Source of the DNA: Chitinophagales bacterium
Lineage (GTDB): Bacteria; Bacteroidota; Bacteroidia; Chitinophagales; CAIODY01
Length of the DNA: 40,615 nt
Reading direction: 5' to 3'
Assembly (NCBI GenBank): GCA_947449695.1
Contig: CANFST010000025.1
Span: 1-40,615, forward strand
Part shown: in pieces, positions 1 through 40,615 of the stretch
Position numbering within the stretch: the stretch's first letter is position 1
Layout of the letters: each line of letters starts with the position of its first letter
Made by a program: the position numbers and the translations under genes
The notes under the pieces: generated by a model
Seen by the model: only the letters and a program-made list of their open reading frames with translations
What the model was told of the DNA's origin: nothing
Databases searched by the model: none

Positions 1-23
1 GGGGGGGGGGGGGGGGGGGGGGG
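1..23. other. 23-base G homopolymer, probable technical artefact
   Basis: The window opens with 23 consecutive G residues, whereas the rest is strongly AT-rich and holds no comparable G run. It lies at the contig edge. Runs like this are typical of no-signal reads in two-colour sequencing. I infer that it is not biological. The coding frame that follows stays open through the G run (as poly-Gly), but this gives no support for those residues. Confidence 0.8.
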
Positions 24-24
24 C

Positions 25-543
25 CCTCAAGTATTAGCTAATTCAAGGTCATTATTTGAAAATAGATTAAAAGATACACTTAAAGCTAACCATCATTACC
101 AATTTAGTATTTATATTCGGTTGTTTGATACTATTGGTTCTATATCGAATATAGGAAAAATAGTGGGTATCAATAGTTTTAGTGCATATTTTGGAGACAC
201 CTCGTTGAGGTATCATCAAGGAGATATACCAATTGCAAATTATACTCCTCAAGTACAAATAAACAGGATGTTAACTGATACAGGCAATTGGGTTTTATTA
301 CAAGATACTTTTGTAGCCCATGGGGGCGAACGATATATGTGTATCGGCAATTTTAAACCTGATAACCTTTTACAATGGCAGTTAGTTGATAGTATCCGTA
401 ATTTGCCTATTGCATCATACTATTTTTATGATGATGTGAAGCTGATTGATTTGGATTTGTGTCAAAATCCTATTCATCATACAATCAATCAAAATATTTG
501 TGCAGGTCATTCTATAGTTTTTAATGGTCTTTCATTAAGTTAA
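25..543 (+). CDS. Secreted T9SS-type protein, 5'-truncated and frame-broken at its 3' end
   Basis: The frame is open from the window edge to a TAA at 541-543, so the N-terminus is missing. The visible residues read like a carbohydrate-binding or choice-of-anchor beta-sandwich domain of Bacteroidota surface proteins: RMLTDTGNWVLLQDTF, then GGERYMCIGNF, then YYFYDDVKLIDLD. This is followed by ICAGHSIVFNGLSLS, which matches the start of the common ICxGxSxxFNG repeat unit of such proteins. That unit normally continues with SG-Y-DTL and a CDSI motif, but here the frame stops at once. The expected C-terminal sorting domain is present directly downstream in another frame (next entry). The protein was probably exported by T9SS; its enzymatic role, if any, lay in the missing N-terminus. 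Confidence 0.6.
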   Translation, partial: PQVLANSRSLFENRLKDTLKANHHYQFSIYIRLFDTIGSISNIGKIVGINSFSAYFGDTSLRYHQGDIPIANYTPQVQINRMLTDTGNWVLLQDTFVAHGGERYMCIGNFKPDNLLQWQLVDSIRNLPIASYYFYDDVKLIDLDLCQNPIHHTINQNICAGHSIVFNGLSLS

Positions 544-743
544 CAATAAGCGGTATTCAGTTTTCAGTAAATTCAATTGAAGTGCGAAATGTTGTTGGGC
601 AAATTGTTAATTGCAAATTGGTATTTGCTCATTCAACTGATAACTGCCAACTGACTACTGAAGACTTGCCTTCAGGTATTTACTTTATCAAAGCCACCGA
701 TGAAAAGGGAAATGTAAAAAATGCTAAGTTTGTGAAGCAATAA
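525..743 (+). pseudogene. T9SS type A C-terminal sorting domain, out of frame with the upstream gene
   Basis: In the third forward frame, open from just after a stop at 522-524 to TAA 741-743, the translation reads LTISGIQFSVNSIEVRN, VVGQIVNC, then LPSGIYFIKATDEKGN and a basic end KNAKFVKQ. This is a classical Por secretion tail: a VRNVVGQ beta-strand, a LPSGIYFIK strand, then a Lys-rich terminus. No start codon suits it as a separate gene, so it must be the tail of the preceding protein. The usual PNP motif that opens such tails is absent. A deletion or an assembly collapse is therefore more likely than a one-base frameshift. It ends 2 nt before the stop of the convergent DUF58 gene. Confidence 0.65.
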
Positions 744-745
744 GA

Positions 746-1669
746 TTACATCATTTTGCTACGCTTGTTAATATAAGGCAATAATATTTGTTCAATGCCT
801 TTATTAATATCTACTTCAATTAAATCAATTTTGTTTTGCCCACAACGCAATTTTAATTCGCTTTTAAGTTGTTGCATTTGCTGCGTATAGTGCTGCTTTA
901 TTTGCTCAGGGTGCAATCGTATTTTTTCAGCAGTTTCCAGATCAGTGAATTCATAAGGGCGGTTTTCAAATTCAAAATCAATTTCTTTTGTTTTATCAGC
1001 AATATCAAATACAATTACTTCATGTTTGTTATATCTTAAATGATTAAGCGCATTTAACACATCAGCCATTCCATTTTTGCTTAAGTTATCAGTCATATCA
1101 CTAAGCACAATCACCAGACTGCGTTTATGAATACTTTCTGCAATTTGGTGTAAAGCCGAGCCAGTTGCAGATTTTGCCAGTGTTTTTTCTTGTTGTAATA
1201 ATTTTAATAGCTGGTTACCAATCAGCTGATGATGTGTATTGCTGCTACGTGCATCTAAATTGTAAATTACTTTTTCATTGTATAAACTTAAGCCAACAGC
1301 ATCGCGTTGTTTTTTTAACAAATACTGAAAGCAGGCCGCAGCCATCACAGCAAAGTGTATTTTGCTTTTTGCATTAAATGAAGATTTTACCTCGGGGTAA
1401 TACATACTGCTGCTGCAATCAATCACAAGCTGGCAGCGAAGGTTGGTTTCTTCTTCATATCGCTTTGAAAACATTTTATCTGTTCGTCCGTAAACTTTCC
1501 AATCAATATTCTTGATGGGTTCACCTACATTGTACAAACGATGTTCGGCAAATTCAACACTAAAACCATGAAACGGACTTTTGTGCATTCCAATAATAAA
1601 TCCTTCAACCACTTGCTTGGCAAGCAGTTCTAAATTATCCAGTTGAAAAAAAGTATCGCCTAAAAGCAT
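746..1669 (-). CDS. DUF58 domain-containing protein (vWA-like fold)
   Basis: A 307-residue protein without signal peptide or obvious membrane span. The N-terminal part has the DUF58 signature: HGFSVEFAEHRLYNVGEP followed by IDWKVYGR. A von Willebrand A-like domain follows, with a MIDAS-type metal site DCSSS (D84, S86, S88) and a second acidic strand VLSDMTDN near residue 191. Family members usually sit beside a MoxR AAA+ ATPase and BatA/BatB-like proteins, and are thought to act as chaperone or co-factor components for periplasmic or membrane complexes. No MoxR gene is next to this one, so it is either a solo gene or its partners lie elsewhere. A promoter-like sequence precedes it at 1686-1712. 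The product class is secure; the precise role is unknown. Confidence 0.85.
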   Translation of the reverse strand: MLLGDTFFQLDNLELLAKQVVEGFIIGMHKSPFHGFSVEFAEHRLYNVGEPIKNIDWKVYGRTDKMFSKRYEEETNLRCQLVIDCSSSMYYPEVKSSFNAKSKIHFAVMAAACFQYLLKKQRDAVGLSLYNEKVIYNLDARSSNTHHQLIGNQLLKLLQQEKTLAKSATGSALHQIAESIHKRSLVIVLSDMTDNLSKNGMADVLNALNHLRYNKHEVIVFDIADKTKEIDFEFENRPYEFTDLETAEKIRLHPEQIKQHYTQQMQQLKSELKLRCGQNKIDLIEVDINKGIEQILLPYINKRSKMM

Positions 1670-1685
1670 AAATTAATTTGCAAGG

Positions 1686-1712
1686 CAAAGCTAATTTAAA
1701 ATAGTATGTCAA
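1686..1712 (-). promoter_or_regulatory. Promoter of the DUF58 gene
   Basis: On the minus strand TTGACA (TTG at 1710-1712) is followed after 16 nt by TAGCTTTG (1693-1686), an exact match to the Bacteroidota -7 element TAnnTTTG. The box lies 17 nt upstream of the ATG at 1669. Confidence 0.5.
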
Positions 1713-1737
1713 TGCAGATGTACTAGATAATTATTTC

Positions 1738-1745
1738 TAATTTCG
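1738..1745 (+). promoter_or_regulatory. Possible -7 promoter element of the glycosyltransferase gene
   Basis: TAATTTCG matches the TAnnTTTG element with one substitution and lies 21 nt before the ATG at 1767. I see no clear -33 TTG at the right distance, so this is a weak call. Confidence 0.25.
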
Positions 1746-1766
1746 GGCACTTTTTTATAAAGCAAA

Positions 1767-2849
1767 ATGAAAATTGTTTTCACTGTAACCAATGAATTAA
1801 ATTTTGACCAACGAATGCAACGCATTTGCAATTCAATGGCAGAGGCTGGTTATGATGTATTGTTGGTGGGCTGGCAATTGAAAAACGCACCAATATTATC
1901 TGCACAAAAATTTAAACAAAAACGACTGCCCTTGTTTTTTCAAAAAGGCAAATTGCGTTATATTGAAACAAATCTGAAATTGTTTTTCTTTCTGTTGTTT
2001 GTTCCTTGTCAAACTATTTGTTCAATTGATTTAGATACAATTTTACCAGGTTATTGGGTAGCCAAAATCAGGCGAAAAAAAATAGTGTATGATGCGCATG
2101 AATACTTTACTGAACTGGAAGAGATTGTTCGCCGTCCGCTGATAAAAAAGATCTGGACTTGGATTGAAAAATCAACTGTGCCGAATATTAAGAATGGTTA
2201 CACCATCTCTAAATCTTATGCAAAATTGTTTCAGGAAAAATATCGGGTTGAATATGCTGTTATCAGTAATATCGCTTTGCTAAAGCCAATTGTTGCAGTT
2301 GAAAAAAAAGAAAAAATAATTTTATATCAGGGTGCAGTTGGCGAAGGAAGGGCTTTGTTCCAATTAGCTGATGCAATGCAATTTGTGGATGCTAAATTAG
2401 TGATTTGTGGTAACGGAAATATTTTTAATCAATTGCAAAAACATATTCAACAACTGGAATGGCAAAATAAAATTGAATTAAAAGGCTTTGTATCTCCTCG
2501 TGATTTACAACTTATCACACCTCAAGCTACTATCGGAATTACACTTTTTGAAACTAAAGGGTTGAGTAATTATTATTCATTGGCTAATCGCTTTTTTGAT
2601 TATATGCATGCTGGCGTTCCGCAGCTTTGTAATGCTTATCCTGAATATAAAGCCATTAATCAGCAGTATGAAATTGCTTATTTGATTGAACAACCTGACA
2701 GTAAAAGTATTGCAAATGCTCTAAATGAAATGCTTCAAAATCAGAGCTATTATGAACAATTACAGCAAAATTGCTTAGGGGCTAGGAATATTTATAACTG
2801 GCAAAACGAAGAAAAAAAGCTACTCGATTTTTATAAGAATTTAAAATAG
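1767..2849 (+). CDS. Glycosyltransferase, family 4-like
   Basis: A 360-residue soluble protein beginning MKIVFTVTNELNFDQRMQRI, the usual N-terminal Rossmann strand of a Bacteroidota GT4-type enzyme. A middle motif KKIVYDAHEYFTELEE is characteristic of this subgroup. The C-terminal half has the GT-B layout: an ILYQGAVGEGRAL strand, a LVICGNGN strand, KGFVSPRDL, then GLSNYYSLANRFFDYMHAGVPQ, where the donor-binding acidic/Asn loop sits. It should transfer a sugar from a nucleotide-sugar to a cell-surface glycan or lipid. Neither donor nor acceptor can be read from the sequence, and no other polysaccharide genes flank it. It diverges from the DUF58 gene and converges on the AraC gene 13 nt further on. 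Confidence 0.82.
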   Translation: MKIVFTVTNELNFDQRMQRICNSMAEAGYDVLLVGWQLKNAPILSAQKFKQKRLPLFFQKGKLRYIETNLKLFFFLLFVPCQTICSIDLDTILPGYWVAKIRRKKIVYDAHEYFTELEEIVRRPLIKKIWTWIEKSTVPNIKNGYTISKSYAKLFQEKYRVEYAVISNIALLKPIVAVEKKEKIILYQGAVGEGRALFQLADAMQFVDAKLVICGNGNIFNQLQKHIQQLEWQNKIELKGFVSPRDLQLITPQATIGITLFETKGLSNYYSLANRFFDYMHAGVPQLCNAYPEYKAINQQYEIAYLIEQPDSKSIANALNEMLQNQSYYEQLQQNCLGARNIYNWQNEEKKLLDFYKNLK

Positions 2850-2870
2850 CGCTTGACGAAAACTATTTTA
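2842..2870. terminator. Weak AT-rich hairpin between convergent genes
   Basis: TAAAATAG (2842-2849) and CTATTTTA (2863-2870) can pair around a 13-nt loop that spans the two stop codons. It is AT-only except for one G:C pair and lacks a long U tract, so it may be fortuitous. Confidence 0.25.
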
Positions 2871-3666
2871 TCAATTCGCAAGGCAGCAATCCGATTGATT
2901 TTTTGAATGCTGTACTAAAATGACTGATACTGCTATAACCTAAATTGTTAGCTACTTCTTTTACAGATTTGTTTTGTACTTTTAGTTGATTAGCAGCTTG
3001 TTTCATTCTTTCATCCTGGAAAAACTGGTAAATGGTTGAATCGAATACTTCTTTAAAACCACGTTTTAAATAATTTTCATTCAAACCCACTCTTCGGGCT
3101 AAAGTTTTTATGGGAACTGGTTGATGTAGTTGACTTATCAAAATGTTTTTGGCTTCAAAGATTTTTTTTCTTTGAATTTCATTTAACCAATCTGTATTGT
3201 CTTTTTCATTTGTTTCGATAGTGATACAGGTATATAGACAAGTGGCTAATTCTGCTGCTTTTCCAATTAACCATAAATGCAACCATTCATCTTTTAATTT
3301 TACTTGAGTAATCTGGTACAATAGCATTTGCGAATCATTGCAGTACATTCTGCTCAATTGGGTTTGCTTGCCCAATAATTCATTTAACCGGTTAAACAAA
3401 AACTGAGAAGTGCCTTTGTTTTTTAATTCGAAAATAAAAACCGAGTTATAGTTGTTTGAAAACTTGTTGTTCAGCGAATCAGAGTAATTAATCAAATCAC
3501 AAGCTGTTAAATCTAATGCATATTGTAAAACAATTGTGCTTTCATTTTTCTTATTGATGAATAGATTGTAAGAATCGAAATTGATTGGTTGATTTGAAAT
3601 TGAAAAAGAAAACTTGAAATCATTTTTAGATGATTGAATAATAGGAAGGCCGCAGTTCAAAATCAT
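2863..3666 (-). CDS. AraC family transcriptional regulator
   Basis: A 267-residue protein. Its last ~85 residues carry the two helix-turn-helix motifs of AraC/XylS regulators: PVPIKTLARRVGLNENYLKRGF, then KSVKEVANNLGYSSISHFSTAFKK, with the usual GLLP ending. The first ~170 residues show no cupin or other sensor domain I can name. The arrangement resembles the Bacteroidota AraC group with an N-terminal effector domain of unknown ligand. It starts 10 nt after the stop of the lipoprotein gene, so it is probably co-transcribed with that gene and the DUF1571 gene, suggesting that it controls its own operon or a related one. The DNA-binding role is secure; the target is inferred. Confidence 0.88.
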   Translation of the reverse strand: MILNCGLPIIQSSKNDFKFSFSISNQPINFDSYNLFINKKNESTIVLQYALDLTACDLINYSDSLNNKFSNNYNSVFIFELKNKGTSQFLFNRLNELLGKQTQLSRMYCNDSQMLLYQITQVKLKDEWLHLWLIGKAAELATCLYTCITIETNEKDNTDWLNEIQRKKIFEAKNILISQLHQPVPIKTLARRVGLNENYLKRGFKEVFDSTIYQFFQDERMKQAANQLKVQNKSVKEVANNLGYSSISHFSTAFKKSIGLLPCELIK

Positions 3667-3676
3667 TAGAGAAACT

Positions 3677-4372
3677 TTATTTTAGCATGATAACCTGATT
3701 GCCAACTGAACCACAAGAAGGCATATTGTAATGAATAACATGGTACTCTTTATAATGACCAAGAGATTGTGTGCTTAACCAAAAATCTGGCAATGTAACG
3801 CCCCAGCAAGTGGTATAATCCTTAGTTTCATAACCATAAAAATTTACATCTTGACTTTCGCTGATTGGTCCAAAAGTTTGCCCTTTTCTAAATGGACCTG
3901 CGAATGGTTTGCCTCCAATGTATAAAGTGTCAAATCGAGTATAAAGGCTATCCTGAGTTGTTGTATAGTCAATGGTATAAGTTAAACTCACATTTTTATA
4001 ACGATACAAATTTAATTGCACATCCATATTGGCTGGAATACCTTCCATTATCAAATTAGCATTGTCGCCATCACCATCGAATAAAGATATATCAGTTGAA
4101 CCATTGTCTAATTGCTTATAAGTGTATGAAAAATTTCCGTTTTTATCAGTTTTAATAACTTTTAAACTTCCTCCACTATAATCTACATAAGCAGTACTGC
4201 GCTGTCTTACATCAATTGATGTAGCACCAATTGTTTGACCGCAGTCTTGATATAAAGTTCCGCTAATAGTATATTTAGTTTTCTTTTTACAACTTGAAAA
4301 TATTGAAATTAGCCCTAAAGCGAATACCAGAAAAAAAATTGAAGATTTCATTTTCTTTAAATTAAAACTCAA
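3677..4372 (-). CDS. Lipoprotein of unknown function
   Basis: A 231-residue protein with a short basic N-terminus (MSFNLKKMKSS), a hydrophobic stretch and a lipobox ending FSSC (Cys about residue 27), so it is probably lipidated. The mature part begins CKKKTKYTISGTLYQDCGQ and continues with strands typical of a carboxypeptidase-like regulatory (Ig-like) domain, including KTDKNGNFSYTYKQL. The second half, with Cys residues at TTCWG and PSCGS, is unlike anything I recognise. It lies between the DUF1571 and AraC genes with gaps of 30 and 10 nt, so a single transcript is likely. An internal Met (MKSS) could also serve as the start. Function unknown. Confidence 0.75.
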   Translation of the reverse strand: MSFNLKKMKSSIFFLVFALGLISIFSSCKKKTKYTISGTLYQDCGQTIGATSIDVRQRSTAYVDYSGGSLKVIKTDKNGNFSYTYKQLDNGSTDISLFDGDGDNANLIMEGIPANMDVQLNLYRYKNVSLTYTIDYTTTQDSLYTRFDTLYIGGKPFAGPFRKGQTFGPISESQDVNFYGYETKDYTTCWGVTLPDFWLSTQSLGHYKEYHVIHYNMPSCGSVGNQVIMLK

Positions 4373-4402
4373 AGGTAATGAAATGAATGTAATAGAAGAA
4401 AA

Positions 4403-5278
4403 TCAAAAACCGTAATCAGGAAATTTTTGTGAAAACTCGTTAGGTTGGAAATTTGGATTGAGTTGTAATTTAGCAAATTCATATCGTTCAAATTCTTCAT
4501 TTTTTGAAAAACAAAGCGATTGATATACTGGGAAAAAAGTTTTTTCATCAATATAAAGCACAGTAGAGTAGGCGTATGCTGAAGGTACTTTTATTGTGGT
4601 GTTGCTTACATCATCATTGATGTCTTTTAACTTGTTTAATCTCATTATTGCATATTCAGAAACTAATAGTTTGCCAGCAACAGTTAATACTGTTTCATTT
4701 GATTTAGCAGCATAATTATTGATATTCCAATGTTTATCTTCAATTCGCATGACATAACATTTTGCTCCATTGTAAATAGTTTCACCATCTAATCTGAAAA
4801 CTGAATCAAATCGGTGTTGATTATCTGCAGTTGCCTCTGTTTTCGTAACAACTTTTAGCATTAAACCGAATCCTGCCGAAAAAATAGAGTGATGCTGGTT
4901 TTTAGTAATCATGGTATTCAATGGATTCAACTTGATTGTAGGTAACCACTTACCAGCATTTACAATTACTTTATTGTTGTTTTCACCCGATGCGTATAGA
5001 AGCTCAGTTCCAGCTTCACTTCCGTTTAATAATTTCAAATAAATTTTAGTTGGAGCGATATTTATTTTTGTAAAAGCTTCACCTTTTGATATGGTATTAT
5101 CCACTACATTTTTTTCAAAGCTCTTAATGGTGTATTGCAAACTATTACACGATTGCAATTCGGTAATCATTTTATGTAAAACAAATCGGGTAGGGGTTGC
5201 CGATTCATTTTGTACTGCTGAAAATTGAATTAAACAACAGCAACTCATTAATGATAATATAAAAAACTTGGTCTTCAT
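4403..5278 (-). CDS. DUF1571 domain-containing exported protein
   Basis: A 291-residue protein with an N-terminal signal peptide (MKTKFFILSLMSCCCLIQFSA). The mature chain matches the DUF1571 pattern: a helix ending LQSCNSLQYTIKSFEK, then PTKIYLKLLNGSEAGTELLYASGENNNK, then NPLNTMITKNQHHSIFSAGFG. The final part has FPVYQSLCFSKNEEFERYEFAKLQLNPNF, the usual description of a property transferred by a lipid-binding-like barrel. The family resembles LolA-fold periplasmic proteins, but its role is not established. It is the first gene of a leftward unit with a lipoprotein and an AraC regulator. A plausible promoter lies at 5287-5316. Confidence 0.72.
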   Translation of the reverse strand: MKTKFFILSLMSCCCLIQFSAVQNESATPTRFVLHKMITELQSCNSLQYTIKSFEKNVVDNTISKGEAFTKINIAPTKIYLKLLNGSEAGTELLYASGENNNKVIVNAGKWLPTIKLNPLNTMITKNQHHSIFSAGFGLMLKVVTKTEATADNQHRFDSVFRLDGETIYNGAKCYVMRIEDKHWNINNYAAKSNETVLTVAGKLLVSEYAIMRLNKLKDINDDVSNTTIKVPSAYAYSTVLYIDEKTFFPVYQSLCFSKNEEFERYEFAKLQLNPNFQPNEFSQKFPDYGF

Positions 5279-5286
5279 TACTGAAA

Positions 5287-5316
5287 TAAAGATAATTATT
5301 AAAAGAGCGTTTACAA
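5287..5316 (-). promoter_or_regulatory. Possible promoter of the DUF1571-lipoprotein-AraC unit
   Basis: On the minus strand TTG (5316-5314) is followed after 19 nt by TATCTTTA (5294-5287), one base from TAnnTTTG. It ends 8 nt before the ATG at 5278, so the leader would be very short. Confidence 0.35.
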
Positions 5317-5376
5317 TCGGGTAATCACCTTAGTTATTAGTTATACGTTAGTGATGAAAAAAAGTTTTAATAAATC

Positions 5377-5392
5377 TTGATATCAGTATCAA
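5377..5392. promoter_or_regulatory. Inverted repeat TTGATA-TCAG-TATCAA, possible operator
   Basis: A perfect 6-bp inverted repeat with a 4-nt spacer lies in the intergenic region between the divergent DUF1571 and small-lipoprotein genes. Its position suits a regulator-binding site for either side. In AT-rich DNA a 6-bp repeat can arise by chance, so confidence is low. Confidence 0.25.
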
Positions 5393-5487
5393 TACGGAGG
5401 ATAACATACCGCAACTTGGGGATTCTGCGAATAATTAAATTAAAAGAAATTTGCAACTTAAATTAAATAACAACAAAACAATTAAAC

Positions 5488-6000
5488 ATGAAAAAAAATA
5501 GTTTCATCATTTTAAGTGCCTTGATTTTTACTACGCAAATTTTTATTGCTTGCAAAAAGAAAGATAATACAACAGCAACTTCATCAACAACAAACACGAC
5601 TCTAACAGGATTTAATTTTAAAGTTGATGGTACATTAATTACAGCTGATTCAGCAAATGCTGTATTGTACAACAATGGCGGCTCTCGTGAAATTGATGTG
5701 TATGTATTTAAAGGCGTAATTGCCGGAACTTCAACGGCTAATGAAGTTTTGGAAATGCACTTTAGACCAAAAACTGGTTCGCAAAATGTGGTTGCAAATT
5801 TCAGTAATGCATGGTTGACTTATTTTGCAAATACTACCGACTATTATGATGGGAGCTCTGGTCATTTCAATATTACTACTTGTGATACAGTGAATAATAA
5901 AATAGCTGGTACATTTGATTTCATTGGCACTAATACATCAAGTGCAACAAAAAATATAACCGAAGGAAATATTGTGGTTTCAAAAATCACAAAGCAATAA
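5488..6000 (+). CDS. Small lipoprotein, DUF6252-like
   Basis: A 170-residue protein with signal peptide MKKNSFIILSALIFTTQIF and lipobox IAC (Cys about residue 22), followed by KKKDN and a Thr/Ser-rich linker of about 15 residues. The rest is a beta-rich domain: FNFKVDGTLITADSA, a central EMHFRPKTGSQNV, and a closing pattern NKIAGTFDFIGTN...NITEGNIVV. This fits the group of small Bacteroidota lipoproteins annotated as DUF6252-like, of unknown function. It is monocistronic, diverges from the DUF1571 unit, and is closed by the strong hairpin at 6019-6053. Family assignment is tentative. Confidence 0.75.
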   Translation: MKKNSFIILSALIFTTQIFIACKKKDNTTATSSTTNTTLTGFNFKVDGTLITADSANAVLYNNGGSREIDVYVFKGVIAGTSTANEVLEMHFRPKTGSQNVVANFSNAWLTYFANTTDYYDGSSGHFNITTCDTVNNKIAGTFDFIGTNTSSATKNITEGNIVVSKITKQ

Positions 6001-6018
6001 TTGGATTCTATTCAAAAT

Positions 6019-6053
6019 AAAAAAGCCGAATAAAAATTTTATTCGGCTTTTTT
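6019..6053. terminator. Bidirectional intrinsic terminator
   Basis: A 17-bp perfect inverted repeat: AAAAAAGCCGAATAAAA (6019-6035) pairs with TTTTATTCGGCTTTTTT (6037-6053). The GC-rich core AGCCGA is flanked by A and T runs, so a U tract is produced in either direction. It lies between the lipoprotein gene (+, ends 6000) and the response regulator (-, ends 6066) and can serve both. Confidence 0.9.
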
Positions 6054-6065
6054 ATTTTGGAAAAA

Positions 6066-6728
6066 TTATTTCACCAATCCATTTGCAAAAGCAAATTTTA
6101 ACAGTCCGATTATTGTGTTGGTATTGGTTTTTCGGTAAATATTTTTGCGATGTGATTCTACTGTCCGTTCGCTGATAGAAAGCATATCGCCAATCATGGC
6201 GTTGTTGTGTTCTTGCGAAATAAGTTGAATGATTTCTTTTTCTCGGTCGGTTAAATTTACCTTCTCTACATTTTGCTTTTTGATGGAATTATCTTTTAAC
6301 GAACGAAAAATTTCTTGCGCTACTTCATCATCATAATAAGTGCCACCATTATGTAATTTATGAATGGCATTTATCAATTCATCATTGCCCGTGTTTTTTA
6401 AAATGTAGCCTGAAATGCCTGCTTGTAGCATTTCTTCGATGTGAGTAATATCGCCATACATCGTAAGCACCAAAATTTTTACATCGGGTTTTACTTTTTG
6501 CAAAGCTTCTGTTAATTCCAACCCATTCATTTCAGGCATGTTATAATCAGTAATTAAAACATCGGCATTGTGTTTTAAAACCGCTTCCAAAGCTTCTTTG
6601 CCGTTGTATGCCACACCTACCACCTCCAAATCTTTTTCATCGCTCAACATCGAACGCAATCCATCAATCATCATCCGATGGTCATCGGCTAACACTATTT
6701 TTATTTTGTTCGATTTCATCAAATTCAA
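6066..6728 (-). CDS. NarL/FixJ-type response regulator with LuxR DNA-binding domain
   Basis: A 220-residue two-domain regulator. The receiver domain has the acidic pair D15-D16 (VLADDH), the phospho-acceptor D61 (LITDYNMPEMNG), and a switch Thr and Lys in LVLTMYGD and YILKNTG. The C-terminal LuxR helix-turn-helix reads LTDREKEIIQLISQEHNNAMIGDMLSISERTVESHRKNIYRK. It follows the kinase gene by 6 nt and must be its cognate partner, phosphorylated by H460 of that kinase. A second start at M4 (6719) would suit the receiver fold equally well. The conserved inverted repeat at 8721-8756, upstream of the kinase gene, is a reasonable binding site for it, which would make the system autoregulated. Confidence 0.93.
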   Translation of the reverse strand: MNLMKSNKIKIVLADDHRMMIDGLRSMLSDEKDLEVVGVAYNGKEALEAVLKHNADVLITDYNMPEMNGLELTEALQKVKPDVKILVLTMYGDITHIEEMLQAGISGYILKNTGNDELINAIHKLHNGGTYYDDEVAQEIFRSLKDNSIKKQNVEKVNLTDREKEIIQLISQEHNNAMIGDMLSISERTVESHRKNIYRKTNTNTIIGLLKFAFANGLVK

Positions 6729-6734
6729 AGTTAA

Positions 6735-8684
6735 TTAAGTCAGTGGAATTTCAATAGAAACTGTTGTGCCTTTTGATATGGTTGAATCGAAATGAATTTC
6801 TCCTTTTAAAAATTCAATTCGTGAAACAATATTTTTTAAGCCTATTCCTTTTTCACTGTTAATTGTAGATTCTACATTAAACCCATTGCCATTATCTTCT
6901 ACCATCATAGTTAATTCATTGTCAAACCGTAGCAATTGAATGGTGATATGGTTGGCATTGGCATGTTTAATAATATTGTTTACCAATTCCTGCAACACTC
7001 TGAAAATTATTGATTCTACTGATGTTTCCAGTCGTTCATTCATGCCTGTGATTTCCAAATCTATTTTCAAATTAGTGCCATTCAGTTTATCAATAAAATC
7101 TCTCACAGCATTTACCAATCCTTTTTTAATGAGCATATTCGGCATCATGTTGTGTGAAATTGTTCTCACTTCCTTCACCGAATCATCTACCATTGTAATT
7201 GCATTACCTAGCATATTTTGTTGCTGTTCACTCAGGTTGGAAATGTTTTTTTGTATAGTACTCAAATTTAATTTTACAGATGAAAGCGTTTGCCCTAAAC
7301 CATCGTGTAAATCTTTTGCAATTCTTTGTCGTTCGTTTTCTTCGGCTTCCAGCACAGCTTTCGAGCGGATTTCTTGCTGTTGCAATTTTTCTTTTTGTAA
7401 AATTTCTCGTTGCTTCATTTTAATTCTGTTAAAAATTAAAATAAAAATTCCTCCGCTTAAAAGTAATCCAATAATCAACAACCAAACTGTGAGCGATTTT
7501 ATTTTATTGTCTTTTTTTAGCAACAAATTTTCCTGTTCTTTTTTTTCCGATTCATATTTCACACTCATATCGGCCATTTGTTTTGTGACAGTTGCATTCA
7601 ACATGGAATCTTTTATCCCACCATATAAATCGAAATAACCTTTTGCTTTTTCGGGTTCGCCTTTAAGAGTGTAATAATAAAAATATTGAGAGAAAGATTG
7701 TTGCAAATTAATCGTTTGATTAGTTTGTCGTGCCATCATGAAAGCCTTATCAATCAAAGGTTTTGCTTCGTCAGTTCTTTTTAAATGCATTAAAATATTT
7801 GCATTAATATTATAGCAATTAATTAAAGCACTTGTATCTTTTATTTCTTCTGCCAACTCCATTGACTGCTTGTAGTAAGGATAAGCTTTTTCAAACTTGC
7901 CTAAATCTTTGTAAACAAACCCAATACTATTTAATACTGCTGTTTTGCCAAATTTAGTTTTTGTTTCGTCATAAATTTTCAAACACTGAAATAAATAAAT
8001 TAGCGCTGAATCATACTGTTCAATGCTGATATAAGCATCGCCAATATTGCCCAAATTTCCTCCTTCATTTATTTTGTCGCCTAATTCTTGATTAGTTTTT
8101 AATGCTCGTTTATAATATTCTAATGCCTTTGGAGTGTTATGGATATGAAAGAATGCTGTGCCGATATTATTCTCAGTGTATGAGATGTATGGTTTTATAT
8201 TGAGCTTCTCATAAACTTTTAGGCACTCTAAACTGGCTTCTAATGAGGCTTTGTAGTTCCCAAGTCTTGAATTAATACTAGCAACTTTATTCAGCGAAGA
8301 AGCGATCCCCATTTCATCTTTTAATTTTCGACGAATAATTAGTGCCTTATTATTCCAATCTAATGCTTCTGTTAATTGCCCCTTTCTGAATTTTATCAAA
8401 GCCCAATCATTAAATGCTGTGGCGGAAAATTTTTCAAGATTTACTTTTTCTGCTAATTTCATTTCTTGCTGACAATATTTTTCTGCTTCATCAATTTGAG
8501 TAGTTTGCAATTCCCAGCTCAAATCACTCAACACTTTTATTTTATCAGAGTCTTGCTTTGCTGTTTCTAATTTTGTTTTTAAGGCTTTTACATGTTCGCT
8601 TTGAGCAGCGGTACTGAACCGAATATTTAAGAAAAGTAGAATAACAAATGTTGAATGCGCAATTATTTTTTTATTCAAAATCAT
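6735..8684 (-). CDS. TPR-containing sensor histidine kinase (HisKA_3 type)
   Basis: A 649-residue membrane kinase. I choose the ATG at 8684 because it begins a proper signal sequence (MILNKKIIAHSTFVILLFLNIRFSTAAQ); an upstream ATG at 8720 would add 12 unlikely residues and overlap the operator-like repeat. About 330 residues of tetratricopeptide repeats follow (e.g. ASSLNKVASINSRLGNYKAS, GNLGNIGDAYISIEQYDSAL), predicted periplasmic. A single membrane helix (LTVWLLIIGLLLSGGIFILIF), a coiled coil, and the HisKA_3 motif AKDLHDGLGQ with phospho-His H460 come next. The HATPase domain shows VEDNGNGF and KGIGLKNI. It senses something through the TPR region, ligand unknown, and hands phosphate to the regulator 6 nt downstream. 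Confidence 0.92.
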   Translation of the reverse strand: MILNKKIIAHSTFVILLFLNIRFSTAAQSEHVKALKTKLETAKQDSDKIKVLSDLSWELQTTQIDEAEKYCQQEMKLAEKVNLEKFSATAFNDWALIKFRKGQLTEALDWNNKALIIRRKLKDEMGIASSLNKVASINSRLGNYKASLEASLECLKVYEKLNIKPYISYTENNIGTAFFHIHNTPKALEYYKRALKTNQELGDKINEGGNLGNIGDAYISIEQYDSALIYLFQCLKIYDETKTKFGKTAVLNSIGFVYKDLGKFEKAYPYYKQSMELAEEIKDTSALINCYNINANILMHLKRTDEAKPLIDKAFMMARQTNQTINLQQSFSQYFYYYTLKGEPEKAKGYFDLYGGIKDSMLNATVTKQMADMSVKYESEKKEQENLLLKKDNKIKSLTVWLLIIGLLLSGGIFILIFNRIKMKQREILQKEKLQQQEIRSKAVLEAEENERQRIAKDLHDGLGQTLSSVKLNLSTIQKNISNLSEQQQNMLGNAITMVDDSVKEVRTISHNMMPNMLIKKGLVNAVRDFIDKLNGTNLKIDLEITGMNERLETSVESIIFRVLQELVNNIIKHANANHITIQLLRFDNELTMMVEDNGNGFNVESTINSEKGIGLKNIVSRIEFLKGEIHFDSTISKGTTVSIEIPLT

Positions 8685-8702
8685 AATCAAAAATTTATAG
8701 GG

Positions 8703-8710
8703 CGAAAGTA
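8703..8710 (-). promoter_or_regulatory. -7 promoter element of the histidine kinase operon
   Basis: The minus strand reads TACTTTCGCC, with TACTTTCG matching TAnnTTTG except for one C. It lies 18 nt before the chosen start at 8684 and just downstream of the large inverted repeat, which covers the -33 region. Confidence 0.35.
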
Positions 8711-8720
8711 AAGTAAGCAT

Positions 8721-8756
8721 CTCAAATAAAAATCCGTACTGGTACGGATATTTGAG
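8721..8756. promoter_or_regulatory. Long inverted repeat at the kinase promoter, probable operator
   Basis: CTCAAATAAAAATCCGTAC (8721-8739) is complementary to GTACGGATATTTGAG (8742-8756), with a 4-A bulge. The inner ATCCGTAC-TG-GTACGGAT is a perfect palindrome and the outer CTCAAAT/ATTTGAG extends it. It sits between the divergent kinase and pdhC-like genes. The symmetry and position over the -33 region suggest a dimer-binding operator, most simply for the NarL-type regulator of the same operon. An mRNA hairpin is the alternative, but it would lie upstream of the likely start site. Confidence 0.5.
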
Positions 8757-8807
8757 TTTAAATTTTATACCTCTTCAATTTAGTTGAAAAATCTTCAAAA
8801 ACTGAAC

Positions 8808-8836
8808 TTTGTCCTTACATCTTTTTTATACATTTG
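8808..8836 (+). promoter_or_regulatory. Promoter of the E2 (pdhC-like) gene
   Basis: TTTG (8808-8811), a 17-nt spacer, then TACATTTG (8829-8836), an exact TAnnTTTG match, 26 nt before the ATG at 8863. This is the clearest two-part promoter in the window. Confidence 0.55.
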
Positions 8837-8862
8837 CGAATTAAATTTTTTAAATTAAAGAT

Positions 8863-10095
8863 ATGGCTGAAATAATCTTAATGCCTCGAATGAGCGATAC
8901 GATGACTGAAGGCGTAATTGTGGCTTGGCATAAAAAAGTAGGTGATAAGGTGAAAAGTGGTGATTTGATGGCAGAGGTTGAAACCGATAAAGCAACTATG
9001 GAATTAGAAAGTTATAATGATGGAACGCTTTTATATATTGGTGTTGAAGCTGGTAAAGCAGTGTCTGTAAATGGTGTGTTAGCAATTGTTGGCGCAGCAG
9101 GCGAAGACTTTTCAGCCTTATTGAATACAACACCAAAGGCTGTTGAAGCTGCTCCTGTGGTGACTTCTGCAACTGAAGCAAAAACAGAAAGTGCAACGTC
9201 TAATGTCGCATCTCTCACATCTAATAGTTCATCTGATGAACGCATTAAAGCATCTCCATTAGCCAAAGCAATTGCGGCTGAAAAAGGCATTGACTTACAT
9301 AATATTAAAGGTAGTGCCGACAATGGCAGAATTGTAAAACGCGATTTAGAAAATGTAAGTGCTGACGAAACGCAAGTTACATCAACTGTCGCGGCTGCTC
9401 CAATTGTTGCAGGTTTAGAAAGTTTTGAAGAAGTTACGCTATCGCAAATGCGTAAAACTATTGCAAGAAGATTGAGCGAAAGTAATTTTACTGCGCCGCA
9501 TTTCTTTGTAACAATTGAAGCTAACATGGCTAATGCAATGGCTTTCCGCAAGCAAGCAGCTGATGCTGGAATTAAATTTTCATTCAACGATTTAATGATA
9601 AAGGCAGTTGCATCGGCTATTCGCAAACATCCAAAAGTAAATTCAAGTTGGTTAGGCGATAAAATTCGTTACAATCATCACATCCATATTGGCATGGCAG
9701 TAGGCATGGATGAAGGTTTGGTAGTGCCTGTTTTAAAATTTGCCGACCAGAAATCAATTTCGCAGATTTCAGTTGAAGCAAAACAATTTGTTGAAAAAGC
9801 AAAATCCAAAAAAATTCAACCTGCAGACATGCAAGGCAATACATTTACAATAAGTAATATGGGAATGTTTGATGTTGAGAATTTTACTGCTATCATCAAT
9901 CCGCCAGATGCATGTATTTTAGCCGTAGGTAAAATAAAAGAAACACCAATTGTTGAAAATGGTGAAATTAAAATTGGTCATGTTATGAAAATGACTTTAA
10001 GCTCCGACCATAGAGTGGTAGATGGTTCTATCGCTTCGGGCTTTTTAAAATCTTTGAAAGAAAATTTAGAAAATCCAGCAATGATGCTGATATGA
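8863..10095 (+). CDS. pdhC: Dihydrolipoamide acetyltransferase, E2 of a 2-oxoacid dehydrogenase (probably pyruvate)
   Basis: A 410-residue protein with the three E2 parts in order. One lipoyl domain (residues 1-78) carries the lipoyl-lysine K43 in VETDKATME. An Ala/Ser/Thr-rich hinge is followed by the peripheral subunit-binding domain (about 127-163, KASPLAKAIAAEKGIDLHNIKGS...GRIVKRDLE). The catalytic acyltransferase domain has GMAVGMDEGLVVPV and the active-site SSDHRVVDG (H383, D387). It moves acetyl groups from E1 to CoA on the lipoyl arm. Bacteroidota pyruvate E2 proteins often have two lipoyl domains and exceed 500 residues, so this is a short version. E1 and E3 genes are not adjacent. 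A branched-chain or 2-oxoglutarate E2 cannot be excluded, but the LMPRMSDTMTEG start favours pyruvate. Confidence 0.88.
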   Translation: MAEIILMPRMSDTMTEGVIVAWHKKVGDKVKSGDLMAEVETDKATMELESYNDGTLLYIGVEAGKAVSVNGVLAIVGAAGEDFSALLNTTPKAVEAAPVVTSATEAKTESATSNVASLTSNSSSDERIKASPLAKAIAAEKGIDLHNIKGSADNGRIVKRDLENVSADETQVTSTVAAAPIVAGLESFEEVTLSQMRKTIARRLSESNFTAPHFFVTIEANMANAMAFRKQAADAGIKFSFNDLMIKAVASAIRKHPKVNSSWLGDKIRYNHHIHIGMAVGMDEGLVVPVLKFADQKSISQISVEAKQFVEKAKSKKIQPADMQGNTFTISNMGMFDVENFTAIINPPDACILAVGKIKETPIVENGEIKIGHVMKMTLSSDHRVVDGSIASGFLKSLKENLENPAMMLI

Positions 10096-10196
10096 TTTTT
10101 AAATGCGATCTGTATTGAAAATAGTACAGTTGTTTTGTTTGGTGATTTGCTTTATTTTTTTTTTACTTCAAATAGTATTTTTGTTATAAAAATCAC

Positions 10197-10204
10197 TATC
10201 TTCG
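10197..10204 (+). promoter_or_regulatory. Possible -7 element of the rpoC promoter
   Basis: TATCTTCGCC lies 29 nt upstream of the rpoC ATG; TATCTTCG matches TAnnTTTG with one C. A second candidate, TATTTTTG at 10176-10183, is an exact match. Neither has a well-spaced TTG. Either would let rpoC be transcribed independently of the upstream E2 gene. Confidence 0.35.
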
Positions 10205-10233
10205 CCAACTATTTTTTTTCTCCAAAACTATTT

Positions 10234-13200
10234 ATGGCAATCAAAAGAGATATCAAACCAAGAAGTAATTTTAGTAAAATTACCATCACGCTTGCTTCTC
10301 CCGACTCGATTTTAGAAAAATCGCATGGTGAAGTATTAAAGCCCGAAACTATTAATTACCGTACTTACAAACCTGAAAGAGATGGTTTGTTTTGCGAACG
10401 AATTTTCGGACCTGTAAAAGATTTCGAATGTTTTTGTGGAAAGTACAAGCGTATTCGCTACAAAGGCATTGTATGTGACCGTTGCGGTGTTGAAGTAACT
10501 GAAAAGAAAGTTCGTCGTGAACGTATGGGGCACATTAAGTTGGTGGTGCCTATTGTTCATATCTGGTACTTCAAATCATTGCCAAATAAAATTGGCTACT
10601 TGTTAGGAATTTCTTCAAAGAAATTGGAAACAATAATTTATTACGAACGCTTTGTAGTAATTAATCCAGGTGTAAAAGCTAAAGACGGTGTGAATCGTTT
10701 GGATTTATTAACGGAAGAAGAGTATTTAGAGATTTTAGAAAAAATGCCTAAAGAGCAACAACTTTTGGATGATACTCATCCAGATAAATTTGTTGCTAAA
10801 ATGGGTGGAGATGCATTAGTTCAACTATTAGGTAATATCAATTTAGATGATTTAAGCGCTGAATTACGTCATCAAGCTGCAAACGAAACTTCTCAACAAC
10901 GTAAAGCAGAAGCTTTGAAACGTCTAAGTGTAGTAGAAGCTTTCCGAGATGCGAATTTACGTTATGAAAATAATCCAGCATGGATGTGTGTGGAATACTT
11001 ACCAGTAGTTCCACCAGAATTGCGTCCGTTAGTGCCATTAGATGGTGGTCGTTTTGCTTCATCTGATTTGAACGATTTATACCGTCGTGTAATTATTCGT
11101 AACAATCGCTTGAAAAGATTAATTGAAATCAAAGCACCAGATGTAATCTTACGTAATGAAAAACGTATGTTGCAAGAAGCGATTGATTCATTATTCGATA
11201 ACTCACGTAAATCAAACGCAGTAAAAGCGGAAGGTGGTCGTGCATTGAAATCATTAAGTGATGTATTAAAAGGTAAACAAGGTCGTTTCCGTCAGAACTT
11301 ATTAGGTAAACGTGTTGACTATTCTGGTCGTTCGGTTATCGTTGTAGGACCTGAATTGAAATTGCACGAATGTGGTTTACCAAAAGATATGGCGGCTGAG
11401 TTGTTCAAGCCATTTATTATTCGTAAATTGTTAGAACGTGGTGTGGTTAAAACCGTTAAATCGGCAAAGAAATTAGTGGATAGAAAAGAAGCGGTGGTTT
11501 GGGATATTTTGGAAAACATATTGAAAGGTCATCCAATTTTATTGAATCGTGCGCCAACATTGCATAGGTTATCTATTCAATCTTTTCAACCTCGATTGGT
11601 AGAAGGGAAAGCAATTCGTTTGCATCCATTAGTTTGTACAGCGTTCAATGCGGATTTTGACGGTGATCAAATGGCGGTTCACGTGCCTTTGAGCAATGCC
11701 GCAATTTTAGAAGCACAATTATTGATGCTGGGCTCACACAATATTTTGAATCCACAAAACGGTTCGCCTATTACATTGCCTTCTCAGGACATGGTGTTGG
11801 GTTTATATTATATTACCAAAGGACGTAAATCTACTGCTGATAATAAAGTAAAAGGAGAGGGCAGAGTATTCTACAGTGCCGAAGAAGTTATAATTGCTAA
11901 TAATGAAGGACAAGCTGATTTGCATGCCTGGATAAAAGTGAAAGCAACAATAATGGAAGAAGGTAAATTGGTTAATAAATTAATCGAAACTACAGTTGGT
12001 CGTGTAATTTTCAACCAATTTGTACCTGCTGAAAATGGTTATGTAAATGCTTTATTGACTAAGAAATCATTACGTGATATTATTGGTGGCATTATTAAAG
12101 CTACTGATATTCCACGTACTGCAAAATTTTTGGATGATATTAAAGAATTAGGCTTCCGCATGGCATTCAAAGGTGGCTTATCATTCAATATTGAAGATAT
12201 TAAAATACCAAGTATTAAGGAATCGTTGATTGGCACTGCACAAGATGAAGTAGATGGCATTCGCGAAAATTACAACATGGGTTTAATTACCAACAATGAG
12301 CGTAAAAACGCCGTGATTGATATTTGGAGCCGTGTAAATATGCAATTGACTGAAACATTGATTAAAGAATTAAGTGCCGATAAACAAGGATTTAATTCGG
12401 TATATATGATGTTGGATTCGGGTGCCCGTGGTAGTAAAGAACAAATTCGCCAGTTAGGTGGTATTCGTGGTTTGATGCAAAAGCCTCGTAAATCTGGCTC
12501 TGCAGGTGGTGAAGTTATTGAAGATCCAATTTTGAATAACTTGAAAGTTGGTTTGAGCGTATTGGAATACTTTATCTCTACACATGGTGCTCGTAAAGGT
12601 TTGGCTGATACGGCATTGAAAACAGCGGATGCAGGTTACTTAACTCGTCGATTGGTGGATGTGGCACAAGATGTAGTAATTAAAGAAGTAGACTGTGGCA
12701 CATTAAGAGGTATTTATACAACTGCTTTAAAAGAAAATGAAGATATCGTAGAACCATTGTATGATCGTATTGTAGGCCGTACAAGCTTGCATGATGTTTA
12801 CCATCCGCAATCAAACGAAATATTAGCTGAAGCTGGTCAGGAAATTACAGATAACATTGCTAAAAATATTGACAACAGCGGTATCGATGGTATCGAAATT
12901 CGTTCGGTATTAACTTGCGAAGCAAAACAAGGTTGTTGCGCTGCATGTTACGGACGTAATCTGGCTACTGGCAGAATGGCTGAACGTGGTGATGCAGTAG
13001 GTATTATAGCTGCACAATCAATTGGCGAACCTGGTACACAGTTAACTTTGCGTACTTTCCACCAAGGTGGTGCGGCAGGTAACTTAGCCAACGAGAGCCA
13101 AATGGTTGCAAAATTTGATGGTGTTATTGCTTTTGATAGTATGCGTACTGTTAATTATGTAAACGAAGAAGGCGATAAACAAACTATTGTAATTAGCCGT

Positions 13201-14535
13201 AGTGGTGAAATCAGAATTACTGAAAAAGGAACAGAAAAAATATTGATTAATACTATTGTACCTTATGGTTCGGTATTAAGTGTGAAAGAAGGTGCATCTG
13301 TTAAAAAAGGTGATTTGATTTGCAAATGGGATCCATACAATGCAGTTATCATTTCCGAATACTCAGGTAAAATTAAATTTGAAGGAATTGTTGAAGGTAT
13401 TACTTTCCGTGAGGAAATGGACGAACAAACAGGTCGTGCAGAAAAAGTAATTATCGAAACACGTGATAAAACTAAAATTCCTACCATTGTTATTAATGCA
13501 AAAGGACACGATGCTAAAAACTATAATATTCCAGTAGGTGCGCATATTGCCGTTGAAGATGGTGATGAGTGTAAAGCTGGTCAGGTAATTGTGAAAATCC
13601 CTCGTACTTTAGGTAAAACTAAAGATATCACAGGTGGTTTGCCACGTGTAACTGAATTATTTGAAGCACGTAACCCAAGCAATCCTGCTGTGGTTTCTGA
13701 AATTGATGGTGTGGTTACATTGGGTGGTGTAAAACGTGGTAATCGCGAAATCAGTATTGAATCGAAAGATGGAGAAGTTAAAAAATACATGGTTGCATTA
13801 ACCAAACATATCTTGGTAAACGATGGCGACTTTGTAAAAGCTTGTACACCATTATCTGATGGTTCTATTACGCCTGATGATATCTTATCTATTCAAGGGC
13901 CTTATGCTGTGCAATCATACATTGTGAATGAAATTCAGGAAGTATATCGTTTGCAAGGTGTAAAAATCAACGATAAACATATCGAAGTAATTTGCCGTCA
14001 AATGATGCGTAAAGTAATCATCGAAGATAGTGGTCATACCACTTTCTTAGAAGGGGAGGCTGTTGACAGATTAGAGTTTATTGAAGAAAATGATAAGCTA
14101 ATGGAAATGAAAGTGGTAACTGATGCTGGTGATAGCAAAAACTTAAAACCAGGTCAATTATGCCATGTACGTCAGATTCGTGATGAAAACTCATCTTTGA
14201 AACGTAATGATAAAACATTAGTTCAATACGAAGATGCAGTATCAGCTACTTCATCACCATTGTTGCTAGGAATTACTCGTGCTTCGTTGGGTACTAGAAG
14301 TTGGATTTCGGCTGCATCATTCCAAGAAACAACTAAAGTATTAAGTACTGCTTCTATTGCCGCTAAAACTGATTTAATGATTGGTTTAAAAGAAAATGTT
14401 ATTGTTGGTCACTTAATTCCTGCTGGTACAGGTTTACGGGAATACGAAAACATTGTGGTTGGTTCGCAAGAAGAATACGATAAGTTGATGGCTACTAAAA
14501 AAGATGTATATGTAGCTCCAATTGAAATGGATTAA
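10234..14535 (+). CDS. rpoC: DNA-directed RNA polymerase subunit beta'
   Basis: A 1433-residue beta' subunit, normal length for Bacteroidota. The ATG at 10234 ([18 protein letters not shown]) is the family start; the open frame continues upstream from a TTG but those residues are Phe-rich and not homologous. Visible landmarks: zinc site 1 at C66, C68, C81, C84; the lid and rudder region with [21 protein letters not shown]; the Mg-binding NADFDGD at 472-478; zinc site 2 at C895, C902 and C905, with the remaining Cys in VDCGTLRG; and the bridge/trigger region with [16 protein letters not shown]. It is intact. Arg codon CGT is much more frequent than in neighbours, as expected for a highly expressed gene. 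rpoB, the almost universal upstream partner, is missing; the E2 gene stands in its place. A terminator follows at 14555. Confidence 0.98.
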
Positions 14536-14554
14536 TAAGAGGTATACTTTTAAT

Positions 14555-14590
14555 AAAAAATCCGCTGCTTTTTGAAGTAGCGGATTTTTT
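14555..14590 (+). terminator. rpoC: Intrinsic terminator of rpoC
   Basis: AAAAAATCCGCTGCTT (14555-14570) pairs with GAAGTAGCGGATTTTTT after a TTT(T) loop; the single non-Watson-Crick pair is a G-U wobble on the plus strand. A T tract follows. It lies 20 nt after the rpoC stop. Confidence 0.88.
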
Positions 14591-14786
14591 TATCTCGTAA
14601 ACTCAGCTGAATGCATTTTATCAATAAATGATAGCTATTGATTTGAATAAGTTTAATGTTTTTACAGTAATTAATCCGATTGTTGAGGTATAAGAATAAT
14701 TTTGTTATAACACAATTACATCTTTCTGCTTTTATAAATTTCAAGTTAGTTATCGTGGTATAAATCAGCTTAAAAAGATTAAAAAC

Positions 14787-14823
14787 AAAAAACACCAACC
14801 AGAATTTCTGATTAGTGTTTTTT
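14787..14823 (-). terminator. Intrinsic terminator of the uppS-bamA-ompH operon
   Basis: The arms AAAAAACAC-C-AA-C-CAG (14787-14802) and CTG-A-TT-A-GTGTTTTTT (14809-14823) pair. The two mismatches are C/A on the plus strand but U-G wobbles on the minus strand, so the leftward direction is favoured. It begins 25 nt after the ompH stop. Confidence 0.78.
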
Positions 14824-14847
14824 AAAAGTTACTACAAAGCAATTGAA

Positions 14848-15435
14848 TTATTTTTTTGGTGCAGTTCCCATTCCTTTCGGTGTATTAGGAATGCTCATAT
14901 TTGGAGTACCATTGTTTAATGCAGGAGCAGTAATATTAAGTTTCTTTTTTACCAAGTCAATAATATTATCGCTATCTAAAGTATATAAAAATCCACCAGC
15001 ACTGGTATCAAATACGTAGCTAAATCCATTTTCCTTTGCTACTTCTTTAATGGCAGCTTCGGCTTTTTTCAAAATCGGGTTATATAATTCTTCTTTTTTA
15101 GCAGCGATTTTTTCTTGTGCAGTTTGTTGAAAATCCTGAATCAGCTGATATTTTTGTTGCATTTCTTTTTGTTTGACTTCTTTCACAGCATCAGTCATTA
15201 ATTTTTCTTTAGCCTGATAATCTTGCTGCATTTTCTGAAATTCATCTTGCATGCTTTTAAATTGGTCTTCCATCGATTTTTGATAAGTCTGCAATTGTTC
15301 ATCAGCTTCTTTCATTCCTGGCATCATTTGTACCAATTCAACTGAATTGATGTGACCTAATTTCGGAGATTGGGCAAATAACTGAGAAGAACACATTGCA
15401 GCGATAACTACTGCTACTAAAAAGATACGTTTCAT
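14848..15435 (-). CDS. OmpH/Skp-family periplasmic chaperone, second copy
   Basis: A 195-residue protein with signal peptide MKRIFLVAVVIAAMCSSQLFA cut after AQ. The mature part opens LGHINSVELVQMMPGMKEADEQL, followed by about 80 residues of charged coiled coil (KSMEDQFKSMQDEFQKMQQDYQA), the tentacles of Skp. The helix then returns and ends in a strand FSYVFDTSAGGFLYTLDSDN. The C-terminus is a Pro/Asn-rich tail (PALNNGTPNMSIPNTPKGMG), longer than in the paralogue. Skp holds unfolded outer-membrane proteins for the Bam complex, fitting the uppS-bamA-ompH-ompH order. It starts 58 nt after the preceding gene and may have an extra promoter of its own at 15471-15478. Confidence 0.9.
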   Translation of the reverse strand: MKRIFLVAVVIAAMCSSQLFAQSPKLGHINSVELVQMMPGMKEADEQLQTYQKSMEDQFKSMQDEFQKMQQDYQAKEKLMTDAVKEVKQKEMQQKYQLIQDFQQTAQEKIAAKKEELYNPILKKAEAAIKEVAKENGFSYVFDTSAGGFLYTLDSDNIIDLVKKKLNITAPALNNGTPNMSIPNTPKGMGTAPKK

Positions 15436-15470
15436 TTTATTGTTTATAATTGTTTTTAAAATTTGAGCGG

Positions 15471-15478
15471 CAAAAGTA
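15471..15478 (-). promoter_or_regulatory. Possible internal promoter before the second ompH gene
   Basis: TACTTTTG on the minus strand is an exact TAnnTTTG match, 35 nt before the ATG at 15435 and between the two ompH genes. No well-placed TTG is seen. Confidence 0.35.
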
Positions 15479-15493
15479 GGTTAAAATTTGAAA

Positions 15494-16027
15494 TTATTTT
15501 GCGCTATTGTTGCCTGGTTTATAACCTAAGTCTTTTAATATATCATTGCTTTTATCTAATGATGGGTTGGTATATAACAAAGCACTTCCGCCAGCCGATT
15601 TATCAAATACTAAATCTAAATTTTTTGTTTGTGCCAATTTTTGAATGGCATCATAAATTTTATCCTGAATTGGTTTCACTAATTCCTGACGTTTTTTAAA
15701 TAAATCGCCTTCGTAGCCAAAGCGTTGTTTTTGTAAATCTTTTACAGCTTTTTCTTTGTCCATTATTTCTTGTTCACGTTTTTTCTTCATCTCTTCAGAT
15801 AATAAAACCTGTTCGGCTTGATAGTCTTTATACATCTGGTCAATTTCCTTGTATTTAGTTTCAATTTCCTTTTGCCATCCAGCTGAAATATCGTCTAATT
15901 GTTTTTGTGCTTTTGTATATTCAGGAATGTTTTCTAAAATATACTTGGTATCTACATAAGCATATTTCTGAGCAAAAGCTCCTGCGCTAAAAATTACTAA
16001 TGCGGTAAGAATTAAAAACTTTTTCAT
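15494..16027 (-). CDS. OmpH/Skp-family periplasmic chaperone, first copy
   Basis: A 177-residue protein with signal peptide MKKFLILTALVIFSAGAFA ending AQ, then KYAYVDTKYILENIPEYTKAQ, the standard start of Bacteroidota OmpH proteins. A long charged helical section (KEIDQMYKDYQAEQVLLSEEMKKKREQE...) forms the coiled-coil arms, and DLVFDKSAGGSALLYTNPSLDKSNDIL closes the body. It begins 44 nt after bamA and presumably escorts unfolded porins and BamA substrates. It and the second copy share layout but differ clearly in sequence, indicating an old duplication, as is usual in the phylum. Confidence 0.92.
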   Translation of the reverse strand: MKKFLILTALVIFSAGAFAQKYAYVDTKYILENIPEYTKAQKQLDDISAGWQKEIETKYKEIDQMYKDYQAEQVLLSEEMKKKREQEIMDKEKAVKDLQKQRFGYEGDLFKKRQELVKPIQDKIYDAIQKLAQTKNLDLVFDKSAGGSALLYTNPSLDKSNDILKDLGYKPGNNSAK

Positions 16028-16071
16028 GTTGATTGAAATTTTGATTTTAAAAAATAGTTTGAAATAAAAAA

Positions 16072-18693
16072 TTATTCTGGCTCAAAACCAAGTATGATAC
16101 TGAATTTACTTGCATCTGAAAATTTAGTTCCTGGTGTTGTAATACTGCCTTGTGTACCAACATTGTCAAACCGTATGCCATAATCAACACCTAATAAACC
16201 AAACATAGGTAAGAATACTCTCAAACCAATACCAGCCGAACGATTTAAACGGAAGGGGTCATAGTTTTTAATTGTATTCCAGGCATTCGCACCTTCTAAA
16301 AATGCTAATGCAAAAATTGTGCTTTGCGGATTTAAAGAAATAGGGTAACGTAATTCCATTGTGAATTTATTGAAGAAAGCAGCATTGGTGGTAGGCGTGA
16401 ATACATCGTAGCCTCTTAAAGCAATGATCTCTACCCCATACTGACGATAACCAGTAATACCATCACCGCCTACCTGAAATCTGTCAAATGGTGCAGAGCC
16501 AGTTTTAGAACTATATGACCCTAAGAAACCAAATTTGGCAGCAGTTCGAAGAATCAATTTTTTTGACTTTTCTAATGGAGTGAACCATTCACTTGTGAAA
16601 CGCCATCGATGAAATTCAACAAATTCATATTTTTGCGCCACACTGGCTTCAGCATAATTTAATCCATTAAACAATGAATAGGGGAGTGTAGCTTTTACAC
16701 TCAATGAGATTTTAGAACCACTTTGCGGATACAATGGCTGATTGGTCGAAGTACGGGCAAGGGTTTCGTTGATTGAAAAAACATTGGCTGTACCATCTGC
16801 AATTGGAATAAGAGCAGTATTTTGATTACTTAACACATAATGTTCAATGTCAATTCCATTAATTAAAGTAAAATAATCATCAGGGAATTTCAATCGTTTG
16901 CCAATACTTAAAGTAATACCATTTGTAGCTTGACGACTTGGTAAACTATTGTAAGTGCTGTTAAAAATAGTTTTATAAAGTGCTACAGAAAGTGAAGTTG
17001 GTTTTTTGCCCCCTAACCATGGTTCTGTAAATGAAGCAGTCATCGATTGGTAATATTTACCACTGCTTTGTAATCTTAATCCTAATTTTTGGCCATCGCC
17101 ACTCGGAACAGGATTCCATGCAGAACCTTTAAAGAAATTATGGGTACTGAAGTTCGTAAAATTAACTCCAAGAGTTCCAACCAGCCCAGTAATAGCACCA
17201 CCATAACCAGCTTGTAATTCTAACTGGTCAGATGATTTTTCTTCTAAGTTATATTCAATATCAACTGTTCCATCTTCAGGGTGTGGAATTGGAACCGGGT
17301 TGATTTTTTCCTGATTAAAATAACCTAATGTTGCTATTTCTCTTGTTGTTCTAATAATATCACTTCGGCTAAATTTTTGACCAGGTATAGTTCTTAATTC
17401 TCTTCTGATTACATATTCTTTAGTTTTATCATTGCCCTTGATAATAATTTTATTGATAGTGGCTTGCTTCCCTTCGTATATTCTGATTTCCATGTCAATA
17501 GAATCTTTCTCAACTGCAATTTCAACTGGTGTAACAGAAAAGAACAAATACCCATCATCCATATACAACGAACTGATATCGGTACTTGAGGCATTCATAT
17601 TCAATCTTGAATCTAATTCACTTCGATTGTATACATCGCCACGTTTTAATCCTAAAACCGATGACAATTCTTTGTCAGTATATTTTGCATTTCCTCTCCA
17701 GAAAATATTACGGTAATGATATTTAAGACCTTCTTCCAAGTTTATCTTGATAATTAAATTTCCATTTGAATTTTTATACATGGTATCTGATAATACCTGA
17801 GCGTCCCTGAATCCTTTACTATTGTAATATTCAATCAACTTTTGTTTGTCACCATCATAATCTTCTTTCCGATATTTTGAAGTTGAAAAAATATTTAATC
17901 TGAATCTATCAGCCAGATTATCTTTCAATTGAGGCAAAGTGAGGTGATATAAACTACTGAAAAATTCAGATGGAGATGTATGAGTAAATGCATGTAAATC
18001 TTGTTTTTCAAACGGACGAATACGCATTCTGACTTTAGTGTCTTTCATCAAATGGCGTAATTTGATAGCTGATAAATTATTGTTGCCAGCAAAATAAATA
18101 TCTTCAATTTTTTGTTTGTGCCCTTTTTCAATCAAGAACAAAATATTTACAGTATTGCGACTTGATGAATCTTTTTTTTCTAAGCAATTTACTATTACTC
18201 CATTATATCCCTTTTCATAATAGTAATCTTTAATAGCCTGAATAGCATTCACTTTTAAATTCTCGGTTAATACTTTCCCTTTAATCAATTGTAATTTTTT
18301 ATTCAAATCTTCTGCATCTCCTTTGCTGACTCCTCTATAAGTCCAATGACCTAATCTAGGGCGTTCAGTTAATACAAAATCTAAAAAAACTGTGCTGCCA
18401 ACTATATTGGTAATATTTACTTTTATGTTGGCAAACAAACCCTGTTTCCATAAAGCTGAAATTCCCTTACCTATTTCATCACCTGGTATAGTTATTTTTT
18501 GGCCGACCACCAATCCAGTATAAGTTTTTAAGATATCCTGGTCTAAATATTGTGTTCCGCTAATTGTAATTCCGCCCAAATCGTATTGTAAAGGGGTATT
18601 TAATCCAATAGAATCGATGCTTTGTGCTTTTGTTAAATTGTTTGAAAATAATATAATCCCTAATGTAAAAACAAATAAATATTTCAATTTCAC
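16072..18693 (-). CDS. bamA: Outer membrane protein assembly factor BamA (Omp85 family)
   Basis: An 873-residue protein with signal peptide MKLKYLFVFTLGIILFSNNL ending KAQ. The first half (to about residue 460) holds the POTRA repeats; strands such as ITISGTQYLDQDILKTYTGLVVGQ, IEDIYFAGNNNLSAIKLRH and INKIIIKGNDKTKEYVIRREL mark successive units. The second half is the 16-stranded barrel: LELQAGYGGAITGLVGTLGVNF opens it and IIALRGYDVF contains the loop-6 RGY motif. It inserts beta-barrel proteins in the outer membrane with OmpH as chaperone. The chain ends FSIILGFEPE, so it lacks the terminal aromatic of the usual beta-signal. uppS lies 61 nt upstream on the same strand. Confidence 0.93.
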   Translation of the reverse strand: MKLKYLFVFTLGIILFSNNLTKAQSIDSIGLNTPLQYDLGGITISGTQYLDQDILKTYTGLVVGQKITIPGDEIGKGISALWKQGLFANIKVNITNIVGSTVFLDFVLTERPRLGHWTYRGVSKGDAEDLNKKLQLIKGKVLTENLKVNAIQAIKDYYYEKGYNGVIVNCLEKKDSSSRNTVNILFLIEKGHKQKIEDIYFAGNNNLSAIKLRHLMKDTKVRMRIRPFEKQDLHAFTHTSPSEFFSSLYHLTLPQLKDNLADRFRLNIFSTSKYRKEDYDGDKQKLIEYYNSKGFRDAQVLSDTMYKNSNGNLIIKINLEEGLKYHYRNIFWRGNAKYTDKELSSVLGLKRGDVYNRSELDSRLNMNASSTDISSLYMDDGYLFFSVTPVEIAVEKDSIDMEIRIYEGKQATINKIIIKGNDKTKEYVIRRELRTIPGQKFSRSDIIRTTREIATLGYFNQEKINPVPIPHPEDGTVDIEYNLEEKSSDQLELQAGYGGAITGLVGTLGVNFTNFSTHNFFKGSAWNPVPSGDGQKLGLRLQSSGKYYQSMTASFTEPWLGGKKPTSLSVALYKTIFNSTYNSLPSRQATNGITLSIGKRLKFPDDYFTLINGIDIEHYVLSNQNTALIPIADGTANVFSINETLARTSTNQPLYPQSGSKISLSVKATLPYSLFNGLNYAEASVAQKYEFVEFHRWRFTSEWFTPLEKSKKLILRTAAKFGFLGSYSSKTGSAPFDRFQVGGDGITGYRQYGVEIIALRGYDVFTPTTNAAFFNKFTMELRYPISLNPQSTIFALAFLEGANAWNTIKNYDPFRLNRSAGIGLRVFLPMFGLLGVDYGIRFDNVGTQGSITTPGTKFSDASKFSIILGFEPE

Positions 18694-18754
18694 TTGACTT
18701 GTTGGTTGATGTTTGATGGTAGAAATGTTTTCTCTTAACTGAATTTAATAAAAA

Positions 18755-19513
18755 TTATTGTGTTTGTTCAGCAGCAATTTGTTCGCTAGTTTTCCCGAAT
18801 CTTCTCTCTCTGTTTTGATAATCATAAATTGCCTCGGCCAAATGATTTTTCCTGAAATCAGGCCATAATACTTCAGTAAAATAAAATTCGGCATACGCCA
18901 ATTGCCATAATAAATAATTACTCAATCGGTGTTCGCCGCTGGTTCTAATCATTAATTCGGGATTTGGAAAACTGGCTGTGTTTAAATGTTTTGAAATTAA
19001 ATCAGAGGTTATTTCATCTAACTGAATAGTATTATTTTTATAATCCGTTGCAATTTTTTTTACAGCTTCAGTGATTTCCCAATAACTGCTGTAGCTTAGT
19101 GCTAATATCAAATTTAATCCTGAATTAGTTTTTGTTTTTTCAATTGTTTCGCTCAATTCTTCGTGGCATTTTTCAGGTAACGATTTTAAATTACCAATTG
19201 CATGCAATCTGATTTTGTTTTTATTTAATGTTTCTAATTCACCTTTTAATGTAGTTACCAAAAGGCTCATTAAAGCATCTACCTCATCTTTTGGTCGATT
19301 CCAGTTTTCAGTGCTGAATGCATATAAAGTCAAATATTCAACACCCAATTCAGCACAACCTTCTGCAATTTCACGAACTGATTTTACTCCATTTTCATGA
19401 CCAAAAATCCTTAAATGACCTTGTTGTTGTGCCCATCTGCCATTACCATCCATTATAACAGCAATGTGCTTTGGGAGCTTGTTTAAATCAATATCTTTTT
19501 TCCAATCAGTCAT
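18755..19513 (-). CDS. uppS: Isoprenyl transferase (undecaprenyl diphosphate synthase)
   Basis: A 252-residue cis-prenyltransferase. The N-terminal motif HIAVIMDGNGRWAQQ carries the catalytic D22; the FGHENGVKSVREI, YLTLYAFSTENWNRPKDEV and PNPELMIRTSGEHRLSNYLLWQLAYAEFYF blocks follow in the usual order. It condenses isopentenyl diphosphate onto farnesyl diphosphate to give the C55 carrier for peptidoglycan and surface glycans. It leads the uppS-bamA-ompH-ompH operon, a frequent order in Bacteroidota. The murI gene often found at the end of that order is absent here. No clear -7 element precedes it. Confidence 0.96.
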   Translation of the reverse strand: MTDWKKDIDLNKLPKHIAVIMDGNGRWAQQQGHLRIFGHENGVKSVREIAEGCAELGVEYLTLYAFSTENWNRPKDEVDALMSLLVTTLKGELETLNKNKIRLHAIGNLKSLPEKCHEELSETIEKTKTNSGLNLILALSYSSYWEITEAVKKIATDYKNNTIQLDEITSDLISKHLNTASFPNPELMIRTSGEHRLSNYLLWQLAYAEFYFTEVLWPDFRKNHLAEAIYDYQNRERRFGKTSEQIAAEQTQ

Positions 19514-19618
19514 GAATTAATGTATGTTAAAATCAAGCGTACAAAATACAAAGATTTATTGAATTGAGAAGTCGAACAACTTTCAAATTTTGTTTAAATG
19601 AAGTTAATGAAAGCTATT

Positions 19619-21217
19619 CTACCAGATAATATTCACCAAAGCATTATTCTTATTTGGATAATCCGTATTGAAATGCAATCCACGACTCTCTTTTCGGAAC
19701 TCTGCACATTTTGTAATCAGATAAGCAACTGTTATCAGATTGCGCAACTCACACAATTGTGGCGAAACGAAAGTGCTGTTATACAATGTTTCTGTTTCTT
19801 CCCACAATAAATCAATGCGGCGCATGGCTCTTTGCAGGCGCACATTGCTGCGTACGATGCCCACATAATCACTCATGATTGCCTGAACTTCTTTAATGCT
19901 TTGCGTAATCAAAATCATTTCTTTGGGTGTTGAAGTTCCTTCGGCATTCCAGTTTGGAATTTTATTGTTGAATGAAATATTATCAACCAATTCTATAGTT
20001 TTTAAACTGGCTCGATGAGCAAAAACCAATGCTTCTAACAACGAATTACTTGCCAACCGATTTGCCCCGTGAAGCCCAGTGCTGCTGCATTCACCACAAG
20101 CAAACAAGTTGGTAATAGATGACTGACTGAATTCATTTACTTTAATTCCACCGCAACTATAATGCGCTGCAGGAGCCACAGGAATCATCCGTTTCATTAC
20201 ATCAATTCCGATGCTCAAACACTTGTTGTAAATGTTTGGAAAATGCTGCACAAAATCATCCACATCAATTTTTGTACAATCCAAAAAAACATTTTCATCG
20301 CCATTCTTTTTCATCTCGTTATCAATTGCTCGGGCTACAATATCACGTGGAGCAAGCTCTGCACGGCTATCGTAATTTTTCATAAATGCTTCACCTTTTC
20401 GGTTGCGCAAAATTCCACCCTTGCCTCTTACTGCTTCTGTGATTAAAAACGAAGGACTTTCACCAGGGTTGTAAAGCGCTGTTGGATGAAACTGAATAAA
20501 CTCCATGTTTTCAACTCTTCCTTTCGCCCGATACAACATTGCGATACCATCACCAGTTGCAATTTTTGGATTAGTTGTAGTTCGATAAACCTGCCCAACG
20601 CCTCCTGTAGCAAGCATGGTAACCTTTGCTAAAACCTTTTCAATCTGTTGGGTTGATGTATTTAAAACATACACACCATAACATTCAACATCAGGTGTTG
20701 CTTTGGTAATTAATTGCCCAAGGTGATGTTGTGTAATAATATCAATCACAAAACAGTGCGTAATGATTTGAATATTTTTTTGCGCTTTTATTTTTGCTAA
20801 TAAAGCCCGTTCGATTTCTTTGCCTGTAACATCTTTATAATGCAAAATGCGAAACGCCGAATGACCGCCTTCTTTGCCTAAATCAAAATCACCAATTTTA
20901 TCTTTGTCGAAATTTGTTCCCCAATTAATTAACTCTGCAATGCGCTGTGGTGCTTCGGTTACAGTAATTTCAACCGTTTGTTTATTACACAAACCATCGC
21001 CAGCAATCAAAGTGTCTTCAATATGTTTTCCAAATGAATCGTTGGAGGTGTCGGTTACGCCTGCAATGCCGCCTTGCGCATATTTGGTGTTGCTTTCATC
21101 TTCATCGCTTTTGCTGATGATTAAAATATTCAAATCAGGCCGAGCTATTGCAGTTTTCAAAGCATAACTTAAACCTGCTATGCCGCTGCCAATCACTAAT
21201 ACATCAGTTTGTAACAT
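19619..21217 (-). CDS. nadB: L-aspartate oxidase
   Basis: A 532-residue flavoenzyme that oxidises L-aspartate to iminoaspartate, the first step of de novo NAD synthesis; NadA then condenses it with dihydroxyacetone phosphate. The FAD site GSGIAGLSYAL is at residues 10-20. TKYAQGGIAGV, GHSAFRILHYKD, MEFIQFHPTALYNPGE, APAAHYSCGGIKVNEF and GANRLASNSLLEALVFAHRA are the standard motifs of the succinate dehydrogenase/NadB family. The C-terminal helical domain (VQAIMSDYVGIVRSNVRLQRAMRRI) is complete. nadA and nadC are not in the window. It diverges from the cyanophycinase gene. Confidence 0.95.
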   Translation of the reverse strand: MLQTDVLVIGSGIAGLSYALKTAIARPDLNILIISKSDEDESNTKYAQGGIAGVTDTSNDSFGKHIEDTLIAGDGLCNKQTVEITVTEAPQRIAELINWGTNFDKDKIGDFDLGKEGGHSAFRILHYKDVTGKEIERALLAKIKAQKNIQIITHCFVIDIITQHHLGQLITKATPDVECYGVYVLNTSTQQIEKVLAKVTMLATGGVGQVYRTTTNPKIATGDGIAMLYRAKGRVENMEFIQFHPTALYNPGESPSFLITEAVRGKGGILRNRKGEAFMKNYDSRAELAPRDIVARAIDNEMKKNGDENVFLDCTKIDVDDFVQHFPNIYNKCLSIGIDVMKRMIPVAPAAHYSCGGIKVNEFSQSSITNLFACGECSSTGLHGANRLASNSLLEALVFAHRASLKTIELVDNISFNNKIPNWNAEGTSTPKEMILITQSIKEVQAIMSDYVGIVRSNVRLQRAMRRIDLLWEETETLYNSTFVSPQLCELRNLITVAYLITKCAEFRKESRGLHFNTDYPNKNNALVNIIW

Positions 21218-21237
21218 TTTTCCTTAGTTTCTTGTGG

Positions 21238-21245
21238 CAAATTTA
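21238..21245 (-). promoter_or_regulatory. nadB: -7 promoter element of nadB
   Basis: TAAATTTG on the minus strand is an exact TAnnTTTG match, 20 nt before the nadB start. A TTG at 21262-21260 gives a spacer of 14 nt, shorter than usual. Confidence 0.42.
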
Positions 21246-21365
21246 GTGGTTTTATTAATCAATAATTTGTTTTGCAGATGCTTTTCGTTCATGCTTAAAA
21301 CTTATCTACATTGTTTTGCTTACAAAATTCATGTTATAAACCTGTAAATTAATAGTTAAGAAAAT

Positions 21366-21373
21366 TATTTTTG
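21366..21373 (+). promoter_or_regulatory. cphB: -7 promoter element of cphB
   Basis: TATTTTTGCG contains an exact TAnnTTTG match ending only 4 nt before the ATG at 21378. If functional, transcription would begin at or next to the start codon. No -33 TTG is visible at the right distance. Confidence 0.4.
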
Positions 21374-21377
21374 CGGA

Positions 21378-22247
21378 ATGATTCAACAAACTATAAAAGG
21401 AATCTTAATTCCTGTTGGGGGGGCTGAAGACAAAGGTACTGATTTAGAAAAGGGTGTGATTGAACGGAATCGCATGAATTTTTTTGAACTCGGTATATTA
21501 AAACAAATCATTGATAAAATTGGAGGTGAAAAAAGAATTGAAGTGGTTACCACTGCTTCGTCAATCGCTGATGAAGTGATTGATAATTATATCAGTGCAT
21601 TTGAAAAGTTGGGCGATACCAATGTTGGTCATATGCGTATCCGTGAACGAAAAGATGTAGATACTACTGAAATGCTGGATAGATTGAAAAAGGCTGATTG
21701 CGTTATGTTTTCAGGCGGTAATCAGTTGCGCCTTTCATCTATTTTTGGCGGCACACAATTTTTAGAAATCATCAAAGAAAGATATCATAACGAAAACTTT
21801 GTAATTGCTGGCACCAGTGCCGGTGCGATGGCGATGAGTCAAACTATGATATATGAAGGCAGTGCCACCTCAGCCCATTTAAAAGGGGAAGTAAAAATCA
21901 CGACTGGTTTAGGTTTTATGGATAATGTCATCATTGATTCACACTTTGAAAAACGTGGCCGTTTTCCAAGATTAGCACAAGCAGTAGCTGCAAACCCTGG
22001 TGCAATAGGCATCGGGTTAAGTGAAGATACAGGTGTAATTGTTGAACATGGTAATCAGATTACAGCTATTGGAAGTGGCGCAGTTTATATTTTTGATGGA
22101 AAAAACATTGAATTCAATAATATTGGGGATGCCGAAATAGGCAAACCAATTGCTGTTTCAAATATGATTGTTCACATTATGTGTAGCGGCAATCGTTATA
22201 ATACTTCTACCAGGGTTTTTGAAGCAAGCGCTGTAGCTGAAGTTTAA
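21378..22247 (+). CDS. cphB: Cyanophycinase (peptidase family S51)
   Basis: A 289-residue cytoplasmic enzyme expected to cut the Asp-Arg polymer cyanophycin into beta-Asp-Arg dipeptides. The start GILIPVGGAEDKG, the SGGNQLRL loop, and the nucleophile elbow AGTSAGAMAMS with S147 are the S51 hallmarks. DSHFEKRGRFPRLAQAVAANPGAIGIGLSEDTG carries the conserved histidine and substrate-binding residues. Length is normal. It diverges from nadB and its tail overlaps the tail of the isoaspartyl peptidase gene by 4 nt. That peptidase splits the dipeptide product, which supports the assignment. The cyanophycin synthetase gene cphA is not in the window. Confidence 0.92.
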   Translation: MIQQTIKGILIPVGGAEDKGTDLEKGVIERNRMNFFELGILKQIIDKIGGEKRIEVVTTASSIADEVIDNYISAFEKLGDTNVGHMRIRERKDVDTTEMLDRLKKADCVMFSGGNQLRLSSIFGGTQFLEIIKERYHNENFVIAGTSAGAMAMSQTMIYEGSATSAHLKGEVKITTGLGFMDNVIIDSHFEKRGRFPRLAQAVAANPGAIGIGLSEDTGVIVEHGNQITAIGSGAVYIFDGKNIEFNNIGDAEIGKPIAVSNMIVHIMCSGNRYNTSTRVFEASAVAEV

Positions 22248-23170
22248 TAAATAGCTGTTACCATTTCATTTTCTTGGCTGCTGAAATATGCTCTGTACAT
22301 GCCTTCGGAGTTGAACACTAAAGAGTGATTGCCGTTTGTATCTACTGCAATTAATCCGCCTTCGGCATTTAGTTTTTTTAATTTATCCAGCATCACATAT
22401 TCAGTGGCTTGTTGTAAAGAATAATTTTTGTACAACATCAAACAATGAATGTCATACGCTACAACTTGCTCAATAAAAAATTCGCCATGCCCAGTGCAAC
22501 TCACAGCGCAAGTATTGTTGTTGGCATAAGTGCCTGCACCTAAGATTGGTGTATCACCAACTCGTCCCCATTTTTTGTTAGTCATTCCACCAGTTGATGT
22601 GGCAGCAGCTAAATTGCCATGCACATCCATCGCAACTGCGCCAACAGTGCCCATTTTTGGGTTTTTGATTTCAACTGAATGGTCTAATGCAAATGTGTCT
22701 TCGTCTTTTATTTGTTGCCATTGCTGATAACGAAAATCATTGTAGAAATAACTTTGGTCAACTAATTTCACCTGTTGTTCTTTGGCAAATTGTTCAGCGC
22801 CTTCGCCGATTAACATCACATGTTGTGATTTTTGCAATACCATTTTAGCTAAGCTGATTGGATTGGCAATATGCTTCACACCTGCCACTGCGCCACCCGA
22901 AGTATTTTTGCCACACATGATAGAAGCATCCAACTCATGTTCGCCTTTGTGATTGAATACAGCACCTTTGCCGGCATTAAACAACGGACAATTTTCCAAA
23001 GCTATCACTGCCACTTCCACAGCATCTAATGCTTCACCACCTTTTTCTAAAATAATTTTTCCTGCTTCGGTGGCTTGTTGCAAAGCTTGGCGATAAGCAG
23101 TTTCTTTTTCGGGCGTCATGGCAGATTTGTTGAGTGTGCCTGCGCCGCCGTGTATGGCTATGGTGTACAA
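22244..23170 (-). CDS. iaaA: Isoaspartyl peptidase / L-asparaginase (Ntn hydrolase)
   Basis: A 308-residue plant-type asparaginase. It begins MYTIAIHGGAGTL, continues with NAGKGAVFNHKGEHELDASIM, and has the autocleavage site MGTVGAVA, where T175 becomes the N-terminal nucleophile of the beta subunit. GRVGDTPILGAGTYANN and SCTGHGEFFI complete the site. It hydrolyses beta-aspartyl dipeptides, and often asparagine. Next to cyanophycinase it most likely releases Asp and Arg from beta-Asp-Arg. It starts 12 nt after the GH3 gene, so the two are probably one transcript from the promoter at 24711-24738. Confidence 0.93.
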   Translation of the reverse strand: MYTIAIHGGAGTLNKSAMTPEKETAYRQALQQATEAGKIILEKGGEALDAVEVAVIALENCPLFNAGKGAVFNHKGEHELDASIMCGKNTSGGAVAGVKHIANPISLAKMVLQKSQHVMLIGEGAEQFAKEQQVKLVDQSYFYNDFRYQQWQQIKDEDTFALDHSVEIKNPKMGTVGAVAMDVHGNLAAATSTGGMTNKKWGRVGDTPILGAGTYANNNTCAVSCTGHGEFFIEQVVAYDIHCLMLYKNYSLQQATEYVMLDKLKKLNAEGGLIAVDTNGNHSLVFNSEGMYRAYFSSQENEMVTAIY

Positions 23171-23182
23171 TTTATGTTGATT

Positions 23183-24676
23183 TTAATTTTTAAACTTTGA
23201 AATTTCCTCCGCAATTTTTCTGTCATTACTTAATCTTGGTACTTTATTTTGCCCTCCTAATTTGCCAATACTTTTCATGTAGTTGATAAATGAATTGCGC
23301 TGTAATTGTGTAATGACCAGCGTTCGCAGAATATTTCCGGTAATTAAATCATCATAATAAATATTCAGCTTACGCATTTTCTCATCCACCGCTAAAGCAA
23401 ATTTTTCTAAGTCAGTTGGTGCATTATCAAACTCAATCAACCACTCGTGATAAGGCAAACCAGTTGTAGGATTCACTTGCGGCGCAACAGTAAATTCAAT
23501 GATTTTGATGTGCTGTTCCATCGCAGTTTGCATCAAAGCTTTCTCTACTTCTTCGGCAATTACGTGTTCGCCAAATGCACTGATGAAATGTTTGATGCGC
23601 CCCGAAACGATGATTCGATAAGGATTTGTAGAAACGAATTTTACAGTATCGCCAATTACATAACCAAACAAACCAGCATTGGTGTTTAGCACAATGGCAT
23701 AATTTACACCAATTTGCACATCTTTCAAATGCAGTCGGGTTGGGCTTTTTGAGCCAATTTCATTCATCGGAATAAATTCAAAAAATATGCCTGAATTAGT
23801 GTTCAACAACAAACCAATTTCTTCTTGCGAATCTTGAAAAGCAATAAAACCTTCGCTGGCTGGGTAAGTTTCAATCGTGTCAATTCTTTTACCGATTGAT
23901 TCAAATAATTTTTGACGATAAGGTTCAAAATTTACACCACCATACACCATTACTGAAAAGTTGGGGAATAAATCTCCTATTTTTTTACCGCTGCGTTTTT
24001 CTAATTCATCAAAATACATCTGCGTCCATGGCGGAATTCCGCTGATGAGTGTCATGTTTGATTCAATTGTTTCATCGCAAATACTTTGCAATTTAGTTTC
24101 CCAATCATCAATGCAATTGGTGTTGTAAGATGGCAATTGATTCTTACGCAAATAGTATGGAATGTGATGATTCACAATGCCACTTAATCTTCCAGTTGGA
24201 ATGCCAGCAATACGTTCTAATTCGGGTGAGCCACTTAAAAAAATCATTCTGCCATCAGCAAATTGTGTATTGCCGGTTTCATGCATGTAAGCCAGCAAAG
24301 CATTTCGGGCTGTGTCAATATGATTGTTAATGGAATCTTTTGTAATAGGCAAATATTTTACACCACTTGTGGTGCCGCTTGATTTAGCTAAATAAATTGG
24401 TTTGCCAGGCCACAGCACATGCTGCTTGCCTTCTTTGATTTGTTCGATAAAAGGTTTTAAATCTTCATAATCAAAAAGAGGAACAGCGGCTTTAAATTCT
24501 TCGTATGTTTTTATATCAGCAAATTTGAATTGCTTTCCAAACACTGTATTGGCAGCCTTTTTCAGTAAAGATTTTAATAGCTCGTCTTGATGTTGCAATG
24601 CATTATCTCTATCTTTTTTTATTTTTCGAGCAACATAGATAGCGTAAGGTTTTGCCAATAACGATTTCAGCTTCAC
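23183..24676 (-). CDS. GH3 family acyl-acid amido synthetase-like protein
   Basis: A 497-residue member of the ANL adenylating superfamily, GH3 branch, named after auxin-responsive plant proteins that join hormones to amino acids. The ATP loop LAKSSGTTSGVKYLPIT is at about 96-112. The adenine motif is TYPASEGFIAFQ and a later GYVIGDTVKFVS matches the third GH3 motif. ISGRIKHF-like residues (VSGRIKHFISAFGEHV) follow in the hinge to the C-terminal lid. The predicted chemistry is carboxylate adenylation followed by amide or thioester formation; substrates are unknown for bacterial members. It is upstream of, and apparently co-transcribed with, an isoaspartyl peptidase, which hints that an amino-acid conjugate may be involved. 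That is inference only. Confidence 0.88.
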   Translation of the reverse strand: MKLKSLLAKPYAIYVARKIKKDRDNALQHQDELLKSLLKKAANTVFGKQFKFADIKTYEEFKAAVPLFDYEDLKPFIEQIKEGKQHVLWPGKPIYLAKSSGTTSGVKYLPITKDSINNHIDTARNALLAYMHETGNTQFADGRMIFLSGSPELERIAGIPTGRLSGIVNHHIPYYLRKNQLPSYNTNCIDDWETKLQSICDETIESNMTLISGIPPWTQMYFDELEKRSGKKIGDLFPNFSVMVYGGVNFEPYRQKLFESIGKRIDTIETYPASEGFIAFQDSQEEIGLLLNTNSGIFFEFIPMNEIGSKSPTRLHLKDVQIGVNYAIVLNTNAGLFGYVIGDTVKFVSTNPYRIIVSGRIKHFISAFGEHVIAEEVEKALMQTAMEQHIKIIEFTVAPQVNPTTGLPYHEWLIEFDNAPTDLEKFALAVDEKMRKLNIYYDDLITGNILRTLVITQLQRNSFINYMKSIGKLGGQNKVPRLSNDRKIAEEISKFKN

Positions 24677-24710
24677 TGGTTCAAATTATTTCGGTTAGAA
24701 AAATGATAGG

Positions 24711-24738
24711 CGAAGATAGTGGGTTTCAGCAATTCAAA
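24711..24738 (-). promoter_or_regulatory. Promoter of the GH3-iaaA unit
   Basis: On the minus strand TTTG (24738-24735) is followed after 16 nt by TATCTTCGCC (TATCTTCG at 24718-24711), one base from TAnnTTTG. It lies 34 nt upstream of the ATG at 24676, between the GH3 start and the stop of the MFS gene. Confidence 0.42.
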
Positions 24739-24770
24739 TTTGTTTTTTTGTGTTGCAGAAATGTTTAGAA

Positions 24771-26060
24771 TCATTCTTCCACATAATTCAAATCTTTATG
24801 AAAAGTTTCTTCCATTCGCAACACAGCCCATAGCGAAAGCCCCATAACAATAATACCAGTGATGATAGCAGAATAAAGTAAAATATTATCATGAGAGAAA
24901 TCATTTTTCTTCAGTAACATTTTGAAGGCAGTGAAAATGGCTGAAATAATGGGCAGCGAACCTCTAACAAAATTAGGAACGGTAGTAGTGACGGTTGAGC
25001 GGATATTTGTACCAAAACTTTCAGCAGCAATAGTTACAAACACAGCCCAATAACCCACTGCTGTACCAACCAAGAAGATAACGAAATAAAATAAGGATGC
25101 AGAAATACCTGCTGAACAAAAGTAAACGATCAAGCAAGCAACTGTTGTCAGTAAATAAATCAGAATGGTTTTGGTTCTGCTCTTAAGCCATTGACTGATG
25201 ATACCACATAAAAAATCGCCGAAGGTTGTACCTGCATAAGATGCAGCTACAGCCAAAGGTGTAACAATTTTCCCATTGATATGCAATGCTTCAGAAAATT
25301 CGGGCGATAGGGTGACCAGAATACCAATTACATACCAACAAGGCCAACCGATTAAAATGCACTTGATATATTTTTTAAGATTTTTGAAGTTGGATAAAAT
25401 GACCATCAAATTGCCACGTTGCACTTCGTGTTGCGATTTTAATTTTTCAAACATACCTGATTCTAAAATACCAATTCGCATTAACAGCAATGCCAAACCC
25501 ATTCCACCTCCGATATAATAACAAGTGCGCCAACCATCGCCATGCATGCCCACATAGAAACCCAGCAAGCCACCGAATATGGCTCCTGAAACTCCAATAG
25601 TGGCAACCATGGTGGTGCCATAACCTCGATGCGTTTTGTGCATTTGCTCTACTACTAAAGTAATGCCTGCACCTAATTCGCCTGCCAAACCAAAGCCAGC
25701 AATGAATCGAAGAATCATATACTGGTTTAAAGAAGTAACCATTCCATTAGCAATATTGGCTAATGAATACAATAGGATAGAACCAAACAATACTGAAAGC
25801 CTTCCTTTTTTATCACCCAATATCCCCCAAATAATTCCGCCTAACAACATACCCAACATCTGAATATTGATGAGCAGCAAGCCATTACTTTCTAAATTTT
25901 CTTTGCCAATAATTCCAATTGATTTTAAACTTGGCACACGTACAATGCTGAACAATATTAAATCGTAGATGTCAACAAAATAGCCCAATGCCGCTACAAT
26001 GATAGTGGCATTGAATAACATTTTGAATTTGAAATCAGGAGCAGGAGAATGATTATGCAT
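24771..26060 (-). CDS. MFS transporter (metabolite:H+ symporter-like)
   Basis: A 429-residue protein with twelve hydrophobic segments in the inner membrane. Motif A between helices 2 and 3 reads GILGDKKGRLSV (G82, D83, R87), and RFIAGFGLAGELGAGITLVVEQMHKTHRG marks helices 4-5 of the sugar-porter/MHS branch. FGTNIRSTVTTTVPNFVRGSLP is the mirrored loop 10-11 motif. It should move a small organic acid, sugar or similar solute with protons. Substrate cannot be assigned. It starts 6 nt after the DedA gene and is likely co-transcribed with it. The GH3 gene downstream has its own promoter. Confidence 0.88.
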   Translation of the reverse strand: MHNHSPAPDFKFKMLFNATIIVAALGYFVDIYDLILFSIVRVPSLKSIGIIGKENLESNGLLLINIQMLGMLLGGIIWGILGDKKGRLSVLFGSILLYSLANIANGMVTSLNQYMILRFIAGFGLAGELGAGITLVVEQMHKTHRGYGTTMVATIGVSGAIFGGLLGFYVGMHGDGWRTCYYIGGGMGLALLLMRIGILESGMFEKLKSQHEVQRGNLMVILSNFKNLKKYIKCILIGWPCWYVIGILVTLSPEFSEALHINGKIVTPLAVAASYAGTTFGDFLCGIISQWLKSRTKTILIYLLTTVACLIVYFCSAGISASLFYFVIFLVGTAVGYWAVFVTIAAESFGTNIRSTVTTTVPNFVRGSLPIISAIFTAFKMLLKKNDFSHDNILLYSAIITGIIVMGLSLWAVLRMEETFHKDLNYVEE

Positions 26061-26066
26061 GCGACT

Positions 26067-26759
26067 TTACGATTGAGCCGATTTGTTTTTGCCAAAGAAT
26101 AATTTCCATAACACTGGTGCGGTGGTGACAAAAACAATTCCTATAACTATCACTTCAAGATGTTTACGCAAATCGAAATTGAATTGCTCTAAAATAAATT
26201 TTTCTAAAAAATGACCACCCACCAACATACTCACTACCCAAGCTACACAGCCTATCAAATTAAAAAAGGTGAATTTCTTTTTGTCCATATCTACTATGCC
26301 TGCAATGATAGGTGCAAAGGTGCGTATGATGGGTAAAAATCTGGCAAATACCACTGCACCGCCGCCATGTTTCTCATAAAACTCATGTGCATCGTGCAAA
26401 TATTTTTTCTTGAATAAAAATCTATCAGGCCAGTTGAACATGGCAGGTCCAATTTTTTTTCCGAATGCAAAACCTATCATATTTCCTATAAATCCAGCTA
26501 TCACAATCAATACAATCAAAATCAATAAATTCAAAACACCATTGTACAAAGGCGGCATACCTAGAATTTTTAAAAAGTCAGAAGCTAATGGATTGCTGTA
26601 AATACCAGCTACAAACAACAAGCTGTCGCCTGGTAAAAAGAAGCCAACAAACAAGCCTGTTTCTGCAAAAATGATGAACAATAAAAACCACAATCCACCA
26701 TGGTCTATAATCCATTGTGGGTTGATGACATTGCGAAGCGTTTCAATTATTTCGTTCAT
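26067..26759 (-). CDS. DedA family membrane protein
   Basis: A 230-residue polytopic protein. The conserved half-site ETGLFVGFFLPGDSLLFVAGIY is at about 32-53, and the second half-site FARFLPIIRTFAPIIAGIVDMDKKKF near 140-165 carries the characteristic Arg residues. Some DedA-family proteins are reported to return undecaprenyl phosphate across the inner membrane; others affect proton-motive force or lipid distribution. The sequence alone does not separate these options. It is the first gene of a two-gene unit with the MFS transporter, with a 6-nt gap. Only 54 nt separate its start from the protease gene upstream. Confidence 0.93.
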   Translation of the reverse strand: MNEIIETLRNVINPQWIIDHGGLWFLLFIIFAETGLFVGFFLPGDSLLFVAGIYSNPLASDFLKILGMPPLYNGVLNLLILIVLIVIAGFIGNMIGFAFGKKIGPAMFNWPDRFLFKKKYLHDAHEFYEKHGGGAVVFARFLPIIRTFAPIIAGIVDMDKKKFTFFNLIGCVAWVVSMLVGGHFLEKFILEQFNFDLRKHLEVIVIGIVFVTTAPVLWKLFFGKNKSAQS

Positions 26760-26813
26760 AGGAGTGTAAAAGTAAAATGGTATTTGAATTATTAAGTTTT
26801 ATTCTACACTAAT

Positions 26814-29800
26814 TTATTCAGCATTTGTTTTAACTAATTTCATCTGCCAGCTTAGTTCGTTGTTTGTTAAATGCAAAATATAATTACCATTTGCCCAACG
26901 ATAAGTTGGAATAGAATAATTTGAAATATTTTTTACAACATCTTTAAATACAATTTGTCCTAAAGCGTTTATTACTTCAATATTGCCACTATACAAATTC
27001 TGACTAAATTGTAAATTGAATTGCTCACCAAATGGATTCGGATAACCTTGTACACTTAGTGTTGGACTAATACCTTCAATACCTGAACTTAAAACATTAA
27101 TTGTTTGTACAAAGGAGTCAACACATCCTGAGGCAGATTTAATAATTAATGTAACAGTATAATTTTTGTATTGAGAATACTGATGCGTTGGGCTTGTTGA
27201 ATTATCAATGGCAGAACTGTCTCCAAAATTCCACTGATAAGTATTTCCGCCTGTTGAAGTGTTATTGAAACTAATATTTCCTGAGCCATTATCAGTAATA
27301 TTGAAAGAAGCAATTGGGGCAGTTCCGCCTGCGTTAGCTGTTGCAACTGTAGGTGTTCTTAAAGTATAACAGTCTTCGCCTTTTATTATCCAATCATAAA
27401 AATAATAGTAATAACTCCCATTGTTAATATCATTTCCGGTAATTGAAATTGGTCCATTGGTATATGGATAATTAGCTCCAGAATTATTTCTTACTAAGTT
27501 GATATTAGTGGTATTGTTTGGAAACCCAAGTTGGAAATTAGTTCCAATTGGAATTGGGAAATTTAAATATATTCTGGTGTTCCCGTTTGGAATATTTACG
27601 TTGACTGATTGCAAAACTGTTCCATTATTATCTCTCAATTCAATAGTTCTGTTACCGGTGGCTTGTGAGTAAACAAATACTGATTGTAAATTAGTTGGTG
27701 CTGTGCAATCGAATGTAAGATAATGGTTGGTATTAGGGACACTATTAGTTCCAATATTGTCATTTGCTGCCCCAACATGCAAGGCAGTAGAAGATAGTTG
27801 CTCTTCAGCATAATAAGTTGTGGTATTTGAAATTATTGGCGTTGTAAAATAATTTCCACTTGCTAATTGGCTTCCACCAACTGCAGATGAATACCAAAAA
27901 ATACTATCGCCAGTTTGAATAGGGGTAGCTGATAATTGGACAGCAGATGTTCCGCAAATAGTTGCTCCCATAGTAATAGGTCCAGCTGGTGGCCCAACAT
28001 TTATATATGCTGTTTTTGTAATTGAGTCTGAACCGCAAGTACCGCCATTTGAATACAACTTTACATTATAACTCCCCACACTAAATGTATGCGAAGGAGA
28101 ATAGGCAGTCGAGGTTGTACCATCGCCAAAATTCCAAATGAAGGTATTTCCGCTTACACTTGAATTGTTAAAGTTAACCGTTAAAGAAGTGTTGCAGGTA
28201 TTTGCAACATCAGCTGTAAAATTACATGAAGTAGGCGATGAAACATAAGCACTCCCTACACATACTTTGTACCATGCATTAGTTGTAGCTGCAGTAGGAG
28301 TAGAGCAGCCTCCATATAATTCACTTGCTGAAAGAATAGAGTAAAATCGAGTATCACTATAAGTTGAATTTGGTGTAAGATGAATAGTTAATGTTCTGTA
28401 TGCAATTTCACCTGCTGTATCAACGCCTAACACAGCAATATTGCTTCCTGCATCCCCTGTAGATAATAGATAAAACCAATAAATTAACGGTCCATTATTG
28501 TTATGTGGTTCGCCATTTGGATCCCAGTTTGATCCAAGATAACAAATAGGTTGGGCTCTTGTTCCGCCCACACTCCCTGCTCCTGACAAAGCTGGGTTCG
28601 TCATGTTTCTTAATCCAGCGCCATCAGGCACGCCTGCTGTTGTACAAGTAATATCACCACCTATTAACCAATCCCATTGTGTTGGTCTGGCAAATCGTTC
28701 AATCGATGTTCCGAAAATATCACTAAAGCCCTCATTTAATGCATCAGCTTCAGAAGTTCCACCACCTCCTAATTGTGCTGTATAGGAAGTTAAACCATGT
28801 GTGATTTCATGACCACAAACATCCAAGCCCGTCATAATTAAAAAGCCATTGTTAACATTACCATCACCATAAGTCATTTCTGTACCATCCCAAAATGCAT
28901 TAGCATAATTTGTGTTATAATGCACAAAACTATTTAATGATAAACCAGCATTATCAATGCTGTTTCTTCCATGTTTTATTGAATAATAATCATAAGTCAT
29001 TTCAGCACCCCAATGAGCGTCAGTAGCGGCTTCATCACCAGCACTATTAATATTGTTCCAATTATCATCATTATCAATAAAATCTACAGCATTAGCATAA
29101 ATATTACTAGTTTGTAAATTTAAAGTCACTATCCCTAGACCTCTTGTTGCATCATTTAATCTAAAAGATGTAGGTGCAGTACTATCAGTTTTTATTGCTC
29201 TGATGCCTGAAAATTTAGTATGTGCAATGCCAGTTGTACCAATAGTTTCGATTAGATTATTAGTCAATTCAATTTTTCCAGAATTAACATTTACATATTG
29301 TATTGTTCGGCTTAAAGGTTCTGCCGCATAAATATTAAATGCATAGCAAAGATGATACCCTGAAGGGGTTTTAACGATGTTTAATTCTCCTTTTGGGTAA
29401 TAAGTTGCGGTTGAATTATGTTGAATTGCTTTCAATCTTTTTTCTTCAGCTGCTATTTGCCATTTATAAACAGAAGCATTTATTTTTTTTAAAGCAATTT
29501 GCAATGCATTCTCATTGGTAAAAGAAATGCTGGTGTTTAAATTATCTAAATCATTATACAAATCTCCATTCATACTTTCTACTAATCCATTTTTTACATG
29601 CAGAATGTACATTGAACCTACAATATTAATGCCTTTATAAGTTTGTTGATAACGATAATGTGAGTAGCCTAATTTATCAGTTGAAGTATTTAATAAATGC
29701 CAATTATAATTTGCATTTAGTTTGTAATTAGTCTTTATCCATTCTTCAATTTGATTAAAAGATGGGGCAGCTTGATTGTAAAAATGAATGTAATTAGGTA

Positions 29801-29948
29801 ATGCCGATTGGTTGACATATCTCAAAAAATTTGTCCCTTTTATTTTAGAATTTGCTTTATTATCTTTAAATATAACTTCATCTGCCAGTGAAGTTTGAGT
29901 GAAAAATACAATTGCAATTAGAGTTAGTATTAGGAAATTTAATTTCAT
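26814..29948 (-). CDS. Secreted M4 (thermolysin-like) metalloprotease with PKD domains and T9SS tail
   Basis: A 1044-residue exported protease. I start at 29948 because MKLNFLILTLIAIVFFTQTSLA is a clear signal peptide; the open frame reaches further up to 30026 without homology. An FTP propeptide (HYRYQQTYKGINIVGSMYILHV) precedes the catalytic domain. Zinc ligands are H380 and H384 of GHEITHG with general base E381, and E406 of ALNEGFSD; EPHNNNGPLIYWFYLL supplies the later catalytic His. The gap between the zinc motifs contains a GGGG stretch and is 2 residues longer than in thermolysin. Then come PKD domain 1 (FIWNFGDGTT), an Ig-like domain, a beta domain with DWIIKGEDC, PKD domain 2 (YQWNFGDSS) and a sorting tail with YPNPFGEQF, VINALGQIV and WANGNYILHLT. 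It probably degrades external protein. Confidence 0.93.
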   Translation of the reverse strand: MKLNFLILTLIAIVFFTQTSLADEVIFKDNKANSKIKGTNFLRYVNQSALPNYIHFYNQAAPSFNQIEEWIKTNYKLNANYNWHLLNTSTDKLGYSHYRYQQTYKGINIVGSMYILHVKNGLVESMNGDLYNDLDNLNTSISFTNENALQIALKKINASVYKWQIAAEEKRLKAIQHNSTATYYPKGELNIVKTPSGYHLCYAFNIYAAEPLSRTIQYVNVNSGKIELTNNLIETIGTTGIAHTKFSGIRAIKTDSTAPTSFRLNDATRGLGIVTLNLQTSNIYANAVDFIDNDDNWNNINSAGDEAATDAHWGAEMTYDYYSIKHGRNSIDNAGLSLNSFVHYNTNYANAFWDGTEMTYGDGNVNNGFLIMTGLDVCGHEITHGLTSYTAQLGGGGTSEADALNEGFSDIFGTSIERFARPTQWDWLIGGDITCTTAGVPDGAGLRNMTNPALSGAGSVGGTRAQPICYLGSNWDPNGEPHNNNGPLIYWFYLLSTGDAGSNIAVLGVDTAGEIAYRTLTIHLTPNSTYSDTRFYSILSASELYGGCSTPTAATTNAWYKVCVGSAYVSSPTSCNFTADVANTCNTSLTVNFNNSSVSGNTFIWNFGDGTTSTAYSPSHTFSVGSYNVKLYSNGGTCGSDSITKTAYINVGPPAGPITMGATICGTSAVQLSATPIQTGDSIFWYSSAVGGSQLASGNYFTTPIISNTTTYYAEEQLSSTALHVGAANDNIGTNSVPNTNHYLTFDCTAPTNLQSVFVYSQATGNRTIELRDNNGTVLQSVNVNIPNGNTRIYLNFPIPIGTNFQLGFPNNTTNINLVRNNSGANYPYTNGPISITGNDINNGSYYYYFYDWIIKGEDCYTLRTPTVATANAGGTAPIASFNITDNGSGNISFNNTSTGGNTYQWNFGDSSAIDNSTSPTHQYSQYKNYTVTLIIKSASGCVDSFVQTINVLSSGIEGISPTLSVQGYPNPFGEQFNLQFSQNLYSGNIEVINALGQIVFKDVVKNISNYSIPTYRWANGNYILHLTNNELSWQMKLVKTNAE

Positions 29949-29972
29949 TGTAAATAGTTTGATTTTGGATTT

Positions 29973-29980
29973 CAAAGATA
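29973..29980 (-). promoter_or_regulatory. -7 promoter element of the M4 protease gene
   Basis: TATCTTTG on the minus strand is an exact TAnnTTTG match, 24 nt before the chosen start at 29948. It lies inside the longer open frame, which further supports the downstream start. No good -33 is seen. Confidence 0.45.
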
Positions 29981-30076
29981 AATTTATTTCAATTCGAAGG
30001 AAATATTTTTTGCCTAAAAGAATCAACTATTTTAAATGAACTTCAATTCTTGAATCAAAGATTAATTTTACCAAAG

Positions 30077-30772
30077 TTACATTTTAACCCTCATTGGCCT
30101 TAACTCTAAATCAACTGGTAAAATATTATCTGGAGTTTCTAAAATATGAATAATTGATGAAGCAATCTCATGAGGCTTCATCATATCTTCATTGGTTGTA
30201 ATGGTTGGATAATTTTTGAAGAAATCAGTCTTTACTGACCCTGGATAAATGCAACTTACTTTTACATTAAATGCTCTGGCTTCTTTGTATAAACTTTGAG
30301 AAAATCCTCTTACCGCAAATTTTGTGGCACAATAACCTGAGCCTTCAGGTAAACCTTGAGTTCCTGCTATTGATGAAATGTTTATAATATGCCCAAATTT
30401 ATTTTGTTTCATTAAAGGTAAAATAACTTTGCAACATAAAAATGTGCCTCTTACGTTCACATCAAACATCTCATCCCATTCGTTCAATGTTATTTCTTCC
30501 ATCAATTTGAAATAACCCAATCCAGCATTGTTAATTAATATATCTATTCTTTCACCCCATTTTTCGATGGTATTGTTATAAGCCTTTGCTACTGAATTTA
30601 CATCACTTACATCACAGTTTACAAATAAAAAATCAGAATGTGTAATCCCTAATGGCGCACTTCGTCCCCACCCAATCACTTTTACTTTTTTATCAAGCAG
30701 TTCTTCTACAGTAGCTTTACCAATTCCTTTACTTACTCCGGTTATTACAGCTATTTTATTTTCTAAATCCAT
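30077..30772 (-). CDS. Short-chain dehydrogenase/reductase (SDR family)
   Basis: A 231-residue classical SDR. The cofactor loop TGVSKGIG is at 11-18, NNAG at 81-84, and the catalytic set is S134 (NISSIAG), Y147 and K151 (YCATK). Residues after strand 2 read GWGRSAP; the Arg suggests NADP(H) rather than NAD(H). VKVSCIYPGSVKTDFF is the usual segment after helix F. It should oxidise or reduce a carbonyl or alcohol, substrate unknown. It is transcribed alone, from a promoter with a -7 match at 30811-30818, and follows prmA by 69 nt. Confidence 0.92.
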   Translation of the reverse strand: MDLENKIAVITGVSKGIGKATVEELLDKKVKVIGWGRSAPLGITHSDFLFVNCDVSDVNSVAKAYNNTIEKWGERIDILINNAGLGYFKLMEEITLNEWDEMFDVNVRGTFLCCKVILPLMKQNKFGHIINISSIAGTQGLPEGSGYCATKFAVRGFSQSLYKEARAFNVKVSCIYPGSVKTDFFKNYPTITTNEDMMKPHEIASSIIHILETPDNILPVDLELRPMRVKM

Positions 30773-30810
30773 ATTTAAAATTTTTGGTAATTAGTATTGA
30801 CGAATGAACA

Positions 30811-30818
30811 CAAATATA
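30811..30818 (-). promoter_or_regulatory. -7 promoter element of the SDR gene
   Basis: TATATTTG on the minus strand is an exact TAnnTTTG match, 38 nt before the ATG at 30772 and in the gap after prmA. Confidence 0.4.
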
Positions 30819-30841
30819 GAATGAAATAAGATTAGAAATAT

Positions 30842-31675
30842 CTACTGCAAAGCAAAATGCAGCATAGTCCAATTCTTATCTACAGTTTGATTAAATAACT
30901 TCAAATTTAACTTTGTAGATAATTCCAAAAAATCGTTCACATCGTTTTCATAAAAACCACTCAGCAATATTTGTCCGTTGGGGTTTATCAATTTTGCATA
31001 CAAAGGCAAATTAGCTAAGTTGAAATTTTTAGTGATGTTGGATACAATCACATCATACTTAACATTTTTATCCAACAATTTTTCATCACCTAGTTTTACT
31101 ATAATCTTTTTGCAATCATTACCAAGGCAATTTTCTTTTGCATTCTCATAAGCCCATCCATCATTATCAATGGCTAAAATAGAGGTTGCACCAGCCATTT
31201 CAGCATAAATAGCTAACACAGCAGTTCCGCTGCCCATATCTAACACTGTTTTATTTTGTAAATCTAGATTCAACATTTCAGTCAATACTAATTTAGTAGT
31301 GTTGTGATGTCCTGTTCCAAAACTCATTTTGGGTTGAATTGTAATGGTGTGTTTTACATCCTTGCGCTCGGGATGAAATAAAGCTCTGACATAAATTTTA
31401 TCTGCAATTAAAACAGGCTCGAAGTTTTTTTCCCATTCTTCATTCCAGTTTTTATTTGGTTGTGTAGTAAAAATGTAATCTTCTTTTTTGATTGAAAAAG
31501 CTGCTAAGGTTTCAAAGATTTCATTTTCATTCAATAATTCTTGCGGACAATAAGCCAGCAATTCATTTTCATTTTGAACAAATCCTTCAAAATTATTTTC
31601 AGCCAAAACAGCCACTAAAATTTCTTGTAATTCTTCATTTGCCTGCAATTGCAGTTCGATGTAATTATTATTCAT
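30842..31675 (-). CDS. prmA: Ribosomal protein L11 methyltransferase
   Basis: A 277-residue class I S-adenosylmethionine enzyme that methylates Lys residues and the N-terminus of ribosomal protein L11. The N-terminal substrate-recognition domain (NNNYIELQLQANEELQEILVAVLAENNFEGFVQ) is of Bacteroidota type. The core has KMSFGTGHHNTTKL, SAM motif I VLDMGSGTAVLAIYAEMAGA, DNDGWAYENAKENC (motif II) and YDVIVSNITKNF (the catalytic NxxxN-like strand). It is complete. The preceding DUF6580 gene on the same strand is separated from it by 120 nt containing strong secondary structure that ends in a terminator only 21 nt before this start, so expression may be controlled by read-through. Confidence 0.94.
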   Translation of the reverse strand: MNNNYIELQLQANEELQEILVAVLAENNFEGFVQNENELLAYCPQELLNENEIFETLAAFSIKKEDYIFTTQPNKNWNEEWEKNFEPVLIADKIYVRALFHPERKDVKHTITIQPKMSFGTGHHNTTKLVLTEMLNLDLQNKTVLDMGSGTAVLAIYAEMAGATSILAIDNDGWAYENAKENCLGNDCKKIIVKLGDEKLLDKNVKYDVIVSNITKNFNLANLPLYAKLINPNGQILLSGFYENDVNDFLELSTKLNLKLFNQTVDKNWTMLHFALQ

Positions 31676-31696
31676 GTTGCGATTAATAAAAAGGAA

Positions 31697-31731
31697 AAGG
31701 TGGAGACAGTAACCATCAACTGCTCCACCTT
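31697..31731 (-). terminator. Terminator-like hairpin immediately upstream of prmA
   Basis: On the minus strand AAGGTGGAGCAG (31731-31720) pairs with CTG-T-CTCCACCTT (31709-31697), one bulged base, 10-nt loop. TTTTCCTTTTTATT follows directly. It has the form of an intrinsic terminator for the DUF6580 transcript, but ends just 21 nt before the prmA ATG, too close to leave room for a separate prmA promoter. Confidence 0.7.
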
Positions 31732-31732
31732 A

Positions 31733-31783
31733 ATTCACACTTTAACCAAAAAAACCAACTCTTTAAGCGATGTGTGAATCGCT
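31733..31783 (-). promoter_or_regulatory. Structured RNA leader between the DUF6580 gene and prmA, with competing pairings
   Basis: On the minus strand AGCGAT (31783-31778) and ATCGCT (31771-31766) form a hairpin around a 6-nt TCACAC loop. The overlapping 8-mer ATTCACAC (31779-31772) is also perfectly complementary to GTGTGAAT at 31740-31733. The two pairings share bases, so a pseudoknot or a switch between folds is possible. The terminator-like hairpin follows at once. It matches no riboswitch class I know; a SAM-I core is not present. Confidence 0.4.
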
Positions 31784-31795
31784 ATTAAATATTTG

Positions 31796-32332
31796 TTACG
31801 CCTTGGCTTTAACTAACCAATTTGTTTGTTTGATCCATTCAAAAATGCCAAACAACACTGTGCTGAAGAATAAGTCACCAGCAACTGTGTTACCAAAAAA
31901 CGGAATTGCACTAATGTAACAAGTAATCAACCCTGCGAAATCTTTACTATACATTGTGTTGGGCATTACCCAAACACCAAAATTTGTAACTAAAAAGAAA
32001 ATAAGAGAAGATAATAATGATATCAAAACCAATCTTCCTGCTGAAAATTTATTTCTTAAAGCTACAAAACCAAGTAAACCTATTAATGCAAAACTGCTAT
32101 AAGTAAAGAACATTGTGTTATGAAATCCAATGAAGCAATCACTTACAAACATTACTAACATTGGTATTCCGAAAGCCAACTTACCATTTTTCAAATTCGC
32201 TGCACCAAATAATGCAATAGCTGCAATAGGTGAAAAATTTAAAAGAATATTATAGTGAAAGTTAAAAACTCTGAACATTACAGCCGAAATCATCAATACA
32301 ACAATCACTAATAAATACTTGTTCAATCGCAT
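31796..32332 (-). CDS. DUF6580 family membrane protein (putative transporter)
   Basis: A 178-residue, strongly hydrophobic protein with about five membrane segments: VIVVLMISAVMF near the start, then SPIAAIALFGAANLKNGKLAFGIPMLVMFVSD, and two more pairs up to LFFSTVLFGIFEW. This is the family labelled DUF6580 in Bacteroidota, whose layout recalls the small substrate-binding (S) subunits of ECF vitamin transporters. The substrate is unknown and no ECF ATPase genes are present. A -7 element lies at 32363-32370. The 120 nt after it, before prmA, are highly structured. Confidence 0.8.
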   Translation of the reverse strand: MRLNKYLLVIVVLMISAVMFRVFNFHYNILLNFSPIAAIALFGAANLKNGKLAFGIPMLVMFVSDCFIGFHNTMFFTYSSFALIGLLGFVALRNKFSAGRLVLISLLSSLIFFLVTNFGVWVMPNTMYSKDFAGLITCYISAIPFFGNTVAGDLFFSTVLFGIFEWIKQTNWLVKAKA

Positions 32333-32362
32333 TGTCTAAATTTGGTCTTTTTTTGGTTGAGG

Positions 32363-32370
32363 CAAATATA
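32363..32370 (-). promoter_or_regulatory. -7 promoter element of the DUF6580 gene
   Basis: TATATTTGCC on the minus strand contains an exact TAnnTTTG match, 30 nt before the ATG at 32332. No well-spaced TTG is present upstream. Confidence 0.42.
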
Positions 32371-32504
32371 GTATGATTTTTCTCTTCAGAGTAATATTCT
32401 TTGAAATTTATTTATACACATACAATAGCTTTATTTTTAGGTATAAAAGTCAACTTACATGAATGTTATTAAATAATTAATAATCAAATATTTGCAACAA
32501 ATTA

Positions 32505-33128
32505 CTAAATGAATAATTGAGCATTACTTCCTTCAGCAAATAATAAATCTATCACTGACATATCAGGTTGAAATCCTATTTTTTCTTCAAATACCTGATG
32601 GTAAACTGTTAAATGTTTGTTGAATTGATTATCCTTAAAGGGATTGATAAATACGTTTCTGAAATCTTCAATATTTTGATAAATAGATTGAAATGAATCT
32701 GTTCTTTCAATCTCGATTTTTAGATTTATTTTTTGTAAAATGAAATTCAATAATTCAATGTTCCAATCAATCAAGTATTCTTTTTTTTGATGAAATAAAA
32801 CTTCCAACTCTGGTTCATAAAATTCAAAAAAAGGTGATTTTTTATAGATAACTTTTATTGTTTTGAAATGTTGAGTTTGCCAATTTTGTTCATAGCATAT
32901 TTTCACATCTTTCAATGGCAGTTGTTGATTTTTCCCCTTTAGTAAAGGGATACTCAACATTTGAATTCCATTTGCACTTGGCAAATAGCATCTATTGCGA
33001 TAAGTGGCTTTTTGATAATACTCGTTTGTTTCTAAGTGCAACCTTTTGTGTCTTTTTAGCATCTTAAAGAAAGAGATGGGTGGAAAAAACATTGGTTCGC
33101 AAATAGCAAAATCTTTTGATGTTGTCAT
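32505..33128 (-). CDS. WbqC family protein
   Basis: A 207-residue protein from the ATG at 33128 (MTTSKDFAICEPMFFPP). The open frame runs 18 residues further upstream, but that would overlap the divergent GWxTD gene and its promoter, so I reject the longer form. The family features are the E-P-x-Y/F-like N-terminus EPMFFPPISFFKML, the RNRCYLPSANGIQMLSIPLLKGKNQQLPLKDVKI block and NWQTQHFKTIKVIYKKSPFFEFYEPELEVLF. WbqC-like proteins occur in many surface-polysaccharide loci and scattered elsewhere in Bacteroidota; their reaction is not established. It is divergent from the GWxTD-led operon with 42 nt between the starts. Confidence 0.88.
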   Translation of the reverse strand: MTTSKDFAICEPMFFPPISFFKMLKRHKRLHLETNEYYQKATYRNRCYLPSANGIQMLSIPLLKGKNQQLPLKDVKICYEQNWQTQHFKTIKVIYKKSPFFEFYEPELEVLFHQKKEYLIDWNIELLNFILQKINLKIEIERTDSFQSIYQNIEDFRNVFINPFKDNQFNKHLTVYHQVFEEKIGFQPDMSVIDLLFAEGSNAQLFI

Positions 33129-33157
33129 TGGATTACAAAAATGAAAAATTAACTTTG
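33128..33157 (+). promoter_or_regulatory. Promoter of the GWxTD-acyltransferase-mltG-yihY operon
   Basis: TTG (33128-33130), a 19-nt spacer and TAACTTTG (33150-33157), an exact TAnnTTTG match, 13 nt before the ATG at 33171. The -33 element overlaps the start codon of the divergent WbqC gene. Confidence 0.52.
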
Positions 33158-33170
33158 TAAAAAATAGTTT

Positions 33171-34712
33171 ATGATGAAACATTTGTTCGTAACAATATTT
33201 TTAATAAATATATTAAGTCAAGCTAATGCCCAAATTAAATCGGGTAATATTGAGGCACACATTTCCAATGCGGTATTTTCGGATGCTGCAACTGGAAGTT
33301 ATGTTGAAACATATTTATCTGTTAATCCGCATACTTTATTCTATAAAAAACAACCCGACTCTACTTATAAGGCTTCATTAATTGTTATAATCATCTTTAA
33401 AAAGAATGGTAATGAAATAGTCCAGTTCGATAAATTCCAATTAAATACAGTCGCTTATAAAAATTCTACTGAAATAAAAAATATCAATTCTGCATTAATT
33501 GACTTACGCAGAAATGCTTTGCCAAAAGGCAATTATACTGTTATTACACAAATCGAAAATGAAAATAAAAAAATTGAATTAATTGATTCAACCTTAAAGG
33601 TTGATATCAAAACAACCCAATTCTCTTTTTCTGATATCGAATTATTAGATACTTTTTATCAAGAAAAAACAAAATCAATATTTCAACGAGGTGATATAAG
33701 TTTAATACCAATGGTAATGAATTATTTTCCATCGTTAAAAAACAAGCTAAGTTTCTACACTGAAATTTATCCACCATCAAGTGCTCAAAAAGACCGGAAA
33801 TTTATTTTACAATTTGCTATTTCAAAAAAGGAGACAGGAAAACTTTTAGAAGAGTTCTCCAATTCTGAAGTGTTGGAATACGCTGATGTTATACCAGTTT
33901 TACAAACTTTAGATATTTCAAAATTATCAAGTGGCAACTACAATTTGAATTTACAATTACTTAATAGAAATAATGAAATTTTTGCAACTACATCTATTCC
34001 TTTTCAACGTTTTAAAGCATTGTCACGTAAATCTGATAACAGCACCGATACTTTATATTTCAATAGTGAAGTTGATTTAAATAAAGTATTTGTTCGCTTA
34101 TTTTCTAAAGAAGAAATACGAACGAGATTGAAAACAATCTTCCCGATTGCTGCTGTAAACGAGGGTAGGTATATTGATAATTTAGTTGCAGAAAATAATG
34201 AAGAACATATGAAAAGGTTTTATTATAACTTTTGGCTACGACGTAACCATACTAATCCAGTTGCTGCCTTTAATGAATATGAGGCTGAGTTGAAAATTGT
34301 AAATAATAGTTATGGAACTTCTTATAAATATGGATTTGAAACTGATAGAGGCAGGGTTCGTTTGCAATATGGCGCCCCAAATACTATTCAATATTCTGCT
34401 GATGGAGGCAATACTGGTAGCCCTTATGAAGTATGGGATTACTATGCTTTAGATAATCAAACTAATATACAATTTGTTTTTTCGCCAAGAGATAGAGCAA
34501 GTAACGAATATGAAATTGTATTTACCAACAAAACTGGAGAAAAAAATTATTCTTGGAACTCAGGTAATTCTACTCAAAGTGCTATGCCTATTTACGATGG
34601 TGTAAATCAAGATGCATGGGGAAATACTTTGGGGAGAGATTTAAATTCGCCAACAGGTACCTCTAATACTCAAGGAAGTGGTTTGAACTCAATTATGAAT
34701 AATCCAAAATAA
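33171..34712 (+). CDS. GWxTD domain-containing exported protein
   Basis: A 513-residue protein with signal peptide (MMKHLFVTIFLINILSQANA). ATG codons at 33171 and 33174 are both possible starts. The first ~330 residues are beta-rich with no named domain. The C-terminal ~120 residues match the GWxTD domain: YYNFWLRRNHTNPVAAFNEYEAEL, then the segment YGFETDRGRVRLQYGAPN, then PYEVWDYYALDNQTNIQFVF. The eponymous Gly-Trp is replaced here (YGFETD), although T-D-R-G-R is kept. Function of the family is unknown. It is first in an operon for lipid and wall enzymes, with the acyltransferase 18 nt downstream, suggesting an envelope role. Confidence 0.83.
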   Translation: MMKHLFVTIFLINILSQANAQIKSGNIEAHISNAVFSDAATGSYVETYLSVNPHTLFYKKQPDSTYKASLIVIIIFKKNGNEIVQFDKFQLNTVAYKNSTEIKNINSALIDLRRNALPKGNYTVITQIENENKKIELIDSTLKVDIKTTQFSFSDIELLDTFYQEKTKSIFQRGDISLIPMVMNYFPSLKNKLSFYTEIYPPSSAQKDRKFILQFAISKKETGKLLEEFSNSEVLEYADVIPVLQTLDISKLSSGNYNLNLQLLNRNNEIFATTSIPFQRFKALSRKSDNSTDTLYFNSEVDLNKVFVRLFSKEEIRTRLKTIFPIAAVNEGRYIDNLVAENNEEHMKRFYYNFWLRRNHTNPVAAFNEYEAELKIVNNSYGTSYKYGFETDRGRVRLQYGAPNTIQYSADGGNTGSPYEVWDYYALDNQTNIQFVFSPRDRASNEYEIVFTNKTGEKNYSWNSGNSTQSAMPIYDGVNQDAWGNTLGRDLNSPTGTSNTQGSGLNSIMNNPK

Positions 34713-34730
34713 TTTTTGCATTTTTACCCA

Positions 34731-35606
34731 ATGCAATTTATAGGTTTTTATTTTTTCTACATTTTTGCAATTCCGTTATCAATGTTGCCAGTGCAAGTTT
34801 TGTATGGATTTAGCAATATTTTATACTTTATTATTTATTATATTTTAGGGTATCGAAAAAAAGTTGTTCGTTTAAATCTGAAAAATTCTTTTCCAGAAAA
34901 AACCGAAATAGAATTAATGAAAATCGAAAAGGCCTATTACAAAAATTTATGTGATTGGGTGATTGAAGCCATAAAGCTTTTTAGTATTTCCAAAAATGAA
35001 TTACAAGAGAGAATGAAATTTGTTGATGAAGGAAAATGGAATGAATTAAGCAAAAGCAACCGCCAAATTATAATAGTTGGTGGACATTACAATAATTTTG
35101 AGTGGGCAGCCCAACGTATTTCGATGAATAAATCATTTCAGGTTGTTGGCTTATATACCCCTTTGAGTAATCCTTATTTTGAAAAATTTATTTTCAAAAA
35201 TCGTACTCGATTTGGTATGGAAATGCTTCCTGCTAAAGAGGTTGCACAATTTATGAATAAAAAATTTGATAAATTATTTGCCGTTGGTTTTGTTGCTGAT
35301 CAAAGCCCTAGAAAAGATAGTAAGCTATATTGGACAAATTTTTTAAATCAAGAAACTGCAGTATTTACTGGTGTTGAGCGATATGCTCTGCAGATTGATG
35401 CACAGGTGGTTTTTATGTATCCTGAAAAAATAAAACGTGGGTATTATCAAATGAGATTTGAATTAATTTGTGATGAACCAACCAAGGTTTTACCCTTTGT
35501 AATTTCCGAAACTCATACAAGATATTTAGAAAATCTAATTTTGAAATCTCCTGAAAGCTGGATGTGGAGCCATAAACGATGGAAATTAAAAAAGGAAAAA
35601 TACTAA
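34731..35606 (+). CDS. Lysophospholipid acyltransferase family protein (LpxL/HtrB-like)
   Basis: A 291-residue membrane-associated acyltransferase from the ATG at 34731 (MQFIGFYFFYIFAIPLSMLP); an upstream in-frame TTG at 34716 is unlikely. An N-terminal membrane helix is followed by the active-site HX4E motif in VGGHYNNFEWAAQRI and by FVADQSPRKDSKLYWTNFLNQETAVFTGVE, the standard pair of blocks in lipid A late acyltransferases. The end, LKSPESWMWSHKRWK, is typical as well. It probably adds a secondary acyl chain to lipid A at the inner membrane; ornithine or amino lipids are alternatives known in this superfamily. It is the second gene of the operon and is 7 nt before mltG. Confidence 0.9.
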   Translation: MQFIGFYFFYIFAIPLSMLPVQVLYGFSNILYFIIYYILGYRKKVVRLNLKNSFPEKTEIELMKIEKAYYKNLCDWVIEAIKLFSISKNELQERMKFVDEGKWNELSKSNRQIIIVGGHYNNFEWAAQRISMNKSFQVVGLYTPLSNPYFEKFIFKNRTRFGMEMLPAKEVAQFMNKKFDKLFAVGFVADQSPRKDSKLYWTNFLNQETAVFTGVERYALQIDAQVVFMYPEKIKRGYYQMRFELICDEPTKVLPFVISETHTRYLENLILKSPESWMWSHKRWKLKKEKY

Positions 35607-35613
35607 AAAAATT

Positions 35614-36747
35614 ATGGGTAATATTTTTCAAAAAATACATCACTTAAAAAAGTGGAAAAAAATCTTATTAATTTGGCTCATCATCATGGCTTGTATTGGA
35701 GGTGGTTTAAGCTGGCGTTTGTATCAAAATTTCTTTCGCTCAAATATTAATAAATCACTTCTTAAGCCTGAATCCATCTACATTCCTACAGGCTCAAAAT
35801 ACAATGATGTGTTGAAGATTTTAGATAAAAATCATTTACTCATCAATCGAACAACATTTTTATGGCTGGCAAAACAATTAGATTATCCTGACCATATTAA
35901 ACCTGGTAAATATAAAATTGAACCCAACATGAGCAACTTTAAGTTGATTAAAATGTTGCGTAGTGGTGCTCAAACCCCAGTTCATTTAGTTGTTGGAAAA
36001 TACAGGCTCAATCATCAGTTCAGGGTTTTTGTTGCAAAAAATTTAGAGCCCGATTCAATTGCCTTGCAAAATTCATTTGACACTGTTTTCGCCAATTTGA
36101 AAATTGATACGACTGACCATTTTAAAGACATGACTGGTTATGTAATTCCAAACACTTATGAATTTTGGTGGAATGTTTCGCCATCAAAATTTTGGAGAAC
36201 CATTCTTTCAGAATATAAGAAATTTTGGAATCCGAATCGAAAATTGCTGGCGCAACAACTTGGTTTAACACCTTATCAAGTAACAATTTTAGCTTCAATT
36301 GTTGATGAGGAAACCGCAATGGATGATGAAAAACCAACCATTGCTGGCGTTTACATAAACCGATTCAGGAAAAATATTTCATTGCAAGCTGACCCAACTG
36401 TTCGATTTGCCTTGCATGATTTTACAATTAAAAGAATTTTATTCGGGCACTTGAAAACAGAATCGCCTTACAATACTTATAAAATAAAGGGTTTGCCACC
36501 TGGTCCTATTTGTATTCCATCAACAACATCAATTGATGCGGTGTTAAATGCAGAGCAGCATGAGTTTATGTTTTTTTGTGCAAAAGAAGATTTTAGTGGT
36601 TATCACAACTTTGCAAAAACTTTTGAAGAACATCAAGCTAATGCAAAAAAATATCAGAAAGCATTTGTTGATAGATTTATCTTGCACAAATTTGATTCTA
36701 CGCAAAACAAAATAATAGATTCTCTAAAAAACAAGAAAGCAAATTGA
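35614..36747 (+). CDS. mltG: Endolytic transglycosylase MltG
   Basis: A 377-residue inner-membrane protein with a cytoplasmic basic start, one membrane helix at about 15-36 (ILLIWLIIMACIGGGLSW) and a periplasmic part. The LysM-like segment SIYIPTGSKYNDVLKIL and KPGKYKIEPNMSNFKLIKML precede the YceG/MltG catalytic domain. That domain has YQVTILASIVDEETAMDDEKPTIAGVYINRF with the catalytic acidic cluster, then LQADPTVRFAL and SPYNTYKIKGLPPGPICIP. It cleaves nascent glycan strands and so sets their length. The stop overlaps a TTG of the next gene, and the ATG chosen for that gene is 2 nt beyond the stop, so they are translationally close. Confidence 0.94.
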   Translation: MGNIFQKIHHLKKWKKILLIWLIIMACIGGGLSWRLYQNFFRSNINKSLLKPESIYIPTGSKYNDVLKILDKNHLLINRTTFLWLAKQLDYPDHIKPGKYKIEPNMSNFKLIKMLRSGAQTPVHLVVGKYRLNHQFRVFVAKNLEPDSIALQNSFDTVFANLKIDTTDHFKDMTGYVIPNTYEFWWNVSPSKFWRTILSEYKKFWNPNRKLLAQQLGLTPYQVTILASIVDEETAMDDEKPTIAGVYINRFRKNISLQADPTVRFALHDFTIKRILFGHLKTESPYNTYKIKGLPPGPICIPSTTSIDAVLNAEQHEFMFFCAKEDFSGYHNFAKTFEEHQANAKKYQKAFVDRFILHKFDSTQNKIIDSLKNKKAN

Positions 36748-36749
36748 AA

Positions 36750-37688
36750 ATGTATTTACTTTCAGATAAAAATATTAATCGCATTAAATCTTTCACCATT
36801 CCTGGTTTTGATGGAGTACCTTTAATTACTGTATTGCGCTTCTTTTATAAGGAAATGATGCAAGATGGGGTGGTTACACGAGCCAGTAGCATTTCATTTT
36901 TCTTTATTTTGTCAGTATTTCCTGGGCTAATTTTTTTATTGACTTTAATACCATACATACCTGTAAAGAATTTAATTACTAATTTGTTATTGAACATAAA
37001 GAGTGTTCTGCACAATGATGGAGCCTATGAGGTAGTAAGAACAATTGTAAATGACATATCTTCAAAACCTCATAGTGGGTTGCTTTCAATTGGTTTTTTG
37101 CTTTCTATTTATTCAGCAATGGGTGGTGTAAAAGCCATGATCAGCGCTTTCAACAAAAGCTATGAACATACTTTTAAAAAACGTAATATTTTTCAAACCA
37201 ATTGGGTTGCATTGAAGCTGACAATAATGTTAACTGTTATGCTTTTAGCCTCATTAATATTAATTGTAATGCAACAAAATTTATTCAAATGGCTTTTTGA
37301 TTTAATGCATATCAAGAGTACATCTGCAAAAAACATTATTGCATTTATACATTTCATTATTGTTGTTGCGCTTTTATTCTTCACTTTATCAACTCTATAT
37401 TACTATGGACCAGCGGTAAAAAAACGTTTTAAATTTATTTCTGCAGGAAGCACCTTAGCCACCATGCTTTTTATACTTACCTCTTGGGGTTTTTCTTATT
37501 TTGTAAATCACTTTGGAGCTTATAACAAACTATATGGATCTATTGGAAGTATAATTGTTATTATGCTTTGGATTTATTTTAATGCCATTGTGATTTTAAT
37601 TGGCTTTGAACTTAATGCCAGCATTGCTTTGAGTAAGAATAGATTCAAGGAAAAAGATGCTATTCTTGAATCATTTGCTGATGAATAA
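36750..37688 (+). CDS. YihY/virulence factor BrkB family membrane protein
   Basis: A 312-residue polytopic protein with about six membrane helices. The ATG at 36750 (MYLLSDKNINRIKSF) is preferred to a TTG at 36744 that overlaps the mltG stop. The family signature is visible as VTRASSISFFFILSVFPGLIFLLTLIPY, the GGVKAMISAFNKSYE block after helix 3, and IMLWIYFNAIVILIGFELNASIA at the end. The members were once labelled ribonuclease BN in error. Their role is not settled; transport of lipid or another envelope component is suspected. It is last in the GWxTD operon and converges on a hypothetical gene 7 nt away. Confidence 0.9.
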   Translation: MYLLSDKNINRIKSFTIPGFDGVPLITVLRFFYKEMMQDGVVTRASSISFFFILSVFPGLIFLLTLIPYIPVKNLITNLLLNIKSVLHNDGAYEVVRTIVNDISSKPHSGLLSIGFLLSIYSAMGGVKAMISAFNKSYEHTFKKRNIFQTNWVALKLTIMLTVMLLASLILIVMQQNLFKWLFDLMHIKSTSAKNIIAFIHFIIVVALLFFTLSTLYYYGPAVKKRFKFISAGSTLATMLFILTSWGFSYFVNHFGAYNKLYGSIGSIIVIMLWIYFNAIVILIGFELNASIALSKNRFKEKDAILESFADE

Positions 37689-37695
37689 TTATAAT

Positions 37696-38100
37696 CTATT
37701 GTGCTAAAATCCCATTTAATTGTAAATGAGGAATCGGGAAGCAGTTTTTAATTGTAATTGAATTTGGAGAAAAGAAAAATTGTTTGTCAAAAATTGTTGA
37801 GCCAATATAAAAACTTACCCAATAATTGTTTTTTAAAATAAAAACATCTTCAATCAGCATTTCTACCTTAGTTGCTTTGCCAGGTAATAATTCATCTATA
37901 AAATGTTTTAACACACTCGACTTTACTGGCCATGAGTCTATTTCACCTTCACCACTTGATTGGATTAATATGTTGGTTAAAATTTTTTCTCCAATATTTA
38001 TTGCATAAACAAACCAGGTAATTGAGCCGTCTATGTTAGTTTCGGGTACAACTGCAATTTCAACATCTGTAGCTTCGTTAATTAATTCAGATAATTTCAT
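37696..38100 (-). CDS. Conserved hypothetical protein
   Basis: A 134-residue, acidic, soluble protein without signal peptide or membrane span. It looks like a single beta-rich domain: VEIAVVPETNIDGSITWFVY, then KILTNILIQSSGEGEIDSW, LPGKATKVEMLIEDVFILKNNYWVSFYIG, and an end LPH-type IPHLQLNGILAQ. I recognise similar-looking unnamed proteins in Bacteroidota but no functional family. It has its own -7 element at 38108-38115 and is transcribed away from the ROK kinase gene. Codon use is like its neighbours. Function unknown. Confidence 0.7.
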   Translation of the reverse strand: MKLSELINEATDVEIAVVPETNIDGSITWFVYAINIGEKILTNILIQSSGEGEIDSWPVKSSVLKHFIDELLPGKATKVEMLIEDVFILKNNYWVSFYIGSTIFDKQFFFSPNSITIKNCFPIPHLQLNGILAQ

Positions 38101-38107
38101 GTTGTTG

Positions 38108-38115
38108 CAAATATA
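38108..38115 (-). promoter_or_regulatory. -7 promoter element of the hypothetical gene
   Basis: TATATTTGC on the minus strand contains an exact TAnnTTTG match 7 nt before the ATG at 38100, which would give a very short leader. No TTG is seen at the usual distance. Confidence 0.38.
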
Positions 38116-38156
38116 AGCCGTACATATTTTTTTATGGAAGTAAAAAAGCTAAAGTA

Positions 38157-38190
38157 TTTGAAAAAAAAATATTTTTAGTTTCTACTTTCG
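38157..38190 (+). promoter_or_regulatory. Promoter of the ROK kinase-methyltransferase-recG unit
   Basis: TTTG (38157-38160), a 22-nt spacer and TACTTTCG (38183-38190), one base from TAnnTTTG. It ends 14 nt before the ATG at 38205. Confidence 0.38.
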
Positions 38191-38204
38191 TTTTTTTTAG
38201 TACA

Positions 38205-39155
38205 ATGAAGACAACTATTGTAGTAGGCATCGACATAGGCGGAACCAATATTCATATAGGTTTTACTGATATATCTGGAAATATTCTGAAGAATGTAACC
38301 CTAGCAACCAAAAATTATCCTATGCCTGATAGTTTTGTGGATGCAACGGTACCCGTTATTTTAGAAGCTTGCCAGCAGAATAATTGGGCGTTAGCTGGAA
38401 TAGGGATGGGAGCTCCTAATGGTAACTTTTATACTGGTGCAATTGAATTTGCACCAAATATGCCATGGAAAGGAATTGTACCATTAGCCAAAATGATTCA
38501 GAACAAATGTCACGTGCCAGCATTTTTAACGAATGACGCAAACGCTGCGGCTATTGGCGAAATGACTTTCGGTATTGCAAAAGGAATGAAAGATTTTATT
38601 TTGATTACGCTTGGTACTGGCTTAGGAAGTGGAATTATTGCCAATGGTAAACTTATTTATGGGCATGATGGATTAGCTGGCGAATTGGGACATACTATCG
38701 CTATCAAAAATGGTCGACCATGCGGATGCGGAAGAAAGGGTTGCTTAGAAACTTATGCTTCTGCTACTGGAATTGTAACAACTGTAAAAGAAATGATAGA
38801 TGCAGGGATGCAAGGTAAAATTAACAAGGATAATATTTCAGCACTTTCTATTTATCAAGCTGCACTAGATAATGATGAATTAGCGCTAGCGGCATTTGAT
38901 TTTACTGCTAAAATATTAGGCGAATCATTAGCAGATGCAGTTGCTTATACAAGTCCTGAAGCAATCATATTCTTCGGTGGATTAGTTAATTCAGGTGAAA
39001 TATTGCTTAAACCATTAAGAACACATTTCGAAATTAATTTATTGAAGATTTACCAAAATAAAGTAAAGATTCTGCAATCGGCATTGCCTGAATCGAATGC
39101 TGCTATTTTAGGTGCTGCATCATTAATATGGAATCAATCCCAAAATAAAAATTGA
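38205..39155 (+). CDS. ROK family sugar kinase (glucokinase-like)
   Basis: A 316-residue ROK-family protein. The phosphate loop VGIDIGGTNIHIGF is at about 7-20; TNDANAAAIGE has the catalytic Asp; LITLGTGLGSGIIANGKL is the second ATP loop; and HTIAIKNGRPCGCGRKGCLETYAS contains the ROK zinc site (CGCG-x2-GCLE), with E-x-GH completed by GELGHT. No N-terminal helix-turn-helix is present, so it is a kinase and not a repressor. Glucose is the likely substrate for this length and motif set, with N-acetyl-sugars as alternatives. It leads a unit with a methyltransferase (13 nt further) and recG. Confidence 0.9.
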   Translation: MKTTIVVGIDIGGTNIHIGFTDISGNILKNVTLATKNYPMPDSFVDATVPVILEACQQNNWALAGIGMGAPNGNFYTGAIEFAPNMPWKGIVPLAKMIQNKCHVPAFLTNDANAAAIGEMTFGIAKGMKDFILITLGTGLGSGIIANGKLIYGHDGLAGELGHTIAIKNGRPCGCGRKGCLETYASATGIVTTVKEMIDAGMQGKINKDNISALSIYQAALDNDELALAAFDFTAKILGESLADAVAYTSPEAIIFFGGLVNSGEILLKPLRTHFEINLLKIYQNKVKILQSALPESNAAILGAASLIWNQSQNKN

Positions 39156-39168
39156 AATTATATTAAAC

Positions 39169-39945
39169 GTGATTTATCAGTTAAAAGCATACATAAAGTA
39201 TTTTTTTTTGGCGAAAAACCTGCATGGAGTTCATTCGCCTTTGGTATTTGATTTATTAAATGAGGTTTTTAACAATCAGCAATCCTATTATGCTTTTGAT
39301 GAAATTGAATTTATTAAGAATCAATTATCTCAATCAAAAAATAGTATTAAACAAATTGAACATGGTGCAGGAAGCAGAACAAAAAATGAATCAATAAAAA
39401 CTGTCAGCACTTTGGTTAAAAAAGTCAGCATCCCAGTCCAACAAGGAAGATGGTTATTTAATTTAGTAAGATATTTCAATCCAGATAATATTTTAGAAAT
39501 GGGCACTTGTATTGGCATTAGTACACTTTATATGGCTTTGGAAAATAAAAACAGGCCAATTGTTACGTTAGAGGGAAATCCAGATTCGGCAAATATTGCT
39601 CAAAATATTTTTAATAAGTTGGGGTTGAAAAATATCCTGTTGTTGCAAGGTGAATTTGAAAATACATTCGAAACATCATTAAATCAAATTAAAAAAATTG
39701 ATTTTGCATTTATTGATGGTAATCATCGATATGAACCTACTATAAATTATTTCAATAAGATATTACCATTTATCAATGAACAAACTGTGTTGGTTTTTCA
39801 TGATATACACTGGAGCAGGGGAATGGAAAAGGCTTGGCATGAAATCAAAAATCATCCTTCTGTTTCTGTTTCAATAGATGTTTTTTTTATGGGAATTTTA
39901 ATTTTTAGGAAGGGGATAGTTAAGCAAAATTTTGTTTTAAAATAA
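39169..39945 (+). CDS. Class I SAM-dependent methyltransferase
   Basis: A 258-residue protein. Translation begins at a GTG (39169); no upstream ATG is in frame, and the resulting start IYQLKAYIKYFFLAKNLHGVHSPLVFDLL fits the N-terminal block common to this Bacteroidota family. SAM motif I is ILEMGTCIGISTLYMAL, TLEGNPDSANIAQNIF gives the acidic residue at the end of strand 2, and DFAFIDGNHRYEPTINYFNKILPF is the DxxxH-like metal/substrate strand found in O-methyltransferases. Its substrate is unknown. It follows the ROK kinase gene by 13 nt and precedes recG by 17 nt, so all three are probably co-transcribed. Confidence 0.87.
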   Translation: MIYQLKAYIKYFFLAKNLHGVHSPLVFDLLNEVFNNQQSYYAFDEIEFIKNQLSQSKNSIKQIEHGAGSRTKNESIKTVSTLVKKVSIPVQQGRWLFNLVRYFNPDNILEMGTCIGISTLYMALENKNRPIVTLEGNPDSANIAQNIFNKLGLKNILLLQGEFENTFETSLNQIKKIDFAFIDGNHRYEPTINYFNKILPFINEQTVLVFHDIHWSRGMEKAWHEIKNHPSVSVSIDVFFMGILIFRKGIVKQNFVLK

Positions 39946-39962
39946 TTTTATCAAATTTCGCT

Positions 39963-40615
39963 TTGGAAAATTTATTACAACAACCAATTGAGTATCTCAA
40001 AGGCGTTGGGCCTGCACGAGCTGAATTGCTGAAGAAAGAATTAAACATTTTTTCGTTTGGTGATTTATTGCAGCATTACCCATTCAGATATATTGATAGA
40101 ACGAAATTTGCTACAATAAATGAAATTGATAGCGATGAAAAATATTATCAGCTTAAAGGAATTATTACTTCGGTAAAAACAATTGGAGATAATCGCCAAA
40201 AGCGCTTTGTTGCTACATTTAAAGATGCAACAGGTGTTTGTGAATTGGTTTGGTTTAAAGGTGTGCAATGGTTGGAAAAATCCATTCAGCCCAACATGGA
40301 GTATGTAGTTTATGGCCGACCACAACAATTTAATAATCGCTATAATTTTCCGCATCCAGAAGTTGAATTACTGAAAGAATTAAATGAAGGTGATGTAAAA
40401 AGTGGATTGTTTCCTGTGTATTCAACCACCGAAAAATTGAAGATGAAAGGTCTTGCCAGTAAAGCAATTGCGAAAATTCAGAAGAATTTGCTTACGCAAA
40501 TAAAACCTTCAGATGCAGCAGAATTTCTACCGCCCAATCTGATTAATGAATTGAAATTGATGATGCGTTTTGATGCATTACAAAACATTCATTTTCCACA
40601 GAATTTTTCTACTCA
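39963..40615 (+). CDS. recG: ATP-dependent DNA helicase RecG, N-terminal part (cut by window end)
   Basis: 217 codons of the N-terminus are present and the frame runs off the window. The start is a TTG (39963): the next in-frame stop upstream is at 39921 and no ATG or GTG lies between. LENLLQQPIEYLKGVGPARAELL is the expected beginning, with the helix-hairpin-helix-like KGVGP motif. FSFGDLLQHYPFRYIDRTKF and the OB-fold wedge domain (YYQLKGIITSVKTIGDNRQKRFVATFKDATGVCELVWFKG) follow. The wedge binds replication forks, and the absent C-terminal helicase motor drives fork reversal. It is third in the ROK unit, 17 nt after the methyltransferase. Confidence 0.94.
   Translation, partial: MENLLQQPIEYLKGVGPARAELLKKELNIFSFGDLLQHYPFRYIDRTKFATINEIDSDEKYYQLKGIITSVKTIGDNRQKRFVATFKDATGVCELVWFKGVQWLEKSIQPNMEYVVYGRPQQFNNRYNFPHPEVELLKELNEGDVKSGLFPVYSTTEKLKMKGLASKAIAKIQKNLLTQIKPSDAAEFLPPNLINELKLMMRFDALQNIHFPQNFST

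Follow-up and report, generated by a model that had tools for sequence, protein, structure and literature searches.

Architecture of the DUF6580-prmA spacer

The window analysed here is a 40,615-nt stretch from the genome of a Chitinophagales bacterium (G000, 3.14 Mb in 99 contigs), on whose minus strand a DUF6580 gene, a 120-nt spacer and prmA follow one another (Table 1). We compared five homologues of this spacer: those of the window, of L032 (genome G001, from the same genus as G000), of L033 (G005), and of L009 and L012 (G003 and G004, from a second genus). At all five loci the RNA-like element described below has DUF6580 as its upstream and prmA as its downstream partner. Among the matches listed in a search of 99 relatives, this adjacency is confined to the family of the window's genome, and the nearest DUF6580/prmA pair outside the family lies about 8 kb apart on one contig of G087. 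Neither gene nor the element has a match in the sixth family genome (G002, 83% complete), which is uninformative.

Table 1. Positions of genes and predicted features at the locus and of the candidate RNA-B loci.
Feature	Position	Strand	Remarks
DUF6580 gene	31796..32332	-	178 aa; PF20221, E 2.6e-48
prmA	30842..31675	-	277 aa; PF06325 and NF001785
Likely -7 box of the DUF6580 promoter	32363..32370	-	TATATTTG; from the promoter model
5' hairpin AGCGAT/ATCGCT	31766..31783	-	other lineages have a hairpin of different sequence at the same place
Linker TTGGTTTTTTTGGTTAAAGTGTGAATT	31732..31758	-	27 nt, invariant in five homologues; proposed pairing region
Terminator hairpin AAGGTGGAGCAGT / ACTG-T-CTCCACCTT	31697..31731	-	both arms invariant in five homologues
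Terminator loop TGATGGTT	31711..31718	-	second proposed pairing site
U-rich tail TTTTCCTTTTT	31688..31698	-	overlaps the hairpin foot
RNA-B, G000	L196 about 1420-1580 (G000:C46)	-	candidate small RNA gene next to cinA
RNA-B, G001	L190 (G001:C43)		counterpart of the G000 locus
RNA-B-like sequence	L194 around 1500 (G003:C6), L193 around 610 (G004:C46)		directly after a UDP-GlcNAc 2-epimerase gene (PF02350)

The first-pass annotation of this DNA had read the spacer either as an attenuator-like leader of prmA or as a 3'-UTR-derived small RNA, and the parts it listed are all there: a minus-strand 6-bp hairpin between the two genes (AGCGAT-TCACAC-ATCGCT), an ATTCACAC (31779-31772) that can pair with GTGTGAAT (31740-31733) 31 nt further on, and a strong hairpin that stops 21 nt short of the prmA start codon and has a U-rich tail. 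The best 5' stems span 6, 6, 6, 5 and 5 bp in the window, L032, L033, L009 and L012, with three different stem sequences across the lineages, each after the DUF6580 stop. Taken singly, these 5' hairpins go only weakly beyond chance, being matched by 57-224 of 2000 dinucleotide shuffles; that of the window is equalled or bettered by 87 of 2000.

The second hairpin has a 13-bp stem interrupted by a single bulged U (folding energy on its own -19.3 kcal/mol), and its tail is broken by CC. A simple terminator scan returned no sites, which we think is due to the bulged U; hairpin and U-rich tail stand before prmA in all five homologues and are predicted to form an intrinsic terminator. Compared with dinucleotide shuffles, fold stability reaches z -3.0 over 161 nt and z -4.6 over 96 nt. 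The terminator loop varies, being TGTATGGTT in L009 and L012 and TTTATGGTT in L033. With a gene of the same direction on either side and a predicted terminator at its end, the element has the placement of intra-operonic or 3'-UTR-derived small RNAs. A candidate leader peptide noticed by eye after the AUG of the loop (MVTVSTFSF) was rejected, as its end differs in each lineage and third positions of its codons vary no more than the others; a length change of 1 nt before the AUG is neutral to it.

Conservation and distribution of the core

The core of the element (31758-31688) is nearly invariant in five of the six family genomes against flanking genes that have diverged, and this is what is new at the locus. 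Between TTGG and the last base of the T tract, the window, L033 and L009, which stand for three lineages, agree in 69 of 72 columns, and the alignment of all five sequences has the same near-invariance. Amino-acid identity to the window in L032, L033, L009 and L012, respectively, is 63, 49, 41 and 41% for DUF6580 and 87, 55, 42 and 41% for prmA (where the L033 gene is cut by the contig end), and identity at the fourfold-degenerate sites of DUF6580 and prmA is 56/62, 46/38, 38/32 and 21/19%. That the flanking fourfold sites have diverged while the core has hardly changed argues for selection on the RNA or DNA sequence itself, both stem arms included. As judged from the sequences compared, the strong signal is the conservation of linker and terminator.

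The same picture emerges when the 18.6 kb surrounding the locus are searched against G003, G004 and G005, with 51 matches listed. No listed stretch is better conserved than the element in G003 (87% over 107 bp) or G004 (88% over 101 bp), and in G005 the element falls within a 220-bp match of 75%, the top identity in that genome; the other matches listed in the three genomes have 65-81%. With diverged flanks and the same place at all five loci, the element is unlikely to owe its conservation to gene conversion by recent transfer. Conservation in close relatives, on which the first-pass annotation had staked its proposal, is therefore clear.

An ordinary terminator that ends DUF6580 and is conserved only through the constraint on an operon end would have the usual layout of hairpin and U-rich tail seen here, and two weak look-alikes of the element in other families, described below, resemble ordinary gene ends. 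Such a terminator needs its stem and tail but not an invariant sequence, and here the 27-nt linker is invariant as well, next to fourfold sites that have diverged; we hold this explanation to be improbable.

The element is single-copy, with one instance in each of the five family genomes that carry it, G000 included. Using strict filters and 12 candidates scored per genome, settings at which diverged relatives could be missed, neither the 390 further genomes from the order (DNA core and covariance model) nor the 394 from the class (covariance model) gave us a confident homologue, both sets being samples of larger groups. Searched with the DNA core at E values up to 10, the 396 order genomes yielded only weak short matches outside the family; six of these were read in context and discarded, the best (G182) being taken as coding (ORF of 626 aa) and the others judged by eye. 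The covariance model (R1) retrieved from the same 396 genomes the five family genomes and weak matches in G130 and G050 (E 0.001-0.002), which on reading resemble ordinary gene ends and were set aside, and from 395 class genomes the window's own match alone. The G130 look-alike (L172 1501-1562, G130:C392; 37 bits, E 0.001) lies between a gene end and an ORF taken by eye for pssA, and consists of GGTTTTTTTGGTTTA followed by a GGTGGTG/CACCACC hairpin; the likeness is probably due to chance or convergence.

No match to the element was found in plasmids, nor an exact 25-mer match in viral contigs, and six phage records matched it only in short parts, over 18-27% of the query at E 1-4. Rfam 15 has no match at gathering threshold in the window and none over the element in L009, L012, L032 and L033, so that the earlier statement that no known riboswitch class is recognisable holds for this release. 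Below threshold, the window matches mir-1175 (28 of 51 bits) and SIB (12.8 of 56); the former, an animal family, matches 31692-31737 on the plus strand (E 9.8e-5), which we take as a hairpin look-alike. Our literature search returned nothing on this element, on DUF6580, or on small RNAs, Bacteroidetes and prmA in combination.

Predicted promoters and the possible origin of a transcript

A two-box promoter model trained on 314 upstream regions, sampled from G000 and G003, recovers the Bacteroidota box TAnnTTTG, which k-mer enrichment shows independently; a box of this type is named for sigma-A in the description given by PMC9723704. Upstream regions score a median of 8.5 under this model, 90% of them at 13.6 or less, and the DUF6580 promoter reaches 12.4 in the window, 14.7 in L009 and 11.8 in L032. 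There is no consistent promoter directly before the element across the homologues: among sites whose -7 box falls in the linker the best reaches 6.2, 6.2, 8.0, 11.4 and 11.4 in the window, L032, L033, L009 and L012, and a site located at the stop codon of DUF6580 reaches 12.2, but in L012 only. A separate 5' end would consequently need processing, and under this model the RNA would most simply be derived from the DUF6580 transcript in this way. The earlier observation that the terminator leaves no room for a later promoter is sound, the distance from T tract to ATG being 12 nt in the window and L032, 18 in L033, and 5 in L009 and L012.

The linker sites could instead mark a weak prmA promoter (-7 box TTTTTTTG), with the hairpin then lying in the prmA leader. 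The scores of L009, L012 and L033, where a -7-like GTTTTTTTGG is combined with a -33-like box, speak for it, but those of the window and L032 fall below the median of upstream regions and the invariance of the whole core would be left unexplained, and we give this promoter a small probability.

A second RNA-like locus

The linker 16-mer TTTGGTTAAAGTGTGA has three exact copies in G000 and three in G001, located in the element, in antisense orientation within the leader of a gene of the ExbB/TolQ family (PF01618), and beside cinA (PF02464). Read on the opposite strand, the copy beside cinA belongs to a candidate small RNA gene, which we call RNA-B, with a promoter (TTTTGC-19-TATATTTG; score 14.8 in both genomes), a leader that includes the linker complement, and a terminator-like hairpin; 80 of 82 bases from the promoter to the end of the linker are identical between G000 and G001. 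The RNA-B-like sequence of G003 and G004 is the 3' tail of the epimerase gene, convergent with a ComM-like Mg-chelatase gene; it runs into a terminator-like hairpin and has no recognisable promoter (best scores 4.6 and 6.2). On the minus strand of the G000 locus, L196 1-121 (G000:C46) carries a Cobalamin riboswitch (46.9 bits at a gathering threshold of 31.5) that is cut by the locus end.

RNA-B is complementary to the linker over 17 nt in the genus of G000 and G001 and over 19 nt in G003 and G004. It is also complementary to the terminator loop, over 8 nt (AACCATCA) in the former and over 10 nt (TAACCATACA) in the latter, where three letters of the match are the stop codon of the epimerase gene. 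RNA-B changes together with the loop, which is TGATGGTT in the first genus and TGTATGGTT in the second, and pairs from the wrong genus reach only 7 and 6 nt. Shuffles of RNA-B equal the loop match in 128 and 45 of 20000 cases, for a match found after the fact, by a search with the linker, and in two lineages only. RNA-B is present, with its loop complement matched to the lineage, in four of the six family genomes; the linker 16-mer with up to two mismatches did not find it in G005 (89% complete) or G002. If the pairing holds, the lineage with the L033 loop TTTATGGTT should have an RNA-B that carries TAACCATAAA before the linker complement.

Candidate mRNA targets

With up to two mismatches, the linker 16-mer has 31 matches in the family genomes and its reversed control 44, so there is no overall excess. 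Apart from one near-match without a locus, left unclassified, these comprise five in the element, 13 in coding sequence, four in RNA-B, and eight that lie antisense 10-18 nt before a start codon. The eight belong to four gene families, assigned by Pfam: exbB/tolQ (G000, G001), dnaB (G001), hup (G003, G004, G005) and a ferredoxin gene (G003, G004). Shuffled seeds give 0.13 leader matches per 682 sampled genes which, scaled to an estimated 12,500 genes or so, amounts to about 2.4 expected against eight rows, or four independent genes. Duplex energies for hup are -25.2 to -27.0 kcal/mol in G003-G005 and -14 to -15 in G000/G001, and the pairing beats all 319 sampled start regions of G003; for exbB they are -23 to -24 in G000/G001, weaker in G002 and ordinary in G003/G004. 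The hup leaders (L255, L254 and L256 in G003, G004 and G005) contain a near-complete linker complement just before the gene. Compared with G000 and G001, the ExbB-type leader motif is degraded in G002 (CACTTTTTAACTAAAA; L266, G002:C300), in whose assembly the locus of the element is missing.

A general set of mRNA targets finds no support in the genome samples. Start-region complementarity to the linker is not enriched there, 9 of 60 and 38 of 60 shuffled linkers doing as well over the ten best sites, and the 16-mer with up to two mismatches occurs in the sampled start regions of none of 682 genes. The only seed above chance is CACACTTTAACCAAAA with up to three mismatches (4 matches vs 1.4; 16/300), other seeds having mostly no excess, and core 10-mers are not over-represented (227 seen vs 201 expected in G000; 98 and 100 in G003). 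The k-mers enriched before and after sampled genes are promoter and terminator words, not the linker complement. At the level of whole genomes, the best additional match of the DNA core in G003-G005 (E 0.0035-0.0043) beats the best of all but six of the 390 order genomes outside the family, and that in G000 and G001 (E about 0.055) is unremarkable.

We consider hup, exbB/tolQ, dnaB and the ferredoxin gene suggestive as targets, and not more than that, since the leaders are A-rich and G-poor and similar motifs occur in families that lack the element (G317, G229). That the motif recurs at several gene starts would also be expected of a regulator's DNA-binding site shared with hup, exbB, dnaB and the ferredoxin gene. 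In all eight rows, however, it has one orientation and a distance of 10-18 nt to the start codon, which fits RNA better, and leader composition may contribute to the recurrence; a DNA site appears very improbable to us.

Possible attenuation or pairing in trans

The first-pass annotation had proposed that the 5' hairpin switches to the pairing of ATTCACAC, and in this form attenuation is not sustained. ATTCACAC exists in two of five homologues only, the window and its sister species L032, and is absent from L033, L009 and L012. In the window the 8-bp alternative pair is equalled by 13 of 2000 shuffles and is rarer than the 5' hairpin, but the longest Watson-Crick pairings of the upstream 46 nt with AAAGTGTGAATT in L033, L009 and L012 are 4, 5 and 3 nt, lengths that shuffles reach just as well (1555, 511 and 1998 of 2000). 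The pairing as described also competes with the 5' hairpin and not with the terminator, and RNAalifold on the five homologues predicts no conserved alternative to the terminator hairpin. One of 27 predicted pairs is changed on both sides in the five-homologue alignment, whose automatic construction leaves the 5' hairpins of the lineages out of register. A pairing of the last DUF6580 codons with the linker in the alignment fold has one-sided changes only and was given no weight.

A cis-acting transcription attenuator for prmA could work otherwise, with the nascent leader sensing a protein, a metabolite or RNA-B and the terminator being formed or avoided in response. The terminator stands 21 nt before prmA on the same strand at all five loci, a later promoter has no room, the invariant linker could serve as a binding site, and RNA-B could act on the nascent RNA at its linker and loop. 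An attenuator can usually accommodate compensatory changes, yet here both stem arms are invariant in sequence; with the alternative pairing in only two of five homologues and no conserved antiterminator pairing in the alignment fold, we regard cis attenuation as possible but rather unlikely.

Of the two readings first offered, the 3'-UTR-derived small RNA gains from the invariant linker and terminator and from the complementary second locus, and the attenuator switch falls away. An intra-operonic small RNA fits better than the proposed switch, as far as sequence comparison can tell. Given the observed conservation, synteny, hairpins and complementarity, the element has the look of a regulatory RNA, seen here in a single small family of bacteria, and we put at about even the prospect that it is an intra-operonic small RNA (RNA-A) that pairs in trans, with RNA-B as its antagonist or partner. 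RNA-A would be a separate RNA of roughly 95-110 nt from between DUF6580 and prmA, ending at its own terminator, so that transcription of prmA would depend on read-through. Through its unstructured linker and its terminator loop, RNA-A would base-pair with other RNAs in the cell. One partner would be RNA-B, whose contiguous or nearly contiguous complement spans linker and loop and which might act as an antagonist or sponge; the leaders of hup, exbB/tolQ, dnaB and the ferredoxin gene, in which a complement to the linker lies 10-18 nt ahead of the start codon, may be targets.

Cis attenuation and the trans-pairing small RNA could also be one system. RNA-B, made elsewhere, would bind the nascent linker and terminator loop simultaneously and so set read-through into prmA, while the same linker pairs with the hup and exbB-type leaders; we judge this combination unlikely, but if true it would amount to a transcription switch built in nature from two RNAs. 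Known partners are few among the small RNAs of Bacteroidota, and a conserved core with a second locus that matches it twice and changes with it makes a concrete and easily tested RNA-RNA pair. It may also link the gene of the L11 methyltransferase to control at the RNA level.

Comparison with known systems

In enterobacterial sponge and antisense RNA pairs, which are Hfq-based, the second RNA mimics the targets of the first. RNA-B would be alike in being such a second RNA and would differ in its setting, as we found no Hfq (PF17209) in the six family genomes, with five of 14 control genomes positive, and its sponge action is only proposed.

Within Bacteroidota, Rfp18 of Flavobacterium psychrophilum is likewise a lineage-conserved small RNA with targets predicted by pairing, and differs, as far as the description in PMC9723704 goes, in its metalloprotease targets, its three stem-loops and its testing by deletion. 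GibS of Bacteroides thetaiotaomicron is described as an Hfq-less small RNA with a conserved single-stranded pairing region that pairs near translation starts (PMC7366714), and the same source suggests that the AT-rich small RNAs of Bacteroidota may need extended seeds. By this description the element is GibS-like in its phylum, in the lack of Hfq and in its conserved linker as the proposed pairing region, whereas GibS is intergenic with its seed in the 5' portion and the element lies inside a gene pair with its linker between two hairpins. The intra-operonic, inter-CDS small RNA BTnc069, as described in PMC7366714, also has a same-strand gene on either side and a terminator or processing site at its end, a likeness by description to an element that is known from its sequence.
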